Assembly: GCA_017399005.1 (NCBI GenBank)
Contig: JAFQEO010000035.1
Span: 1 to 64,000 of the forward strand
Source: Peptococcaceae bacterium
GTDB lineage: Bacteria; Bacillota; Peptococcia; Peptococcales; Peptococcaceae
Length of the DNA: 64,000 bases
Reading direction: 5' to 3'
Part shown: piece by piece, positions 1-64,000 of the stretch
Layout: the number at the start of each line of letters is the position of its first letter
Position numbering within the stretch: the first letter of the stretch is position 1
Program-made: the position numbers and the translations under genes
The notes under the pieces: generated by a model
Told to the model about the DNA's origin: nothing
The model's input: only the letters and a program-made list of their open reading frames with translations
Database searches by the model: none

Positions 1-143
1 GAAGAAATGATAGAAGCCCTTTAAGGGCTAGCCAGTAAAAATTGCGAGCGGCGGGCTTTACCATGAGCCTTAAGGCTCAGCTGGTAATAGGCCCTTATAG
101 GGCAACGACGAAACCCCACCTTGAAGGTGGGGTCGTTCATTCT
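1..143 (+). mobile_element. Right end of a probable IS200/IS605-type element (tnpB tail and structured RNA end)
   Basis: An open frame runs in from the window edge and stops at 22-24 (last residues EEMIEAL). It is followed by a dense series of hairpins: 16-28 (GCCC/GGGC), 58-87 (TTACCA plus TGAGCC pairing with GGCTCA plus TGGTAA), 91-103, and a final 7-bp stem CCCCACC/GGTGGGG at 114-132 enclosed by AACGA (104-108) and TCGTT (133-137). A GC-rich final hairpin ending in a GTTCA-like sequence, just after a short C-terminal coding tail, resembles the right ends of IS605-family tnpB elements, which also encode the guide (omega) RNA. The transposase body lies outside the window, so this is an inference from shape. 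The last hairpin could also terminate the minus-strand gene at 158-847. Confidence 0.5.
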
Positions 144-157
144 TCTTATAGAGTTAC

Positions 158-847
158 TTACATATCAAAGCTGTCTTCCGGGTTCAGTACCTGGCACATT
201 ACGCCGTAATTTAAGAGCTGATTGGAGAAGAAGTTTGCATTCTGCTCGATAACCGGGAAGGTGTTGTAGTGCATCGGTACGATGAGTTTAGCGCGCAGTG
301 CGCGTGCAGCCAGCATAGCATCGTTCATATCCATGGTAAAATTACCGCCGATTGGCAGCATTGCAACATCGATACGGTTTGCATTGCCCAGCAGGGTCAT
401 TTCATGGCTGAGGCCGGTATCGCCTGCATGATAAATGGTTTTGCCGTCCAGTTTCATCAGGAACCCGGCAGGGTTGCCCAGATAAATGTTCTGGCCGTCT
501 TCTTCCATGGCGGAGCTGTGCAGGGCTGGTGTCATTTTTACATAACCGAAGTCAAACTGGAAGCCGCCGCCGATGTTCATCGCATGAAAATTGCTTAAGC
601 CTTTGCCGGTCAGATAGGTTTTAATTTCCGGACAGCATACAACTTTGCAGCCGGTTCTGGATGCGATGCTGACGGTATCGCCAATATGATCCCAGTGGCC
701 GTGGGTCAGCAGAATTACATCCGGGTTCAGTTCATCAGCAGAGATTTTTGCCTGGCTGTTGCCGGTGATGAACGGGTCGATGAGTAAGTGGGTGCCGTTA
801 TCTGTGATAATAGAGAAACATGCGTGTCCGTGGAACTGAATTTTCAT
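158..847 (-). CDS. Metal-dependent hydrolase of the UPF0173 metallo-beta-lactamase-fold family
   Basis: A 229-residue cytosolic protein (no signal peptide) with the metallo-beta-lactamase motif HGHWDH at residues 49-54, an early HGHACF metal-ligand-like segment (6-11), the later AGDTG segment and a histidine near the C-terminus (PMHYNTFP). These are the metal ligands expected for a dinuclear zinc hydrolase. Length and N-terminus match the UPF0173/YtkL family, whose substrate is not firmly established. An AGGAGGG ribosome site lies just upstream of the ATG. The gene follows the 60-residue gene at 878-1060 by 30 bases and is probably co-transcribed with it. Confidence 0.85.
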   Translation of the reverse strand: MKIQFHGHACFSIITDNGTHLLIDPFITGNSQAKISADELNPDVILLTHGHWDHIGDTVSIASRTGCKVVCCPEIKTYLTGKGLSNFHAMNIGGGFQFDFGYVKMTPALHSSAMEEDGQNIYLGNPAGFLMKLDGKTIYHAGDTGLSHEMTLLGNANRIDVAMLPIGGNFTMDMNDAMLAARALRAKLIVPMHYNTFPVIEQNANFFSNQLLNYGVMCQVLNPEDSFDM

Positions 848-877
848 AAAAATCCCTCCTGCGTATTGCCTGATGAT

Positions 878-1060
878 TCAGGTATTGTTTACAAGATTGT
901 GTAGTGTGTGCTGCCATTGCTGGAATACTTCCTGTTTTCGTGTAATCCGAATCTGACGGATAAACTGTTCAATAAAAAACAGCTGTTCCGTATCCAGCTG
1001 TGCAATCTGTTCTTTTACGGGAAGCACAGCTTCATCTTCATAAATGACTTTTATCTGCAT
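878..1060 (-). CDS. Small protein of unknown function (60 aa)
   Basis: I do not recognise a family. The 60-residue product begins MQIKVIYEDE and is rich in Gln, Glu and Ile with predicted helical character; no signal peptide, membrane segment or cysteine is visible. A good ribosome site (AAAGGAG, nine bases before the ATG) and close placement 30 bases ahead of the metallo-hydrolase gene support it being real and in the same transcript. Nothing in the sequence indicates a biochemical role. Confidence 0.6.
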   Translation of the reverse strand: MQIKVIYEDEAVLPVKEQIAQLDTEQLFFIEQFIRQIRITRKQEVFQQWQHTLHNLVNNT

Positions 1061-1174
1061 AATGATTCGCTCCTTTAGCCGATAAGTGCTGGTTTCAGCA
1101 TAGCATAAACGGCAGGGCGGTTCTATGCAAAATTTCTGGAAAACAGGGGGAGAAAAACCAGGCAGTGGATAGTG

Positions 1175-1214
1175 AAAAAGGCTGTACGCCGATGAACGCT
1201 GGCGACAGCCTTTT
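1175..1214 (-). terminator. Intrinsic terminator of the cyclophilin gene
   Basis: Read on the minus strand, AAAAGGCTGT-CGCC pairs with GGCG-(T)-ACAGCCTTTTT around a short loop, with one bulged base and a following T-run. It lies about 30 bases beyond the stop of the cyclophilin gene. Confidence 0.75.
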
Positions 1215-1242
1215 GAGTGCTCTGTTTCAGGTAATCGATTGA

Positions 1243-1764
1243 TTATACAGTTTTTGGAGCTGGATATTCAACGCCGAAAGTTTCAACAGTCATTTCTTTG
1301 ATTACTTCCGGTGTTTTTGGTTTGTCGCCGTAGCCGGTTGGAACGTCAGCAATACGGTTTACTTCATCCATACCTTCGATTACTTTACCGAATGCTGCAT
1401 AAGCGCCGTCCAGATGTGGAGAGGTTTTATGCATGATGAAGAACTGGCTGCCTGCAGAGTCCGGATGCATAGCACGAGCCATGGAAATAACACCTGGTTC
1501 GTGTTTCAGATCGTTTTTAAAACGGTTCTGGGTAAATTCACCTGGAATGCCGTAGCCTGGGCCGCCCATGCCGTTTCCGTTTGGACAACCGCCCTGAATC
1601 ATGAATCCGTAGATTACACGATGGAAGGTCAGGCCATTGTAGAAGCCTTTTTTAACCAGGTGGATAAAGTTGTTTACAGTGTTTGGAGCAACTTCTGGAT
1701 AGAGTTCGATTTTTACAGAGTTGCCGCTGTTCATTGTCATGGTGACAACTGGATTCTGTGCCAT
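1243..1764 (-). CDS. Peptidyl-prolyl cis-trans isomerase, cyclophilin type
   Basis: A 173-residue single-domain cyclophilin that isomerises Xaa-Pro bonds. Characteristic segments are FHRVIYGFMIQGG (containing the catalytic Arg), a PGVISMARA segment, GSQFFI and HLDGAYAAFGKVIEGMD. There is no signal peptide, so it acts in the cytosol. The ATG at 1764 is chosen because GGAGGA lies six bases upstream; a longer frame starting with TTG would overlap that ribosome site. It has its own promoter and terminator and appears monocistronic. Confidence 0.92.
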   Translation of the reverse strand: MAQNPVVTMTMNSGNSVKIELYPEVAPNTVNNFIHLVKKGFYNGLTFHRVIYGFMIQGGCPNGNGMGGPGYGIPGEFTQNRFKNDLKHEPGVISMARAMHPDSAGSQFFIMHKTSPHLDGAYAAFGKVIEGMDEVNRIADVPTGYGDKPKTPEVIKEMTVETFGVEYPAPKTV

Positions 1765-1805
1765 TGTATATTCCTCCAAAATGAAAATTAATTGTTGATG
1801 TAATC

Positions 1806-1833
1806 ATCATATCACATATTAAGTTATTTGCAA
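1806..1833 (-). promoter_or_regulatory. Promoter of the cyclophilin gene
   Basis: Minus-strand TTGCAA (1828-1833) and TATGAT (1806-1811) are separated by 16 bases, about 40 bases upstream of the start codon. Confidence 0.55.
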
Positions 1834-1928
1834 ATTAAAAAAAATCCTGCCGGGCGGATAAATTTTTCAGAAGGGTCTTCAATTTTAAAAAATTTCACGA
1901 AAAAAGGCGATAAATGCCCTGTAAAGGG

Positions 1929-1958
1929 CTGACAAAGAACCGAAAGTTGTGCTAAAAT
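1929..1958 (+). promoter_or_regulatory. Promoter of the secreted glucosaminidase gene
   Basis: CTGACA (1929-1934), an 18-base spacer and TAAAAT (1953-1958) preceded by TGC, giving an extended -10 element. Confidence 0.55.
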
Positions 1959-2026
1959 GTTAAGGTAAAATAGGTATTATTATCGACTTTTTTATTGTTA
2001 TTTTTTAATAGACAGGAGAGAATATT

Positions 2027-3172
2027 GTGCGCAGTAAATTTATATTAGCAGGGGCACTGACAGTGCTTCTAAGTCTGGCGGCAGTTCCATCAGCGATGGC
2101 ATCGGAGAGTCTGCAGCTGATTATCAATAATCAGCTCTATACACAGACAGAACAGCAGGCAGGGCCGCGTTTAATCAATGACCGTATGTATGTGCCGCTG
2201 CGTCTGGTGGGCGAATCGCTGGGCCGTGACGTAAACTGGATTGAACATAAACGGATGGTTTGTATCAATGAGCCGGGTACACAGACAGCGGTGTATGATG
2301 ACGGTATTGCCGTGCCGGAGGATGCGCCAATCCGTATATACATTGATGGTCGTGAAATTATAAGCGATGAATCTACCGGAATTCCGTTTATTGCGGAAAC
2401 CGGGCAGAGTATGGTGCCGCTGCGTCTGGTAGGGGAGTCTATGAACTGTGATGTGCGCTGGATGGATGGTGTGGTAATCGTGAAAGAGATTATTCCGGAT
2501 CCGGAACCGGTTGTACAGCAGGAAGAGGAAACGGGTGCCGATGAAGAGCAGGTGCCGGCTCGTTACGGTTTAACCATTCAGGGCAGCAGCATTGCCACTG
2601 CGGAGCAGTTGAATGCGCTGCTGGAAGAAAAAGAACCGGCAATCCGCAAAATGATGGAAACACAGTATCCGGAACTGGGCTTTACTCCGTTTCCGGATAA
2701 TATCGCCGAGTTATATCTGGAAATCGGTGAAAAATATAATATCCGAGGCGACCTGGCCTTTGCGCAGGCTTTGAAAGAAACAGGTTATTTTCAGTTCTAT
2801 GGCCGTGTGCAGTGGTTCCAGAACAACTTCTGCGGTTTAGGTGCATCTGGTATTGAAAATACCGGTGAGGAGGCGCTGAACGGCGTAGACCCGGACAGGG
2901 CTGCCTACATTCCAGGCCTGCACGGGCTGACCTTTATGAGCGTTGCTGATGGTGTTGAAGCGCATATTCAGCATTTGTATGCCTACTCGGTAAAAGGTGA
3001 TATCCCGGATGGCTGTGAACTGGTAGACCCGCGCTTTAATTACGTGAAACGCGGTGTGGCGGAAACCTGGACGGATTTAAACGGCCGCTGGGCAATTCCG
3101 GGCAACGGCTACGGGGAAAGTATCATTGATGATTACTGGATGCCGGCTGCAGGCGATAGCTATATGGAGTAA
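2027..3172 (+). CDS. Secreted glucosaminidase with two copper-amine-oxidase-N-like domains
   Basis: A 381-residue exported protein starting at GTG behind a GGAGAG ribosome site. Residues 1-25 form a signal peptide (predicted cleavage after AMA). Two repeats follow at about 31-85 and 100-150, each containing VPLRLVGES and a D-V-x-W segment; this is the copper-amine-oxidase N-terminal-like domain, used as an envelope-binding module in many Firmicutes. Residues about 215-375 resemble the mannosyl-glycoprotein endo-beta-N-acetylglucosaminidase (LytG/FlgJ-like) domain, with the likely catalytic Glu251 in ALKETGYF. It probably trims peptidoglycan. The linker near 165-180 is acidic. Confidence 0.82.
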   Translation: MRSKFILAGALTVLLSLAAVPSAMASESLQLIINNQLYTQTEQQAGPRLINDRMYVPLRLVGESLGRDVNWIEHKRMVCINEPGTQTAVYDDGIAVPEDAPIRIYIDGREIISDESTGIPFIAETGQSMVPLRLVGESMNCDVRWMDGVVIVKEIIPDPEPVVQQEEETGADEEQVPARYGLTIQGSSIATAEQLNALLEEKEPAIRKMMETQYPELGFTPFPDNIAELYLEIGEKYNIRGDLAFAQALKETGYFQFYGRVQWFQNNFCGLGASGIENTGEEALNGVDPDRAAYIPGLHGLTFMSVADGVEAHIQHLYAYSVKGDIPDGCELVDPRFNYVKRGVAETWTDLNGRWAIPGNGYGESIIDDYWMPAAGDSYME

Positions 3173-3214
3173 GGGTTATAATCGATAGGAATTATGAATG
3201 GTCGATATAACCGG

Positions 3215-3243
3215 TTGTAGACAGGGCAATAATGTTATATAAT
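3215..3243 (+). promoter_or_regulatory. Promoter of the purine operon
   Basis: TTGTAG (3215-3220), a 17-base spacer and TATAAT (3238-3243), upstream of purE. Just downstream, CTGAAC/GTTCAG (3252-3257 and 3261-3266) forms a six-base inverted repeat with a three-base centre close to the predicted start of transcription. Confidence 0.65.
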
Positions 3244-3294
3244 ATATTTTTCTGAACCTTGTTCAGCATTTTGACAGTTAAGAGGAGGAGTACG

Positions 3295-3795
3295 ATGGGG
3301 AATCCAAGAGTAGGAATCGTTATGGGCAGCGATTCTGATTTAAAAATTATGCAGGATGCAGTAAAGGTATTACGTGAATTTGGTGTGGAAAGCGAACTGG
3401 TAGTTGCTTCTGCACATCGCACACCGTACAAAGCGTTACAGTATGCAGAAACTGCAGAAGAACGCGGTATTGAAGTTATTATTGCAGGTGCAGGTGCGGC
3501 AGCGCATTTAGGCGGTGTACTGGCTGCTGTAACAACACTGCCGGTTATCGGGGTTCCAATCAATGCGACTGCGCTGCAGGGGCTTGATGCACTGTATGCA
3601 ATGGTGCAGATGCCATCCGGTATTCCGGTTGCAACGGTTGCAATTAACGGTGCAAAAAATGCAGGGATTCTGGCAGCTCAGATTCTGGCTGGCAAAGAGC
3701 CTGAACTGCGTGCAAAACTGAAAGACTATAAAGCAAAAATGGCACAGCAGGTAGAAGAGAAAAACAAAAAAGTGCAGGAAGCTGTAATTGAATAG
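3295..3795 (+). CDS. purE: N5-carboxyaminoimidazole ribonucleotide mutase
   Basis: A 166-residue protein that forms carboxyaminoimidazole ribonucleotide in de novo purine synthesis. It shows GSDSD (11-15) and SAHRTP (39-44), where His41 corresponds to the catalytic histidine, and a glycine/alanine-rich AGAGAAAHLGG segment. The ATG at 3295 is preceded by AGGAGGAG; the frame extends further upstream but without a ribosome site. It is the first gene of the purine operon. No purK (the ATP-dependent partner of class I PurE) is in the window, so whether it uses N5-CAIR or AIR plus CO2 cannot be told here. Confidence 0.95.
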   Translation: MGNPRVGIVMGSDSDLKIMQDAVKVLREFGVESELVVASAHRTPYKALQYAETAEERGIEVIIAGAGAAAHLGGVLAAVTTLPVIGVPINATALQGLDALYAMVQMPSGIPVATVAINGAKNAGILAAQILAGKEPELRAKLKDYKAKMAQQVEEKNKKVQEAVIE

Positions 3796-3900
3796 TGCCT
3801 GCACCAGTGATTAAGAATACAGCCTCTGTGCTGATGCCGGAAACAGATGCACAGAGTGTAGATAAAAGAAAACCTTAACTGAGAAGGGAAGTTATAAAGC

Positions 3901-5196
3901 ATGATCGAGAGATATACAAAGCCGGAAATGGCAGCGATCTGGTCTCAGGAAAACAAACTCAAAGTTATGATGGAAGTTGAAATTCTGGCCTGCGAGGGTA
4001 TGGCTGCTATCGGGCAGATTCCTGAAGAAGCGGCAAAGAATATCCGCGAAAAGGCAAGTTTCACCGTGGAACGCGTGAATGAAATTGAAAAAACAACCCG
4101 TCATGATGTGATTGCTTTTGTATCCTGTCTGGCTGAAAATATCGGCGAAGATGGCAAATATGTACATGCCGGTATGACAAGCTCCGATATTCTGGATACC
4201 GGGCTGGCTGTGCAGATGAAACAGGCTGGCGAAGCCAATCTGAAACTGCTGAAAGAGTTTGCAGAAGTTATTAAAGAAAAGGCAATTCAGTATAAAGATA
4301 CTTTGTGTATCGGCCGTACCCACGGGGTGCATGCCGAACCAATCACCTTCGGGCTGAAACTGGCTGTGTGGTATGAAGAAACTCTGCGTAATATCGAGCG
4401 TCTGGAACATGCCATTGAAAACATCAGTGCCGGTCAGATTTCCGGTGCGGTTGGTACATTTGCCAATATTGACCCGAGAATTGAAGAATATGTGTGCGAA
4501 CATCTGGGCCTGAAACCGGAACCGGTTTCCACACAGGTAATTGCCCGCGACCGTCATACCGAATATATGATGACACTGGCAATCATTGCAACATCTCTGG
4601 ATAAGTTTATGACAGAAATCCGCAATCTGCAGAGAACCGAAATTTTTGAAGTGATGGAAGAATTCAAAAAAGGCCAGAAAGGTTCTTCTGCTATGCCGCA
4701 CAAACGCAATCCAATGACATGTGAACGTATCTGCGGTCTGGCAAGAGTAATCCGGGGCAATGTAATTCCTACACTGGAAAACTCTGTACTGTGGCATGAA
4801 CGCGATTTAGCGCATTCTTCCGTAGAACGCGTGATTATTCCGGACAGCACCACTCTGCTGTATTACATCCTGACTCTGGCAATCAATGTTGTGAAGAATC
4901 TGGAAGTACACGAAGATCAGATGATGGCAAACGTGGAAAAAACACTGGGCCTGGTATTCTCCCAGCGCCTGATGCTGACCATCGTTGGCAAAGGCCATCA
5001 GAGAGATGATGTGTATCCGCTGGTGCAGGCTCACGCACTGCATGCATGGGATACAAAAACATCTTTTAAAGAACTGGTAAGACAGGATGAAAATATTATG
5101 CAGTACATCACAGAAGAAGAACTGGATAACATTTTTGATTACAGTTATCACACAAAAAATGTGGATTATATATTCAAACGCTGCGGCCTGATTTAA
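3901..5196 (+). CDS. purB: Adenylosuccinate lyase, Bacillus-type
   Basis: A 431-residue cytosolic lyase of the fumarase/aspartase superfamily. It cleaves SAICAR to AICAR and adenylosuccinate to AMP, releasing fumarate. It carries the superfamily signature GSSAMPHKRNP near residue 260, the TSSDILDT segment near 90 and the RTHGVHAEP segment containing the catalytic histidine near 140. Length and motifs fit the short bacterial (B. subtilis-like) form. It follows purE by 105 bases. A second, different adenylosuccinate lyase begins at 62974. Confidence 0.94.
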   Translation: MIERYTKPEMAAIWSQENKLKVMMEVEILACEGMAAIGQIPEEAAKNIREKASFTVERVNEIEKTTRHDVIAFVSCLAENIGEDGKYVHAGMTSSDILDTGLAVQMKQAGEANLKLLKEFAEVIKEKAIQYKDTLCIGRTHGVHAEPITFGLKLAVWYEETLRNIERLEHAIENISAGQISGAVGTFANIDPRIEEYVCEHLGLKPEPVSTQVIARDRHTEYMMTLAIIATSLDKFMTEIRNLQRTEIFEVMEEFKKGQKGSSAMPHKRNPMTCERICGLARVIRGNVIPTLENSVLWHERDLAHSSVERVIIPDSTTLLYYILTLAINVVKNLEVHEDQMMANVEKTLGLVFSQRLMLTIVGKGHQRDDVYPLVQAHALHAWDTKTSFKELVRQDENIMQYITEEELDNIFDYSYHTKNVDYIFKRCGLI

Positions 5197-5327
5197 TAAG
5201 GCACAGTCGCTTGAATGATAATAAATTAAGCAGTATCAGACATTGACGGGACAGGAAGTATAAAAATTCCATCAATGGTTACAGAATATACGTATGTATG
5301 TATCTAAAAAACTAGGGGGATTCCAAA

Positions 5328-6731
5328 GTGTTTGATGACAGATTAGAAAAGTTAAATGAAGAATGCGGTGTATTCGGGATTTATGCTCCAGGCCGTGAGG
5401 TTTCCGAACTGATTTATATGGGTCTGTTCTCTCTGCAGCACAGAGGGCAGGAAGCCTGCGGGATTGCTATCAGCCAGGGGCATGGCATCAACTATCACAA
5501 AAATCTGGGTATGGTAACCGAAGTGTTCAACCAGAATGTACTGGGCAATCTGCACGGGCATATGGGTGTTGGCCATGTACGGTACTCGGTAAAAGGACAG
5601 GCAAAAACCCAGCAGAATGCACAGCCGGTAGTAGCACGCTACCAGCATGGTGAAATTGCAGTGGCGCATAACGGCTGTCTGATTAACGGGGAGGAACTGC
5701 GCGTATCTCTGATGGAACGCGGTTCTCTGTTCCACACAGCAGTAGATGCCGAGCAGATTGTTGCTCTGATTGCAAGCCATGGCCATGATGCTATGGAGCA
5801 GGCTCTGATGAAAACCATGATTGACCTGAAAGGCTCCTATTCTCTGGTTATCATGACCGAAGATAAATTATATGCAGTGCGTGACCCGCAGGGCAACCGT
5901 CCGCTGTGTATCGGGAAACTGGGCGAAGAAGGCTATGTGGTAGCTTCTGAATCCTGTGCGCTGGATGCAATCGGTGCATCTTTCCTGCGCGATGTGGCAC
6001 CGGGTGAAATTGTGACCATCGATGAAAACGGTCTGCACTCTACCAATATGTTTACCGGCAGCAAACAGGCACTGTGTATCTTTGAATTTGTATATATTGC
6101 TCGTCCGGACAGTAACATTGATGGTATCAACGTAAACAAAGCACGTCGCCTGATGGGGAATGAGCTGGCAAAAGAAGCAAAACTGGATGTGGATGTTGTA
6201 ATTTCCGTACCGGATTCCGGTACAACAGCAGCCATTGGTTATGCAGAAGAAAGCGGCATTCCATTCACACAGGGGATTCTGAAAAACCGTTATACCGGCA
6301 GAAGTTTTATTCAGCCAACACAGGAAATGCGTGAACTGATGGTAAAACTGAAACTGAATCCAATTCGTGATGCAATCGAAGGCAAACGAATTGCTGTAGT
6401 GGATGACTCCATCGTACGCGGCACCACAAGCCGCAAGCTGGTAAAAATGCTGCGGGAATACGGTGCAAAAGAAGTTCATATGCTGATTACCTGTCCTCCT
6501 GTAAAATATCCATGCTTCTACGGCGTTGATACCGGGGATCCAAATGAACTGATTGCATCGAAAATGGATGTAGACGGCATCTGTGAATACATCGGTGCAG
6601 ACAGTCTGCATTACATCAGCATGGAAGGGATTAACCGTGCGGTAGAATGGAGCGGTGTAAGCTTCTGTACTGCCTGTGTAAGCGGTGAATATCCACTGGG
6701 TGTTCCATGTGAGCACTGCAAAAACAAATAA
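5328..6731 (+). CDS. purF: Amidophosphoribosyltransferase
   Basis: A 467-residue enzyme catalysing the first committed step of purine synthesis (PRPP plus glutamine to phosphoribosylamine). A short propeptide precedes Cys13 (EECGVFGI), the N-terminal nucleophile of the glutaminase domain. The phosphoribosyltransferase domain has the PRPP motif VVDDSIVRGTTS near 358-369. Cysteines in ALCIFEF, YPCFYGVD and CTACVSGEYP match the iron-sulfur ligands of the B. subtilis-type enzyme, so it is probably an oxygen-sensitive [4Fe-4S] form. The start is GTG behind AGGGGG. Confidence 0.96.
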   Translation: MFDDRLEKLNEECGVFGIYAPGREVSELIYMGLFSLQHRGQEACGIAISQGHGINYHKNLGMVTEVFNQNVLGNLHGHMGVGHVRYSVKGQAKTQQNAQPVVARYQHGEIAVAHNGCLINGEELRVSLMERGSLFHTAVDAEQIVALIASHGHDAMEQALMKTMIDLKGSYSLVIMTEDKLYAVRDPQGNRPLCIGKLGEEGYVVASESCALDAIGASFLRDVAPGEIVTIDENGLHSTNMFTGSKQALCIFEFVYIARPDSNIDGINVNKARRLMGNELAKEAKLDVDVVISVPDSGTTAAIGYAEESGIPFTQGILKNRYTGRSFIQPTQEMRELMVKLKLNPIRDAIEGKRIAVVDDSIVRGTTSRKLVKMLREYGAKEVHMLITCPPVKYPCFYGVDTGDPNELIASKMDVDGICEYIGADSLHYISMEGINRAVEWSGVSFCTACVSGEYPLGVPCEHCKNK

Positions 6732-6826
6732 GGTTTTCAGATTTTTTAAAAAACCTTTATAAATAAACGAGAATGCAAAATCAAATAAAATATATCATCA
6801 TAAATGACAAAAGGAGATGAAGTAAA

Positions 6827-7879
6827 GTGGCAGAACAGAGTTTAACATACAGCGGTGCCGGTGTAGACATCACAAAAGGCAACGAAGCTGTAGAACTGTA
6901 CAAACCGCTGGTAAAATCCACTTTCCGCAAAGAAGTTTGCACTGATTTAGGTGGTTTTGGTGGTCTGTTTTCAATTGACAAAGACAAATATGAAGAGCCA
7001 ATTTTAGTATCCGGTACCGACGGCGTAGGTACCAAACTGAAAATTGCATTTGAAATGGACAAGCATGATACCATCGGTATCGATGCAGTTGCTATGTGCG
7101 TAAATGATGTACTGGTAAACGGTGCAGAGCCATTATTCTTCCTGGATTATCTGGCTGTAGGCAAATGTGAGCCGGAACAGGTTGCAGCCGTGGTATCCGG
7201 CATTGCAGAAGGGTGCCGTCAGTCCGGCTGTGCATTAATCGGCGGTGAAACTGCAGAAATGCCTGGTTTCTATCCGGTAGGGGAATACGATGTAGCCGGT
7301 TTCACAGTTGGTATCGTAGACAAGAAAAAAATGATTGACGGCAGCAAAATCTGTGCCGGCGATGTTGTATTAGGTCTGCCATCTACTGGCGTACACAGCA
7401 ACGGCTTCTCCCTGGCTCGTAAAGTTCTGCTGGAACATGCAGGGCTGAAAATGGATCAGGAAATCGAAGCGCTGGGTGCAAAACTGGGTGATGTAATCCT
7501 GACTCCAACCAAAATCTATGTAAAAACCATTCTGGAACTGATTGAAAAAGCAGAAATTAAAGGGATGGCACACATTACAGGCGGCGGTTTATTAGAAAAT
7601 ATTCCGCGCGTTCTGCCGGAAGGCTGCCAGGTTCAGCTGGATACCTCCAAATGGCCTATGCTGCCAATCTTCCAGTTAATTCAGGAAAAAGGCAATGTAG
7701 AAAAACGTGAAATGTACCGCACCTTTAATATGGGTATCGGTTTCGTTATCATCGTGGATGCAGAAAATGCAGAAAAAGTAAAAGCAGCATGCGCAGCAAT
7801 GGATCAGCCTGTATACGAGATTGGTGCCGTTGTAGCTGGCGATAAAAAAGTTGTAATCGACCAGACCTGCGAATTATAA
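6827..7879 (+). CDS. purM: Phosphoribosylformylglycinamidine cyclo-ligase (AIR synthetase)
   Basis: A 350-residue enzyme that closes the imidazole ring of FGAM to AIR with ATP. It has the N-terminal [15 protein letters not shown] segment, the [10 protein letters not shown] loop, the [11 protein letters not shown] motif and the [16 protein letters not shown] motif typical of PurM. The start is GTG with AAGGAGATG upstream. It follows purF by 95 bases and precedes purN by 111 bases in the same direction. Confidence 0.96.
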
Positions 7880-7990
7880 AAAATGAATGGGGCAAGGATT
7901 GTTGCAAAGGGAGAATTTTTTGAATTCTGGCGGCAGTCCTTTTTCCTGTTTCTATGAAACATAGCAGAAACATCGCAAAGGGGGAGCATT

Positions 7991-8602
7991 ATGGGGATTC
8001 GAATGGCCGTACTGGCATCTGGCCGCGGCTCTAATCTGCTTGCTATCATGGACTCGATTGCGGCCGGGAAAATTGACGGCGAAATCGCAGTGGTGCTCAG
8101 TGACAAAGCAGAGGCAAAAGCACTGGAACATGCAAAAAATGCAGGGATTCCAGCGTATCATGTAAATCCGAAAGCATATGAACAGAAAGCAGATTACGAG
8201 GCAGAACTGCTGAAACTGATTAAAGAGGCAGACTGTCAGCTGATTTGTCTGGCAGGATATATGCGGATTCTCAGTCCGTATTTTATCGGCAATGCGCCAT
8301 GTCCTGTTATGAATATCCATCCGGCTCTGCTGCCAAGTTTCCCGGGGCTGCACGGTCAGCGGCAGGCTCTGGAATACGGCGTGAAAGTGGCAGGCTGCAC
8401 CGTTCATTTTGTGGACGAAGGCATGGATAGCGGTGCCATCATTCTGCAGAAAACCGTTCCGGTGATGGATGATGACACAGAAGATACTTTATCGGCTCGT
8501 ATTCTGGTGCAGGAGCATCAGGCTTACTCGGAGGCAATCCAGCTGTTTGCACAGGGCAGACTGGAAGTATGCGGTCGTATGGTAAAAGTGAAGGGAGAAT
8601 AA
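7991..8602 (+). CDS. purN: Phosphoribosylglycinamide formyltransferase (folate-dependent)
   Basis: A 203-residue enzyme transferring a formyl group from 10-formyl-tetrahydrofolate to GAR. It has the N-terminal [13 protein letters not shown] phosphate loop, the catalytic Asn-His segment [13 protein letters not shown] near residues 107-119 and the catalytic Asp in [12 protein letters not shown] near 146. The start ATG at 7991 follows GGGGGAG. It ends four bases before purH, suggesting translational coupling. Confidence 0.95.
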
Positions 8603-8606
8603 AATC

Positions 8607-10136
8607 GTGAAAAGAGCATTAATCAGTGTATCCGATAAAACCGGCGTGGTTGAGTTTGCAAAAGAACTGACTGCCCTGGGTTATGAAATTGTATCCACCG
8701 GTGGTACTTCCAAAGCATTACAGGCTGCTGATGTACCTGTAATCGGTATTTCCGATGTAACCGGCTTCCCGGAAATTCTGGAAGGCCGTGTAAAAACTCT
8801 GCATCCTGCTGTTCATGGCGGTATTCTGGCAAAAGGTACCGATGAACACATGGCTGTACTGGCTGAGCATGAAATTAAACCAATCGATTTAGTAGTTGTT
8901 AACCTGTATCCATTCCAGGCAACGGTAGCAAAACCGGATGTAACTCTGGCTGATGCAATCGAAAATATTGATATCGGCGGCCCGACTATGGTTCGTTCCG
9001 CTGCGAAAAACCATGACCGCGTAGCAATCGTGGTAAATCCGGCTCGCTATGAAAGCGTTATCGCTGAACTGAAAGAAGCTGGCGAACTGAGCCTGCAGAC
9101 AAAACGTTTTCTGGCACTGGAAGCTTTCCAGCATACTGCACAGTACGATGCAGCAATCAGCCATTACCTGACAGATGCATTCGGTGCAGAAGCGTTAGCT
9201 GGTGAAATCGCATTTGGCGGTCAGAAAATTCAGGAACTGCGTTACGGGGAAAACCCTCATCAGAAAGCAGCGTTCTATCGTTCCGGTATTCCTGTAAGCG
9301 GCACTGTTGCCAATGCAAAACAGCTGAACGGGAAAGAACTGTCCTACAACAATATCGTAGACGTGGATGCAGCATGGCAGCTGGTAAATGAATTTGCACA
9401 GCCTGCAGCTGTTATCGTAAAACATACCAATCCATGCGGTACTGCAATTGGTACAACTCTGGAAGAAGCATATGCACGTGCTTACGCAGCAGACTCTGTA
9501 TCTGCATTCGGCGGCATCATTGCAGTAAACCGTGTACTGAACAAAGCAACCGCAGAACAGATTGTAGAAACATTTATGGAAGCCGTTATCGCTCCTGCAT
9601 TCGATGTAGATGCGGTAGAAGTTCTGAAAACCAAGAAAAATCTGCGCCTGCTGGAAGTTGGCGAAAAAGTTGCAAACAATGAGCTGTGGATTGAAAAAGT
9701 AAGCGGCGGTTTCCTGGTACAGGAACGTGACAACCATAATCTGAAACTGGAAGACTGCAAAGTAGTAACAGAAAAAGTTCCTACTGATGAGGAAATGACA
9801 GAATTAATCTTTGCATGGAACATTGTAAAACATGTAAAATCCAATGCAATTGTTGTTACAAAAGACGGTCAGAGCATTGGTGTTGGTGCAGGCCAGATGA
9901 ACCGTGTAGGTTCTGCAAACATTGCATTTGAACAGGCTGGCGAAAAATGCAAAGGTGCAGTACTGGCATCTGACGCATTCTTTCCGTTCCGTGATACCAT
10001 TGACGCAGCTGCAAAAGCTGGCATTACAGCAGTAATTCAGCCAGGCGGTTCCATGCGTGACCAGGAATCTATCGATGCATGTAACGAACACGGCATCGCT
10101 ATGGTATTCACAGGCGTTCGTCATTTCAAACACTAA
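8607..10136 (+). CDS. purH: Bifunctional AICAR formyltransferase / IMP cyclohydrolase
   Basis: A 509-residue enzyme for the last two steps to IMP. Residues 1 to about 195 form the MGS-like IMP cyclohydrolase domain ([33 protein letters not shown]). The remainder is AICAR formyltransferase, with [14 protein letters not shown] and [12 protein letters not shown]; the Lys-His pair is the catalytic site in this family. The start is GTG, four bases after purN. Confidence 0.96.
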
Positions 10137-10157
10137 GATTCCGACGGAGGATAAGAC

Positions 10158-11423
10158 ATGAAAGTTCTCGTAATTGGCAGCGGCGGCAGAGAGCACGCGC
10201 TGGTATGGAAAATCAGCCAGAGCCCGATGGTAGATAAAATTTACTGTGCACCAGGTAATGCAGGGATTGCGCAGCTGGCTGAATGCGTAGCAATTAAGGC
10301 TGAAGATTTAGACGGTCTGCTGGATTTTGCACTGCAGAATGAAATCGGTCTGACTGTAGTAGGGCCGGAAGTGCCTCTGACTATGGGCGTTGTAGATAAA
10401 TTCCAGGAGAAAGGTCTGAAAATTTTCGGGCCAAGCGGCAGAGCGGCTGAAATTGAAGGCAGCAAAACATTTGCCAAAGATTTAATGGCGAAATACGGTA
10501 TCCCTACAGCAAAATACGGTGCATTTATCGATGCAGAAGAAGCGAAAGCATTCCTGGCTGAAGTTGGCCTGCCATGCGTTGTGAAAGCCGATGGTCTGGC
10601 TGCCGGTAAAGGCGTATTAATCTGCGAAACAAAAGAAGAAGCAGAAACTGCTGTGGATGATATTTTAGTGGATAACAAATTCGGCAATGCGGGCAGCCGT
10701 GTAGTCGTAGAAGAATTTTTAACCGGTCAGGAAGTTAGTATGCTGGCTTTCTCTGACGGCAAAACAATCGTTCCAATGGTATCCTCTCAGGACCACAAAC
10801 GTATCTGGGACGGCGACAAAGGGCTGAACACCGGCGGTATGGGTGCATATTCTCCAGCACCAGTTTATACACCGGATGTACATGAAATTGTTGTACCTCA
10901 GGTACTGGAAGCAACCATCAAAGCAATGGAACAGGAAGGCCGCCCATTCGCAGGCATTCTGTATGCCGGTCTGATGCTCACAGCAGACGGTCCAAAAGTA
11001 CTGGAATTCAATGCGCGTTTTGGTGACCCTGAAACACAGGCAGTTCTGCCTCGTCTGAAATCTGACCTTGTGGAAATCTTCCTGGCAATCATCGATGGCC
11101 GTTTAAATGAAATGAACATTGAATGGTACGAAGAAGCTGCTGTATGCGTTGTTATGGCATCCGGCGGATATCCGGAAACTTCTGACAAAGGCCGTGTTAT
11201 CACCGGTATGAAAGAAGCAGAAGAAACCGGCACCATCGTATTCCATGCAGGCACCAAAGAAATCGACGGCAACATTGTAACAAACGGCGGTCGCGTTCTG
11301 GCAATCAGCGCTCTGGGCAAAGATATTGCGGAAGCAATCGCAAATGCTTACAAAGGCGTTGAAAAAGTGAAATTTGAAAACATGCAGTATCGTACCGATA
11401 TCGGTAAAAAAGCATTTCTGTAA
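10158..11423 (+). CDS. purD: Phosphoribosylamine-glycine ligase (GAR synthetase)
   Basis: A 421-residue ATP-grasp ligase joining phosphoribosylamine and glycine. It has the N-terminal VIGSGGREHALVWK, the GPEVPLTMG segment, the ATP-grasp VVKADGLAAGKGV, the central DHKRIWDGDKGLNTGGMGA, and LEFNARFGDPETQ. Its length is normal for a monofunctional bacterial PurD. The ATG follows a CGGAGGATAAG ribosome site and lies 21 bases after purH. Confidence 0.96.
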   Translation: MKVLVIGSGGREHALVWKISQSPMVDKIYCAPGNAGIAQLAECVAIKAEDLDGLLDFALQNEIGLTVVGPEVPLTMGVVDKFQEKGLKIFGPSGRAAEIEGSKTFAKDLMAKYGIPTAKYGAFIDAEEAKAFLAEVGLPCVVKADGLAAGKGVLICETKEEAETAVDDILVDNKFGNAGSRVVVEEFLTGQEVSMLAFSDGKTIVPMVSSQDHKRIWDGDKGLNTGGMGAYSPAPVYTPDVHEIVVPQVLEATIKAMEQEGRPFAGILYAGLMLTADGPKVLEFNARFGDPETQAVLPRLKSDLVEIFLAIIDGRLNEMNIEWYEEAAVCVVMASGGYPETSDKGRVITGMKEAEETGTIVFHAGTKEIDGNIVTNGGRVLAISALGKDIAEAIANAYKGVEKVKFENMQYRTDIGKKAFL

Positions 11424-11455
11424 GATACAGAAAAGATATTAGGAGGAACGGACTC

Positions 11456-14400
11456 GTGGCAACTATTTATCGTTTTTTTGCAGAAAAACGTCCTGGCTTT
11501 GATATCGAAGCACAGGGTCTGTTATCGACCCTGCAGAACTATCTGCATATTGAAGGGCTGACCGGTCTGCGGATTTTCAACCGCTATGATGTACAGGGGC
11601 TCGATGAAGAAAACTGCGAAGCAGCAGGCCGACTGATTTTCTCCGAGCCGCAGTGTGACAATCTGTACAGAGAAACACTGCCGGAAATCGAGGGAGAACA
11701 CGTTATTTTTGCGGTGGAAGCTCTGCCTGGTCAGTATGATCAGCGTGCAGACTCTGCAGCACAGTGTGTTCAGATTATCACCAAAGAACGCCCTGTTGTT
11801 CGTGCAGCAAAAGTATATGCTTTCTTAGGCAGCGTTTCCGATGCTGACCTGCAGAAAATGAAAAAACATTTAATCAACCCGGTAGAAAACAGAGAAGCTG
11901 CTCTGGATAAACCGGAAACTCTGGTAGATGCTGTAGAAGAACCGGAAGCAGTATTCTATCTGGAAGGCTTTATGGAAGCTTCCGATGAACAGCTGGAAGC
12001 ACTGCGTCAGCAGTATGGTCTGGCGATGGATTTAGGTGACCTGCGCTTTATGCAGGGTTACTTCCGTGATGAAGAAAAACGCAATCCAACCATCACCGAA
12101 TTAAAAATGATTGATACCTACTGGTCTGACCATTGCCGTCACACCACATTCAATACCCAGATTACTGAAATTACTCTGGACGATCCTCTGGTAAAAGCTA
12201 CTTACGAAGAATATCTGGCTGCCAGAGAAGAAGTGTACGGTGAACGTGCAAAAACCCGTCCGGTTACCATGATGGATATGGGCACCATTGCTGCAAAAGC
12301 GCTGAAAAAACGCGGCATCCTGAAAAATCTGGATGAAAGTGAAGAAATCAACGCATGTAGCGTAAAAGTGGATGTAAAAACCGACAACGGTACTGAAAAA
12401 TGGCTGTTCATGTTTAAAAATGAAACACACAACCATCCAACAGAAATCGAACCATTCGGCGGTGCAGCTACCTGCTTAGGCGGCGCTATCCGTGACCCGC
12501 TGAGCGGTCGTTCCTATGTATATCAGGCTATGCGTGTGACCGGTGCAGCCGATCCTCGCAAACCTCTGGAAGAAACACTGGCAGGCAAACTGCCTCAGCG
12601 TACTATCACCACAACTGCAGCGCAGGGGTATTCCTCCTACGGGAACCAGATTGGTCTGGCTACCGGTCTGGTAGACGAACTGTACCATCCTGGCTACGTT
12701 GCAAAACGTATGGAAATCGGTGCAGTATTAGGCGCTGCTCCAATTGAAAACGTAGTGCGTGAAGTACCGGCTCCGGAAGACGTAATTGTTCTGCTGGGCG
12801 GCCGTACCGGTCGTGACGGCTGCGGCGGTGCAACCGGTTCTTCTAAGAGCCATACTGAAAAATCCCTGTCTACCTGCAGTGCAGAAGTACAGAAAGGGAA
12901 TCCGGTAGAAGAACGCAAAATTCAGCGTCTGTTCCGTCGTCCGGAAATCAGCAAATTAATCAAACGCTGTAACGACTTTGGTGCAGGTGGTGTATCGGTA
13001 GCAATCGGTGAACTGGCAGCTGGTCTGCATATTCATCTGGACCGTGTACCGAAAAAATATGAAGGTCTGTCTGCAACAGAACTGGCAATTTCTGAATCTC
13101 AGGAACGTATGGCAGTTGTACTGGCTCCTGAAAGTCTGGAACAGTTTATTGCAGCGGCTGACAGCGAAAACCTGGAAGCAACCGTTGTTGCTTATGTAAC
13201 AGAAGAACCTCGCCTGGTAATGGAATATCAGGGCAGCACCATCGTTGACCTGAGCCGTGCATTCCTGGATTCTGCAGGCGACAGCAAAAAAATCACTGTG
13301 GATGTAGCACAGTTCCCGGCAGCAGAACCAAAAGAACCTGCAGAAGAATTCGATGCAGCTTCTGCTCTGAAAGAACTGGTAGGCGACCTGAACATCTGCT
13401 CCAGAAGAGGTATGGTAGAATACTTCGACAGCAGCATTGGTGCAGGCAGCGTATTAATGCCGTTTGGCGGTAAAACACAGCTGACCCCTACCCAGTCCAT
13501 GGCAGCAAAAATTCCTGTACTGGAAGGTCAGAGCTACACAGCATCTCTGTTCAGCTACGGGTTTGACCCATATCTGTCCAGCCAGAACCAGCATTTAGGT
13601 GCAATGTGTGCTGTAACCGAATCTCTGGCACGCATCGTAGCAGCTGGCGGAAAAACAGAAGACTGCTATTTAACATTCCAGGAATATTTCCCAAGCCTGC
13701 GCGGCGACAGCAAACGCTGGGCAATGCCTGTATCTGCTCTGCTGGGCGCATTCAAAGCGCAGATGGCTTACGGCGTTGGCGCAATCGGCGGGAAGGACTC
13801 CATGAGCGGTTCCTTTATGGATTTAGATATTCCTCCAACACTGGTATCCTTTGCAGCTGGCACCATCGATTCCGAAAAAGTTCTGTCTCCGGAATTTAAA
13901 GCAGCCGGTCACGATGTATATCTGTTTGCAGCTCCATACGATGAAAACGGTCAGCCAAAAATGGCAGCCATCAAAGAAATGTGGGGTCTGGTAAACAAAG
14001 CAGCAGAAGAAGGTAAAATTGAAGCTGCATGGGCATTAGGCAAAGGCGGTGTGGCAGAAGCAGTATTTAAAATGGCTCTGGGTAACCAGATTGGTTTTGC
14101 CAGCCTGGACAGCATCTATGTACCAGCTCTGTTCGAGAAAAACTATGGTGCTATCGTTGTAGAAGCCAATGCTCCGGTAGAGGGCGCTGTGCTGATTGGC
14201 CGCACCCTTGCAGACCCTCAGATTGTTCTGGGCGATGCATCCGTATCTCTGGATGAACTGACTCCAATCTGGGAAGGCACACTGGAAGATATCTTCCCAA
14301 CTCGCACTTCTGATAAAGGGACTGTAGAAGCTTACAGCTGCACCGAACGTCCATCCTACACAGCTGCAACCAGAATTGCGCGTCCAAAAGCGGTTATTCC

Positions 14401-15178
14401 GGTATTCCCTGGTACCAACTGTGAATACGATACAGCACGCATTCTGGAACGTGTAGGCGGTAAAGCAGAAATCGTAAACATTGCAAACCTGACACCTGCT
14501 ATGCTGGAAGATTCCATCGCTCGTATGGAAAAAGCACTGCAGAGTGCACAGATGATGATTTTCCCTGGCGGCTTCTCCTTCGGTGATGAACCGGAAGGCT
14601 CCGGTAAATTCATCGCAGCGTTTATGCGCAATCCAATTCTGAAAGATCGCATCCATGAACTGCTGTACAAAAACGATGGTCTGATTCTGGGTATCTGTAA
14701 CGGTTTCCAGGCACTGATTAAACTGGGTCTGGTACCTTACGGCAAAATTGTTGATACCGATATCAACAGCCCGACTCTGACATTCAACCGCATTGGCCGT
14801 CATCAGTCCCGTTATGTAACAACCAGAATTGCCTCTGTGAAATCTCCATGGTTATCTCAGGTTGAGGTTGGCGATCTGCATACCATTCCAATCTCCCACG
14901 GGGAAGGGCGTTTCGTATGCTCGGATGAACTGCTGGCGCAGCTGGCTGCCAACGGACAGATTGCAACCCAGTATGTAGACTTTGCCGGTCAGCCATCTAT
15001 GGATATCGCACACAATCCAAACGGTTCCAATATGGCAATCGAAGGGATTCTGAGCCCGGATGGCCGTGTATTTGGTAAAATGGGTCACAGTGAACGTATT
15101 GGCACACACATTGCAAAAAATATCCTGGGTGAGAAAGACCAGAAAATTTTCGCAGCTGGCGTAAAATACTTTCAGTAA
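11456..15178 (+). CDS. purL: Phosphoribosylformylglycinamidine synthase, single-chain clostridial type
   Basis: A 1240-residue fused enzyme converting FGAR and glutamine to FGAM. The N-terminal part includes the metal-binding SDHCRHTTFNT segment; two AIR-synthetase-like halves follow; and the C-terminal glutaminase domain carries VFPGTNCEYD, FPGGFSFGD and the nucleophile in GICNGFQ (about Cys1081). This single-chain form replaces the purS-purQ-purL trio, and indeed none of these is in the operon. The start is GTG behind AGGAGG. It is the last gene of the operon and is followed by a terminator. Confidence 0.96.
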   Translation: MATIYRFFAEKRPGFDIEAQGLLSTLQNYLHIEGLTGLRIFNRYDVQGLDEENCEAAGRLIFSEPQCDNLYRETLPEIEGEHVIFAVEALPGQYDQRADSAAQCVQIITKERPVVRAAKVYAFLGSVSDADLQKMKKHLINPVENREAALDKPETLVDAVEEPEAVFYLEGFMEASDEQLEALRQQYGLAMDLGDLRFMQGYFRDEEKRNPTITELKMIDTYWSDHCRHTTFNTQITEITLDDPLVKATYEEYLAAREEVYGERAKTRPVTMMDMGTIAAKALKKRGILKNLDESEEINACSVKVDVKTDNGTEKWLFMFKNETHNHPTEIEPFGGAATCLGGAIRDPLSGRSYVYQAMRVTGAADPRKPLEETLAGKLPQRTITTTAAQGYSSYGNQIGLATGLVDELYHPGYVAKRMEIGAVLGAAPIENVVREVPAPEDVIVLLGGRTGRDGCGGATGSSKSHTEKSLSTCSAEVQKGNPVEERKIQRLFRRPEISKLIKRCNDFGAGGVSVAIGELAAGLHIHLDRVPKKYEGLSATELAISESQERMAVVLAPESLEQFIAAADSENLEATVVAYVTEEPRLVMEYQGSTIVDLSRAFLDSAGDSKKITVDVAQFPAAEPKEPAEEFDAASALKELVGDLNICSRRGMVEYFDSSIGAGSVLMPFGGKTQLTPTQSMAAKIPVLEGQSYTASLFSYGFDPYLSSQNQHLGAMCAVTESLARIVAAGGKTEDCYLTFQEYFPSLRGDSKRWAMPVSALLGAFKAQMAYGVGAIGGKDSMSGSFMDLDIPPTLVSFAAGTIDSEKVLSPEFKAAGHDVYLFAAPYDENGQPKMAAIKEMWGLVNKAAEEGKIEAAWALGKGGVAEAVFKMALGNQIGFASLDSIYVPALFEKNYGAIVVEANAPVEGAVLIGRTLADPQIVLGDASVSLDELTPIWEGTLEDIFPTRTSDKGTVEAYSCTERPSYTAATRIARPKAVIPVFPGTNCEYDTARILERVGGKAEIVNIANLTPAMLEDSIARMEKALQSAQMMIFPGGFSFGDEPEGSGKFIAAFMRNPILKDRIHELLYKNDGLILGICNGFQALIKLGLVPYGKIVDTDINSPTLTFNRIGRHQSRYVTTRIASVKSPWLSQVEVGDLHTIPISHGEGRFVCSDELLAQLAANGQIATQYVDFAGQPSMDIAHNPNGSNMAIEGILSPDGRVFGKMGHSERIGTHIAKNILGEKDQKIFAAGVKYFQ

Positions 15179-15226
15179 TTGAATATCGGTTTTCTGATTT
15201 GTTGGAAAAATGGTTAGTAAATAAAG

Positions 15227-15261
15227 AAAGCCTGTCGTATTTTTGATGCGACAGGCTTTTT
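15227..15261 (+). terminator. Terminator of the purine operon
   Basis: AAAGCCTGTCG (15227-15237) pairs with CGACAGGCTTT around a short loop and is followed by a T-run ending at 15261, about 50 bases past the purL stop. Confidence 0.9.
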
Positions 15262-15336
15262 CTGTGTGTAGGCAATATCAAATAGAAAAGGCAGAAACAC
15301 ACGATTATATTTTTGATGCCTTTCAATTACAGACGA

Positions 15337-15415
15337 ACACTCCCTCAAGTCTGTTTAGGATTGTGCTGGACAGCGTTAAGCTATTCCAGTGAACTGAACA
15401 GGCTTGAGGGAGTGT
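15337..15415. repeat. Imperfect long inverted repeat in an intergenic region
   Basis: Arms at 15337-15355 and 15397-15415 are 19 bases each (one begins ACACTCCCTC, the other ends GAGGGAGTGT) and differ at one position that would be a G-U pair in RNA. The 41-base centre contains a second nested pair, CTGGA/TCCAG, and an inner AGC/GCT. Weaker pairing continues outward to about 15330-15423. There is no T-run on either strand, so it is not a standard terminator. The rest of 15262-15480 holds no gene I can support. Confidence 0.7.
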
Positions 15416-15480
15416 CCGTGTGTGGATGGAAGGGAAATAATATAATCTGTGGTGTTTCTGTCTTTATATTCAGTGTGTGT

Positions 15481-17154
15481 TTACTTTACCGCTTCGTTTA
15501 CTGCAGCCCAGATGTTTAATCCGTTGGCGCTGTCTGTTGGGATGGTGCCAAGCCGCCACAGCGAAAGCCCGCGGATGCCCATCAGTCTGGCAAGTTCTGC
15601 CTTGGCTTTTATGGAGCGTTCATCCTCGTACCACAGAATATTCTGTGTGTTATCCTGTGCGTTGGTGTAGCTTGCGTACGGCACATAACTGTAATTTGGA
15701 TAACTGATGCTGCATCCGGTGGATAATCTGGCGCTGACTGCATCGTAAGCCGGATGATATGGTGTGCGGTTGATAACAGCGCCGTCCTGCAGTTTCCACT
15801 GAACGGTATCCATGGATAAGCCCAGCAGCAGTTTTTCCGCCGGAATGCCGCCGTCCAGACATGCCTGAATTGCAATATATACCTGATTCAGCGGAGCCAT
15901 TGGTGTCATGGTGTAGCCCTGTGCCATTTCGGTGTCGGTCAGTGCGGCAGGGTCGTAATCATATGCCATTAAAATTACGCGGTCTGCAATCCGTCCGATG
16001 GAGGCATAATCGTAGCCGTCGTAATAGGCTGAACCGTTCATAACAGGATGAACTGCTACATAAATCGGGCTGCTGCCCATAGCAGTGCGCAGTTCCTGAA
16101 GGAACAGAGTCAGGTTGTGTTTCTGTGCACCGCGCAGTGCTTCAAAGTCGATAACCACTCCATGGAAGCTGGTGTTTTCTTCGTCACGCTCTGCATAGGC
16201 TGCGGTGGCTGCAATCTGCTGAACCGCTTCGGTACGCATAGCGGGGCTGGATAAAATCTGTGTCAGTGTTCCGTTTGTATCATCGGCATAAATGGAAAGC
16301 AGCGCTTTGCCTCCGGAACGTCGCACGGTCTGTACCGGCTCTGTGAAACCGTTCGGGATGCGGTATTCATTCTGGCCTGATGCGGTTGTGTTTAATACTG
16401 CCTGTCCGTCCTGCACTGTTAAACGGGCCCAGCCAAAGCCGGTGCTGTCCAGACGGGATAAATAACTGCTCTGCGATGCAGAGGAGATAGCATAGAAGCC
16501 GTGCAGTTCGTCCAGCTGTTTATCGTTTGTGTGATATAAACGTACCAGCATAGCGGCAGCCTGTTCACGGGTGGCCGTTGCCTGCGGGGCAAAGGTGGTT
16601 GCACTCATACCTCCTGCCAGCCCTAAATCACTGGCTAATGTGATATAGCCTTTTCGGTCGGTTACATCGGTGAACGGGCAGTTCACCTGATTCAGCTGGC
16701 TGCCTAAATCATAAAAACCAAGAGCGCCAATCATCATTTCTGTCATTTCGGCACGGGTAATGGGGTCATTTGGACGAAAGGCTCCGTCCGGACTGGTCAC
16801 CCGGTTTGCAGCCATAGCATTTAATGCGCCGTAGTACCAGGCGTTTGCATCGGTATTATCGGTATAGGCCTGCGGATAAGTTCCGCTGTAGCCCTGCACT
16901 TTGGCGATAAACGCCGCAAACTGGGCGCGGGTGATGGTCTGCCCCAGGCCAAACTGATTATCGCCGATGCCGTCAGAAAAGCCCAGTGTACGCAATTCTT
17001 CAATAACACCGGCGGCCCAGTGATTAGATGGTACATCGGTAAACGGTTCGGCAGCCTGTGCCGGAACGGCAAAAAGCATACAGCCGGTCAGTACTGTGGC
17101 TCCGATTTTTATCGCGTGCTGTTTCCAGAATGAAAACAGATGATGTTTTTTCAT
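15481..17154 (-). CDS. SLH-anchored glycoside hydrolase family 18 protein
   Basis: A 557-residue exported protein. A signal peptide (about 1-34, ending VPAQA) is followed by three S-layer-homology domains at about 35-210, recognisable by FTDVPSNHW, ITRAQFAAF, ITRAEMTEM and ATREQAAAM. Residues about 215-550 are a GH18 chitinase/YaaH-like fold with IDFEAL, in which Glu338 is the expected acid catalyst and Asp336 is present. In Negativicutes, SLH domains bind the modified peptidoglycan and tie it to the outer membrane. A role in wall remodelling is likely; the substrate is not evident. The ATG follows CAGGAGGAA. Confidence 0.85.
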   Translation of the reverse strand: MKKHHLFSFWKQHAIKIGATVLTGCMLFAVPAQAAEPFTDVPSNHWAAGVIEELRTLGFSDGIGDNQFGLGQTITRAQFAAFIAKVQGYSGTYPQAYTDNTDANAWYYGALNAMAANRVTSPDGAFRPNDPITRAEMTEMMIGALGFYDLGSQLNQVNCPFTDVTDRKGYITLASDLGLAGGMSATTFAPQATATREQAAAMLVRLYHTNDKQLDELHGFYAISSASQSSYLSRLDSTGFGWARLTVQDGQAVLNTTASGQNEYRIPNGFTEPVQTVRRSGGKALLSIYADDTNGTLTQILSSPAMRTEAVQQIAATAAYAERDEENTSFHGVVIDFEALRGAQKHNLTLFLQELRTAMGSSPIYVAVHPVMNGSAYYDGYDYASIGRIADRVILMAYDYDPAALTDTEMAQGYTMTPMAPLNQVYIAIQACLDGGIPAEKLLLGLSMDTVQWKLQDGAVINRTPYHPAYDAVSARLSTGCSISYPNYSYVPYASYTNAQDNTQNILWYEDERSIKAKAELARLMGIRGLSLWRLGTIPTDSANGLNIWAAVNEAVK

Positions 17155-17212
17155 AACCTATTCCTCCTGTCAGTCAAACAGAATTATAAAACGAATCTTA
17201 CATAACAGTTTT

Positions 17213-17218
17213 ATTATA
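17213..17218 (-). promoter_or_regulatory. Extended -10 element of the SLH-GH18 gene
   Basis: Minus-strand TGGTATAAT gives an extended -10 about 60 bases upstream of the start codon. No good -35 hexamer is visible at 16-18 bases. Confidence 0.4.
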
Positions 17219-17309
17219 CCACCCTTGTCAAGTGGTAAAGAAATTGCGAAAATTCTGTCTGAATGCGGGCTAAATGCGGGTATTTTTCGTTTGTGCGGTA
17301 TCTTACGGC

Positions 17310-17339
17310 TTGTAAGCAACCGTAATTTTATGGTATTAT
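17310..17339 (+). promoter_or_regulatory. Promoter of the recJ-helicase gene
   Basis: TTGTAA (17310-17315), an 18-base spacer and TATTAT (17334-17339), about 80 bases before the chosen start. Confidence 0.5.
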
Positions 17340-17417
17340 GATAGATAAATAGATTAGAAATGATGGATTTTTCGATGGATATTGAGGGATAGAAATCGGA
17401 AAAGGGGGGACGCTGTG

Positions 17418-20400
17418 ATGAAAATGAATCGATGGGTTGTGCAGAAGGCAGATCCGGCTGTGCGGAATCGTCTGGTTGAGATGCTGGGTATTTCTCCGGT
17501 GCTGGCAAATCTGCTGATTAACCGCGGGTATCAGGAGCCTCATGAAGTGATGGAATTTCTGAATCCTTCTCTGCAGCAGCTCTCGTCGCCTTTTGAAATG
17601 TTGAATATGGGTGCAGCAGTGGAACGCATCCTGGAAGCGATAGAACGAAACGAAAAAATTGTTGTGTACGGGGATTATGACGTAGATGGAATCTGCGCCA
17701 GCGTTACCCTGTATCAGGGACTGAAAATGCTGCATGCTGATGCGGCCTATTATGTGCCGGACCGTATGGAGGAAGGCTACGGTGTAAATACACCGGCACT
17801 GCGCGGTATTTATGAGGATGGTGCCCGGCTGTTAATTACAGTGGACTGCGGAATCAGCTCCTGGAAAGAGGTGGCTGAGGCAAAAAGCTGGGGCATGGAT
17901 GTGATTGTAACCGACCATCATCAGCTGCCGGATGTTCTGCCGGACTGTATTATCGTCAATCCGGTATTCAGTAATAGTGAAAAAGATAAGTGGCGTCATC
18001 TGTGCGGCACGGGCGTTGCATTTAAAGTGGTACAGGCCCTGTTCAGCCGGTATTATCAGGAGGAAGGCTTTACCGAGCGTCTTCGTCCATTTTTAGATAT
18101 AGCAGCACTGGCTACGGTTGCTGATATTGTTCCATTAAAAGGAGATAACCGGGTAATGGTTAAATTCGGGCTGGAGGAAATGGCGCTGGGCAAACGGCCA
18201 GGTCTGGCTGCACTCTGGAAAATTGCTCAGAATCATGACCAGAACGTGCCAACAACCACTGCGGTGGGGTTTGGGCTGGCACCTCGTCTGAACGCCTGCG
18301 GGCGAATCGGTGATGTGCGTCTTGGCCTTCAGCTTCTGGTGACCGAAGATGAAACCGAGGCTATGGAGATTGCCATGAAGCTGGATCAGGAAAACCGTCA
18401 GCGGCAGGAAATCGAACGGGCAATCTACGAAGAGGCACTTGAAAAAGTGCAGGCACAGGGGCTTAATCAGCAGGAAGGGCTGATTGTGGTTGGTGAGAAC
18501 TGGCATCCGGGGGTTATCGGGATTGTTGCCTCCCGTCTTGTGGAAAAATTCTATACCCCGACCATTGTATTAACATTAACCAATGGTATTTACAAAGGTT
18601 CCGGCCGCAGTATTGAGGGGTTTCATCTGCAGCAGGCTTTAGCGCAGTGTTCCGATTTGCTGGCAAATTACGGCGGGCATAGCCAGGCGGCAGGTCTGGG
18701 GCTGAAGCCGGAGAATTTACCGGAATTCCGCAAGCAGTTTGCCCGCATTGTATCAACTGGCACAACCAGTGAATCTTTCATACCGAGCCTTTTGATTGAC
18801 AGTGAAATCGATATGCAGGATGTCAATGCTGAGATGTACCGGGAAATTTCGAAAATTCAGCCGACCGGTACGATGAACCCGACTCCGGTATTTGTATGCC
18901 GCGGGCAGAAAACTCTGGAAGCACGCACGGTGGGTGGAAATGGGGATCATTTGCGCATCAAGCTGCGTTCCGGACAAGGAGATATTTTCGGTATTGGCTT
19001 CAAAAAAGCAGAACTGGAGCCAATCACACAGGAAGGTTCTATTGATGTGGCATTCTGCCTGGATAAAAACACTTATAATGGCCGGACAAGTCTGCAGATG
19101 CTGATTAAGGATTTAAAATCCTATCGTCGTCCCGACGAGATGAATCTGCTTGACCGTCTGTTTTTCTATAAAGAGGAATATTTAGAAGATGATCCGTATC
19201 GCAATATCGGGCAGCAGGATCAGTTTTATACAAAAGTTGTAGGCGTTACCTTTGAAAACCGTCAGGCTCTGGTAGAACAGCTGGTAGCCGGTCAGCCTCT
19301 GGAACTGCACCGGGAGCGTGATAACGCCCACGATGAAAATGCTGTTGCAGTACTGGCCGACGGGGAACAGATTGGCTATCTGAAACGGAGTATTGCACGC
19401 CATCTGGCTCCAAACTTTGATCAGGGTATCGAGTATGAGGCTATGGTTGTGCAGGTAACCGGCAGTGCGGAAAAAAACTGGGGCGCTAATATTTTCATCC
19501 GTCGTATGGATGAGGCAAACGGCGAACAGATAGAACAGCAGATGCAGATTCGCGAGGAACTGGAACATCTGGACGAACCGGAACTGAAAGAACGGATTCG
19601 AGAGGCTCTGCTCGGAAAACACGAGTATCGTCCAAAACAGCAGGAAGCTCTGGATGCGTTATATAATGGTGATAATGTGCTGGCTATTCTTGGCACCGGC
19701 CGGGGGAAATCGGCTATTTTCCAGACATACAGTGCATATCTGGCCATCTGGAAACGGCAGGTTACGATGATTGTATATCCGTTACGGGCTCTGGTGAACG
19801 ACCAGTATCAGGCTCTGGAGAAAAAGCTGAGTCCGCTGGGTTTAAGGGTTCGTCTGGGCACCGGTGCTCTGGAAGGCGAGGAACGGGCATCCTTTTTCCA
19901 GCAGGTGATGGATGGTCAGGTGGATATTATTTTAACGACACCGGAATTTTTATTATGTCATAAACATCGTTTTCTGGAACTGGGCAGCCGCCTTGGCATG
20001 GTGGTTGTAGATGAAGCACACCATCTGGCAAGCAGACGGCAGGGCTATAAACAGCTCCCTGCAGGGCTTACGGAAATCCGTCCGCGGCAGGTTCTGGCAG
20101 TGACAGCCACCGCCGGGGATGATTGTGCGCGGCAGATTGTGGATTCGCTGCATATCAACAGCACTGTAGTAGACCCGCATGTGCGGGAAAATCTGGTGCT
20201 GGTGGATGAGCGTGAAAACTATAAAAAAGCCGACTATCTGCTTCGTCTGGTAAACAGCGGTGAGAAAACAGTTATTTATTTAAACAGCCGTCAGAAAGTG
20301 GTGCAGATTGCGGAGCTGCTGCGTGAAAAGACGCTGCCATCGGTACAGAAACGCATCTGTTATTATCATGGCGGACTGACATCAGCCGACCGGACTGCTA

Positions 20401-21020
20401 TTGAAAATGCGTTTCGAAGCGGAGCGCTACAGGTTATTGTAACAACCAGTGCCTTTGGAGAAGGTATTGATATTCCGGATATTCGCCATGTAGTGCTGTA
20501 TCATCTGAGCTTCTCCAGTGAAGAATATAATCAGCTGGCAGGTCGTGCAGGCCGTGACGGACAGACTGCACGGGTGCATCTGTTATATAATCGCAGAGAT
20601 GAGACACTGAATAAAAATGTACTGGCGGCCTCCTGTCCAACCAGAGAAGTGCTGGGCCGTTTTTATAAACTGCTTCAGTACCTGGTACAGGGCAAAACGG
20701 CAATTGAACTGACCAATGCCGAGCTGGTAGAGCTGGTGAAACGGGAGCGCATCGCAGAGCCGAATGAATCCTGTATCAGCAGCTGGCTTGGAATTTTTGA
20801 GGAACTTGGTTTTCTGGAGCGTGAACGCGAGGGCAGCAAACGCCGGATTATTATGATACCAAGTCCGAATAAAATGGATTTAAACGCTTCCCTGCGCTAT
20901 CAGGAATGTATGGCGGAGCTGGAGGATTTTCAGAAATATTTGCAGATTGCCTTTGAACATAATCAGGACAAACTGCTGACTGCAATCAACCGGCCGATTT
21001 ATCCGGCCAGCTGGCAGTAA
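17418..21020 (+). CDS. recJ: RecJ exonuclease fused to a HIRAN domain and a RecQ-like helicase
   Basis: A 1200-residue multidomain DNA-repair protein. Residues 1 to about 570 are RecJ, the 5'-3' single-strand exonuclease: GDYDVDG at 85-91 and DHH at 166-168 carry the metal-binding aspartates and histidines, followed by the DHHA1 region (GGHSQAAG) and an OB-like segment. Residues about 600-697 match a HIRAN domain (KVVGVTFENRQ, ERDNAHDENAVAV, IGYLKRSIARHLAP). Residues about 725-1060 are a superfamily 2 helicase with Walker A GTGRGKS (~758), DEAH (~865), TATAG and motif VI QLAGRAGRDG (~1039). RecJ is normally near 550-800 residues. The ATG at 17418 follows AAAGGGGGG; a longer frame lacks a ribosome site. 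Confidence 0.88.
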   Translation: MKMNRWVVQKADPAVRNRLVEMLGISPVLANLLINRGYQEPHEVMEFLNPSLQQLSSPFEMLNMGAAVERILEAIERNEKIVVYGDYDVDGICASVTLYQGLKMLHADAAYYVPDRMEEGYGVNTPALRGIYEDGARLLITVDCGISSWKEVAEAKSWGMDVIVTDHHQLPDVLPDCIIVNPVFSNSEKDKWRHLCGTGVAFKVVQALFSRYYQEEGFTERLRPFLDIAALATVADIVPLKGDNRVMVKFGLEEMALGKRPGLAALWKIAQNHDQNVPTTTAVGFGLAPRLNACGRIGDVRLGLQLLVTEDETEAMEIAMKLDQENRQRQEIERAIYEEALEKVQAQGLNQQEGLIVVGENWHPGVIGIVASRLVEKFYTPTIVLTLTNGIYKGSGRSIEGFHLQQALAQCSDLLANYGGHSQAAGLGLKPENLPEFRKQFARIVSTGTTSESFIPSLLIDSEIDMQDVNAEMYREISKIQPTGTMNPTPVFVCRGQKTLEARTVGGNGDHLRIKLRSGQGDIFGIGFKKAELEPITQEGSIDVAFCLDKNTYNGRTSLQMLIKDLKSYRRPDEMNLLDRLFFYKEEYLEDDPYRNIGQQDQFYTKVVGVTFENRQALVEQLVAGQPLELHRERDNAHDENAVAVLADGEQIGYLKRSIARHLAPNFDQGIEYEAMVVQVTGSAEKNWGANIFIRRMDEANGEQIEQQMQIREELEHLDEPELKERIREALLGKHEYRPKQQEALDALYNGDNVLAILGTGRGKSAIFQTYSAYLAIWKRQVTMIVYPLRALVNDQYQALEKKLSPLGLRVRLGTGALEGEERASFFQQVMDGQVDIILTTPEFLLCHKHRFLELGSRLGMVVVDEAHHLASRRQGYKQLPAGLTEIRPRQVLAVTATAGDDCARQIVDSLHINSTVVDPHVRENLVLVDERENYKKADYLLRLVNSGEKTVIYLNSRQKVVQIAELLREKTLPSVQKRICYYHGGLTSADRTAIENAFRSGALQVIVTTSAFGEGIDIPDIRHVVLYHLSFSSEEYNQLAGRAGRDGQTARVHLLYNRRDETLNKNVLAASCPTREVLGRFYKLLQYLVQGKTAIELTNAELVELVKRERIAEPNESCISSWLGIFEELGFLEREREGSKRRIIMIPSPNKMDLNASLRYQECMAELEDFQKYLQIAFEHNQDKLLTAINRPIYPASWQ

Positions 21021-21036
21021 GTTTGGAGGGATCGAT

Positions 21037-23241
21037 ATGACTCGATTTAAAGACTTAGTAGATGCTGTATATGAAAATAATCCCAATGCGGATATTGAAT
21101 TTCTGGAAGAAGTGTATCGATTTGCGGAGGACCTGCATAAAGATCAGTACCGCAAATCCGGTGAGGCATATATTATCCATCCGTTATCGGTAGCGATTAT
21201 TCTGGCCGAGCTGGGGATGGATGAGAAAGCTGTAGCGGCGGGCCTTCTGCACGATGTTGTGGAAGATACCAGCTGTAAACGGAGCGGCATTGCCGACCAT
21301 TTCGGTGAGGAAGTTGCTTTTATTGTAAACGGCGTAACCAAGCTGAGTAAACTGGAATGCAGTTCCAAAGAGGAACGCCAGCTGGAAAGCTACCGCAAAA
21401 TGTTCCTGTCGATGGCAGAGGACGTGCGCGTTGTGATGATTAAACTGGCCGACCGTTTGCATAATATGCGCACTCTGCGCTTCCAGTCTGAAGAAAAACA
21501 GAGAAGCATTTCGCAGGAAACACTGGAAATCTACGCACCGATTGCCAACCGTCTGGGGATTTCCAAAGTGAAATGGGAACTGGAGGACTTATGCCTTCGC
21601 TATCTGGAACCGGAAGCATTTTACGATTTAGTGGAACGTATTTCCATGAAGCGTGACGAGCGTGAAGAGTATATTCAGAATATCATCAGTCATATGCAGG
21701 TGGAACTGGATAAAGTGGGCATTGAGGCTGAAATTTCCGGTCGTCCGAAACATTTCTTCAGTATCTACAACAAAATGAAAAAACAGAATAAAGACCTGGA
21801 TGAACTGTACGATTTAATTGCGGTTCGTCTGCTGGTAGACTCGGTAAAAGACTGTTATGCGGCACTGGGCATTGTGCATACCTTATGGCGTCCGATTCCA
21901 ATGCGCTTTAAAGATTATATTGCTATGCCGAAACCAAACATGTACCAGTCTCTGCATACCACGGTAATCGGGCCGAACGGCGACCCGTTTGAAATTCAGA
22001 TTCGTACCTATGAGATGCACCATACTGCTGAATACGGGATTGCTGCACACTGGATTTACAAAGAAAGCGGCGGCAGCGAAATCAGTAAAGATAACTCGCA
22101 GCTCAGCTGGCTGGAACAGATTAAAGAGATGCAGAACGATGCCAGCGACAGCAAGGACTTCCTGAGTTCTCTGAAAATTGACTTATTCTCCGACACGGTA
22201 TTCGTATTCTCGCCAAAAGGTGAGGTTTACGAACTGCCGCAGGGCTCCGGGCCTCTGGACTTTGCCTATAAAGTTCACTCCGGTGTCGGCAACAGCTGCA
22301 TGGGGGCCAAGGTAAACAAAAAAATTGTGCCTCTGGATTATCAGTTGAAGAATGGTGACATTGTAGAAATTTTAACATCCAAACAGGCAAAACCGAGTCT
22401 GGACTGGGTAAATCTGTGCAAAACAAGCCAGGCGCGCAACAAAATCCGTCAGTGGTTCAAAAAAGAGGGCCGTGAGGAAAATATGCAGCGCGGGAAAGAT
22501 TTGCTGGAAACCGAGCTGAAGAAAAAAGATATTGAGCCATCGGCTGTGCTGAACAAATCGGATTCGCTGGTTGAGATTTCTAACCGCATGGGTTACAGCT
22601 GCTGGGATGATGTATGTGTAGGGATTGGCAACGGCAGCCTGACTCCGCTGCAGGTAGCCAATAAACTTTACGATGAATATCAGAAATATCATAAAGTAAA
22701 ACCGGAAGAAGAAACCGTGGAATCGCTGTTAGCCAGCAAGGCCAACAAAGAAGTACGCCGTAAAAATCAGGATGCTGCGAAAGGCAAAAGCAAAGACGGT
22801 GTTATCGTGGAAGGCTTTGAAGGCATTCCGATTCGCTTTGCGTCCTGCTGCAAACCGCTGCCGGGTGACCCGATTGTGGGCTATATTACAAGAGGGCGCG
22901 GCGTGACAATCCACCATCTGGACTGTCCGAATATTAAAGGCGGCCTTGTAAAAGAGGCAGACCGTTATGTATCGGCTTACTGGGACAGTGAAGATTCGGG
23001 TATTTATCAGGTAGAGGTGTTTGTTATTGCGATTGACCGTCCGAAAATCACACCGGAGGTTATGTCGCTGATTAACGACTCCAAGGTGCATATTACTGCA
23101 ATCAGTTCCCGCGTAAAAGAAGGGAAAACCTATATGAATATCAGTATTGAAGTCCGCAATCTGGATCAGGTAATTCTGATGATTGACAAAATCAAGAGTA
23201 TCAGCGATGTGCTGGAAGTAAAACGTACCATCGCCGACTAA
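21037..23241 (+). CDS. Bifunctional (p)ppGpp synthetase/hydrolase
   Basis: A 734-residue long RelA/SpoT homologue that makes and degrades the stringent-response alarmone. The hydrolase HD motif is at about 72-73 (HDVVEDT) within [15 protein letters not shown]...LLHD. The synthetase region includes [14 protein letters not shown] and [10 protein letters not shown]. The TGS domain ([17 protein letters not shown]) and the C-terminal ACT domain (about 655-730) are intact. It follows the RecJ fusion by 16 bases and precedes dtd by 22, as in the common Firmicute order recJ-rel-dtd. Confidence 0.95.
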
Positions 23242-23263
23242 TATCAGAAATGGAGACATATAT

Positions 23264-23713
23264 ATGCGAGCTGTGGTACAGAAAGTTTCTCAGAGCAGCG
23301 TAACCGTTGCAGGAGAATGTACAGGAAAAATAGAACAGGGGCTGATGGTTCTGCTGGGTGTTACACATGATGATACCCGGCAGGATGCCCGTTATATGGC
23401 AGAGAAAATTGCCAACCTCCGTATTTTTGAAGATGACGATGAAAAACTGAATCTGTCGGTAAAAGATATCGGCGGTGCAGTACTGTCGGTAAGTCAGTTT
23501 ACTTTATACGGAGACTGCCGGAAAGGGCGTCGCCCGAGTTTTACCGAGGCGGCACGTCCGGAACAGGCCAATGAACTGTATGAACAGTTTAATGCGTTTC
23601 TGCAGGAGGAAGGCGTGCCGGTTGCTACCGGTCGTTTTCAGACACATATGGAAGTGGCGCTGGTGAATGACGGACCGGTGACGATTCTTTTAGACAGCAG
23701 ACGGAATTTTTAG
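23264..23713 (+). CDS. dtd: D-aminoacyl-tRNA deacylase
   Basis: A 149-residue enzyme that removes D-amino acids wrongly loaded on tRNA. It begins [15 protein letters not shown] and carries the active-site segments SQFTLYGD (about 77-84) and NDGPVT near the C-terminus. Length is normal. It lies in tandem with rel and the following metallo-hydrolase gene. Confidence 0.95.
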
Positions 23714-23725
23714 GAGGAACGCTCC

Positions 23726-24352
23726 ATGATGAATATTGAAGTACTGGTGGTTGGTCCCATTGAGACCAACTGTTATATCGTAAGCGACCCGGACAGCAAA
23801 GAGGCTGTGATTATTGATGCCGGAGACGATGCTGACCTGATTTTACGCTATATTGAAAACCATGGGCTGAAAGTAAAATATCTGCTGAACACTCACGGGC
23901 ATTTTGACCATATGCAGGCCAACGATGCCGTGCGTGATAAAACCGGTGCACCGCTGGGCATTCATGCCGATGATGTAGAGCTTCTGCTTCACCCGGAAAA
24001 AGTGAGCGGCGGAATGTTTATGCAGGTAAACAGCTGCCGGGAACCGGAAAAAATTCTACACAACGGTGATATTCTGTTTTTTGGCGCATGCCAGCTTCAG
24101 GTGATTTACACCCCGGGGCACAGCCGCGGCGGATGCTGTTTTTATGCGGCAAAAGAAAAAGTTTGTTTTACCGGGGATACCTTATTTCGCGGGAGCGTGG
24201 GCCGTACCGATTTATACGGCGGCAACATGGCAAACCTGCGTAAATCTGTGAATGAACGTCTGGCAGTGTTGCCTGACGATGTAACAATTTATCCGGGACA
24301 CGGACCGGAAAGTGATATGGCCTTTGAACGACGGGCCAATCCGTATCTGTAA
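23726..24352 (+). CDS. Glyoxalase II-like metallo-hydrolase
   Basis: A 208-residue metallo-beta-lactamase-fold hydrolase with THGHFDH near residues 55-62, a TPGHSRGGCCFY segment, TGDTLFRGSVGRTD and YPGHGPES. These are the ligand motifs of the hydroxyacylglutathione-hydrolase-like (YqgX) family; the true substrate is uncertain. The start could be either of two adjacent ATG codons behind AGGAGG. Its TAA stop overlaps the next gene's ATG by one base (TAATG), implying translational coupling. Confidence 0.88.
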   Translation: MMNIEVLVVGPIETNCYIVSDPDSKEAVIIDAGDDADLILRYIENHGLKVKYLLNTHGHFDHMQANDAVRDKTGAPLGIHADDVELLLHPEKVSGGMFMQVNSCREPEKILHNGDILFFGACQLQVIYTPGHSRGGCCFYAAKEKVCFTGDTLFRGSVGRTDLYGGNMANLRKSVNERLAVLPDDVTIYPGHGPESDMAFERRANPYL

Positions 24353-25836
24353 TGGATAATACGATAAATCATAATGAGTCTCTGCAGTTTTATCTGCCGG
24401 CTGAGCACGATGCTTACCGACAGGCAGTTTTTGATGTTATCCGCATTTTTTTGCCGCGTTTTCAGTGGTCAGAAGAGGCAGATTTTCAAAATAACAGTGC
24501 AGAGTTGATTACACTGGAACAGACCGAACAGACCTGGACGCTCAGCATGGGTGCAAACAGGTCTGTTTTCGCTGTAGAAGGGCTGGATGAGAATCAGCGA
24601 AGAAGGATTCTCAAACAGAAGGTGTATGCCTTAATGCAGCAATATACTGGTCAGAAGGCTCATCCGTGGGGCATTATGACCGGTGTACGGCCAACCAAAA
24701 TTGTACACCGATGTCTGGATGAAAACCAGCAGCCGGAAGAAATAAGCAGAATGCTGCGCCGGGATTATTTAATGAACGATGAAAAAACAAACCTGCTGCT
24801 GGATGTAACCGCACGGCAGAGGCCGTTTTTATTAAACAGGGAGCAGGCTGGCAGGATTGTCAGTGTTTATCTGAGTATTCCATTCTGCCCGACCAGATGT
24901 GCATACTGTTCTTTCCCGTCGTTCTGTTTACCGAAACCTCATCTGCAGGAAGCGTATCTTGAAAATCTGCTGGCGGAGTGCAAAGCAGTGGGTGAGGCAT
25001 TACAGCGGAGTGGTAAACGGATTCAAACTGTGTATATCGGCGGGGGCACACCAACCAGTCTCTCTGCAAATCAGCTGGAACGGCTCTTAGACGGTGTACA
25101 GCGTTATCTGGGCGGGGACACAGTGGAAGAATTCACAGTAGAAGCCGGACGGCCCGATACCATTACAGAAGAAAAACTGCAGCTTCTGCATGATTATAAA
25201 GCGGGACGGATCAGTATCAATCCGCAGACATTCTCGCAGAAAACACTGGATATCATCGGGCGGCGCCATACTGTGCAGCAGATTTACGATGTGTATGATA
25301 TGGCAAGACAGATTGGCTTTGACAGCATCAACATGGATTTAATCACCGGACTTACCGGAGAAACGGCAGATGACTTTGCATACAATCTGGAGCAGATTTC
25401 CCGCCTGCGGCCCGAAAATGTTACCGTGCATACACTGGCTATCAAACGTACCGCACGGCTGCAGCTGGATGAAATGTCCGATATGCAGAGCCATATTGTG
25501 GAGCAGATGCACAGCCATCTGAACCGTTGGCTTTTCACAGAGGCGTATGTGCCGTATTATCTGTACCGGCAGAAACACATGATTGGAGACCAGGAGAACA
25601 CAGGCTATTGCCTGCCGGGCAAAGAATCCCTCTATAACATTCAGATGATGGAGGAACGGCAGACTATCTTTGGCCTGGGTGTAGGCTCCACCTCCAAATA
25701 TGTAAATACCGCCGACTGGACCTTAACCCAGAGCAGTAACCCGAAAGATTTAATATTTTATAATCAGCGCATCGACGAAATCATTGCAAAAAAGATTGCA
25801 AAAATAGAAGAACTATCAAAAATAGAAGAACTATAA
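24352..25836 (+). CDS. hemZ: HemZ-like radical SAM oxidoreductase
   Basis: A 494-residue radical SAM protein with the cluster-binding CPTRCAYC (Cys179, Cys183, Cys186) after a roughly 165-residue N-terminal extension, then YIGGGTPTSL, EAGRPDTI and the RISINPQTFSQKTLD segment typical of the coproporphyrinogen dehydrogenase/HemN-HemZ family. The long N-terminal part fits HemZ of Clostridia rather than HemN. Genuine coproporphyrinogen oxidation cannot be concluded from sequence, because several relatives have other roles and no late heme genes are in the window. The last residues repeat a K-I-E-E-L unit from a short tandem duplication at 25801-25836. Confidence 0.82.
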   Translation: MDNTINHNESLQFYLPAEHDAYRQAVFDVIRIFLPRFQWSEEADFQNNSAELITLEQTEQTWTLSMGANRSVFAVEGLDENQRRRILKQKVYALMQQYTGQKAHPWGIMTGVRPTKIVHRCLDENQQPEEISRMLRRDYLMNDEKTNLLLDVTARQRPFLLNREQAGRIVSVYLSIPFCPTRCAYCSFPSFCLPKPHLQEAYLENLLAECKAVGEALQRSGKRIQTVYIGGGTPTSLSANQLERLLDGVQRYLGGDTVEEFTVEAGRPDTITEEKLQLLHDYKAGRISINPQTFSQKTLDIIGRRHTVQQIYDVYDMARQIGFDSINMDLITGLTGETADDFAYNLEQISRLRPENVTVHTLAIKRTARLQLDEMSDMQSHIVEQMHSHLNRWLFTEAYVPYYLYRQKHMIGDQENTGYCLPGKESLYNIQMMEERQTIFGLGVGSTSKYVNTADWTLTQSSNPKDLIFYNQRIDEIIAKKIAKIEELSKIEEL

Positions 25837-25845
25837 AGAAAGCAG

Positions 25846-25892
25846 AAACCCCCTGTTTCCCGATAATTACGGAAAACAGGGGGTTTCGTTTT
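25846..25892. terminator. Intrinsic terminator between convergent genes
   Basis: AAACCCCCTGTTT pairs with AAACAGGGGGTTT (25846-25886), followed by CGTTTT on the plus strand. It terminates the recJ-to-hemZ unit and may also serve the minus-strand genes. Confidence 0.88.
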
Positions 25893-25907
25893 ACTGTTAA
25901 GCTGTGA

Positions 25908-26171
25908 TTAGTCAGCGATTTCGTTAGTGGTCCATTCAAATTCGCCGAATTTCAGGTTGGCTACCAGATTGGTTAAATCAGGACGGCCAAAGTACTGCAT
26001 GTCGCCCTGTGGGTTTACAGCCATCAGAACGATTGGTTTGTGGAAGTATTCAAAGAACCCGCGTACCAGTTCCCCTTTTTCCTCCTGTGGCAGGGAGAAG
26101 AAGTTTGTATCAACTGCTACGATTACGATTTCTTTGCCGTCAACATTTACCAGAGTGCTATCGAATTTCAT
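25908..26171 (-). CDS. Conserved-looking small protein of unknown function downstream of mrp
   Basis: An 87-residue acidic protein starting MKFDSTLVNVDGKEIVIVAV. It has alternating hydrophobic strands, no cysteines, no signal peptide and no membrane segment. I do not recognise the family. AAAGGAG upstream of the ATG and its position 41 bases after the Mrp-type ATPase on the same strand indicate co-expression with that iron-sulfur carrier. Confidence 0.65.
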   Translation of the reverse strand: MKFDSTLVNVDGKEIVIVAVDTNFFSLPQEEKGELVRGFFEYFHKPIVLMAVNPQGDMQYFGRPDLTNLVANLKFGEFEWTTNEIAD

Positions 26172-26212
26172 TGATTAAGCTCCTTTAAAGATTAATATAA
26201 CAAAGGCGTTGA

Positions 26213-27070
26213 TTAATTCTGAACCGGCAGGAATTCATCCAGGTTTTCCATCATAATGTTCAGAACTTCGCCGTTGTATTCTTCAATTTTACCGGCATCG
26301 CCCAGCTGTGCCAGCTGAGGGTCCAGAGGGAATTTGCCAATCAGAGGCACTTTGTGGTTTTTGCAGGTTTCTGCAATGCTGCTTTCGCCAAACAGATTGA
26401 TTTTTTTGCCGCAGTCCGGGCAGGACAGGTAGCTCATGTTTTCTGCAATCCCCAGTACAGGCAGGTTCATCATTTCTACCATTTTGATACCTTTACGTAC
26501 AATCATGTTAGCCAGATCCTGTGGAGATGTTACCATGTAAACACCGTTTACAGGCAGTGTCTGCAGAATGGTCAGGGTTGCATCACCGGTTCCTGGCGGC
26601 AGGTCTACTACCAGGTAGTCCAGGTCGCCCCATACAACTTCTTCCCAGAACTGTTTGATAACGCCGGAAATAACAGGACCTCTCCATACAACTGGTTCAT
26701 CATCGGTTGGCAGCAGCAGGTTCATGGACATTACTGCAATGCCGTTTGCACTTTTTGGCGGATATGCACCAAATTCGCTCATCTGAGGAGCGCCGCTGAT
26801 ACCGAATAATTTTGGAATACTTGGGCCTGTGATATCGGCATCCAGAATCCCTACTTTGTAGCCTTTTTTGTTTAAGCTGATGGCAATCATAGAAGTGAAA
26901 GAAGATTTCCCTACGCCGCCTTTACCGCTCATTACTACAATGACATTTTTAATATTGCTCAACTGCTGTGCCTGGGTTTTCTGTGGAACACCGCAGGAGG
27001 AACAGGAGGAGCAGCTACCAGAATCGCAGCTTCCTGTATTTGCAGAGGAGCATCCGCTACAACTAGACAT
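26213..27070 (-). CDS. Mrp/NBP35-type P-loop ATPase, iron-sulfur carrier
   Basis: A 285-residue P-loop NTPase of the Mrp/ApbC family, thought to carry and deliver iron-sulfur clusters. The deviant Walker A GKGGVGKS is at residues 49-56; DADITGPSIPKLFG and DLPPGTGDATLT are the family's other nucleotide-site motifs; and CPDCGKK supplies the paired cysteines expected to bind a bridging cluster. The first 27 residues hold six cysteines (4, 7, 15, 20, 23, 26) among Ser and Gly, a longer cysteine-rich head than in plain ApbC. The ATG follows GGAGGT. Confidence 0.92.
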   Translation of the reverse strand: MSSCSGCSSANTGSCDSGSCSSCSSCGVPQKTQAQQLSNIKNVIVVMSGKGGVGKSSFTSMIAISLNKKGYKVGILDADITGPSIPKLFGISGAPQMSEFGAYPPKSANGIAVMSMNLLLPTDDEPVVWRGPVISGVIKQFWEEVVWGDLDYLVVDLPPGTGDATLTILQTLPVNGVYMVTSPQDLANMIVRKGIKMVEMMNLPVLGIAENMSYLSCPDCGKKINLFGESSIAETCKNHKVPLIGKFPLDPQLAQLGDAGKIEEYNGEVLNIMMENLDEFLPVQN

Positions 27071-27112
27071 AATTGATTACCTCCAGATTTCTATGAATTA
27101 TATACTTCTTCT

Positions 27113-27141
27113 ATTTTAATATTGTGCCGCGGAAAGTGCAA
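27113..27141 (-). promoter_or_regulatory. Promoter of the Mrp-type ATPase gene
   Basis: Minus-strand TTGCAC (27136-27141), a 17-base spacer and TAAAAT (27113-27118). Confidence 0.6.
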
Positions 27142-27255
27142 GGGCAGATTAAAAAGTTTTTCTTATCCATTAAATTACTGAAAAACATAAAAGATAGAAA
27201 TCGAAAGAAATTGGTTTTGCATAATTTCTTTGTGGATATGAAGAACAATAAATGG

Positions 27256-27261
27256 TAGAAT
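27256..27261 (+). promoter_or_regulatory. Extended -10 element upstream of the GIY-YIG/polA unit
   Basis: TGGTAGAAT (27253-27261) forms an extended -10 about 66 bases before the GIY-YIG gene. The -35 is poor. Confidence 0.35.
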
Positions 27262-27327
27262 ATTACGAGAACAATTATAATGCGGTTTCTGTGTTTTGAA
27301 ATCGGATAAGAAGGGGGCGCTCAGGAT

Positions 27328-27594
27328 TTGACCGTTTACTATACCTATATGGTTGTATGCCGGGATCGGTCACTTTATACGGGGTACACCGACAATCTGG
27401 TACGGCGCATCCGGGCGCACAACACAGGAAAAGGCGCAAAATATACCAGAAGCCGCGGGCCGGTAAAGCTGGTATACTGGGAGAAATTTGCCACAAAAAA
27501 GCAGGCTATGCAGCGGGAATATGCCATTAAACAATGGCCCCGCAGCCAGAAACTGCTGTTATTACCGGAAGAACTGAGGGAGTATTATGGATAA
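27328..27594 (+). CDS. GIY-YIG nuclease-family protein (UPF0213)
   Basis: An 88-residue single-domain GIY-YIG protein. YYTYMV and LYTGYT give the two short motif strands, RRIRAHNTGKGAKYT the conserved Arg and basic segment, and QREYAIKQW the conserved Glu region. Members of this small family are possible DNA-structure nucleases of unknown role. The start is TTG, with AAGGGGG about ten bases upstream. Its last eight bases overlap polA, so the two are probably coupled. Confidence 0.85.
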   Translation: MTVYYTYMVVCRDRSLYTGYTDNLVRRIRAHNTGKGAKYTRSRGPVKLVYWEKFATKKQAMQREYAIKQWPRSQKLLLLPEELREYYG

Positions 27595-30250
27595 ACTGAT
27601 TGTGATTGATGGCAATAGCCTGGCTAACCGGGCTTTTTATGCAATCCCGATTTTAAGCAATTCGAAAGGCGTTATCACGAACGCAGTCTACGGATTTACC
27701 AATATGCTGATGCGCATCATAAAACAGGAGAAGCCTGATTATCTGGCAGTTGCTTTTGATGTGAGCCGCAAGGTGTTCCGCCATGAGAAATATGCTGATT
27801 ACAAGGCGCAGCGTAAAGGAATGCCGGAAGAACTGCGCGGCCAGATGGATTTAATCAAAGATGTGCTGCGTGCAATGAACATTGCCATCTGCGAAAAAGA
27901 AGGCTATGAAGGGGACGATGTTATTGGTACTATGGTGCGCTGGGCGGAAACACAGAATCTGCACAGCATCATTTTAACCGGAGACAAAGACAGCCTTCAA
28001 CTGATTTCAGAGCAGACCAGTGTATATCTGACGAAAAAAGGAATCACGGAGCTGGCAAAATATGATGTTGCGGCATTAAAGGAAGAATACAATCTGGTAC
28101 CGGATCAGATTCGTGATTTAAAAGGGCTGATGGGCGATGCCTCCGACAATATTCCGGGAGTACCGGGTGTGGGTGAAAAAACTGCACTGAAACTGCTGCA
28201 TCAGTACGGCACGGTAGAGGAACTGTATCAGCATCTGGACGATTTTAAAGGCAAAAAACTGGGCGATAAACTGCGGGAAAACGAGGATATGGCGCATCTG
28301 AGCAAAGAGCTGGCTACAATTTTCTGTCAGGTTCCGCTGGAGTTCAGCCGGGAAGAGCTGGCACTTCAGCCGTTTAATATCCCTCTTTTAACTGCTTTGT
28401 ATAAAGAACTGGAATTACGCTCTCTGTTAAATGAACTGACTGCCATGTATCCACCGGAGCCTTCCGACTGGACTGAGATTCCAGTAGACGGAATGCTGGA
28501 GGATATGGATGATTATGAACCGGCTGCTCCGATAAAAAAAGGGATGAAGCTGACTTCGGTGGAGGAACTGCAGGAAGTTATGCAAGGCCTGCCGCCATCG
28601 ACAATTAATCTGATTATGAATCGTACGCCGGGCAATGTGGTGGAAAGCCGTGTGACTTCTTTTGGGCTGATGGCGTTTGATACTCCGTATCTGATTGAGT
28701 GCGGTGATGATTTCAGCAGCTTTGCACAGACATTAAAGCCATGGCTGGAAGATGAACGGGTACTGATATTAACCGACGATGCTAAAAAAATGCATGCCAG
28801 TTTTAAGCCGGAAGGGATTAAACTGCGGTCTTTGTTCTGGGACAGCACTTTGTTTGCCTATCTACTGAATCCGGAAGCGAAGGATTTATCGCTGGAGGCT
28901 CTGCTGGCCCAGTATTTTGATGTGGTGCTGGACGACGAGCCGGAAGAACATCTGTATGGCCTGTTAAAAGGCATTACTGTGCTGGGCGACTTCCTGATTG
29001 AAAAACTGATGAAAGAGGAACTTCTGGATTTATATAGTGAGATTGAACTGCCGTTAACGGAACTGTTAACCATGATGGAGCTGGAAGGGGTTCGTATTAA
29101 TACGGATTATCTTGAAAATCTGGGCATTGAACTGACTGCCCGCATTGAGGAAATCAGCCAGAAACTGTATCAGGCTGCTGGTGAAGAGTTTAATCTGAAT
29201 TCATCGAAACAGCTTGGTGTTATCTTGTTTGAAAAAATGGGTCTGCCGGTAATCAAAAAAACAAAAACAGGTTATTCGACCGATGCCGAGGTGCTGGACA
29301 CTCTGGCGCAGGAGTACGACTTTGTAAAAGATATTCTGGCTTATCGTCAGCTGACAAAACTGAACTCTACTTATGTTGAGGGCATTTTAAAACTGGTGCA
29401 GCCGGATACCGGCAAGGTGCATACCACCTTTAACCAGACTATTACTGCCACCGGCCGGCTTTCCAGTACCGAGCCGAACCTGCAGAATATCCCGATTAAA
29501 ACGGAGGAAGGCAAACGTATCCGTAAAGCTTTCGTGCCGTCCACATCGGGCAATGTTCTGGTGGCAGCCGATTATTCGCAGATTGAGCTGCGAATCCTGG
29601 CTCATATGTCAAAAGATCCGGTACTGATGAACAGCTTCCAGAATAATGAGGATATTCATCGTCGTACTGCATCAGAAGTATTCGGTGTGCCGATGGAGGA
29701 TGTTACAAAAGAAATGCGGCGTAATGCCAAAGCGGTAAACTTTGGCATTATTTACGGGCAGACCGATTTCGGGCTAAGCAAGGAGCTTGGTATCACCCGC
29801 GGTGAGGCAAAAGCCTATATCGAGAGCTATTTTGCTCGTTACAGCGGTGTAAAACAGTGGATAGAACAGGCTATCGCTGATGCCAGAGCCACTGGTATCA
29901 GTACTACTATGATGGGTCGTAAACGATATATAAAGGATATCAACAGTAAAAATTTCAATCTGCGCAGCTTTGCAGAGCGCACTGCAGTGAATACTCCGAT
30001 TCAAGGGTCTGCTGCTAATATTATGAAGCTGGCTATGCTGAAAGTGCAGGGGAATCTGAACGAGGGCGGCTATAAAGCGAAAATGCTTCTGCAGGTGCAT
30101 GACGAACTGATTCTGGAAGTACCGCCGCGTGAAATCGCCGATGTAATCAGTATTCTGCGTCATAGTATGGAGACGGCAGTAGAACTGGATGTGCCGCTGA
30201 AGGTGGATGTAAATGTTGGCTTCGACTGGTACGACATGGAGAGGGTGTAG
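27587..30250 (+). CDS. polA: DNA polymerase I
   Basis: An 887-residue repair polymerase. The 5' nuclease domain (about 1-290) is intact (AFDVSRKVFRHEKY, ILTGDKDSLQLI, GDASDNIPGVPGVGEKTA). The polymerase domain has motif A DYSQIELRILAHMS (~662), motif B RRNAKAVNFGIIYG and motif C QVHDE (~837). The middle 3'-5' exonuclease-like domain lacks the DTE-type motif expected at the start of strand 1 (NLIMNRTPGN instead), so proofreading is probably absent, as in many Gram-positive homologues. It ends three bases before coaE. Confidence 0.95.
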   Translation: MDKLIVIDGNSLANRAFYAIPILSNSKGVITNAVYGFTNMLMRIIKQEKPDYLAVAFDVSRKVFRHEKYADYKAQRKGMPEELRGQMDLIKDVLRAMNIAICEKEGYEGDDVIGTMVRWAETQNLHSIILTGDKDSLQLISEQTSVYLTKKGITELAKYDVAALKEEYNLVPDQIRDLKGLMGDASDNIPGVPGVGEKTALKLLHQYGTVEELYQHLDDFKGKKLGDKLRENEDMAHLSKELATIFCQVPLEFSREELALQPFNIPLLTALYKELELRSLLNELTAMYPPEPSDWTEIPVDGMLEDMDDYEPAAPIKKGMKLTSVEELQEVMQGLPPSTINLIMNRTPGNVVESRVTSFGLMAFDTPYLIECGDDFSSFAQTLKPWLEDERVLILTDDAKKMHASFKPEGIKLRSLFWDSTLFAYLLNPEAKDLSLEALLAQYFDVVLDDEPEEHLYGLLKGITVLGDFLIEKLMKEELLDLYSEIELPLTELLTMMELEGVRINTDYLENLGIELTARIEEISQKLYQAAGEEFNLNSSKQLGVILFEKMGLPVIKKTKTGYSTDAEVLDTLAQEYDFVKDILAYRQLTKLNSTYVEGILKLVQPDTGKVHTTFNQTITATGRLSSTEPNLQNIPIKTEEGKRIRKAFVPSTSGNVLVAADYSQIELRILAHMSKDPVLMNSFQNNEDIHRRTASEVFGVPMEDVTKEMRRNAKAVNFGIIYGQTDFGLSKELGITRGEAKAYIESYFARYSGVKQWIEQAIADARATGISTTMMGRKRYIKDINSKNFNLRSFAERTAVNTPIQGSAANIMKLAMLKVQGNLNEGGYKAKMLLQVHDELILEVPPREIADVISILRHSMETAVELDVPLKVDVNVGFDWYDMERV

Positions 30251-30253
30251 AAT

Positions 30254-30835
30254 ATGATAATCGGTCTGACGGGCGGTATCGCCTGCGGCAAATCGACAGT
30301 AAGTGCCTATCTGCGTGAGAAGGGTATTGCAGTAATTGATGCGGACAAGGTTGCCCGGCAGGTGGTGGAGCCCGGGAGTCCGGGTCTGGTACAGATTCGG
30401 GATACTTTTGGTATGCAGTATCTGCAGCCTGATGGTTCGCTGAATCGTGAACTTTTAGGTCGTAAGGTGTTTGCCGAACCGGAAGCGTTAAAGAAACTGA
30501 ACAGCATTACCGGTCCGCTGATTCTGGATGAACTGAAAAAGCAGCTTGCGGTTGCAGAATCAGTTATCGTTCTGGATGCAGCGCTGCTTTTGGAGGATGA
30601 GGCATATCATCAGCTGGTTGACCAGGTGTGGGTGGTAACCGCAGGCGACAATCAGCTGGAACGGCTGATTGCCCGCAACGGATACAGCTTTCGGCAGGCA
30701 AAAAACCGTATTGCGTCCCAGATGACCGATGAGCAGCGGCTGCGTTTTGCTGATGCTGTAATCGATAATAGCGGTACGCTGGAGAACACCCATAGACAGA
30801 TTGATGAGCTGTTAGTTGGTTTAAAAGTACTGTAG
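30254..30835 (+). CDS. coaE: Dephospho-CoA kinase
   Basis: A 193-residue P-loop kinase catalysing the last step of coenzyme A synthesis. It has Walker A GLTGGIACGKST (4-15), DADKVARQVVEPG and the LID-region RIASQMTDEQR. It sits three bases downstream of polA, the usual polA-coaE order in Firmicutes. Confidence 0.94.
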   Translation: MIIGLTGGIACGKSTVSAYLREKGIAVIDADKVARQVVEPGSPGLVQIRDTFGMQYLQPDGSLNRELLGRKVFAEPEALKKLNSITGPLILDELKKQLAVAESVIVLDAALLLEDEAYHQLVDQVWVVTAGDNQLERLIARNGYSFRQAKNRIASQMTDEQRLRFADAVIDNSGTLENTHRQIDELLVGLKVL

Positions 30836-30858
30836 AAGGGCAGAAAAATAGATTCTTC

Positions 30859-30887
30859 TTGTTTGGATAATTAATCTGTTATATAAT
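30859..30887 (+). promoter_or_regulatory. Promoter of the cysteine-synthase-like gene
   Basis: TTGTTT (30859-30864), a 17-base spacer and TATAAT (30882-30887). Confidence 0.65.
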
Positions 30888-30940
30888 GAGTAGCATGAAA
30901 TTGATTTCGAAAGAAACAGGAAAGAAAAGAGGATATATGG

Positions 30941-31873
30941 ATGGTTTATCATAATGTGCTGGAAGCGCTGGGACATACACCAATGATTCGACTGAACCGC
31001 ATGACCGATGCGGACAGTGCAGAGATTCTGGTAAAATTTGAAGGGGTCAATGTAGGTGGTTCTATCAAAACAAGAACAGCGTTCAATATGATTTCTGAGG
31101 CGGAAGCGCAGGGGCTGATTCAGCCGGATACAATTATCGTGGAACCTACCAGTGGCAATCAGGGTATCGGCCTTGCATTAATCTGTGCAGTAAAAGGTTA
31201 TAAAGCTGTGCTGATTATGCCGGACTCGGTCAGTGAAGAACGTCGTAAACTGATTCGTCATTATGGTGCGGAAGCGGTTCTGATTCATGATGACGGGGAT
31301 ATCGGTGCCTGCATTGATGAATGTATGCAGACATCTTTGCGTATGGCGGAAGAAAACCCAAAAGTATTTGTTCCACAGCAATTTGCCAACCCTGCCAACC
31401 CGGCAGCACATCGCAATGGTACGGCACTGGAAATTCTGGAGCAGGTGGACGGACCGATTCATGGATTCTGCTGCGGTATTGGAACCGGCGGTACTATTAC
31501 CGGTATCGGTGAAGTGCTGAAAGAAAAAAATCCGGATATGGAAATCTGGGCGGTAGAGCCGGAAAATGCAGCTATTTTAGCTGGCGGCCATGTGGGTACT
31601 CACCTTCAAATGGGCATTGGTGACGGTGTAATTCCGGATATTCTGAACCAGAACATCTATAATGAAATTTATATTGTAAGCGATGAGGAAGCAGTACAGA
31701 CCTCCAAAGAACTTGCGCGGCTGGAGGGCCTGATGTGCGGAATCTCCAGCGGCACCCATGTGGCAGCAGCCCGCAAGCTGGCAAAAAAACTGGGGAAAGG
31801 TAAAACCGTAGTTACCATTCTGCCGGACACTGCTGAACGCTATTTCAGCACACCACTATTTGAAAATGAATAA
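30941..31873 (+). CDS. PLP-dependent cysteine synthase family protein
   Basis: A 310-residue fold-type II PLP enzyme resembling O-acetylserine sulfhydrylase. The Schiff-base lysine is Lys43 in GGSIKTRTA, the phosphate loop is GTGGTITG, and the C-terminal serine region is CGISSGTH. Two family positions differ from standard CysK: KTR replaces KDR after the lysine, and the substrate loop reads SGNQG (71-75) instead of SGNTG. This suggests a CysK subfamily or a related beta-replacement enzyme; I leave the symbol blank. It has its own promoter. Confidence 0.8.
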   Translation: MVYHNVLEALGHTPMIRLNRMTDADSAEILVKFEGVNVGGSIKTRTAFNMISEAEAQGLIQPDTIIVEPTSGNQGIGLALICAVKGYKAVLIMPDSVSEERRKLIRHYGAEAVLIHDDGDIGACIDECMQTSLRMAEENPKVFVPQQFANPANPAAHRNGTALEILEQVDGPIHGFCCGIGTGGTITGIGEVLKEKNPDMEIWAVEPENAAILAGGHVGTHLQMGIGDGVIPDILNQNIYNEIYIVSDEEAVQTSKELARLEGLMCGISSGTHVAAARKLAKKLGKGKTVVTILPDTAERYFSTPLFENE

Positions 31874-32298
31874 ATGCAGAGAGAAATATAATAAAGCAAA
31901 ATAAAGCAAAATAAAGCAAAAACATAGTGAATTAAAGAGAGGCTGTGGCAGGACTGAACAGATTATCAGGTACTGACATAGCTTCTTTTTTATATTTATA
32001 CACTGATAGAAATTCACATATAAATTATTTTTACGAAAAGATTCTGAAAATAAAAGCGATTCGGCGGAAAACCGTTGCGACTGAGCGGCTTTTCTGCGAT
32101 AATATAAATATCTGTGAAATTTTATAGGTTTTTTTATCAAATATACGATATCTTTCTGTTTTTTTGTATGTAAATATGTTAAAATGAAATGATAATTGTG
32201 AAGATTCGCGTGAGTGGATTAGTAAGAATTGAATTTATATAGCTGGTTAAAAAACTGAGTTAAATGAAAAAGAACGGTAACAGGTTGGAGAATTTGAG
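31874..32298. other. AT-rich intergenic region of 425 bases without a supported gene
   Basis: It holds the 10-bp triple repeat at 31891-31920 and an imperfect hairpin around 32060-32098 (GAAAACCG against CGGCTTTTC) with no T-run. Poly-T tracts follow at 32128-32133 and 32160-32166, and a TAAAAT -10-like element lies near 32180 without a convincing -35. Short open frames here lack ribosome sites and were not called. Confidence 0.6.
31891..31920 (+). repeat. Three perfect tandem copies of a 10-bp unit
   Basis: ATAAAGCAAA occurs three times in direct, uninterrupted succession, starting 18 bases past the stop of the cysteine-synthase-like gene. Confidence 0.95.
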
Positions 32299-32913
32299 GT
32301 GATTTGTTTGCAGAATTTAATTCCGGCTCTGCGGGTGAAACATGTGACCATATTTGATTTGCTGGATCAGGAATTTCATTACGGCGAATTTGTAGTTTTT
32401 CCAAAGCTGGCGGCATATCTGGGTAGAATTGCGGCCATTCCGGCAAAGGATGCACAGGAAATCGGGCGGATTTCGGAATTGGTGTATCTGTATGCAAAGA
32501 TTCACAGTTCGGTGAAAGAGGGGACTCTGGAGGATGAAGGGTTCCGCAGCCGGGTACAGATGCCTGTGCTTCTGGGTGATTTATTTTTAGGCCGTTTTTA
32601 CCGGACGCTGGCAGAATGTGAGAAGGAAAACTGTCTGCCGGTATATCTGGATTTTATGAAAGAAATGAACAGCCGGGCGGTTGATTATCTGAAAACGGAT
32701 GTAGATTCTGATTTCGGAAACGAATGGCTGGAACTTCTGGCCCGCAAAGTGGCGGAGGCAATTCTGGTTCTGGCAGGAGAAAATGTTTGCGATAGCGAAA
32801 ACTTACAGGTTGCGGCAGAAAATTATCTGCGCGACCAGTGGCCGGCGTTATACGGTCAGCGTATCAGCAGCGTATCCGAACTGGAAATTGCGCTGCAGGC
32901 AGAAATGTTCTAG
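32299..32913 (+). CDS. HepS-like partner of the polyprenyl diphosphate synthase
   Basis: A 204-residue helical protein just upstream of a HepT-like synthase. The segment VLLGDLFLGRFYRTLAE resembles the LAGD-type motif of HepS (component I of Bacillus heptaprenyl diphosphate synthase), a catalytically inactive subunit that controls product length. The similarity I can see is confined to that motif, the size and the gene order, so this is an inference. The start may be GTG at 32299 or TTG at 32308; the latter has GAGGTGA at good spacing. Twelve bases separate it from the next gene. Confidence 0.55.
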   Translation: MICLQNLIPALRVKHVTIFDLLDQEFHYGEFVVFPKLAAYLGRIAAIPAKDAQEIGRISELVYLYAKIHSSVKEGTLEDEGFRSRVQMPVLLGDLFLGRFYRTLAECEKENCLPVYLDFMKEMNSRAVDYLKTDVDSDFGNEWLELLARKVAEAILVLAGENVCDSENLQVAAENYLRDQWPALYGQRISSVSELEIALQAEMF

Positions 32914-32925
32914 GGGATATAAACG

Positions 32926-33900
32926 ATGTTAAAAATTTTAGAAATACATGGAATGAAAGAGCGTTTGCGTGAAGTGGAAGCTTACCTGGAACAGGCACTG
33001 TATTTTGAACATCCTGAGATTCGGGAGAAAGCGCTGAAAACACTGCATGCTGGTGGTAAACGGGTTCGCCCGGCTCTGGCAATCATGACAGCAGGGATGT
33101 ATGGAAAAGAAAAAGAAATTATTCCGTTGGCGGCTGCACTGGAAATGGTACATATGGCTTCACTGATTCACGATGATGTGGTAGACCAGGCTGATACCCG
33201 CAGAGGACAGGCAACAGTCAATGCGGAAAAAGGAAATCGATATGCAGTGCATGTGGGCGATTATATACTGATGAAAGCCATCGACATTATTCGCACATTA
33301 CCGAACAGTACTCGTCTTCTGCAGATTATGGCTGAGCTGAGTATCGAGATGAGTCTGGGCGAGGTAGAACAGCTGCGCTCTACATTTGATGTAAAACAGA
33401 CTATTGAAGATTACAATTACCGGATTGATCGCAAAACGGCTATCTTAATGGCAAGCAGCTGTCAGGCTGCGGCAGTGGCCTGCGGTGCATCCGAAGAAGA
33501 TATTCATACGTTTTATCAGATCGGGTATAATCTTGGTATGGAGTTTCAGATTCAGGATGATATTCTGGATATGAGTCGTGATTCTAAAAAGCTAGGCAAG
33601 CCGGCAGGAAGTGATCTGGCTCACGGTATTATGACACTGCCGACTATTCTTGTGCTGCAGAAAGAGTTTGCAGAAAAAGAAGAATTAATCGGTTATATTG
33701 AAAAACGGTTTTCTGGCGGGCAGAAAGAAGTAGAGCGTGCCATTGCCATTATTATTTCACAGGGCGGACTTCAGGAAGCTGCTATTTACGGTGAAGGTTA
33801 TCTGGCACAGGCTACAGCCTATATTGAACAGCTACCGGATGATAAATTAAAAAAACAGCTGATGGGTGGCGTGAAATTTTTAAGAGAAAGGGCTTTTTAG
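32926..33900 (+). CDS. hepT: Polyprenyl (probably heptaprenyl) diphosphate synthase
   Basis: A 324-residue trans-prenyltransferase that elongates farnesyl/geranylgeranyl diphosphate to the side chain of menaquinone. The first Asp-rich motif is DDVVD (83-87) and the second DDILD (about 211-215); GGKRVRPAL lies upstream. Both motifs are complete, so this is the catalytic subunit. Chain length cannot be read reliably from sequence. It is followed after two bases by the siroheme-type dehydrogenase gene, as in several Negativicutes and clostridial tetrapyrrole clusters. Confidence 0.85.
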   Translation: MLKILEIHGMKERLREVEAYLEQALYFEHPEIREKALKTLHAGGKRVRPALAIMTAGMYGKEKEIIPLAAALEMVHMASLIHDDVVDQADTRRGQATVNAEKGNRYAVHVGDYILMKAIDIIRTLPNSTRLLQIMAELSIEMSLGEVEQLRSTFDVKQTIEDYNYRIDRKTAILMASSCQAAAVACGASEEDIHTFYQIGYNLGMEFQIQDDILDMSRDSKKLGKPAGSDLAHGIMTLPTILVLQKEFAEKEELIGYIEKRFSGGQKEVERAIAIIISQGGLQEAAIYGEGYLAQATAYIEQLPDDKLKKQLMGGVKFLRERAF

Positions 33901-33902
33901 AA

Positions 33903-34538
33903 ATGACGAGTATGTATCCGGTAACCTTGAAGCTGACCGGTAGATTCTGTACTGTTGTGGGCGGAGGGGCAGTCGCAGCACGCAAAGTGACATCACTTCT
34001 GGAACAGGGCGCTCGAGTAACGGTAATCAGCCCGGAGGTACATGAAGATTTGCTTGCTATACAGAATCAACTTATCTGGAAAAAGCAGTGTTACAGCGAT
34101 GGGATGCTGGAAGGTAGCTTTCTAGTGATTGCTGCCACCGAAAGCCGTGAGACAAATCATGCGGTATATGAGTGGTGTGAAGAACATCAGGTTTTGGTAA
34201 ATGTTGTGGATAGCCTGGAAGAGAGCAGTTTTACAGTGAATGCTATGGTGCAGCGCGGAGATTTAATGCTGGCGGTATCAACCAGTGGAATTAGTCCGGC
34301 GGTATCCCGTAAAATCCGTCAGGAACTGGAACAGACTTATGGTCCTGAATACGGCGTTATGCTTGAAATCCTAGCCGAAACACGGCAGGAGGCTATGGAA
34401 ACAATTCAGGATAGCGGGAAACGACGGCAGTTTTTACAGTCGGTAGCTGATATGGAACTACCCGAACTGCTGAAAAAAGAGACAAAAGAAGAAGTTCAAA
34501 AAAGGGTGAAATTATGTCTATCATCTTACTTGGATTAA
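33903..34538 (+). CDS. Precorrin-2 dehydrogenase (siroheme synthase N-terminal type)
   Basis: A 211-residue NAD-dependent enzyme oxidising precorrin-2 to sirohydrochlorin. It begins YPVTLKLTGRFCTVVGGGAVAARKV, with the Rossmann glycine loop at about 17-27, followed by VTVISPEVHEDL and TNHAVYEWC. It matches the N-terminal CysG/Met8 domain only; the methyltransferase is encoded separately at 36749. Its last 25 bases overlap hemA. It feeds precorrin-2 toward siroheme or anaerobic cobalamin. Confidence 0.9.
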   Translation: MTSMYPVTLKLTGRFCTVVGGGAVAARKVTSLLEQGARVTVISPEVHEDLLAIQNQLIWKKQCYSDGMLEGSFLVIAATESRETNHAVYEWCEEHQVLVNVVDSLEESSFTVNAMVQRGDLMLAVSTSGISPAVSRKIRQELEQTYGPEYGVMLEILAETRQEAMETIQDSGKRRQFLQSVADMELPELLKKETKEEVQKRVKLCLSSYLD

Positions 34539-35818
34539 ATTATAAAAGTGCGACGGTAGAAATCCGTGAAAAGGTATCTATGTCCAAAAGCAATATTCAG
34601 CGTAATGCAGAAACACTGCGGCAGCTGGAGGCGGTGGATGGAATAGCAATCCTTTCTACCTGTAACCGGACCGAATTTTATCTGGACGGTGCTGATGATG
34701 AAGTGGCAGTGAATTCCATGCTTCAGTTTATCAGCGCGTACAGCGACTGTTCGGTGGAACTGTTAAAACAACATATGTATGTGATGAAAGAACGGGATGC
34801 AGTAGAACACCTTTTCACTGTGGCAGCGGGGCTTGACTCTATGATTCTGGGCGAGAGCCAGATTCAGGGGCAGGTGCAGGATGCTTACAACTTTGCACTG
34901 GAGTTTGGTTTATCCAGCAACATTTTAAATACATTGCTGATGAATGCACTGACTCTGGGTAAACGTGTGCGTACGGAAACCTATATCGACCGTCAGGCGG
35001 TTTCTATCAGTTCGGCAGCGGTTGAACTGGCAAAACAGGAACTTGGCACGCTGGAAAACAAAACGGTTCTGATTGTAGGGGCCGGGGATACCAGTGAACT
35101 GGCGGCCCGTCATCTGGTAAGTAACGGAATCAGCGGTGTAATTGTGGCAAATCGTACCTTTGACCGTGCACAGCGTCTTGCCGATGAGTTCGGCGGCAAG
35201 GCAATCCGTCTGGACCATTTTGGTGCTTATCTAGACAGTGCTGATATTGTTATCAGTTGTACTGCATCACCAAAATACATTATTGAGAAAAAAGATATCG
35301 AGCGGCTGGTAAGTCAGAGAAGCAAACCACTGCTGTTTATCGATATTGCGGTTCCTCGTGATATTGACCCGGCAGTAGCAGAGCTGGACAATGTATTCCT
35401 GCACGATATTGACGATATGCAGAATGTTGTGGCGCAGAATCTGGAAGGCCGTCAGAAAGAGGCTGTGAAAGCGCGTCGTATTGTGGATGAAGAGCTGGAG
35501 AATTTCTTTTTCTGGCTTGACTCCCTTCTGGTTGTGCCAACCATTGTAAAACTGCGGGCGCAGGCGGAAAACATTAAGAAAAAAGAAGTAGAAAAGGCGC
35601 TGCGCCGCATTGATAATGTGACACCGCGCGAAAAGAAAATTATTGAGCAGCTGGCCCATTCTATTGTAAGTCAGTGGCTGCATAAACCAATGTACAACCT
35701 GCGTGATCTGGCAGGCCATCATGAGGATCGGATCGACTGCTATATGCGGGCAATTAATGATTTATTCGGGCTCTCGGCACTGGATGCGCAAGAAAATGAG
35801 GTGAAGCAGGATGAGTAA
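34514..35818 (+). CDS. hemA: Glutamyl-tRNA reductase
   Basis: A 434-residue enzyme of the C5 pathway, reducing Glu-tRNA(Glu) to glutamate-1-semialdehyde. Cys50 in STCNRTEFY is the catalytic thiol; GLDSMILGESQIQGQV and the NADPH loop VLIVGAGDTSELAA are present, and the C-terminal dimerisation helix is complete. It overlaps both neighbours (25 bases upstream, 8 downstream), indicating tight coupling. Confidence 0.96.
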   Translation: MSIILLGLNYKSATVEIREKVSMSKSNIQRNAETLRQLEAVDGIAILSTCNRTEFYLDGADDEVAVNSMLQFISAYSDCSVELLKQHMYVMKERDAVEHLFTVAAGLDSMILGESQIQGQVQDAYNFALEFGLSSNILNTLLMNALTLGKRVRTETYIDRQAVSISSAAVELAKQELGTLENKTVLIVGAGDTSELAARHLVSNGISGVIVANRTFDRAQRLADEFGGKAIRLDHFGAYLDSADIVISCTASPKYIIEKKDIERLVSQRSKPLLFIDIAVPRDIDPAVAELDNVFLHDIDDMQNVVAQNLEGRQKEAVKARRIVDEELENFFFWLDSLLVVPTIVKLRAQAENIKKKEVEKALRRIDNVTPREKKIIEQLAHSIVSQWLHKPMYNLRDLAGHHEDRIDCYMRAINDLFGLSALDAQENEVKQDE

Positions 35819-36752
35819 AAAAGTAGTGAAGGTTGGTACCCGCGACAGTATTCTGGCAATGTGGCAGACTCAGTTTGTGGTGGATGAACTGAAAAAAGTG
35901 ACCGACCAGTATGAATTTGAAATCATCTCGCTGAAAACAAAAGGCGATAAAATTTTAGACGTTGCCCTGGCAAAAATCGGCGATAAAGGCTTGTTTACAA
36001 AAGAACTGGAAGTTGGTTTGCTGGAGGGAGAAATCGATTTTGCAGTACACAGCATGAAAGATATGCCGACTGCTTTGCCGGAAGGTCTGCAGATTTCCTC
36101 CATGTTAAAACGTCATAATCCTGCCGATGCATTTGTATCGGATAAATACAACTCCTTTATGGAACTGCCGCAAGGGGCAAAAGTGGGCACAAGTAGTCTG
36201 CGTCGCCGTGCACAGCTTCTGCATGCACGTCCGGACCTGGATATCCATGATTTGCGCGGTAATGTGCAGACTCGTATGCGAAAAATGAGAGACGAGAATT
36301 TTGACGGTATTATTCTGGCAGCTGCCGGTCTGGAACGTCTGGAAATGTTTGATGAAATCAAAGAGGAATTAAGTTATGATATCTGTCTGCCTGCAGTAAG
36401 TCAGGGGGTTATCGGTGTGGAAACCCGCGAAAATGATGATGAAATTATCGCTCTGGTGCAGCTGGTAAATGACAGACAGGCTGAAATCTGCGTAAAAGCG
36501 GAACGCGCTCTGCTGAAATCGCTGGAAGGCGGATGTCAGATTCCAATCGGCGCTTATGCCGAATTGAAAGAAGATAATATCGTTGTTCTGGAAGGGATGG
36601 TAGGCTCTTTAGATGGCAGAACCATTATCCGGGAATCCATTTCCGGTACTGCAGAACAGTGTGAACAGCTGGGGCAGACCCTGGCTGGCCGTCTGTCTGA
36701 ACAAGGCGGACAGGCTATATTAGAAGAAATCAGAATGGAGCTGAACCAATGA
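35811..36752 (+). CDS. hemC: Porphobilinogen deaminase (hydroxymethylbilane synthase)
   Basis: A 313-residue enzyme joining four porphobilinogens. VGTRDSILAMWQT opens the protein; the active-site aspartate region is FAVHSMKDMPTALPEGL; and Cys242 in EGGCQIPIGAY carries the dipyrromethane cofactor. It overlaps hemA by 8 bases and the next gene by 4. Confidence 0.96.
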   Translation: MSKKVVKVGTRDSILAMWQTQFVVDELKKVTDQYEFEIISLKTKGDKILDVALAKIGDKGLFTKELEVGLLEGEIDFAVHSMKDMPTALPEGLQISSMLKRHNPADAFVSDKYNSFMELPQGAKVGTSSLRRRAQLLHARPDLDIHDLRGNVQTRMRKMRDENFDGIILAAAGLERLEMFDEIKEELSYDICLPAVSQGVIGVETRENDDEIIALVQLVNDRQAEICVKAERALLKSLEGGCQIPIGAYAELKEDNIVVLEGMVGSLDGRTIIRESISGTAEQCEQLGQTLAGRLSEQGGQAILEEIRMELNQ

Positions 36753-38266
36753 GTAAAGGGAAAGTATATTTAATTGGTGCCGGTCCAGGGGATATCAAAC
36801 TGATTACCGTAAAAGGACTGGAATGCATCCAGAAAGCGGACGTTATCGTATACGACCGTCTGGCAAACCCTCGTCTGCTCAGCTATCGCAGACCGGATGC
36901 AGAACTGATTTATGTAGGAAAATCTCCTGATCGTCACACTCTGACACAGGATGAAATCAATAAAGTGCTGGTGGAAGAAGGGCTGAAAGGCAAAGTGGTT
37001 GCTCGTTTAAAAGGCGGTGACCCATACGTGTTCGGACGCGGCGGGGAGGAAGGCGAAGAACTGCGTAAAGCAGGTATCGATTTTGAAGAAGTCCCAGGTA
37101 TTACCTCTGCTATCTCTGTGCCGGCTTATGCAGGCATTCCAATTACCCATCGTGATTTTACCGCAAGCTTTACTGTGGTAACCGGTCATGAAGAACCAGG
37201 TAAGGAAACCAGCAATATCAACTGGCCTCGTCTGGCACAGGATCCAGGCACTCTGGTATTTCTGATGGGTGTTGGCAATCTTCCTCAGATTGTTGAAAAT
37301 CTTGTTGTAAACGGCAAGGATGCACAGACACCGATTGCACTGATTCGCTGGGGTACCCGTCCGGAACAGCGTGTTGTAACCGGGACTCTGGAAAATATTG
37401 TGGATGTGGTAAACAAAGCCGGTTTAAAATCCCCTGCGATTATCATTATCGGTCAGGTTGTAACTCTGCGTGATACTCTGCGCTGGTTTGAAGATCAGCC
37501 TTTGTTTGGCAAACGTGTGCTGGTAACTCGCTCCCGTGAACAGGCAAGTGTGCTGAGCGAAAAACTGGAAGCCTTAGGTGCTGAAGCGTGGGAATATCCA
37601 ACTATCAAAATTCAGGAGCCAGATGATTTAGCATCTCTGGATAAAGCTGTAGCAGAAGCTGGCCAGTATAACTGGATTGTATTTACCAGCGTAAACGGTG
37701 TAAAAGCATTTTTCCAGCGCCTGAAAGCGCAGAAACTGGATATCCGCAGCCTGAAAGATGCAAAAATCTGTGCCATCGGTCCAAAAACAGCAGAAGAACT
37801 GGAAGAACGTGGCTTACTGGTAGACGTAATGCCGGAAGTATTCCGTGCGGAAGCAGTTATCGAGGCTATGAAAGATCGTATTCAGCCGGGGGATAAAGTA
37901 CTGCTTCCAAGAGCAGACCTGGCACGTCAGGTACTGGTTGACAGTTTGATCAGTTTAGGTGCAGAAGTAAACGAAGTAATTGCATACCAGACAGTTCTGG
38001 CCGATGCGACAGACACACAGCTCCTGCTTGAAAAACTCGAGGCCGGTGAAATTCATGTGCTGACCTTTACAAGCTCCTCCACAGTGACCAACTTCCTGCA
38101 GTTAATTGGTGAAAACCGTTCTCTGATTGAAGGTATTACGGTTGCATGTATCGGACCGATTACTGCGGAAACTGCAGAGAAAAATGGTTTGAAAGTAGAT
38201 ATCTGTGCAGAACAGTACACAATTGACGGTCTGGTATCTGCTATTCAGAATTACTTTCAGAAATAA
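36749..38266 (+). CDS. Fused uroporphyrinogen-III C-methyltransferase / uroporphyrinogen-III synthase
   Basis: A 505-residue two-domain enzyme. Residues 1 to about 245 are SUMT/CobA, which methylates uroporphyrinogen III to precorrin-2 (VYLIGAGPGD, GGDPYVFGRGGEE, PGITSAISVPAYAGIPITHR). Residues about 250-505 are HemD, which closes hydroxymethylbilane (VLVTRSREQASVLSEKLEALGA, LTFTSSSTVTNF). The same fusion occurs in many clostridia and links ring closure directly to the branch for siroheme and cobalamin. Confidence 0.94.
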   Translation: MSKGKVYLIGAGPGDIKLITVKGLECIQKADVIVYDRLANPRLLSYRRPDAELIYVGKSPDRHTLTQDEINKVLVEEGLKGKVVARLKGGDPYVFGRGGEEGEELRKAGIDFEEVPGITSAISVPAYAGIPITHRDFTASFTVVTGHEEPGKETSNINWPRLAQDPGTLVFLMGVGNLPQIVENLVVNGKDAQTPIALIRWGTRPEQRVVTGTLENIVDVVNKAGLKSPAIIIIGQVVTLRDTLRWFEDQPLFGKRVLVTRSREQASVLSEKLEALGAEAWEYPTIKIQEPDDLASLDKAVAEAGQYNWIVFTSVNGVKAFFQRLKAQKLDIRSLKDAKICAIGPKTAEELEERGLLVDVMPEVFRAEAVIEAMKDRIQPGDKVLLPRADLARQVLVDSLISLGAEVNEVIAYQTVLADATDTQLLLEKLEAGEIHVLTFTSSSTVTNFLQLIGENRSLIEGITVACIGPITAETAEKNGLKVDICAEQYTIDGLVSAIQNYFQK

Positions 38267-38361
38267 GATATCGTAAAGAAATGCCGGAGCAATATCCGGA
38301 AAGATTATAAAAATCTTTTGTCTGATAAATCAGATGAATCCGTTCAGAAAAGAGGTTATGC

Positions 38362-39348
38362 ATGATGTTTCCAGAAACACGAATGCGTAGATTTAGAAGA
38401 ACAGAAAATATTCGTAAACTGGTTCGTGAAACCCGTGTTCATGCAGAGCAGTTAATCTATCCGATTTTTGTGGTAGAAGGGGACGACCAGGTTAACCCTA
38501 TCGATTCCATGCCGGGCATTAACCAGTATTCGCTGGACCACCTGCTGGAAGAAGTAGAACGTGCTGTATCCGTGGGTATTAACAGCATTATTCTGTTCGG
38601 TATCCCGGCAGAGAAAGATGCGGTGGGCAGCCAGGCTTATGCCGAAGAAGGAATTGTACAGCAGGCTATCCGCAAAGTGCGTGAAGCATATCCGGAACTG
38701 GTTATTATTGCAGACTGCTGCCTGTGTGAATATACAAGCCATGGACATTGCGGTATTGTAACAGCAGAAGGCGATGTATTGAATGACCCTACCTTGAGTC
38801 TGCTTGCAAAAACAGCAGTTTCTCAGGCAAAAGCCGGGGCTGATATTATTGCACCGAGTGATATGATGGACGGCCGCGTTGGAATGATTCGTGCCGCTTT
38901 AGACCAGGCTGGTTATCCGGATGTAGCGGTAATGGCATACTCTGCAAAATATGCATCTGCGTTTTATGGTCCGTTCCGTGATGCAGCTGGTTCTGCACCG
39001 CAGTTTGGCGATCGCAAGACTTACCAGATGGACCCTGCATGCAGCGTTCGTCAGGCAATGCATGAAACCGAACTGGATGTGGAAGAAGGCGCAGATTATA
39101 TTATTGTAAAACCGGCATTATCCTATCTGGATATTATGGCAAGAACCAGAGAGGCATTTTATCAGCCAATCGTTGCTTATAATGTAAGCGGTGAATATGC
39201 GATGGTAAAAGCTGCTGCTGCAAACGGCTGGATTGATGAAAAGAAAATTGTTATGGAAATCATGACCGGTTTTGTACGTGCCGGTGCTGATATGATTTTA
39301 ACCTATCATGCAATCGATGTGGCTAAATGGCTGCAGGAGAGTAAATAA
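38362..39348 (+). CDS. hemB: Porphobilinogen synthase (5-aminolevulinate dehydratase)
   Basis: A 328-residue enzyme condensing two 5-aminolevulinates. The cysteine-rich segment [14 protein letters not shown] indicates the zinc-dependent form. The two active-site lysines are in [19 protein letters not shown] and [12 protein letters not shown]. The start is one of two adjacent ATGs behind AGAGG. The 95-base gap before it contains two short hairpins (CCGGA/TCCGG and TCTGAT/ATCAGA). Confidence 0.95.
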
Positions 39349-39379
39349 GAAATACGGAATCAAGAAAGGGGATAGTCTG

Positions 39380-40672
39380 ATGGACTTTACAAACTCCAAA
39401 AAATTATTTGAAGAAGCACAGGAATTTATTCCAGGCGGTGTAAACAGCCCTGTTCGTGCGTTTAAAGCAGTAGGTGATCACCCTGTTTTCATTGAAAAAG
39501 CAGAAGGTTCTAAACTGTATGATGCAGACGGCAACGAATATGTTGACTACATTTGCTCCTGGGGCCCTATGCTGTTAGGTCATCAGCCGGAAGCTGTTAC
39601 CAAAGCAGTTCAGGAAGCACTGCTGAAAGGCAGCACTTATGGTGCACCAACTGCAGCAGAAGTGGAAATTGCAAAATTAATTGTAGATGCAGTTCCATCT
39701 GTGGAAATGGTTCGTATGGTAAACTCCGGTACCGAAGCTACTATGAGTGCCATTCGTCTGGCTCGCGGTTATACAAACCGTAATAAATTAGTAAAATTTG
39801 AAGGTTGCTACCATGGTCATGCAGACCATCTGCTGATTAAAGCAGGTTCTGGTGCACTGACATTTGGTGTTCCAAGCAGCCCTGGTGTTCCTGAATCCAT
39901 CGCTTCTGAAACATTAAGTGCAACCTACAATGATTTAGACAGCGTGAAAAAACTGTTTGCGGAATATCCAGACCAGATTGCAGCTGTTATCGTAGAACCG
40001 GTTGCAGGGAATATGGGTCTGATTCCTCCGGCAGAAGGTTTTCTGGAAGGTTTACGCGAAGTAACAAAAGAATATGGCGCTCTGTTAATCTTTGACGAAG
40101 TAATCAGCGGTTTCCGTGCATCCTACGGCGGTGCTCAGAAAGTATTCAACATCATGCCTGATATTACCTGTCTGGGTAAAATTATTGGCGGCGGTCTGCC
40201 AGTAGGTGCTTACGGTGGCAGAAAAGAAATTATGCAGCATGTAGCTCCAGTAGGTCCTGTATATCAGGCTGGTACTTTATCCGGCAACCCTCTGGCAATG
40301 GCTGCAGGGATTGCAACCTTAAAAGAACTGGCAAAACCAGGTTTTTACGAAACCATCGAAGCAAAAGCGAAAAAACTGGCAGATGGTGTACAGGCTGCGG
40401 CAGACAAAGCTGGTGTAGCGGTGTCTATTAATCACAGTGCGTCTCTGTTGACTGTATTCTTTACCAATCAGAACGTTGACAGCTATGCAGCTGCTATGAC
40501 ATCTGATACAGCAAAATTCAAAGTATTCTTCCAGTCTATGCTGAATCAGGGTGTATATCTGCCGCCTTCTCAGTTTGAATGCTGGTTTGTATCTCTGGCA
40601 CATACTGATGAAGACATCGAAAAAACAATCGCTGCTGCTGAGCAGGCATTTGCGGAAGTAGCTGCTATGTAA
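39380..40672 (+). CDS. hemL: Glutamate-1-semialdehyde 2,1-aminomutase
   Basis: A 430-residue PLP enzyme converting glutamate-1-semialdehyde to 5-aminolevulinate. [31 protein letters not shown] and the lysine in [16 protein letters not shown] (about Lys266) are characteristic. The ATG at 39380 follows AAAGGGG; a longer frame would overlap hemB. It completes the route from glutamyl-tRNA to uroporphyrinogen III in this cluster. Confidence 0.95.
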
Positions 40673-40722
40673 CAATCCTTCTATTGTGGAGTAATTGCAC
40701 AATATGGATTAGAATTTGACGG

Positions 40723-40751
40723 TTGAGTCCAAAGCCTGTATCTGCTATAAT
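40723..40751 (+). promoter_or_regulatory. Promoter of miaB with flanking inverted repeat
   Basis: TTGAGT (40723-40728), a 17-base spacer and TATAAT (40746-40751) with an upstream TGC. AAAGCCTGTA (40731-40740) and TACAGGCTTT (40758-40767) form a perfect 10-bp inverted repeat centred on the -10. Confidence 0.65.
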
Positions 40752-40794
40752 GCTGTATACAGGCTTTGAGATGTGAATAAAAGGGGTGACCTCT

Positions 40795-42189
40795 GTGCAG
40801 GAACAAAACACATACTATTTGAATCAGATTTGCAGCCAGAACGCGCTGTATACACAGCAGACCGGTCGGACAAAAAAATGCCTGACCCATACTTTCGGCT
40901 GTCAGATGAATGAACGAGATTCGGAAATTCTGTCTGGTTTTCTGACACAGATGGGTTATGAAAAAACCGATGTAGAAGCAGATGCGGATTTGATTCTGTT
41001 TAACACCTGCTGTATCCGTGAAAAAGCGGAGAGTAAAGTGCTGAGCCAGCTGGGCGAGTTGAAAAAGCTGAAAAAGAAAAAACCGGATATGATTATTGGT
41101 GTATGTGGTTGTATGATGCAACAGAAAGGTATGGCGGATACTGTGCGTATTTCTGCCCCTCATGTGGATTTGATTTTCGGGACACATAATCTGCACTATT
41201 TGCCGGAGTATATCTATAATCTGTATCAGGATAAAGGCAGACAGGTTGTTATTCTGGAGAAAGAGGAAGCTGTACAGGAAGGTTTACCGACTTATCGAGA
41301 AGACCCGTACCGTGCTCTGGTGAATATCACTTACGGATGCAATAATTTCTGTACCTACTGCATTGTGCCTTATGTGCGTGGTCGTGAACGCAGCCGTAAA
41401 CAGGCGGATATCGTACAGGAAGTAAAACAGCTGGTAACAGAAGGTGTGGTGGAAATCACGCTCTTAGGCCAGAATGTAAACAGTTACGGGCTGGATTTGC
41501 AGGACGGGAGCACTTTTGCCGCTCTTTTACGGGAATTAAATGAAATTGAAGGTCTGCGCCGCATCCGGTACATGACGTCTCATCCGAAAGATTTAACTGA
41601 GGAACTGGTAAAAACCATTGCGGAAAGCAGCAAAGTGGTAGACCATTTCCATCTGCCTGTACAGTCCGGAAGTACTCGGATTCTGGAGCAGATGAACCGC
41701 CGATATACCAAGGAGGATTATCTGCATCGCGTAGAAATTATCCGCAAATACATGCCGGATGCCTGTATCACCACGGATATTATCGTAGGGTTCCCGGGAG
41801 AAACCGAAGAGGACTTTCTGGAGACTGTAGATCTGGTGAAACAGGTCAAGTTTGACAGTGCGTTTACATTTATCTATTCCAAACGTACCGGTACACCGGC
41901 AGCACGTATGGAGGATCCAGTAACACTGGATGAGAAAAAACATCGTCTGCAGCGCTTAAACGATGTTTTGAGTGATATCGGTCGGACAATCAATGATAAG
42001 CTGCATGATACTATCGTGGAGGTATTGGTGGAAGGACCAAGCAAAACCAATGCGGACATGTTGACAGGCCGTACCACAACAAATAAAACTGTTATTTTTG
42101 CAGGTGACCCTTCTCTGGTAGGGCAGATGGTGAATGTTCACATCACCGAAGCTCAGACATGGGTATTAAAGGGAAACCTTGCTGAATAA
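40795..42189 (+). CDS. miaB: tRNA-2-methylthio-N6-dimethylallyladenosine synthase
   Basis: A 464-residue radical SAM methylthiotransferase modifying A37 of tRNAs that read UNN codons. It binds two clusters. The N-terminal UPF0004 domain cysteines are in TFGCQMNERDSE, NTCCIREKAE and GVCGCMMQQKG; the radical SAM motif GCNNFCTYC has Cys182, Cys186 and Cys189; a TRAM domain ends the protein. GTG at 40795 is chosen because AAGGGG lies at proper spacing; the GTG nine bases earlier overlaps it. Confidence 0.94.
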   Translation: MQEQNTYYLNQICSQNALYTQQTGRTKKCLTHTFGCQMNERDSEILSGFLTQMGYEKTDVEADADLILFNTCCIREKAESKVLSQLGELKKLKKKKPDMIIGVCGCMMQQKGMADTVRISAPHVDLIFGTHNLHYLPEYIYNLYQDKGRQVVILEKEEAVQEGLPTYREDPYRALVNITYGCNNFCTYCIVPYVRGRERSRKQADIVQEVKQLVTEGVVEITLLGQNVNSYGLDLQDGSTFAALLRELNEIEGLRRIRYMTSHPKDLTEELVKTIAESSKVVDHFHLPVQSGSTRILEQMNRRYTKEDYLHRVEIIRKYMPDACITTDIIVGFPGETEEDFLETVDLVKQVKFDSAFTFIYSKRTGTPAARMEDPVTLDEKKHRLQRLNDVLSDIGRTINDKLHDTIVEVLVEGPSKTNADMLTGRTTTNKTVIFAGDPSLVGQMVNVHITEAQTWVLKGNLAE

Positions 42190-42226
42190 AATAAAGAATT
42201 TTTTTAATTAATACGGAGGTGCTACT

Positions 42227-42634
42227 GTGGATATTTTCACAAAAGCAAAAGATTTAGCAGATGCAATCGCTAACTCTGCAGAACTGGCTTCTCTGAAAGA
42301 AGCTGAAATGAAAATGATGATGGACACTGAAGCTAGAGAAATCGTGGAAGAATACCAGGGTATCCAGATGGATGCTATGAACAGAGGTTTAAGCTACGAA
42401 GATTTGTCTGAAGAAGAAAAGAAACACGTTGAAGAACTGGAAGCAAAAATGAATGAAAACGCTAACATCAGCGCATTCTTAGGTGCTAACCAGGCATTTG
42501 AACAGATTATGCGTTCTGTAAACATGATTATCAGCGCTGCAATCAACGGTCAGCAGGGTGGCGGCTGCAGCGGATGCAGCTCTTCTGGTGCAGATGGAAG
42601 CTGCAATTGCGGAGGCAGCTGCGGCAGCTGCTAA
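42227..42634 (+). CDS. YlbF/YmcA-family protein with cysteine-rich tail
   Basis: A 135-residue helical protein of the Com_YlbF family, 37 bases downstream of miaB; in Bacillus, ymcA likewise adjoins miaB. The Y-complex (YlbF, YmcA, YaaT) in Bacillus binds iron-sulfur clusters and assists RNase Y. Here the helical core (about 1-108) is followed by a Gly/Ser tail holding six cysteines (114, 117, 126, 128, 132, 135), which suggests metal or cluster binding. The start is GTG with GGAGGT. It is followed by a terminator. Confidence 0.82.
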   Translation: MDIFTKAKDLADAIANSAELASLKEAEMKMMMDTEAREIVEEYQGIQMDAMNRGLSYEDLSEEEKKHVEELEAKMNENANISAFLGANQAFEQIMRSVNMIISAAINGQQGGGCSGCSSSGADGSCNCGGSCGSC

Positions 42635-42659
42635 TCGCATCGATTAGAAAGCCGAATTT

Positions 42660-42691
42660 AAAGGGTATCCAGCTTGTACGGATACCCTTTT
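42660..42691 (+). terminator. Terminator after the miaB-ylbF-like unit
   Basis: AAAGGGTATCC pairs with GGATACCCTTT around an eight-base loop; a short T-run follows. Confidence 0.85.
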
Positions 42692-42724
42692 CATATATGT
42701 AAGCATAGTAAGGAGAACATCATT

Positions 42725-43405
42725 ATGAGTGGTGAAATGAACGAAAAAAAAGATATCCTCTTACAGGATGATTTGAAGGCAATGCTGAAAGAGCTGGAAC
42801 AGGAAGTTGGAATTGATGAAATTAATCGTCAGCTGGAAGAAGCGATTCAGCACTTTGCCGAAAAAAATCCAAATGGTATCGAAAACAAAATTCTTCGTAT
42901 TCAGAAGGGCAGTCTGGAAGAAATTCTGATGCCAGAAAAATATGCTGATTTTCGCTCTGCTGATAATATTGCAGAACTGCTGCATACGTATTTTCAGGAA
43001 CAGACCGAAGAGGCTTTTTCTGCTGTGCTGATTGAAATGGGCTGGTGCATGATGAATGAAGGGGCTGTACTGGTACCAACGATTATGCGTGATGGTCGTA
43101 TGGATATGCCGCTTTTAAACGACGACGAGGGAGGCGACTGGATTCCGCTGTTTACCAGTCCGGAAACTGCAAAAGCATGGCCTGAGGAAGCAGATATTCG
43201 CCCAATTGGCCTGGAAATGGCTATGCTGCTGGCAATTACCAGATTCGATTTTAAAGGTGTTGTGCTGAATCCAGGGACACCGGAAGCAATGCCTCTGGAT
43301 CGCATGATGCTGGAGCATATGGAACGTGCCTGCAATGAAACCAGAAAAGAAGAAGCGCTGTTAGAAAACAAACGGCAGAAGGATGAACCGACATTATTGA
43401 GCTAA
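42725..43405 (+). CDS. SseB-domain protein
   Basis: A 226-residue cytosolic protein. Its second half shows the SseB N-terminal domain pattern: VLVPTIMRDGRMDMPLLN, WIPLFTSPETAKAWPE and GVVLNPGTPEAMPLD. SseB-like proteins are widespread with unclear roles (named after enhanced serine sensitivity). The first roughly 100 residues are acidic and helical without a recognised domain. The ATG at 42725 is preceded by AAGGAGA; a longer frame would run into the terminator upstream. Confidence 0.72.
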   Translation: MSGEMNEKKDILLQDDLKAMLKELEQEVGIDEINRQLEEAIQHFAEKNPNGIENKILRIQKGSLEEILMPEKYADFRSADNIAELLHTYFQEQTEEAFSAVLIEMGWCMMNEGAVLVPTIMRDGRMDMPLLNDDEGGDWIPLFTSPETAKAWPEEADIRPIGLEMAMLLAITRFDFKGVVLNPGTPEAMPLDRMMLEHMERACNETRKEEALLENKRQKDEPTLLS

Positions 43406-43432
43406 CATACTTTGAGTTATAAATAAGAATAT

Positions 43433-43477
43433 AAAAGGGTACCGACTGCGAAATATTTCCATATCGGTACCCTTTTT
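43433..43477 (+). terminator. Terminator of the SseB-domain gene
   Basis: AAAAGGGTACCGA pairs with TCGGTACCCTTTT, followed by a T-run. Confidence 0.9.
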
Positions 43478-43503
43478 GTGTTTAAATAAAATCGATATCT
43501 CAG

Positions 43504-43544
43504 AAAAACAGGCGGTGGACTCAATTGAATCCATCACCTGTTTT
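43504..43544 (-). terminator. Terminator of the EF-G paralogue
   Basis: On the minus strand AAAACAGGTGATGGA pairs, with a few mismatches, with TCCACCGCCTGTTTTT, ending in a T-run. Confidence 0.75.
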
Positions 43545-43573
43545 GAAAAGAGAAAAGAGGATGTGATATCTAA

Positions 43574-45586
43574 TTATTCAGCATTGCGTTCTGCAATAAT
43601 TTTTTCAGCAATTTTTGCAGGTACTTCTTCATAATGATCCAGTGTCATTGTGAATTTACCGCGACCCTGAGTCATAGCTTTCAGGTCGATTACATATTTC
43701 TGTACTTCAGACATTGGAGCCTGAGCCAGAATAATCTGCTGTTTGCCGTCAGCGGTAGGTTCCATACCCATGATACGACCACGTTTACTATTCAGATCGC
43801 CCATAATATCGCCCATGTATGCTTCAGGAACAGTGATACGCATATCCATAATTGGTTCTAACAGAACTGGACCAGCCTGTTCTGCACCATTTTTGAAACC
43901 GGTAGAAGCAGCGATTTTGAACGCCATTTCGTTAGAGTCAACTGGATGATAGGAACCATCGTACAGAGTAACTTTGATGTTGCCCAGAGGATAACCTGCC
44001 AGAATACCCTGTGCCATTGCTTCACGAACACCTTTTTCAACAGCAGGGAAGTAGTTTTTCGGAACAGCACCACCGAATACTTCTTCTGCGAATACGAATT
44101 CTTCTTCACATGGCTCAATGCGCAGCCATACATCACCGTACTGACCTGCACCACCGGACTGTTTTTTATGTTTCCCCTGAACTTCTACTTTTTTCTTGAT
44201 AGTTTCACGATAAGGAATCTGTGCTGGTTTCAGTACAACATCCACACCGAATTTATTTTTAAAGCGTTCTGCAACAACTTCCAGATGGGTTTCGCCAACA
44301 CCGGACAGCAGAGTTTCGTGTGTTTCTGCATTTTTCTCCAGACTCAGAGTAGGATCTTCTTCTAACAGACGACCCAGTGCGTTACTCATTTTATCGTCAT
44401 CGTCTCTGGATTTTGGAGACAGCGCAAATGTGAGGTTTGGAGCAGGGAATTTGATTGGAGCCAGTTCAGGAACAGTCTGGCCTTTTACAGTCAGAGTGTT
44501 GCTGGTCTGAGTATTCTGTAATTTTGCAATTGCAACAATATCACCGGCGTTAACAGTTGTCACGGTAGACTGCTGTTTTCCGCAAGGGATAATAAAGCCG
44601 TTTACTTTTTCTTCTACATCGTTGTTCACGTTGTAGATGCCGTCACCGGCATTAAACTGACCGTCAATTACTTTCAGGAAGCTCAGTTTGCCAACAAACG
44701 GGTCAGCCAGAGTTTTGAATACAATAGCACTTGCCGGAGCCTGTGCATTTACGGTTGGAACTGGTAACAGGTCTACCAGATAGTCCATCATTACGTCAAT
44801 CCCCATATTTTTTGCAACAGAACCGCCCACTACAGGGAAAATTTCACCGTTTGCGATACCCATACGCAGAGCAGAACGGATTTCTTTGTTGGTTGGAATT
44901 TCGCCTTCCAGATATTTCAGTAACAGTTCGTCACAAGATTCAGCCGCAACTTCAATTAAGTAGGTGCGCTGAGATTCGTAGTCTTCCATGTATTCTTCCG
45001 GAATTGGAATTTCTACAGATTTACCTTCTTCGAATTTATATGCTTTTTCGTTCAGCAGGTCGATCATGCCAACGAAATCAGCTTCTTTCCCCATTGGCAG
45101 CTGCAGAGGAACGATACCGGTACCATATTTTGCACGCATTGCTTCTACAACTGTTTCAAAACAGGAGTTTTCACGTTCCAGTTTATTGATAAAAATAATC
45201 CGAGGCAGCTTATTGTTTGCAGCGATGTCCCAGATTACTTCTGTCTGAACTTCAATACCGGCAACACCGCAGACAACCATCAGCATGTTGTCAACTGCGC
45301 GGGTAGTAGAGATAACTTCACCGATAAAATCTGCATAACCTGGTGTGTCAATCATGTTCAGTTTTGTGTTATTCCATTCGATTGGCGCCAGAGAAGCAGA
45401 AATAGTTACCTGACGTTTGATTTCTTCCGGCAGATAGTCTGTTACGGTTGTGCCGTCTTCTACCTTACCTAAACGATTTGTGAAACCTGTGTTAAACAGC
45501 ATGGTTTCTAATAACGATGTTTTGCCGGAACCACTGTGTCCGGCGATACCAATATTGCGGATATCTCCTGTCTGATATACTTGCAT
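43574..45586 (-). CDS. Elongation factor G-like GTPase (EF-G paralogue)
   Basis: A 670-residue translational GTPase with the EF-G domain order. Its P-loop is GHSGSGKTSL rather than GHIDAGKTT, and its G4 motif reads NKLEREN, both typical of the EF-G-like second copy found in Firmicutes and Actinobacteria; the main fusA normally sits with rpsL-rpsG and is not in this window. GTPase activity is expected; a specific role is unknown. ATG at 45586 is preferred because GGGGTGG lies five bases upstream; a GTG nine bases earlier overlaps that site. Confidence 0.88.
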   Translation of the reverse strand: MQVYQTGDIRNIGIAGHSGSGKTSLLETMLFNTGFTNRLGKVEDGTTVTDYLPEEIKRQVTISASLAPIEWNNTKLNMIDTPGYADFIGEVISTTRAVDNMLMVVCGVAGIEVQTEVIWDIAANNKLPRIIFINKLERENSCFETVVEAMRAKYGTGIVPLQLPMGKEADFVGMIDLLNEKAYKFEEGKSVEIPIPEEYMEDYESQRTYLIEVAAESCDELLLKYLEGEIPTNKEIRSALRMGIANGEIFPVVGGSVAKNMGIDVMMDYLVDLLPVPTVNAQAPASAIVFKTLADPFVGKLSFLKVIDGQFNAGDGIYNVNNDVEEKVNGFIIPCGKQQSTVTTVNAGDIVAIAKLQNTQTSNTLTVKGQTVPELAPIKFPAPNLTFALSPKSRDDDDKMSNALGRLLEEDPTLSLEKNAETHETLLSGVGETHLEVVAERFKNKFGVDVVLKPAQIPYRETIKKKVEVQGKHKKQSGGAGQYGDVWLRIEPCEEEFVFAEEVFGGAVPKNYFPAVEKGVREAMAQGILAGYPLGNIKVTLYDGSYHPVDSNEMAFKIAASTGFKNGAEQAGPVLLEPIMDMRITVPEAYMGDIMGDLNSKRGRIMGMEPTADGKQQIILAQAPMSEVQKYVIDLKAMTQGRGKFTMTLDHYEEVPAKIAEKIIAERNAE

Positions 45587-45780
45587 AATGTCCACCCCTT
45601 GTGTGTAATAAAATAGCTATTTATTAAATTTGACATAAATTGATAAAATCCTTTTATTTTTTTAATACATTTCAAATATTTTTTAAAATTTTCATAAAAA
45701 TATGAAAATCTTTGAACCTAAACCCCGTTTTTGTTACATAAACATAGGAGCAGAACAAGAAATAAAAGGTGGGACGCACC

Positions 45781-47313
45781 ATGAAAAACAAATTTCTGCA
45801 GGGAACGCTGATTCTGCTGATAACCAGTCTGCTTCTGCGAGGTATGGGCTTTGTATATCAGATGCTGATTGTGCGGTTTGCCGGAACCGAGGCTGTAGGA
45901 CTGCTAAATATGAGTTTTCCGTTTTATATTATTTTTGTTGTACTGGCAACCTCCGGGATGCCTGTAGCTATTGCAAAGCTGACGGCCGGCTATGTATCTC
46001 AGGGCCGGGAATATCAGATTACAACGATTATGCGTACAGCTTTTCTGCTGGTGGCTGTTTTAAGTTTATGCGGTTTTGCTGTTGCTTTTTTTATTATGCC
46101 TGAAATTTTTTTGCTGCTGGGGACAGAGAAGCGCGTTGCCCAATGTTTTCTGGTACTGATACCAGGCATTATTATTGTGCCCTTCTGTTCAGTTATGCGC
46201 GGATATTTTCAGGGCATGCAGCAGATGATATTCCCATCAGCCGGTCAGATTGCAGAGCAGCTGATTCGCGTAGCATCTGGTCTGTTTCTGATTATCTGGG
46301 TCTGCCCGAGGGATGTTTTATCGTTAGCAATGGCTCTGGCAATGGCAGCTATGCTGGGGGAATTGGCGGGATGTCTTTTACTGCTGTTTTTTTATCTGTA
46401 TGCCAGACATCGGCAGAAACAGAGCGAAACAGAGCGCACTTTTCCGTCACGAACAGTGTTACCGGAGTTACTTTCTTTAGGTCTTCCGACTACTTTTACG
46501 CGTTTAACAAGCAGTATAGACATGGCCATTGAAGCCAGCCTTGTTCCGTTCTGTTTAATTGCAGCAGGATATAATACAAGTCAGGCGGCGTCTATTTACG
46601 GTCAGTTTTCCGGTGTTGCAGTAAGCCTGATTACAATCCCCACTGTACTGACAGGTGCTCTGGGAACGGCACTGATTCCTGCAGTTGCCGAAGCTGATGC
46701 TGCAGGTAACCGAACTGCACTGGAACAGCGCTGCAGTCAGTCTGTATTGATTACATGGATGTGCAGTCTGCCGGTGATTCTTTTAATTTATGTATATGGG
46801 GAAGAACTGTGCCTGCTTCTGTTTCATATTGAAGGTCTGGGTTCTATGATGCGGATGCTTTCTTTTGGAGCGGTGTTTATGTATCTTGAACAGACTCTGG
46901 TAGGAATTTTGCAGGGGCTGGGTCGCACCCGTACCGTGTTTCTTAATAATTTTGCAGGCTCTGCATCAAAGCTGATAGGGATGTATTACTGTATCCGGAT
47001 TCTGGATTGGGGGAGTATTGGAATAGCGGGAGGAATGGTGCTGGGCTATGGATTACAGTGTCTTTTAAATTTGATGGCGCTGAGCCGAATTGTAAAAATT
47101 CATCTGGAATGGAACGCTATTCTTTTGCCTGTACTATTTAGTTTTATTATGCTGATTCTGATTGAGCAGATTGTTTTGATGTTTCCGGCACATTCAATTC
47201 TACTGCTACTGGCTATGGTCTGTGGTGGGTTATTTTATCTGCTGGCTTTATGGTGCAGTGGTCAGATCTCTGTGTTGACAGGAAGAACAGGAACTTACGA
47301 GAAAAATCTATAA
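45781..47313 (+). CDS. SpoVB/MurJ-like polysaccharide flippase
   Basis: A 510-residue integral membrane protein with about 12-14 hydrophobic segments, of the MOP/MATE flippase superfamily. The N-terminus (LQGTLILLITSLLLRGMGF) and the segment ATSGMPVAIAKLTAGY match the stage V sporulation protein B family, whose members move lipid-linked wall precursors across the membrane. No other sporulation gene is in the window, so a general wall role is likely. ATG at 45781 follows AAGGTGGG. Confidence 0.85.
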   Translation: MKNKFLQGTLILLITSLLLRGMGFVYQMLIVRFAGTEAVGLLNMSFPFYIIFVVLATSGMPVAIAKLTAGYVSQGREYQITTIMRTAFLLVAVLSLCGFAVAFFIMPEIFLLLGTEKRVAQCFLVLIPGIIIVPFCSVMRGYFQGMQQMIFPSAGQIAEQLIRVASGLFLIIWVCPRDVLSLAMALAMAAMLGELAGCLLLLFFYLYARHRQKQSETERTFPSRTVLPELLSLGLPTTFTRLTSSIDMAIEASLVPFCLIAAGYNTSQAASIYGQFSGVAVSLITIPTVLTGALGTALIPAVAEADAAGNRTALEQRCSQSVLITWMCSLPVILLIYVYGEELCLLLFHIEGLGSMMRMLSFGAVFMYLEQTLVGILQGLGRTRTVFLNNFAGSASKLIGMYYCIRILDWGSIGIAGGMVLGYGLQCLLNLMALSRIVKIHLEWNAILLPVLFSFIMLILIEQIVLMFPAHSILLLLAMVCGGLFYLLALWCSGQISVLTGRTGTYEKNL

Positions 47314-47400
47314 AAATATGAGGGCATAAGAAGGAAAAGAAATTGTTAATAATGCGTATTTGTGATAAAATAAGTTCGTATGTAGAAATGGAGGTTTGAA

Positions 47401-47907
47401 ATGGTAGAATCACTTGTAAACTGGTTTACGACTTTATTTGCTGATTTGCTTCCAGGTGAACTGGTTGTTTTTCTGCTATCCATGATGCCGATTCTGGAAT
47501 TACGTGGAGGGCTGGTTGCCGCTGCACTTTACGGGATTCCCATTGTGGAGGCGGTATGTATCTGTTTTATCGGGAATCTGATTCCGATTCCGTTTATTTT
47601 ATTACTGATTCGTCCGATTTTTAACTGGCTGGGGCAGACTTCTCTGTTCCGTCCGCTGGTGGAAAAACTGGAGAATAAAGCGATGGGGAAAAGTGATACC
47701 ATTCAGAAATATCAATTCTGGGGTCTTTTGATTTTTGTAGGGGTTCCTTTGCCGGGCACTGGTGCATGGACCGGGGCGCTGATTGCCTCGATGCTGAATA
47801 TCAGTATAAAAAGAGCCATGCCTCCGATTATTCTCGGTTTAGGCATGGCCACAACAATCATGTGTTTCTTTTCTTATTTTCTGCCGTGGTTACTGCTTCA
47901 GATGTAA
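47401..47907 (+). CDS. Small multidrug-export family membrane protein
   Basis: A 168-residue membrane protein with about four hydrophobic segments. SMMPILELRGGLVAAALYGIP and FVGVPLPGTGAWTGALIAS match the small multi-drug export (COG2426) family; transport function is named by annotation tradition and is not well tested. GGAGG precedes the ATG. It converges with the NifX-like gene only 20 bases away. Confidence 0.85.
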   Translation: MVESLVNWFTTLFADLLPGELVVFLLSMMPILELRGGLVAAALYGIPIVEAVCICFIGNLIPIPFILLLIRPIFNWLGQTSLFRPLVEKLENKAMGKSDTIQKYQFWGLLIFVGVPLPGTGAWTGALIASMLNISIKRAMPPIILGLGMATTIMCFFSYFLPWLLLQM

Positions 47908-47927
47908 CCGGTGCAGAGACAGGCAGC

Positions 47928-48281
47928 TTAGTGATGGCTGCAGTCATGATGATCGCATGCGATCAGATTATCTTTCAGTTCACCGCGCAGCCATGCTTCT
48001 GCAACTTCACGAACAGGGCCGGAGCAGCCACGGATTACTTCAATACCGTTGGAGTTCAGAACATTTTTCGCACCGTCACCCATATTGCCGCCTAACATTA
48101 CCATAACACCAGCCTGTGCCAGAACAGGTGCAATACCGGATTTGCAGCCGCAGCCTTCTGGAGAAGCCATAGTTTCTTCCGCAACGATCTGACGGTTTTC
48201 GATGGTGTAGATGGTGTAATGGTCACAATGACCGAAATGAGCGTCAATCACGCCGTCACGAGTTGGTAAACAGATTTTCAT
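47928..48281 (-). CDS. NifX/NifB-type dinitrogenase cofactor-domain protein
   Basis: A 117-residue protein of the dinitrogenase iron-molybdenum cofactor family, which binds metal-sulfur cofactors. MKICLPTRDGVIDAHFGHCDHYTIY and APVLAQAGVMVMLGGNMGDGAKNVL are typical. The tail CDHHDCSHH is His/Cys-rich and could bind metal. No nitrogenase genes are nearby; such stand-alone forms are frequent in anaerobes with Mrp-type ATPases. GGGGGA precedes the ATG. Confidence 0.85.
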   Translation of the reverse strand: MKICLPTRDGVIDAHFGHCDHYTIYTIENRQIVAEETMASPEGCGCKSGIAPVLAQAGVMVMLGGNMGDGAKNVLNSNGIEVIRGCSGPVREVAEAWLRGELKDNLIACDHHDCSHH

Positions 48282-48438
48282 GATGAATTCCCCCTAAAAT
48301 ATAGTAGATTAATATCTGCCTATATTATAATACAAAGTTTACAAAATTACAATAGAGATTCTCAGAGATTATACAAATATCTGAAATAAGTATTGAAAAT
48401 ATGAAATCAGATTTATGAAATTGAAAGGAAGTGGCGTT

Positions 48439-49155
48439 ATGATTCCACAGAAACGAGAAAAACATCTGCAGACTTTAATTCGTCGTTTGAACATTAATCT
48501 GACAAATCTGGAACAGTTGAGTATTGCACTGACCCATCCGTCTTTCCTGCTGGAAGAAGAGGGCAGTCATGCACTAATTAATAATCAGCGTCTGGAATTT
48601 CTGGGCGATGCAGTCGTAGATTTAATTGTGGGCCAGTTTCTGTATGAAACATTCCCGGATAAGCCGGAAGGTGAGCTGACAAAAATGCGTGCGGCTCTGG
48701 TATGTGAGAGCAGCCTTGCAAATGCTGCTCGCCGTGTATCGCTTGGTGAATATCTGCTTATCGGAAAAGGGGAAAGAGGAAGCGGCGGCGCCAATCGCTC
48801 CTCCAATTTAGCAGATGCCTGGGAGGCGATGTCCGGCGCAATTTATCTGGAGCTGGGTATTGATGCTGTACGTCCGATTATTCTCAACAATCTCCATCCT
48901 GAAATTGAACATGTACGTAAAGGGCATTACGGTGATTATAAAACCCAGTTACAGGAAGAAGTGCAGCGCCACAAAAATGATACCGTCAGCTATGAAATCA
49001 TTCATGAGGAAGGGCCGGATCATGCGAAAAGATTTACTGCCTGTGTACGTCTGAACGGTGTAAATTATGCCGAGGGATCCGGGAAAACAAAAAAAGAGGC
49101 AGAACAGAATGCAGCCTGTTTTGCACTGATTAAGCTGGGGATTCTGGAGCGATAA
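48439..49155 (+). CDS. rnc: Ribonuclease III
   Basis: A 238-residue double-strand-specific endoribonuclease. The catalytic signature NQRLEFLGDAVVDL is near residues 45-58, a second acidic site is in DAWEAMSGAIY, and a dsRNA-binding domain occupies about 160-238 (YKTQLQEEVQR, GSGKTKKEAEQNAA). ATG at 48439 is chosen for the AAAGGAAG upstream; an in-frame ATG eight codons earlier lacks one. First of the rnc-smc-ftsY unit. Confidence 0.94.
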   Translation: MIPQKREKHLQTLIRRLNINLTNLEQLSIALTHPSFLLEEEGSHALINNQRLEFLGDAVVDLIVGQFLYETFPDKPEGELTKMRAALVCESSLANAARRVSLGEYLLIGKGERGSGGANRSSNLADAWEAMSGAIYLELGIDAVRPIILNNLHPEIEHVRKGHYGDYKTQLQEEVQRHKNDTVSYEIIHEEGPDHAKRFTACVRLNGVNYAEGSGKTKKEAEQNAACFALIKLGILER

Positions 49156-49174
49156 AAACCGGGGAGGTTTATAC

Positions 49175-52100
49175 ATGTATTTAAAACGACTGGAAATTCA
49201 GGGCTTCAAGTCTTTTGCCGACAAGGTGGAGTTTGAATTTCCCAGTGGAATTACGGCTATTGTAGGGCCTAATGGCAGTGGGAAGTCCAATGTGGTAGAC
49301 AGTATCCGCTGGGTTCTTGGGGAACAAAGTGTAAAAAATCTGCGCGGCAGTAAAATGGAAGATGTTATTTTCGCCGGCAGTGATGATCGTCGACCTCTGG
49401 GGATGGCTCAGGTTTCATTGACACTGGATAACAGTGCCCGGATTTTTGATCTGGATTTTGAAGAAGTTACGGTATCCCGCCGGTTGTATCGTTCCGGGGA
49501 GAGTGAATATCTGATTAATAAGGCGCCAAGCCGTCTGCGTGATATTCAGGAGCTCTTTATGGATACCGGGCTGGGTCGTGAAGGTCTTTCAATTATCAGT
49601 CAGGGGAAAGTGGACGAAATTCTTTCGCTGAAACCGGAAGACCGCCGCGGTCTGATTGAAGAAGCGGCAGGCATTATCAAATATAAATATCGTAAACGGG
49701 AAGCTGAACGTAAATTAAAAGATACTGAAGAACATCTGGTACGTGTGGAAGACATTATTACCGAGCTGGACGAGCGTGTTGGCCCGCTGGGAGAACAGGC
49801 CGAAAAAGCAAAACAGTATCATGCCGGCAAAGAAGAACTGGACAGGCTGGAACTCTCCATGGAAGTGCATGATATTGCCCGTAATCAGATGCAGGAAAAA
49901 CATTTGCTGGATAAAAAACAGCAGATGGAAGATCAGATGGCTCGGCGCGTGGCAGGACTTTCCGGACAGGAGGCTGAACTGACAGAACTGCGTTTTGTTT
50001 CACAGCAGGAGGAAGCAGTCTATCAGGAAAAACAGCAGGCCTTTTATGATTTACAGAATCAGCTGGAGCGTCGCAGCAATCAGATAAATGCCAGTCAGCA
50101 GCTTCTGGACAATACTGTGGAACTTATGAACCGTCTGGAAGGGGAAATAACAGCACAGCAGCAGGAAGTGGAGAACCTTCAGAGCGATGTAAAAGATAAA
50201 TTACAGCAGGCAGGTGAGGCGGAGCAGTTATTCCGCCAGCAGCAGAGTATTGTAATTCAGCAGGATAAGGAACTGCGTGAAATGGAAACACGACTGCTGA
50301 AAACACAGCAGCTTCAGGAACAACATAAAAATGCAGTGTTTGCCAATATGCAGGAAAAGGCTCGTAATCATAATGCGATACAACGCCTGGAACAGGAAGT
50401 ATCCGGCGGTGGACGAAGCCGTGAAAAAATTGAACAGAAGATTGCCGATTTAGAGGCGCAGCTGGAAAAACAGAAAGCTGACGGAGCCGAACTTCTGGTG
50501 CAGATAGAAATTCAGCAGGATGAACAGAAGCAGCATAACGAAAAAATTTCAGCACTGGAACATGAAATAGAACAGCGTAAGCATCAGCAGTTTGTTATGC
50601 GTCAAGCTCTGAACGAAACGCAAAATAGCTGGCAGGAGCAGCAGTCTAAAGCGAAAGCTCTGAAAGAGCTGGAAGAAAGCGGGGAAGGATATCAGTACGG
50701 GGTAAAATCGGTACTGGAGCAGAAAAACCGTGGCAAACTGCAGGGCATTATCGGGACTGTCAGCCAGCTGATTACCGTGCCGCAGCATCTGGAAAAAGCC
50801 ATTGAAACCACGATGGGTGTCAGCCTGCAGAATCTTGTTACCGAAGACGATAAACAGGCACAGGCAGCTATACAGTATTTAAAAGAGCATAAAAAAGGTC
50901 GTGCAACCTTCCTGCCGCTGAACACTGTGAAAGGGCAGCGGGCAGAGGAAGACCTGAGTAATGAAAAAAATGTGCTGGGTCTGGCTGTAGACTTAATTGA
51001 ATTTGATGATGTGTATGAAAAAATTATGCTGCATCTGCTTGGCAAGGTGTGGGTGATTGAAGACCTGCCTTCTGCGGTTGCAATCGGGAAAAAACGGGGA
51101 TTCGGTCATCGAATGGTAACACTGGACGGTGAACTGGTTACTCCGGGAGGTGCTCTAACCGGGGGGAACCATGATAAAGAACGGAGTGGGCTTTTAGCTC
51201 GCCAGCGTCAGATTGCCGAACTGGAAGAAGCCGTAAAACAGCTGGCTGCTGATATGGAACGGAAGAATCAGGAACTGGATGCCTACTATACAGAAACCGG
51301 TGAAAAAAAACAGGCTGTGTCTGAACTGCGCAGCCAGGGTGAAACTTTTATCCGGAAAGCTGCTCAGCTGGATCAGCAGATGCAGCAGCAGGAAAAAGAA
51401 GAAAAACGCTTACAGAATGAAATTCGCCTGGAACAGTTCAGCCTGAAGGAACAAGATAATTTACTTCAGGAACAGAATCAGCAAATGGAGCAGGAAAAGG
51501 CTCGTCAGTTGACTCTGATTGAACAGGAACAGGCATTAAATGAACAGGGCGAGAGCCTGAAACATACACTGCAGCTGATACAACAGGAGCAGAAAAATCT
51601 GCAGACCGTTTATACTCAGAACGGTATCCAGCTGGCGACGGCTCAGCAGAAATGGGAGCTGCTTGACCAGCAGGCAAAATCTGAACAGCAGAGATTTAAC
51701 AGCCTGCAGAATACATTACAGCAGAAACAAAAAGAACAGAGCCAGCTGCAGTATCGCAAAAATCAGTACGAGACAGAAATTGCCGAAAATCAGCAGTTTG
51801 TATCCAGAGAGCAGGAACGGTTATCGGAACAGAATCAGGCTCTGCTGGATTACCGGAATTCCCGCCAGCAGCTTCTGGAACGCATTGGAGCTCTGGAGGA
51901 CAGTGTAAAAGCTCTGCGGCAGACATCTGACCAGCTGCGGGAACAGAAATATCAGCTGGATATTCAGCTGAATAAAATTCAGGGCTATTTATCCGGTGGA
52001 TATCGTCGTCTGGCACAGAATTTTGACTGTACCTACAAAGAGGCGCAGCAGAAAGCAGTAGAACTGGAAAATATTCCGCAGACGCAGAAACAGATTCAGC

Positions 52101-52726
52101 AATTAAAGACTCAGCTGAATCGCCTTGGAGAAATCAATTTTACGGCTATTGAAGAATATGAGCAGGTGAAACAGCGTCTGGAATTTTTAAGAGGTCAGAT
52201 TACAGATTTACAGGAAGCCAGACAGTCGCTGAATAAAGTGATTCAGGAAATGGAAAAAATAATGGCACAAAAGTTTGCTGAAACCTACAAAGAGGTGAAT
52301 GCCCGGTTCACCGAGGTCTTTCAGTCTATGTTCGGTGGCGGACAGGCTCATCTGGAACTTTCTGATCCGGAGGATTATCTGCTGACCGGTATCGAAATTG
52401 TGGCACAGCCGCCAGGGAAAAAAGAACAGGTTCTGACACTGCTTTCCGGCGGGGAGCGTGCTATGACAGCTATTGCACTGCTGTTTTCATTGCTGACAGT
52501 AAAACCGAGCCCGTTCTGCATTCTGGATGAAATTGAATCGGCACTGGATGATGTGAATATTGACCGCTTTGCACGATTTATTCGCGAATATGCAGAAAAA
52601 ACACAGTTTTTAATTATCTCGCACCGCAAGGGTACGATGGAGGCTGCTGATGTATTATACGGTGTAGCCATGGAAAACAAAGGCGTTTCCAGACTGATGT
52701 CTGTAAAAGTAAGCGATTACGCTTGA
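49175..52726 (+). CDS. smc: Chromosome segregation/condensation ATPase SMC
   Basis: An 1183-residue condensin subunit. Walker A GPNGSGKSN is at 32-40; long coiled coils flank a hinge at about 500-640 (GKLQGIIGTVSQLI, GRATFLPLNTVKG); and the C-terminal head has the signature LSGGERAM and Walker B CILDEIESALDD. Length is normal for bacterial SMC. The start ATG follows GGGGAGG and lies 19 bases after rnc. Confidence 0.96.
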   Translation: MYLKRLEIQGFKSFADKVEFEFPSGITAIVGPNGSGKSNVVDSIRWVLGEQSVKNLRGSKMEDVIFAGSDDRRPLGMAQVSLTLDNSARIFDLDFEEVTVSRRLYRSGESEYLINKAPSRLRDIQELFMDTGLGREGLSIISQGKVDEILSLKPEDRRGLIEEAAGIIKYKYRKREAERKLKDTEEHLVRVEDIITELDERVGPLGEQAEKAKQYHAGKEELDRLELSMEVHDIARNQMQEKHLLDKKQQMEDQMARRVAGLSGQEAELTELRFVSQQEEAVYQEKQQAFYDLQNQLERRSNQINASQQLLDNTVELMNRLEGEITAQQQEVENLQSDVKDKLQQAGEAEQLFRQQQSIVIQQDKELREMETRLLKTQQLQEQHKNAVFANMQEKARNHNAIQRLEQEVSGGGRSREKIEQKIADLEAQLEKQKADGAELLVQIEIQQDEQKQHNEKISALEHEIEQRKHQQFVMRQALNETQNSWQEQQSKAKALKELEESGEGYQYGVKSVLEQKNRGKLQGIIGTVSQLITVPQHLEKAIETTMGVSLQNLVTEDDKQAQAAIQYLKEHKKGRATFLPLNTVKGQRAEEDLSNEKNVLGLAVDLIEFDDVYEKIMLHLLGKVWVIEDLPSAVAIGKKRGFGHRMVTLDGELVTPGGALTGGNHDKERSGLLARQRQIAELEEAVKQLAADMERKNQELDAYYTETGEKKQAVSELRSQGETFIRKAAQLDQQMQQQEKEEKRLQNEIRLEQFSLKEQDNLLQEQNQQMEQEKARQLTLIEQEQALNEQGESLKHTLQLIQQEQKNLQTVYTQNGIQLATAQQKWELLDQQAKSEQQRFNSLQNTLQQKQKEQSQLQYRKNQYETEIAENQQFVSREQERLSEQNQALLDYRNSRQQLLERIGALEDSVKALRQTSDQLREQKYQLDIQLNKIQGYLSGGYRRLAQNFDCTYKEAQQKAVELENIPQTQKQIQQLKTQLNRLGEINFTAIEEYEQVKQRLEFLRGQITDLQEARQSLNKVIQEMEKIMAQKFAETYKEVNARFTEVFQSMFGGGQAHLELSDPEDYLLTGIEIVAQPPGKKEQVLTLLSGGERAMTAIALLFSLLTVKPSPFCILDEIESALDDVNIDRFARFIREYAEKTQFLIISHRKGTMEAADVLYGVAMENKGVSRLMSVKVSDYA

Positions 52727-52812
52727 TGCATAGCATGAATGTATGTTAACTGGTTTATTGATGTAATTTAAAATATGACAGGAAAAATCGAAAAATAATG
52801 GAGGTACGATTA

Positions 52813-54099
52813 ATGGGATTATTTTCGAAATTGAGTGACAGTTTATCCAAAACAAGAAAAGGGTTTGTGGAAAAATTATTTGACAGCTTTACCGGTAAAG
52901 AAATCGATGACGATTTATATGATGAACTGGAAGAACTGCTGATTCAGGGTGACGTTGGTGTAAATACTGCGGTTGATCTGGTAGAACGTCTGCGTGAACG
53001 GGAAAAGCAGGATAAACTGAAATATGCAGACCAGCTGAAAGATGCTCTGGTGGAAGAAATTGCAGAAATTATGGGCGATGAAGTTGCGTCCTTTGATTTA
53101 GATCCAGACGGGCTGAATATTATTCTGATGGTTGGTGTGAACGGTGTAGGGAAAACCACCAGCATCGGCAAACTGGCTTATATGTTAAAACAGGAAGGCC
53201 ATAAGGTAATTCTGGGTGCAGGGGATACCTTCCGTGCAGCAGCTGCAGAACAGCTGAAAGTATGGGGGGATCGTGTAGGCTGTGATGTAATCAGCCATCA
53301 GGAAGGTGCAGACCCTGCTGCTGTAGTATTCGATGCGATTGCAGCTGCGAAATCCCGTAAATGTGATGTGTTAATCGTAGATACTGCAGGTCGTTTGCAG
53401 AATAAATCCAATCTGATGAACGAACTGAGTAAAATGCGTAAAGTAATCGATCGTGAAGCACCTGGCTGTCTGAAAGAGGTTCTGCTGGTACTGGATGCAA
53501 CCACTGGCCAGAATGCAATCTCCCAGGCTAAAATTTTCGGCGATGCAACAGGTGTTACCGGAGTTATTTTAACCAAACTGGATGGCACTGCAAAAGGCGG
53601 TGTGGTTATCGGGATTCGTTCCGAGTTTGATTTGCCGGTAAAACTGATTGGTACCGGGGAAGCTATCGACAATATGGAATACTTTGATGCAAAAGCATTC
53701 GGGAAAGCGCTGTTCAGTGATGAAGACAGCCTGCAAGAAGAGATTCAGGAAATCGTAGAAGACATTAAAGAAGAAGCTCAGGAGAAAATGGCTGAACTGA
53801 AAGAAGAGGCTGCCGAGCTGAAACAGGAAGCTGCTGAATGGTCTGCAGATGCAAAAGCAGAAGTGGAAGAACTGAAACAGGACATGAAAGAAGAACTGGC
53901 AGACCTGAAGACAAATGTGCAGGAAGAAATTCAGGAACTGAAAGAAGACGTGGAAGAATTTATTGTAGATATTCAGGATGAACTGCAGGATCTGATGGAC
54001 GCACCGCAGGCAGAAGATCTGGAAGATGTAGAAGAAACCGTTGAAGAGAAACCGCGCAAAAAAGGATTCTTCGGTGGATTATTCGGGGGGCGTAAATAA
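52813..54099 (+). CDS. ftsY: Signal recognition particle receptor FtsY with C-terminal acidic coiled coil
   Basis: A 428-residue SRP-receptor GTPase for co-translational membrane targeting. The N domain follows immediately after a short amphipathic MGLFSKLSDSLSK start. The G domain has GVNGVGKTTSIGKL (~108), DTAGRLQ and TKLDGTAKGG. The NG core ends near residue 300. About 125 further residues form a Glu/Lys-rich coiled coil ending in KKGFFGGLFGGRK. Most FtsY proteins carry their acidic region at the N-terminus instead. ATG at 52813 follows GGAGGT. Its stop overlaps the next start (TAATG). Confidence 0.95.
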   Translation: MGLFSKLSDSLSKTRKGFVEKLFDSFTGKEIDDDLYDELEELLIQGDVGVNTAVDLVERLREREKQDKLKYADQLKDALVEEIAEIMGDEVASFDLDPDGLNIILMVGVNGVGKTTSIGKLAYMLKQEGHKVILGAGDTFRAAAAEQLKVWGDRVGCDVISHQEGADPAAVVFDAIAAAKSRKCDVLIVDTAGRLQNKSNLMNELSKMRKVIDREAPGCLKEVLLVLDATTGQNAISQAKIFGDATGVTGVILTKLDGTAKGGVVIGIRSEFDLPVKLIGTGEAIDNMEYFDAKAFGKALFSDEDSLQEEIQEIVEDIKEEAQEKMAELKEEAAELKQEAAEWSADAKAEVEELKQDMKEELADLKTNVQEEIQELKEDVEEFIVDIQDELQDLMDAPQAEDLEDVEETVEEKPRKKGFFGGLFGGRK

Positions 54100-55382
54100 T
54101 GGGAAAACTCTGGATTCGTAATACACAGATTCTAACCATGACTGGTGCACCATTATTTGCCGGCGATATTTTAATCGAAGACGATAAAATTGCTGTGCTG
54201 GGTCAGGTAAGTGAAGAACAGGCAAGCGGTGCAGAAGTAATTGATGGCCGTCATACTGTGGCTATGCCCGGGCTGGTAAATACCCACACCCATGCAGCGA
54301 TGACTCTGCTGCGCAGTTATGCGGACGATATGGAACTGATGCCATGGCTCAACGATAAAATCTGGCCGGCAGAAGCGAAATTTGTAAACGAATATATCTA
54401 CTGGGGCAGTGCTCTGGCAGCCGTGGAAATGATTCAGAGTGGTACAACCACTTTTGCAGACATGTATGACAGCATGCATGAAGTGGCGCGTGTAACTGAA
54501 GAATCCGGTCTTCGTGCAAATCTGGCACGTGGATGTGTAGTATTCTCTGACCCGGAACTGAAAAACATTCAGAAAAATGTGCGTTTATATGAAAACTTCC
54601 ATAACACAGCAGATGGAAGAATTAAAGTATACTTTGCACCGCATGCACCATATACCTGCCCGCCGGAATATGTGAGCAAAATTGTAGAAGCAGCAGACCA
54701 GTGCAAAACCGGTATCCATGTGCATCTTGCAGAAACTCAGGACGAACTGCGTCAGATTCGTGAAGGTTATGGTAAAACCCCAACGGAATATCTGAACGAT
54801 TTAGGCGTGTTTAAACTGCCAACTCTGGCAGCACACAGCGTATACTTAACAGAAAGCGATATCGCTATTTTAAAAGAAAACAATGTCGGCATTGCCCATA
54901 ATCCGTCCAGTAACCTGAAACTGGCAAGCGGCATTGCAAATATTCCTAAATATCTGCAGGCCGGTCTGAATGTAGGGATTGGCACCGACGGATGTTCCAG
55001 TAATAACACGCTGAACATGTTTAAAGAAATGACAATCTGTTCTTTCGTGCAGAAAGTTAATGCAATGGATCCAACAGTACTGCCTGCAGAGGAAATTCTC
55101 AAACTGGGTACTATCGGCGGTGCAAAAGCGATGCGTTGGGATGATGAGATCGGTACACTGGAAGTAGGTAAAAAAGCCGATCTGATTCTGGTAGATATCA
55201 ATAAACCGCATTTTGCTCCATGGAACAACACTGTAAGCGACCTGGTATATTCCGCCCAGGGCAGCGATGTAAAAACTACCATTGTTAACGGCAAAGTACT
55301 GATGAAAAACTATGAAGTTCTGACCATGGACGTAGAAAAAATCATGGCAGAAACCTCCCGCATTGCCCGCAATGTGCTGTAA
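54099..55382 (+). CDS. mtaD: 5-methylthioadenosine/S-adenosylhomocysteine deaminase
   Basis: A 427-residue amidohydrolase deaminating 5'-methylthioadenosine and S-adenosylhomocysteine. Metal ligands are His63 and His65 in NTHTHAAMTLLRSYADDMEL, with further histidines in HVHLAETQDE and AAHSVYL and the aspartate in IGTDGCSSNN. WLNDKIWPAEAKF is typical of the MtaD/SsnA-like group. One-base overlap with ftsY indicates coupling. Substrate choice among related nucleoside deaminases is inferred. Confidence 0.88.
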   Translation: MGKLWIRNTQILTMTGAPLFAGDILIEDDKIAVLGQVSEEQASGAEVIDGRHTVAMPGLVNTHTHAAMTLLRSYADDMELMPWLNDKIWPAEAKFVNEYIYWGSALAAVEMIQSGTTTFADMYDSMHEVARVTEESGLRANLARGCVVFSDPELKNIQKNVRLYENFHNTADGRIKVYFAPHAPYTCPPEYVSKIVEAADQCKTGIHVHLAETQDELRQIREGYGKTPTEYLNDLGVFKLPTLAAHSVYLTESDIAILKENNVGIAHNPSSNLKLASGIANIPKYLQAGLNVGIGTDGCSSNNTLNMFKEMTICSFVQKVNAMDPTVLPAEEILKLGTIGGAKAMRWDDEIGTLEVGKKADLILVDINKPHFAPWNNTVSDLVYSAQGSDVKTTIVNGKVLMKNYEVLTMDVEKIMAETSRIARNVL

Positions 55383-55421
55383 TGCAAGCCTTCGATAAGA
55401 ACACAGACGAAATGTCAGTCC

Positions 55422-55450
55422 TTGTTATCTGAAACACAATATGATACTAT
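55422..55450 (+). promoter_or_regulatory. Promoter of the tRNA-Arg gene
   Basis: TTGTTA (55422-55427), a 17-base spacer and TACTAT (55445-55450). A perfect hairpin CAGGTGCAG/CTGCACCTG (55454-55476) lies at the predicted start of the transcript, directly before the tRNA. Confidence 0.6.
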
Positions 55451-55481
55451 AAACAGGTGCAGATATCCTGCACCTGACCAT

Positions 55482-55553
55482 ATCCCCTTAGTTAAATGGA
55501 TATAACAAGCCCCTCCTAAGGGCTAGTTGCGGGTTCGATTCCCACAGGGGGTG
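55482..55553 (+). tRNA. tRNA-Arg (anticodon CCU)
   Basis: All cloverleaf arms can be drawn: acceptor ATCCCCT (55482-55488) with AGGGGGT (55546-55552, one U-G pair); D stem GTTA/TAAC; anticodon stem AGCCC/GGGCT with loop CTCCTAA and anticodon CCT at 55515-55517; a four-base variable loop; T stem GCGGG/CCCAC with loop TTCGATT. The T stem has one C-A mismatch. The discriminator is G and CCA is not encoded. Confidence 0.93.
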
Positions 55554-55558
55554 TATAA

Positions 55559-55597
55559 GCCGGAAACTCTGATATATGCAGGGTTTTCGGCGTTTTT
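55559..55597 (+). terminator. Terminator of the tRNA-Arg gene
   Basis: GCCGGAAACTCTG pairs with CAGGGTTTTCGGC (two G-U pairs), followed by GTTTTT. Confidence 0.9.
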
Positions 55598-55669
55598 GTT
55601 GTCTGAAAATCGAAAAATAATTCTAATATCGGAGTTATATACCCAGTATAGAGGTATTATCAAAAAATA

Positions 55670-55698
55670 TTGACAGGAATGAAATTAAGCGATAGAAT
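55670..55698 (+). promoter_or_regulatory. Promoter of gatCAB
   Basis: TTGACA (55670-55675), a 17-base spacer and TAGAAT (55693-55698). The predicted transcript start is near 55705, at the foot of the leader hairpin. Confidence 0.85.
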
Positions 55699-55706
55699 AA
55701 CAATCA

Positions 55707-55758
55707 TAGAGGCAAAGGTGTCTTTAAGTTTAAAACTTAAAGGTACCTTTGCCTTTTT
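55707..55758 (+). promoter_or_regulatory. ANTAR-type conditional terminator in the gatCAB leader
   Basis: Two mutually exclusive folds share the same bases. Antiterminator P1: TAGAGGC (55707-55713), hexaloop AAAGGT (55714-55719), GTCTTTA (55720-55726), with A1 and G4 of the loop as required by ANTAR proteins. Terminator: 20-base arms 55710-55729 and 55735-55754, fully paired if two adjacent G-U/U-G pairs are allowed, then a T-run to 55758. The gatC start is 72 bases further on. ANTAR recognition is inferred from the loop rule and the nearby regulator gene. Confidence 0.78.
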
Positions 55759-55830
55759 CTGCTTTTAAACAGAAATGCATAGTTTATATTGTAAGAAAAC
55801 GGAAAACCAGAAAAGATTGGAGTGTGAGTT

Positions 55831-56112
55831 ATGATTAGTAGAGAAGTTGTAGAAACTGTTGCAAAGCTGAGTCGTTTGTATCTGGAAGAAGATGAAATTG
55901 TGCTGTATGCGCAGCAGTTGAGTCAGATTTTAGACACAATAGAGGAATTACGACAAATTGATACTGATAATGTAGAGCCTCTGGCACATGTGATGCCTGT
56001 TGAAAATGTATTTCGTGAAGATATGGCTGGTGAATGCTTCCGTCAGGAAAAAGTGCTGGCAAATACAACGGAACAAATGGATGGAATGTTTCAGGTACCA
56101 AAAATTGTTTAG
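55831..56112 (+). CDS. gatC: Glu-tRNA(Gln)/Asp-tRNA(Asn) amidotransferase subunit C
   Basis: A 93-residue subunit that clamps GatA and GatB together. It shows VAKLSRLYLEEDEI, the ILDTIEELRQIDTDNVEPLAHV core and the acidic FREDMAGEC tail typical of GatC. TTGGAGTGTGAG upstream of the ATG is a modest ribosome site. It is the first gene behind the conditional terminator at 55707-55758, so the whole gatCAB unit would be under that control. Confidence 0.93.
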   Translation: MISREVVETVAKLSRLYLEEDEIVLYAQQLSQILDTIEELRQIDTDNVEPLAHVMPVENVFREDMAGECFRQEKVLANTTEQMDGMFQVPKIV

Positions 56113-56124
56113 GAGGAATGCAAA

Positions 56125-57591
56125 GTGACAATATCCAGATTAACGATTCATGAGCTGCATGAGTTATTAATAAAAAAGGAAATCAGTGCCACAGAACTGA
56201 CGAAAGAGCATCTTGACCGTATTCGCCGTTTGGACAGTAATGTGAAAGCTTATATTACGGTAACCGATGAACTGGCACTGAAACAGGCGGAAGCTGTTGA
56301 TAAAAAGCTGGCTGCAGGCGAAAAAATCGGTATGCTTGCCGGGATTCCAATGTCAGTGAAAGATAATCTGTGTACAGAAGGGATTCAGACTTCCTGCGCA
56401 TCCAGAATGCTGGAAGGGTTTAAACCGCAGTATAATGCAACGGTTTTAGAAAAATTGAAAGCCGAAGATTTTGTAATGCTGGGTAAAGTGAATATGGATG
56501 AATTTGCGATGGGCTCTACTACAGAAAACTCTGCGTTCTTTCATACCCGGAATCCATGGAATCCAGATTGTGTACCGGGTGGTTCAAGCGGTGGCTCTGC
56601 TGCTTCGGTGGCAGCCGATCTGGCTGTGTATTCCCTGGGCTCCGACACGGGTGGTTCTATTCGTCAGCCAGCAGCTTTTTGCGGTGTTATAGGATTGAAA
56701 CCGACTTACGGAGCGGTATCCCGATTCGGTCTGATTGCATTTGCATCTTCTTTAGACCAGATTGGGCCGTTGGCGAAAGATGTAACAGATATAGCACTCA
56801 TTATGAATGCCATATCTGGCTATGATAAAAAAGATTCCACTTCTGCAAATTGTAATTATCCAGATTACACAGCATCATTAAATAAAAGTATAAAAGGTAT
56901 GCGTATCGGACTTCCAAAAGAATATTTAGGGGAAGGCATTGATTCAGATGTAGAGGCGCAAGTGCTTGCTGCAGCTTCTAAACTGGAGGATTTAGGGGCA
57001 CATGTCGAGGAATGTTCTCTGCCTCATACTCGTTATGCCATGCCGGCTTACTATCTGATTGCACCGGCAGAAGCGAGCTCTAATCTGGGTCGTTATGATG
57101 GTGTGCGTTATGGTTTGCGTGTGCAGGCAAAGGATGTAGCCAGCATGTTCTGTGAAACAAGGAAGCAGGGTTTTGGGCCGGAAGTAAAACGTCGTATTAT
57201 GCTGGGAACCTATGCATTAAGTTCAGGGTATTATGATGCTTATTATCTGAAAGCACTAAAAGTTCGAAATCTGGTTAAACAGGATTACGATAAAGCTTTT
57301 ACACAGTATGACTGTCTGATTACGCCAACCGCACCGACAACTGCTTTGCGTAAAGGGAATAATCAAAACCCGCTGACTCTGTATAAAAGCGATATTTGTA
57401 CCATTCCGACCAATCTTGCCGGGATTCCAGGGCTATCTCTTCCGTATGGCGTAGATAGAAACGGTATGCCAATTGGTGTGCAATTATTAGGGAAAGCTTT
57501 TACAGAACCAGCTTTGCTGCAAGTTGCATATTCGCTGGAACAGAATACAAGTTTGACTAGACTGAAACCAAATCAGGGAAAGGGGATATAA
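56125..57591 (+). CDS. gatA: Glu-tRNA(Gln)/Asp-tRNA(Asn) amidotransferase subunit A
   Basis: A 488-residue amidase-signature enzyme that hydrolyses glutamine and supplies ammonia to GatB. The Ser-cisSer-Lys triad is visible: Lys79 in SVKDNLC, the middle Ser in PGGSSGGSAAS (about 150-160) and the nucleophile Ser in SDTGGSIRQPA (near 178). The start is GTG behind AGGAGG, 12 bases after gatC. Confidence 0.96.
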   Translation: MTISRLTIHELHELLIKKEISATELTKEHLDRIRRLDSNVKAYITVTDELALKQAEAVDKKLAAGEKIGMLAGIPMSVKDNLCTEGIQTSCASRMLEGFKPQYNATVLEKLKAEDFVMLGKVNMDEFAMGSTTENSAFFHTRNPWNPDCVPGGSSGGSAASVAADLAVYSLGSDTGGSIRQPAAFCGVIGLKPTYGAVSRFGLIAFASSLDQIGPLAKDVTDIALIMNAISGYDKKDSTSANCNYPDYTASLNKSIKGMRIGLPKEYLGEGIDSDVEAQVLAAASKLEDLGAHVEECSLPHTRYAMPAYYLIAPAEASSNLGRYDGVRYGLRVQAKDVASMFCETRKQGFGPEVKRRIMLGTYALSSGYYDAYYLKALKVRNLVKQDYDKAFTQYDCLITPTAPTTALRKGNNQNPLTLYKSDICTIPTNLAGIPGLSLPYGVDRNGMPIGVQLLGKAFTEPALLQVAYSLEQNTSLTRLKPNQGKGI

Positions 57592-57597
57592 CCAACA

Positions 57598-59043
57598 ATG
57601 GATTATGAAGTGGTAATTGGATGTGAAGTTCATGTTGAATTAAAAACAAAAACAAAAATCTTTTGCAGTTGCCCGACTGATTTCGGAGGTGAACCAAATA
57701 CCCATGTATGTCCTGTTTGTTTAGGATTGCCAGGTACGCTGCCAGTATTAAATAAAAAAGTACTGGAATATGCTATTAAAGCAGGTCTGGCACTAAATTG
57801 TGAAATTGCTCAGTTCAGCAAATTTGACCGGAAAAACTATTTTTATCCGGATTTAACAAAAGCCTATCAGATATCCCAGTTTGATTTGCCAATCTGTAAG
57901 AATGGTTACATTGATATCGAAACAGACAAAGGAAAAAAGAGAATTGGTATCACTCGGATTCATATGGAGGAAGATGCTGGTAAGCTAGTGCATCAGGGTA
58001 ATACTATTACAACATCTGCCGGTTCTTTAGTGGATTATAACCGGGCAGGTGTACCATTGATTGAAATTGTATCAGAACCGGATATGCGAAGTGCTGAAGA
58101 AGTAGTAGAATTTTTAAACAGTCTGAAAGCGATTATTGAATATACTGGTGTTTCTGATGCTCGCATGGAACAGGGTTCACTGCGCTGTGATGTTAATCTG
58201 TCATTGCGTCCTGTGGGGCAGATTGAATTTGGTACTCGTGCTGAAATCAAGAATCTGAACTCATTCCGTTCGGTAGAGCGTGTAATACAATATGAAATCG
58301 ATCGTCAGGTTGACATTCTTGAAAGCGGTGGCAAAGTGATTCAGGAAACCCGTACATGGGATGAGAGCAAGGGAAGAACATACAGTTTACGAAGCAAAGA
58401 AGATTCTGATGAATATCGCTATTTTCCTGAGCCTGATCTGCCGCCAGTTATTGTAATGGAAGATTATATTGAAAAATTGCGTGCTGAATTACCTGAAATG
58501 CCTAAAGAAAAACGGAGGCGTATGATTGAGAAAGACGGTCTTCCAGAATATGATGCTGGTATTATTACTGCCAGCAAAGCCCTGGTTGACTTTTACGATG
58601 CGGTGCATACGCATTATGGCGATGCAAAAAAAATCAGCAACTGGATTATGGGGGAACTGCTGGCAAAAGTAAATGCCGAAGGCATCGAACTGAATGCTTT
58701 GAAAATTCAGCCGGAACAGATGGCAGCTTTGCTAAAACTGGTTGATTCCGGTGAAATCAGCGGCAAAATTGCGAAAAAAGTGTTTGCAGAAATGTTTGAA
58801 ACCGGAAATAATCCAGGTGATATCATAAAAAAACAGGGGCTCATGCAGATTTCCGACGAAACAGCGTTAAAAACTATGATAGAGCAGGTTGTAGAAACAA
58901 ATCCAAAATCAGTGGAGGACTACAAGGCAGGAAAAACAAAAGCTCTGGGTTTTCTGGTAGGCCAGATTATGAAGCAGTCCAGAGGGCAGGCAAACCCTGC
59001 GGTAATTAACAGACTGCTGGTTGAAAAATTAAACAGTATGTAA
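57598..59043 (+). CDS. gatB: Glu-tRNA(Gln)/Asp-tRNA(Asn) amidotransferase subunit B
   Basis: A 481-residue kinase-like subunit that phosphorylates and amidates the mis-acylated t[36 protein letters not shown] (zinc cysteines), [18 protein letters not shown] and YFPEPDLPP are hallmark segments; the C-terminal YqeY-like tail binds tRNA. It follows gatA by six bases. A convergent terminator separates it from the ANTAR gene. Confidence 0.96.
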
Positions 59044-59081
59044 TGTATTTCTGTTGGTCAGGCAGATAATCCTAATAATAA

Positions 59082-59129
59082 AAATAACACTTTCGAAATC
59101 AATTTAGTTTGTTTACGAAAGTGTTATTT
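59082..59129. terminator. Bidirectional terminator between gatB and the ANTAR regulator
   Basis: AAATAACACTTTCG (59082-59095) and CGAAAGTGTTATTT (59116-59129) pair perfectly over 14 bases. The minus-strand stop codon of the ANTAR gene lies at the base of this stem. Confidence 0.85.
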
Positions 59130-59724
59130 ATTTGGTACGATTCTGGTAGGTTTCGATAAGCTGCTGTGCGATTGTTTTTCGTGAAACGCAGTGATCCATA
59201 GCCTGCTTTTCGATATAGCGATGCGCTTCCGGTTCGGTCATGTTTTCTTTTTCAATTAAAAGCCATTTAGCACGGTTGATTAGTCGTATTTCCTCCATTT
59301 TTTCTTCGATAGACAACGTTTTCTTTTCAAATCGGCGAAGCCGTTCTCTAGCGCTTTCCATCCATTTTAGGGCAGTTGTTATTGTGGAACGGGATGTCGG
59401 TTTTGATAAGGTAAAAACACCATGCTGAACGAGACGACTATGTGCCTCCTCATAGATTTCATTCCTTACAAAAAGGAGAGCAACAGCGTTTCCCGATGCA
59501 CAGATATCGATAGCAAAATGAAGTCCCGCATCATCAGGCAAAGGTGTATTGATAATGATAAAGTCGTATGCTCGTTCCAGTACTTTCTGTTTAGCGGAGC
59601 TGACACTTGCAGCGGTATGTACCGGTTCGTATCTTCCTTCCGGGAGGAGTTCAAGCAGGGAATGGCTGAAAGATTCAGCGGATGAAACCAGAAGGATACT
59701 ATAGACCTGTTCCTGTAAATGCAT
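59128..59724 (-). CDS. ANTAR-domain RNA-binding antiterminator with degenerate receiver (NitR-like)
   Basis: A 198-residue regulator. Residues 1 to about 125 have the response-regulator fold, but the usual acidic pair reads SS (14-15) and the phosphorylated aspartate is replaced by Asn59 (IIINTPLPDDAG), so ordinary phosphorylation is unlikely. Residues about 128-190 form a helical ANTAR domain (RAKWLLIEKENMTEPEAHRYIEKQAM), which in characterised proteins binds leader hairpins with A1/G4 hexaloops and prevents termination. It lies 68 bases downstream of glnA, as NitR does in Clostridium saccharobutylicum. It is the obvious candidate regulator for the three leaders at 55707, 61189 and 62111. 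Confidence 0.88.
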   Translation of the reverse strand: MHLQEQVYSILLVSSAESFSHSLLELLPEGRYEPVHTAASVSSAKQKVLERAYDFIIINTPLPDDAGLHFAIDICASGNAVALLFVRNEIYEEAHSRLVQHGVFTLSKPTSRSTITTALKWMESARERLRRFEKKTLSIEEKMEEIRLINRAKWLLIEKENMTEPEAHRYIEKQAMDHCVSRKTIAQQLIETYQNRTK

Positions 59725-59792
59725 AAAACTCCTCCTTGTCTAATATATGTCTGCTGCACAGAATAATTTGAATAGAAAATGATGCTGTAATA

Positions 59793-61004
59793 TCAGTTTT
59801 TGCAATAAATATCCAGAATAGCTTTTGGAATAATTTTTTTGATAAAGGCACTTTGCGCTGCAAGGCTGCGTGCACTTTCCAGATCCTGCGGAAGTTTCTG
59901 ATACATGGCTAATGTTTTGCTGTCAGCTTTATATAAATTCACATCGGCTGGAGCAGGGAGTGCCAGTTTGTTCTGAACGCCGTGGAGACCGGCATGAATC
60001 AGAAGCGCGAATGCCAGATACGGATTAGCGGCTGGATCTGGCGAGCGAAGTTCTGCCCGTCGATATTCGCCGACTGCTGCCGGAATACGTACAAGCTGGG
60101 AACGGTTTTCACTAGACCATGAAATATAACCCGGAGCTTTATTGCTTCCAAATCGCTCATAAGAATTTTCCGTATGGTTTAGAAAAACTGTCATGTCGGA
60201 AATTTTGTCGAGAATACCGGCAATCATTGGTTGCAAGTAATCGTTACCGTCATTTGCTTTCAAAGACATATTGATATGGAAACCGCTTCCCGGTTTTCCG
60301 GCAATCGGTTTAGGGCTGAAGTCGGCATGCAAACCGTTCTTATGTGCAACGGTTTTTACAATACTCTGGAATGTGATAACATTATCAGCAGCACTCAGCG
60401 CATCAGAGTAGCGGAAATCGATTTCATTCTGTCCTGGCCCTTCCTCATGGTGTGAACTTTCCGGGCGAATACCCATCTGTTCCAGGGTAAGACAGATTTC
60501 ACGGCGAATATTTTCCCCTTTATCTTCCGGTGCTACATCCATATAGCCGGCCTTGTCATAAGGAAAAGAAGTAGGTGTACCGTTTTCATCCAGCCGGAAA
60601 AGATAAAATTCCTGTTCGGCACCGAATGAAAAGCATAGTCCAGCCTGTTCTGCAGTATGGATTGCTTCTTTCAGCAAAGTGCGAGTGTCACATTCAAATG
60701 GTGTTCCATCTGGATAGGAAATGCTGCAGAACATACGAACAACACGGCCATGTTCAGGGCGCCAGGGGAGCATCATTAATGTTTCTGCATCGGGATGGAG
60801 CAGCAAATCCGAGCGGTATTCATCGCCGAATCCTGCAATTGCTGAAGCATCAATTGCAATGCCGTATGTAAAAGCGCGGGGCAGTTCCTGCGGCATAATG
60901 GAGATATTTTTCTGTTTCCCAAACACATCGCAAAAAGCCAGACGGATAAATTTTACATCTTCTTCTTCCACAAATTGCATAACTTCCTGCTGGGAATACT
61001 TCAT
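59793..61004 (-). CDS. glnA: Glutamine synthetase, short type I
   Basis: A 403-residue enzyme making glutamine from glutamate and ammonia. EVKF-like N-terminus (EEEDVKFIRLAFCDVFG), FGAEQEFYLF, HHEEGPGQNEIDF, GSGFHINMSL, NRSQLVRIPA and RRAELRSPDPAANPYL carry the metal, ATP and glutamate sites. It is about 40 residues shorter than typical GSI-alpha, with the loss toward the C-terminus, and no adenylylation-site tyrosine region is evident. ATG at 61004 follows CAGGTGAT; an in-frame TTG/ATG farther upstream lacks a site. It forms a unit with the ANTAR gene. Confidence 0.93.
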   Translation of the reverse strand: MKYSQQEVMQFVEEEDVKFIRLAFCDVFGKQKNISIMPQELPRAFTYGIAIDASAIAGFGDEYRSDLLLHPDAETLMMLPWRPEHGRVVRMFCSISYPDGTPFECDTRTLLKEAIHTAEQAGLCFSFGAEQEFYLFRLDENGTPTSFPYDKAGYMDVAPEDKGENIRREICLTLEQMGIRPESSHHEEGPGQNEIDFRYSDALSAADNVITFQSIVKTVAHKNGLHADFSPKPIAGKPGSGFHINMSLKANDGNDYLQPMIAGILDKISDMTVFLNHTENSYERFGSNKAPGYISWSSENRSQLVRIPAAVGEYRRAELRSPDPAANPYLAFALLIHAGLHGVQNKLALPAPADVNLYKADSKTLAMYQKLPQDLESARSLAAQSAFIKKIIPKAILDIYCKN

Positions 61005-61065
61005 AACAATCACCTGCTTTATAAAAATAATAGACAATACTAGCAAACTTTATTTTTAAAATGTG

Positions 61066-61094
61066 ATTATACAGCAAATTTTTCGGGCTGTCTA
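61066..61094 (-). promoter_or_regulatory. Promoter of glnA and the ANTAR regulator
   Basis: Minus-strand TAGACA (61089-61094), a 17-base spacer and TATAAT (61066-61071). The leader of about 55 bases has no terminator-like hairpin, unlike the divergent nadE leader. Confidence 0.75.
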
Positions 61095-61151
61095 TACTCA
61101 ATTTTATATAAGGGGATATAAAAATACTGCTATCATATTAATATAAAAGAA

Positions 61152-61180
61152 TTGACAGAATGAAAACTTCGCTGTAAAAT
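61152..61180 (+). promoter_or_regulatory. Promoter of nadE
   Basis: TTGACA (61152-61157), a 17-base spacer and TAAAAT (61175-61180). Confidence 0.85.
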
Positions 61181-61188
61181 AACGCGCA

Positions 61189-61243
61189 TAGAGGCAAAGA
61201 TGTCTTTAAGGTATAAATCCTTAGAGATATCTTTGCCTTTTTT
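61189..61243 (+). promoter_or_regulatory. ANTAR-type conditional terminator in the nadE leader
   Basis: P1: TAGAGGC (61189-61195), hexaloop AAAGAT (61196-61201), GTCTTTA (61202-61208). The competing terminator has arms 61192-61211 and 61219-61238, paired throughout if G-U pairs are allowed, and a T-run to 61243. The spacing from the -10 (61175-61180) to P1 is eight bases, the same as in the gatCAB leader. A further 8-bp inverted repeat TTACAGCA/TGCTGTAA lies at 61245-61265. Confidence 0.78.
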
Positions 61244-61328
61244 ATTACAGCATGATTTGCTGTAATAGGATAGATACATTCATGAACTATCAACAGGAAA
61301 ACAGATGAAAAAAGAATGAGGGATGAAT

Positions 61329-62078
61329 ATGTTTGATGTGGAAAAGGTGACGCAGGATTGTATTATATGGATTCGAAAATTTTTTGAGGAAAACGGACAG
61401 GGGTGCAGAGCCGTAATAGGAATTTCCGGAGGGAAAGACAGTTCTGTTACTGCAGCCCTGTGCGTGGAGGCACTTGGAAAGGAACGTGTACTTGGCGTTC
61501 TGATGCCTTGCGGTGTTCAACCGGACATTGATATGGCATATCGACTGGTAAATCATTTAGAAATTTCTTATTATGAAATCAATATAGAAGAAGCCGTACA
61601 GGCTGTTGTAAAAAGTATTAGTTGTTTACCTAAACTATCAGAACAGACCAGAATCAATCTTCCTGCCAGAGTACGAATGGCAACATTGTATGCGGTATCG
61701 CAGAGCATGAATGGAAGAGTTGCAAATACCTGCAATCTGTCCGAAGACTGGGTGGGCTATGCAACCCGATATGGTGATGGTGCGGGAGATTTCAGTCCTC
61801 TATGCAATCTGACAGTTTCTGAAATTCGCCAAATTGGTCATTTTTTAGAGCTTCCTGGGGAACTTGTCGAAAAGACACCTGTTGACGGTCTGTGCGGAAA
61901 AACCGATGAGCAGAAACTTGGATTTACTTATCAGGAACTTGATGATTATATCAGGACTGGAATTATTCATAATTCAGAAACAAAAGCACGAATTGATCTG
62001 CTGCATTATAAAAACCGGTTTAAAACTGAGCCAATACCGGGATTTCCATATGACGCAGGAGGAGAATCTTTGTCTTGA
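61329..62078 (+). CDS. nadE: NH3-dependent NAD+ synthetase
   Basis: A 249-residue ATP-pyrophosphatase amidating deamido-NAD with ammonia. The PP-loop GISGGKDSS is at 31-39; NLSEDWVGYATRYGDGAGDFSPL and PVDGLCGKTDEQKLGFTYQELD are typical. There is no glutaminase domain, so it depends on free ammonia, which makes nitrogen-status control plausible. ATG at 61329 is preferred because GAGGG lies six bases upstream; the ATG at 61323 abuts that site. The -35 of the purC promoter overlaps its stop. Confidence 0.93.
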   Translation: MFDVEKVTQDCIIWIRKFFEENGQGCRAVIGISGGKDSSVTAALCVEALGKERVLGVLMPCGVQPDIDMAYRLVNHLEISYYEINIEEAVQAVVKSISCLPKLSEQTRINLPARVRMATLYAVSQSMNGRVANTCNLSEDWVGYATRYGDGAGDFSPLCNLTVSEIRQIGHFLELPGELVEKTPVDGLCGKTDEQKLGFTYQELDDYIRTGIIHNSETKARIDLLHYKNRFKTEPIPGFPYDAGGESLS

Positions 62079-62103
62079 CGAAAGAATCAGATTGGTGTAA
62101 TAT
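62075..62103 (+). promoter_or_regulatory. Promoter of purC
   Basis: TTGACG (62075-62080), a 17-base spacer and TAATAT (62098-62103). The -35 overlaps the nadE stop codon. Confidence 0.8.
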
Positions 62104-62110
62104 AATTGTG

Positions 62111-62165
62111 TTAAAGGCAAAGGCGTCTTTAAGGATAAAACCTTAAAGGCGCCTTTGCCTTTTTT
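62111..62165 (+). promoter_or_regulatory. ANTAR-type conditional terminator in the purC leader
   Basis: P1: TTAAAGGC (62111-62118), hexaloop AAAGGC (62119-62124), GTCTTTAA (62125-62132), an 8-bp stem with one G-U. The terminator has arms 62115-62134 and 62141-62160 (one G-U pair) around ATAAAA, then a T-run to 62165. The start codon of purC is 67 bases downstream. Confidence 0.78.
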
Positions 62166-62232
62166 GTATGCATTTGTATGTATGTGATACCAGAAAACTG
62201 TATCACAATGAATCAGACTGGAGGTAGTGATA

Positions 62233-62949
62233 ATGAACAAAATGGAACTGCTTTATGAAGGAAAAGCAAAAAAAGTTTATGCGACCCGGCATCCGGAACG
62301 GCTGGTTGTGTCTTACAAAGACGATGCAACAGCGTTTAACGGACAAAAGAAAGGCTCTATTTCCGGTAAAGGGATTATTAATAATCAGATGAGCAATCGA
62401 TTAATGCAGTATCTGGAACAGAATGGAATTCCAACTCATTTTGTGGAGGAACTCAATGAACGGGAGACACTGGTCAAAAAAGTGTCAATTATCCCACTGG
62501 AGGTTATTGTGCGAAATATCGCAGCCGGCTCTTTTTCAAAACGCTATGGAGTGGAAGAAGGCTTTGTGTTTCCAGAACCGACAATTGAGTTTTCTTATAA
62601 AAACGATAGCCTGAACGATCCACTGATAAATGAATATCATGCAGTGAGTATGGATCTGGCATCACAGGAAGAAGTGGAAACAATAAAACGATATGCTTTC
62701 GCTATCAATGAACTTTTGAAAGCATTCTGGGAAACCTGCGGTATTACACTGGTTGATTTTAAACTGGAGTTTGGACGCCTTAGTGGTGGAACAGTTGTGC
62801 TGGCCGATGAAATCAGTCCGGATACCAGTCGGCTCTGGGATAGTAAAACAGGAGAAAAACTGGATAAAGACAGGTTCCGCAGAGATTTAGGCAGCGTAGA
62901 AGAAGCCTACGAAGAAGTTATGAAACGGCTTAGTGAACACTTACAGTAA
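62233..62949 (+). CDS. purC: Phosphoribosylaminoimidazole-succinocarboxamide synthase (SAICAR synthetase)
   Basis: A 238-residue enzyme joining aspartate to CAIR. LLYEGKAKKVYATRHPERLVVSYKDDATAFNG, VRNIAAGSFSKRYGVEEG and LVDFKLEFGR...LADEISPDT are the expected motifs. It is the purine step missing from the operon at 3295-15178. ATG at 62233 is chosen since GGAGGT lies seven bases upstream; a GTG at 62227 abuts it. It is followed after 24 bases by a second adenylosuccinate lyase, which uses its product. Confidence 0.95.
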   Translation: MNKMELLYEGKAKKVYATRHPERLVVSYKDDATAFNGQKKGSISGKGIINNQMSNRLMQYLEQNGIPTHFVEELNERETLVKKVSIIPLEVIVRNIAAGSFSKRYGVEEGFVFPEPTIEFSYKNDSLNDPLINEYHAVSMDLASQEEVETIKRYAFAINELLKAFWETCGITLVDFKLEFGRLSGGTVVLADEISPDTSRLWDSKTGEKLDKDRFRRDLGSVEEAYEEVMKRLSEHLQ

Positions 62950-62973
62950 GCTGGCATGAAAAGGAGAAAAAGC

Positions 62974-64000
62974 ATGAAAAATCACTATGAATCACCGCTT
63001 GCTTCCCGCTATGCCTCGGAATATATGTTATCGCTGTTTTCGGCAGATACGCGTATCAAAACCTGGAGAAAACTCTGGATTGCACTGGCGCGGGCAGAAA
63101 AAAATCTGGGACTGCCGATTACGGATGTTCAGATAGATGAAATGGAGGCCAATCTGGATACTATCGATTATGAGATGGCAGCAGAGCGGGAAAAAGAAGT
63201 ACGCCATGATGTTATGGCACATGTATATACTTACGGCAAAATAGCACCTTCTGCAGCAGGGATTATCCATTTAGGAGCAACCAGCTGTTATGTGACGGAT
63301 AACGCTGATTTGATTTTATATCGGGATGGACTTCGATATCTGCGGGGGGAACTCTTAAAAGTAATGGCGAATCTTGCAGATTTTGCGGAAAGATACAAAG
63401 CGATGCCAACGCTTGGATATACCCATTATCAGCCGGCACAGCTGGTTACCGTGGGAAAACGAGCTGCAGTATGGCTGCAGGACTTTCTGACAGATTTAGA
63501 AGAACTGGATTTTGTTCTGAGTCAGTTGAAATTTTTCGGCTGTCGGGGGACAACCGGCACAGAAGCCAGTTTTCTGGAACTTTTTGAAGGCGATGAGGCA
63601 AAAATTGATGAAATGAACCGACAGATTTCAGCTGAATTTGGTTTTAACAGCTGTTTTGATGTATGTGGGCAGACGTATCCGCGTAAATTAGATAGCCGCA
63701 TCCTGAATCTGCTGGCTTCGATTGGCTCCAGCTGTTATCGTATGGCAAATGATATCCGCTTATTACAGCACGACCGCCAGCTGGAGGAGCCATTTGAAAA
63801 AAATCAGATTGGCTCATCTGCTATGGCCTATAAACGAAATCCGATGCGCAGTGAACGCATCTGTTCGCTGGCTCGATATCTGATTGCTGATAGTATGAAT
63901 GCACACATGACAGCATCGACCCAGTGGATGGAGCGTACACTGGATGATTCGGCCAATCGTCGGATTTCCATGCCGGAAGGTTTTCTTTGTGCAGACGCTA
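62974..64000 (+). CDS. Adenylosuccinate lyase, long eukaryote-like form (partial, runs off the window)
   Basis: The first 342 residues are visible, open to the window edge. The sequence resembles animal ADSL rather than the Bacillus form: RHDVMAHVYTYG, LGATSCYVTDNADLI, LGYTHYQPAQLVTVGKRA, GTTGTEASFLELFEGD and the signature GSSAMAYKRNPMRSERIC. The catalytic residues of both substrate-binding segments are present. AAGGAGAAA precedes the ATG. The pairing with purC suggests it converts SAICAR to AICAR. It is distinct from the 431-residue lyase at 3901. Confidence 0.88.
   Translation, partial: MKNHYESPLASRYASEYMLSLFSADTRIKTWRKLWIALARAEKNLGLPITDVQIDEMEANLDTIDYEMAAEREKEVRHDVMAHVYTYGKIAPSAAGIIHLGATSCYVTDNADLILYRDGLRYLRGELLKVMANLADFAERYKAMPTLGYTHYQPAQLVTVGKRAAVWLQDFLTDLEELDFVLSQLKFFGCRGTTGTEASFLELFEGDEAKIDEMNRQISAEFGFNSCFDVCGQTYPRKLDSRILNLLASIGSSCYRMANDIRLLQHDRQLEEPFEKNQIGSSAMAYKRNPMRSERICSLARYLIADSMNAHMTASTQWMERTLDDSANRRISMPEGFLCADA

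Follow-up and report, generated by a model that had tools for sequence, protein, structure and literature searches.

What decides whether RNA polymerase reads past the terminators that stand in front of gatCAB, nadE and purC in this gut Peptococcaceae bacterium? The window, which is the whole stretch of 64,000 nucleotides analysed here, carries three leaders in which a small hairpin, P1, overlaps an intrinsic terminator, and the initial annotation read them as a two-state ANTAR antitermination switch between P1 and the terminator. This reading is well supported, but by evidence other than the three-leader comparison on which it was argued. The hairpin that was named P1 is the one overlapping the terminator, canonically P2; the canonical upstream P1 is absent here, a point that the annotation missed. 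We keep the name P1 for the terminator-overlapping hairpin throughout.

The leaders of gatCAB, nadE and purC

The gatCAB promoter (TTGACA-17-TAGAAT, 55670..55698, + strand) lies 8 nt upstream of P1, with a predicted +1 at about 55705, and its position is conserved across homologues. P1 (55707..55726, +) pairs over 7 bp and exposes the hexaloop AAAGGT. It overlaps an intrinsic terminator of 23 bp (55708..55759, +; arms 55708-55730 and 55734-55756, with a U tract), beyond which lie gatC (55831..56112, +; Pfam GatC), gatA (56125..57591, +; Pfam Amidase) and gatB (57598..59043, +; Pfam GatB_N/GatB_Yqey). The nadE leader has the same plan, with a promoter (TTGACA-17-TAAAAT, 61152..61180, +) 8 nt upstream of P1 (61189..61208, +; hexaloop AAAGAT), a 22-bp terminator (61190..61243, +) and then nadE itself (61323..62078, +), whose 251-aa product has the NAD synthase domain only. 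So does the purC leader, where the promoter (TTGACG-17-TAATAT, 62075..62103, +) is 7 nt upstream of an 8-bp P1 (62111..62132, +; hexaloop AAAGGC), followed by a 22-bp terminator (62113..62166, +) and purC, encoding SAICAR synthetase (62227..62949, +). On the opposite strand, between gatB and the nadE leader, are the gene for an ANTAR protein with a pseudo-receiver domain, the proposed antiterminator (59128..59724, -), and directly upstream of it glnA, encoding glutamine synthetase (59793..61046, -). A promoter-like site (TAGACA-17-TATAAT, 61066..61094, -) precedes these two genes, and no hexaloop/terminator leader lies between this site and glnA.

All three hexaloops carry A1 and G4 and are closed by C-G and then G.U, and the three terminators have no mismatches over their 22-23 bp. 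The predicted folding energies of the terminators are -28.8 (gatCAB), -32.2 (nadE) and -36.9 (purC) kcal/mol, with z-scores from -7.8, the gatCAB value, to -10.6, and P1 alone comes to about -6 kcal/mol in these leaders. Three of the marks of an ANTAR attenuator, a six-base loop with A1 and G4, a hairpin exclusive with an intrinsic terminator and an ANTAR protein in the same genome, are found together. In a search of the window against Rfam, tRNA alone scored above the gathering score and no family fitted the leaders; the sub-threshold matches were chance matches to miRNA and sRNA families. Just upstream of the gatCAB promoter lies a tRNA-Arg (CCT) gene (55481-55554, +) with its own terminator-like hairpin (55559-55591, +). 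The covariance model used below also matches the opposite strand at 55708-55758, 61190-61242 and 62113-62164 (-), and these are probably mirror matches of the near-palindromic terminators.

Covariation of the two folds

The switch had been argued from the base changes among the three leaders, which were said to keep both folds intact and, for that reason, to be stronger evidence than a single terminator. The description of the leaders, their arms and their pairings is correct: standard pairs fill all 63 terminator cells that were counted and all 21 of P1. The two folds do exclude each other, and only the extent of their overlap needs correction, since in the gatCAB leader 19 of the 23 bases in the 5' arm of the terminator lie within P1, and not 17 of 20. 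The argument itself holds only trivially in the window, where P1 has no pair changed on both sides and a single one-sided difference, A-U against G.U, that every shuffle reached. In the terminator, two pairs are changed on both sides, a number reached in 63 of 500 shuffles, and they lie at P1-loop positions 5 and 6; P1 leaves these two bases unpaired in its loop, so their compensated changes say nothing about it. On the three leaders alone, the description is right and the inference from covariation is weak.

Homologous leaders were therefore collected with the ANTAR protein (59128-59724) as the query, which gave 80 Clostridia loci. A scan that required P1 pairs 1-5 found 117 elements near the ANTAR genes of these loci, 111 of them distinct, and a stem-agnostic scan recovered 111 distinct units of promoter, hexaloop and terminator, compared with none in shuffled sequence; this architecture is far from chance. 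The A1, the G4 and the closing C-G had been demanded in the search, and their invariance among the homologues reflects that selection. Covariation was assessed by an R-scape-like procedure, a G-test with APC against a null in which the inferred substitutions were redistributed along a FastTree tree. In these homologues the terminator covaries, with pair b7-t1 beyond every null value and l6-t8 at E 0.13. P1 pairs 1-5 are all paired, as the scan demanded, their letters are nearly invariant, and none reaches E 0.05 over all pairs. Counting compensatory cells in the 50-row alignment of family A gives 90 for the terminator, compared with 27.6 in shuffles, and 5 for P1, compared with 3.9. The missing P1 signal in the close family reflects a lack of power and is not counter-evidence, because the stem is nearly invariant. 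An alignment of many homologues in which the terminator covaries and P1 does not had been named as the result that would refute the switch; the close family comes near to it, and the addition of distant subfamilies takes it away.

The same promoter-hairpin-terminator unit occurs near the ANTAR genes of other subfamilies (28-45% identity) with other stems, namely TCAGC/GCTGA, ACAGC/GCTGT, TGAAC/GTTCA, CGGAC/GTCCG and AGGGC/GTCCT; across the subfamilies, the P1 stems also include AAGGC/GTCTT and TGAGC/GTTCA. The extended set was picked by the promoter, a CA..G..G loop and the terminator, and no P1 pairing was required beyond the closing C-G; even so, P1 has at least 4 bp in 125 of 127 elements picked without a stem criterion. 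Pairs a3-b3 and a4-b4 of P1 covary, with E 0.06-0.09 when every pair is considered and about 0.001 when eight are taken as a set, as do terminator pairs b7-t1, b8-t0 and l6-t8 (E < 0.02), and the top four column pairs at least 3 apart are two of the terminator and two of P1. Among 119 elements, positions a2-a5 of the P1 5' strand have 3-5 substitutions each, compared with 14-29 at a6-a8, and loop base 2 never changes. The innermost base, a1, is paired in the terminator in just 34% of elements. The extended set, in contrast to the three window leaders, thus supports both folds; for P1 the covariation counts as support and not as proof, as the 3-5 substitutions per column point to few independent stem replacements.

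A single hexaloop at the predicted transcript start

Taking a score of at least 9/12 as a promoter, we found that a promoter ends no more than 14 nt from the stem base a5 in 74 of the 97 elements that have no element upstream, compared with 3% of shuffled upstreams. The spacing from promoter to a5 is nearly always 8-12 nt in these 74, with one at 1 nt. There are 55 stand-alone elements with a promoter at P1, and in 54 of them the predicted start is at the first paired base or at most 4 nt before it.

We consider it likely that the leaders are transcription attenuators run by the glnA-linked ANTAR protein through one hexaloop. RNA polymerase would start at or a few bases from P1, which would then emerge first from the exit channel. 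If no active ANTAR protein were present, the terminator would take over the 3' strand and the loop of P1, and transcription would stop about 50 nt in. Active ANTAR protein would bind the single A1/G4 hexaloop, hold P1 closed and thus block the terminator, and the polymerase would then read into gatCAB, nadE and purC. One hexaloop would suffice for this. The protein would have to act fast, because P1 is worth about -6 kcal/mol and the terminator -29 to -37 kcal/mol.

The closest parallel is provided by the eut leaders of Enterococcus faecalis and their regulators EutV/EutW (PMC3369931, PMC8934654), which share with the present leaders the A1/G4 hexaloop, the closing C-G, a receiver-ANTAR protein, the nitrogen theme and a hairpin that forms part of an intrinsic terminator's 5' arm. 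The EutV target, however, has two hexaloops 5-12 nt apart, the first of which is an upstream recruitment hairpin outside the terminator, whereas here one hexaloop stands at the predicted +1. Both hexaloops are required for antitermination by EutV (PMC3369931, PMC8934654), so a single hexaloop would have to work differently here. In the study of the EutV structure, one hexaloop is redefined as the smallest motif that is bound, both are still required for antitermination, and the reason is raised as a question (PMC8934654).

The leaders may instead be canonical dual-hexaloop targets in which the second hexaloop was missed, either on a longer transcript that begins at an upstream promoter or in the loop of the terminator. 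In the openly licensed literature, every published ANTAR target is a dual stem-loop (PMC8164766, PMC3369931, PMC8934654), and about 20 leaders do carry two complete hexaloop-terminator units, 63-176 nt and mostly 63-90 nt apart, with a promoter before the first alone (for example L065 12743/12817, L068 11115/11193 and L138 12857/12931, all on the - strand). We nevertheless regard a missed second hexaloop as improbable. In the 64 nt upstream of the 74 promoter-adjacent elements, a scanner that had no dual-hexaloop positive control found no A1/G4 hexaloop with at least 4 bp and 2 G-C, and at 3 bp it found 4, compared with 6.1 expected. Downstream of P1, 3-bp candidates occur in 19 of the 55 stand-alone elements with a promoter at P1, scattered within the terminator hairpin, weak and not conserved in place; that they outnumber those in shuffles is no surprise, since a shuffled sequence no longer contains the terminator. 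Tandem hairpins with a linker of 2-25 nt, which published searches for ANTAR targets looked for (PMC8164766), are not the form of these elements.

Elements without a promoter are found between gdhA and glnN (L110 19400 and L108 18608, both on the - strand), which suggests attenuation inside an operon.

The ANTAR protein, its input and its targets

The source genome encodes two ANTAR proteins, and the glnA-linked one co-occurs with the element. Of 197 genomes sampled within the order that contains Agathobaculum, 40 gave a strong match to the family A covariance model, and 45 had an ANTAR orthologue at a threshold of at least 193 bits. Both were present in 38 genomes, the RNA alone in 2, the protein alone in 7 and neither in 150 (Fisher p 5e-31, for genomes that are not phylogenetically independent and a model built from loci near the ANTAR gene). 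No family A match was found in the 53 genomes that have just more distant ANTARs, and within the taxonomic class of the source organism every genome with a match above 44 bits also has the ANTAR orthologue. The seven genomes with the protein and no family A match, and the two with a match and no close orthologue, are points against the proposed control by the glnA-linked protein. One genome of that class, G002, has no family A match, but the contig with its ANTAR gene carries a family B element. Because elements in several genomes sit on contigs other than that of the ANTAR gene, action in trans is indicated.

The association clusters by phylogeny, and many elements lie close to the ANTAR gene; the attenuators could thus be run by another RNA-binding protein or by a metabolite that the RNA senses, the ANTAR gene being co-inherited through its linkage to glnA. 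This is unlikely in our judgement, considering that the A1, the G4 and the closing pair are the features shown to matter for EutV and NasR (PMC3369931), that elements also sit on contigs without the ANTAR gene, and that a known riboswitch would be larger and more complex than this RNA, which also lacks a match in Rfam. Still less probable is a DNA-level operator at +1 to +20 for a DNA-binding regulator, with the terminator as a separate feature. It would fit the location of a highly conserved block at the start point; however, 104 of 119 elements have G.U at pair 2 of P1, a combination that pairs in RNA but is not dyad-symmetric in DNA, and compensatory stem replacements, the coupling to the terminator, the promoter-less elements between genes and the co-occurrence with an RNA-binding ANTAR subfamily all speak against it. 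Plain constitutive terminators or insulators are hardly credible, for all their strength and perfect pairing, since one placed between a strong promoter and a gene would shut that gene off permanently and since the P1 5' arm is conserved though largely not needed for the terminator.

If the glnA-linked ANTAR protein is the regulator, what does it sense? Its receiver domain scores just below the Pfam cut-off and has Ser14-Ser15 in place of the acidic pair and Asn59 in place of the phospho-acceptor Asp. A pseudo-receiver is found in all 81 proteins compared, with Ser14 in 80, no acidic residue at position 15 and Asn59 in 80; Lys108 is kept in 72 of the 81, and the ANTAR region is nearly invariant (Tyr170 in 77). 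The acidic pair and the phospho-acceptor Asp of a two-component receiver are absent, which excludes phosphorylation at the usual Asp. It is likely, judging from these residues, that the receiver is switched by a ligand or a partner. In 72 of the 73 loci that allowed the check, the ANTAR gene comes immediately after glnA, and from this gene order glutamine synthetase is the natural candidate for the input, perhaps acting on the pseudo-receiver at low glutamine. Bacillus GlnR and TnrA offer an analogy for glutamine synthetase as a regulatory input.

AmiR has a pseudo-receiver as well, and its structure (1qo0) matches the ANTAR protein by sequence. EutV, in contrast to the protein here, has the phospho-acceptor Asp. 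AmiR-AmiC of Pseudomonas and NasT-NasS resemble the present case in that an ANTAR protein is controlled through a partner and not by phosphorylation; NasT is reported to be released by NasS on sensing nitrate or nitrite (PMC3795266). They differ in that the adjacent gene here is glnA, with no AmiC- or NasS-like partner, and in that the targets are assimilation and glutamine-using genes. The nearest solved relative by sequence is Rv1626 (1s8n) of Mycobacterium tuberculosis, a putative antiterminator of receiver and ANTAR domains, which in the alignment has Asp where the protein here has Asn; actinobacterial ANTAR targets are dual stem-loops (PMC8164766), unlike the single hexaloop here. In Clostridia, an ANTAR or antiterminator gene beside ammonia assimilation genes has precedents in nitR, cited in PMC4676874 as the antiterminator of ammonia assimilation in C. 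acetobutylicum, and Clo1313_2030, the ANTAR protein of the C. thermocellum ammonia-assimilation cluster. The passage on them describes no leader motif, single hexaloop or wide regulon for either.

The genes behind the elements are glnA (type I), glnN (type III glutamine synthetase), gltB-type genes (glutamate-synthase-like GATase), gdhA, gatCAB, nadE, purC, purA (adenylosuccinate synthetase), pyrG (CTP synthase), guaA (a class-I GATase reading as GuaA), glmS (GlmS-like) and asnB (asparagine synthase). Their products either synthesize or consume glutamine or ammonia, or act in nucleotide pathways in which this happens. We incline to the view that these leaders represent a widespread Clostridia class with one +1 hexaloop, a receiver not open to the usual phosphorylation, coupling to glutamine synthetase and a glutamine regulon, in which one hexaloop is sufficient. 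No single-hexaloop ANTAR target was found in the openly licensed literature, and an earlier description in subscription journals is possible. If this view is true, the sufficiency of one hexaloop in nature runs contrary to the two-hairpin rule, and a one-hexaloop family at +1 makes it testable why ANTAR proteins need two hexaloops when the dimer grips one (PMC8934654). Glutamine synthetase would also become a candidate signal source for an antiterminator that binds RNA. Because published searches required two stem-loops, they may have missed a large nitrogen regulon in gut Clostridia.

Several elements stand apart from the glnA-linked protein. G076 (L257) and G135 (L258) have typical elements, preceding an asparagine synthase gene and an adenylosuccinate-synthetase-like gene, but neither shows an ANTAR orthologue at E 1e-20, perhaps because the assembly is incomplete or the ANTAR protein has diverged. 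In two order-level relatives, family B matches adjoin a distant ANTAR gene (G013:C49:43586-43655 and G016:C168:9840-9906). The second ANTAR gene of the source genome (G000:C5:65502-66059, -) is likewise distant, at 30% identity, and near it (L232, - strand, about 5041) an A1/G4 hexaloop, CTGAC-AATGGC-GTCGG, overlaps a terminator before an HMGL-like gene.
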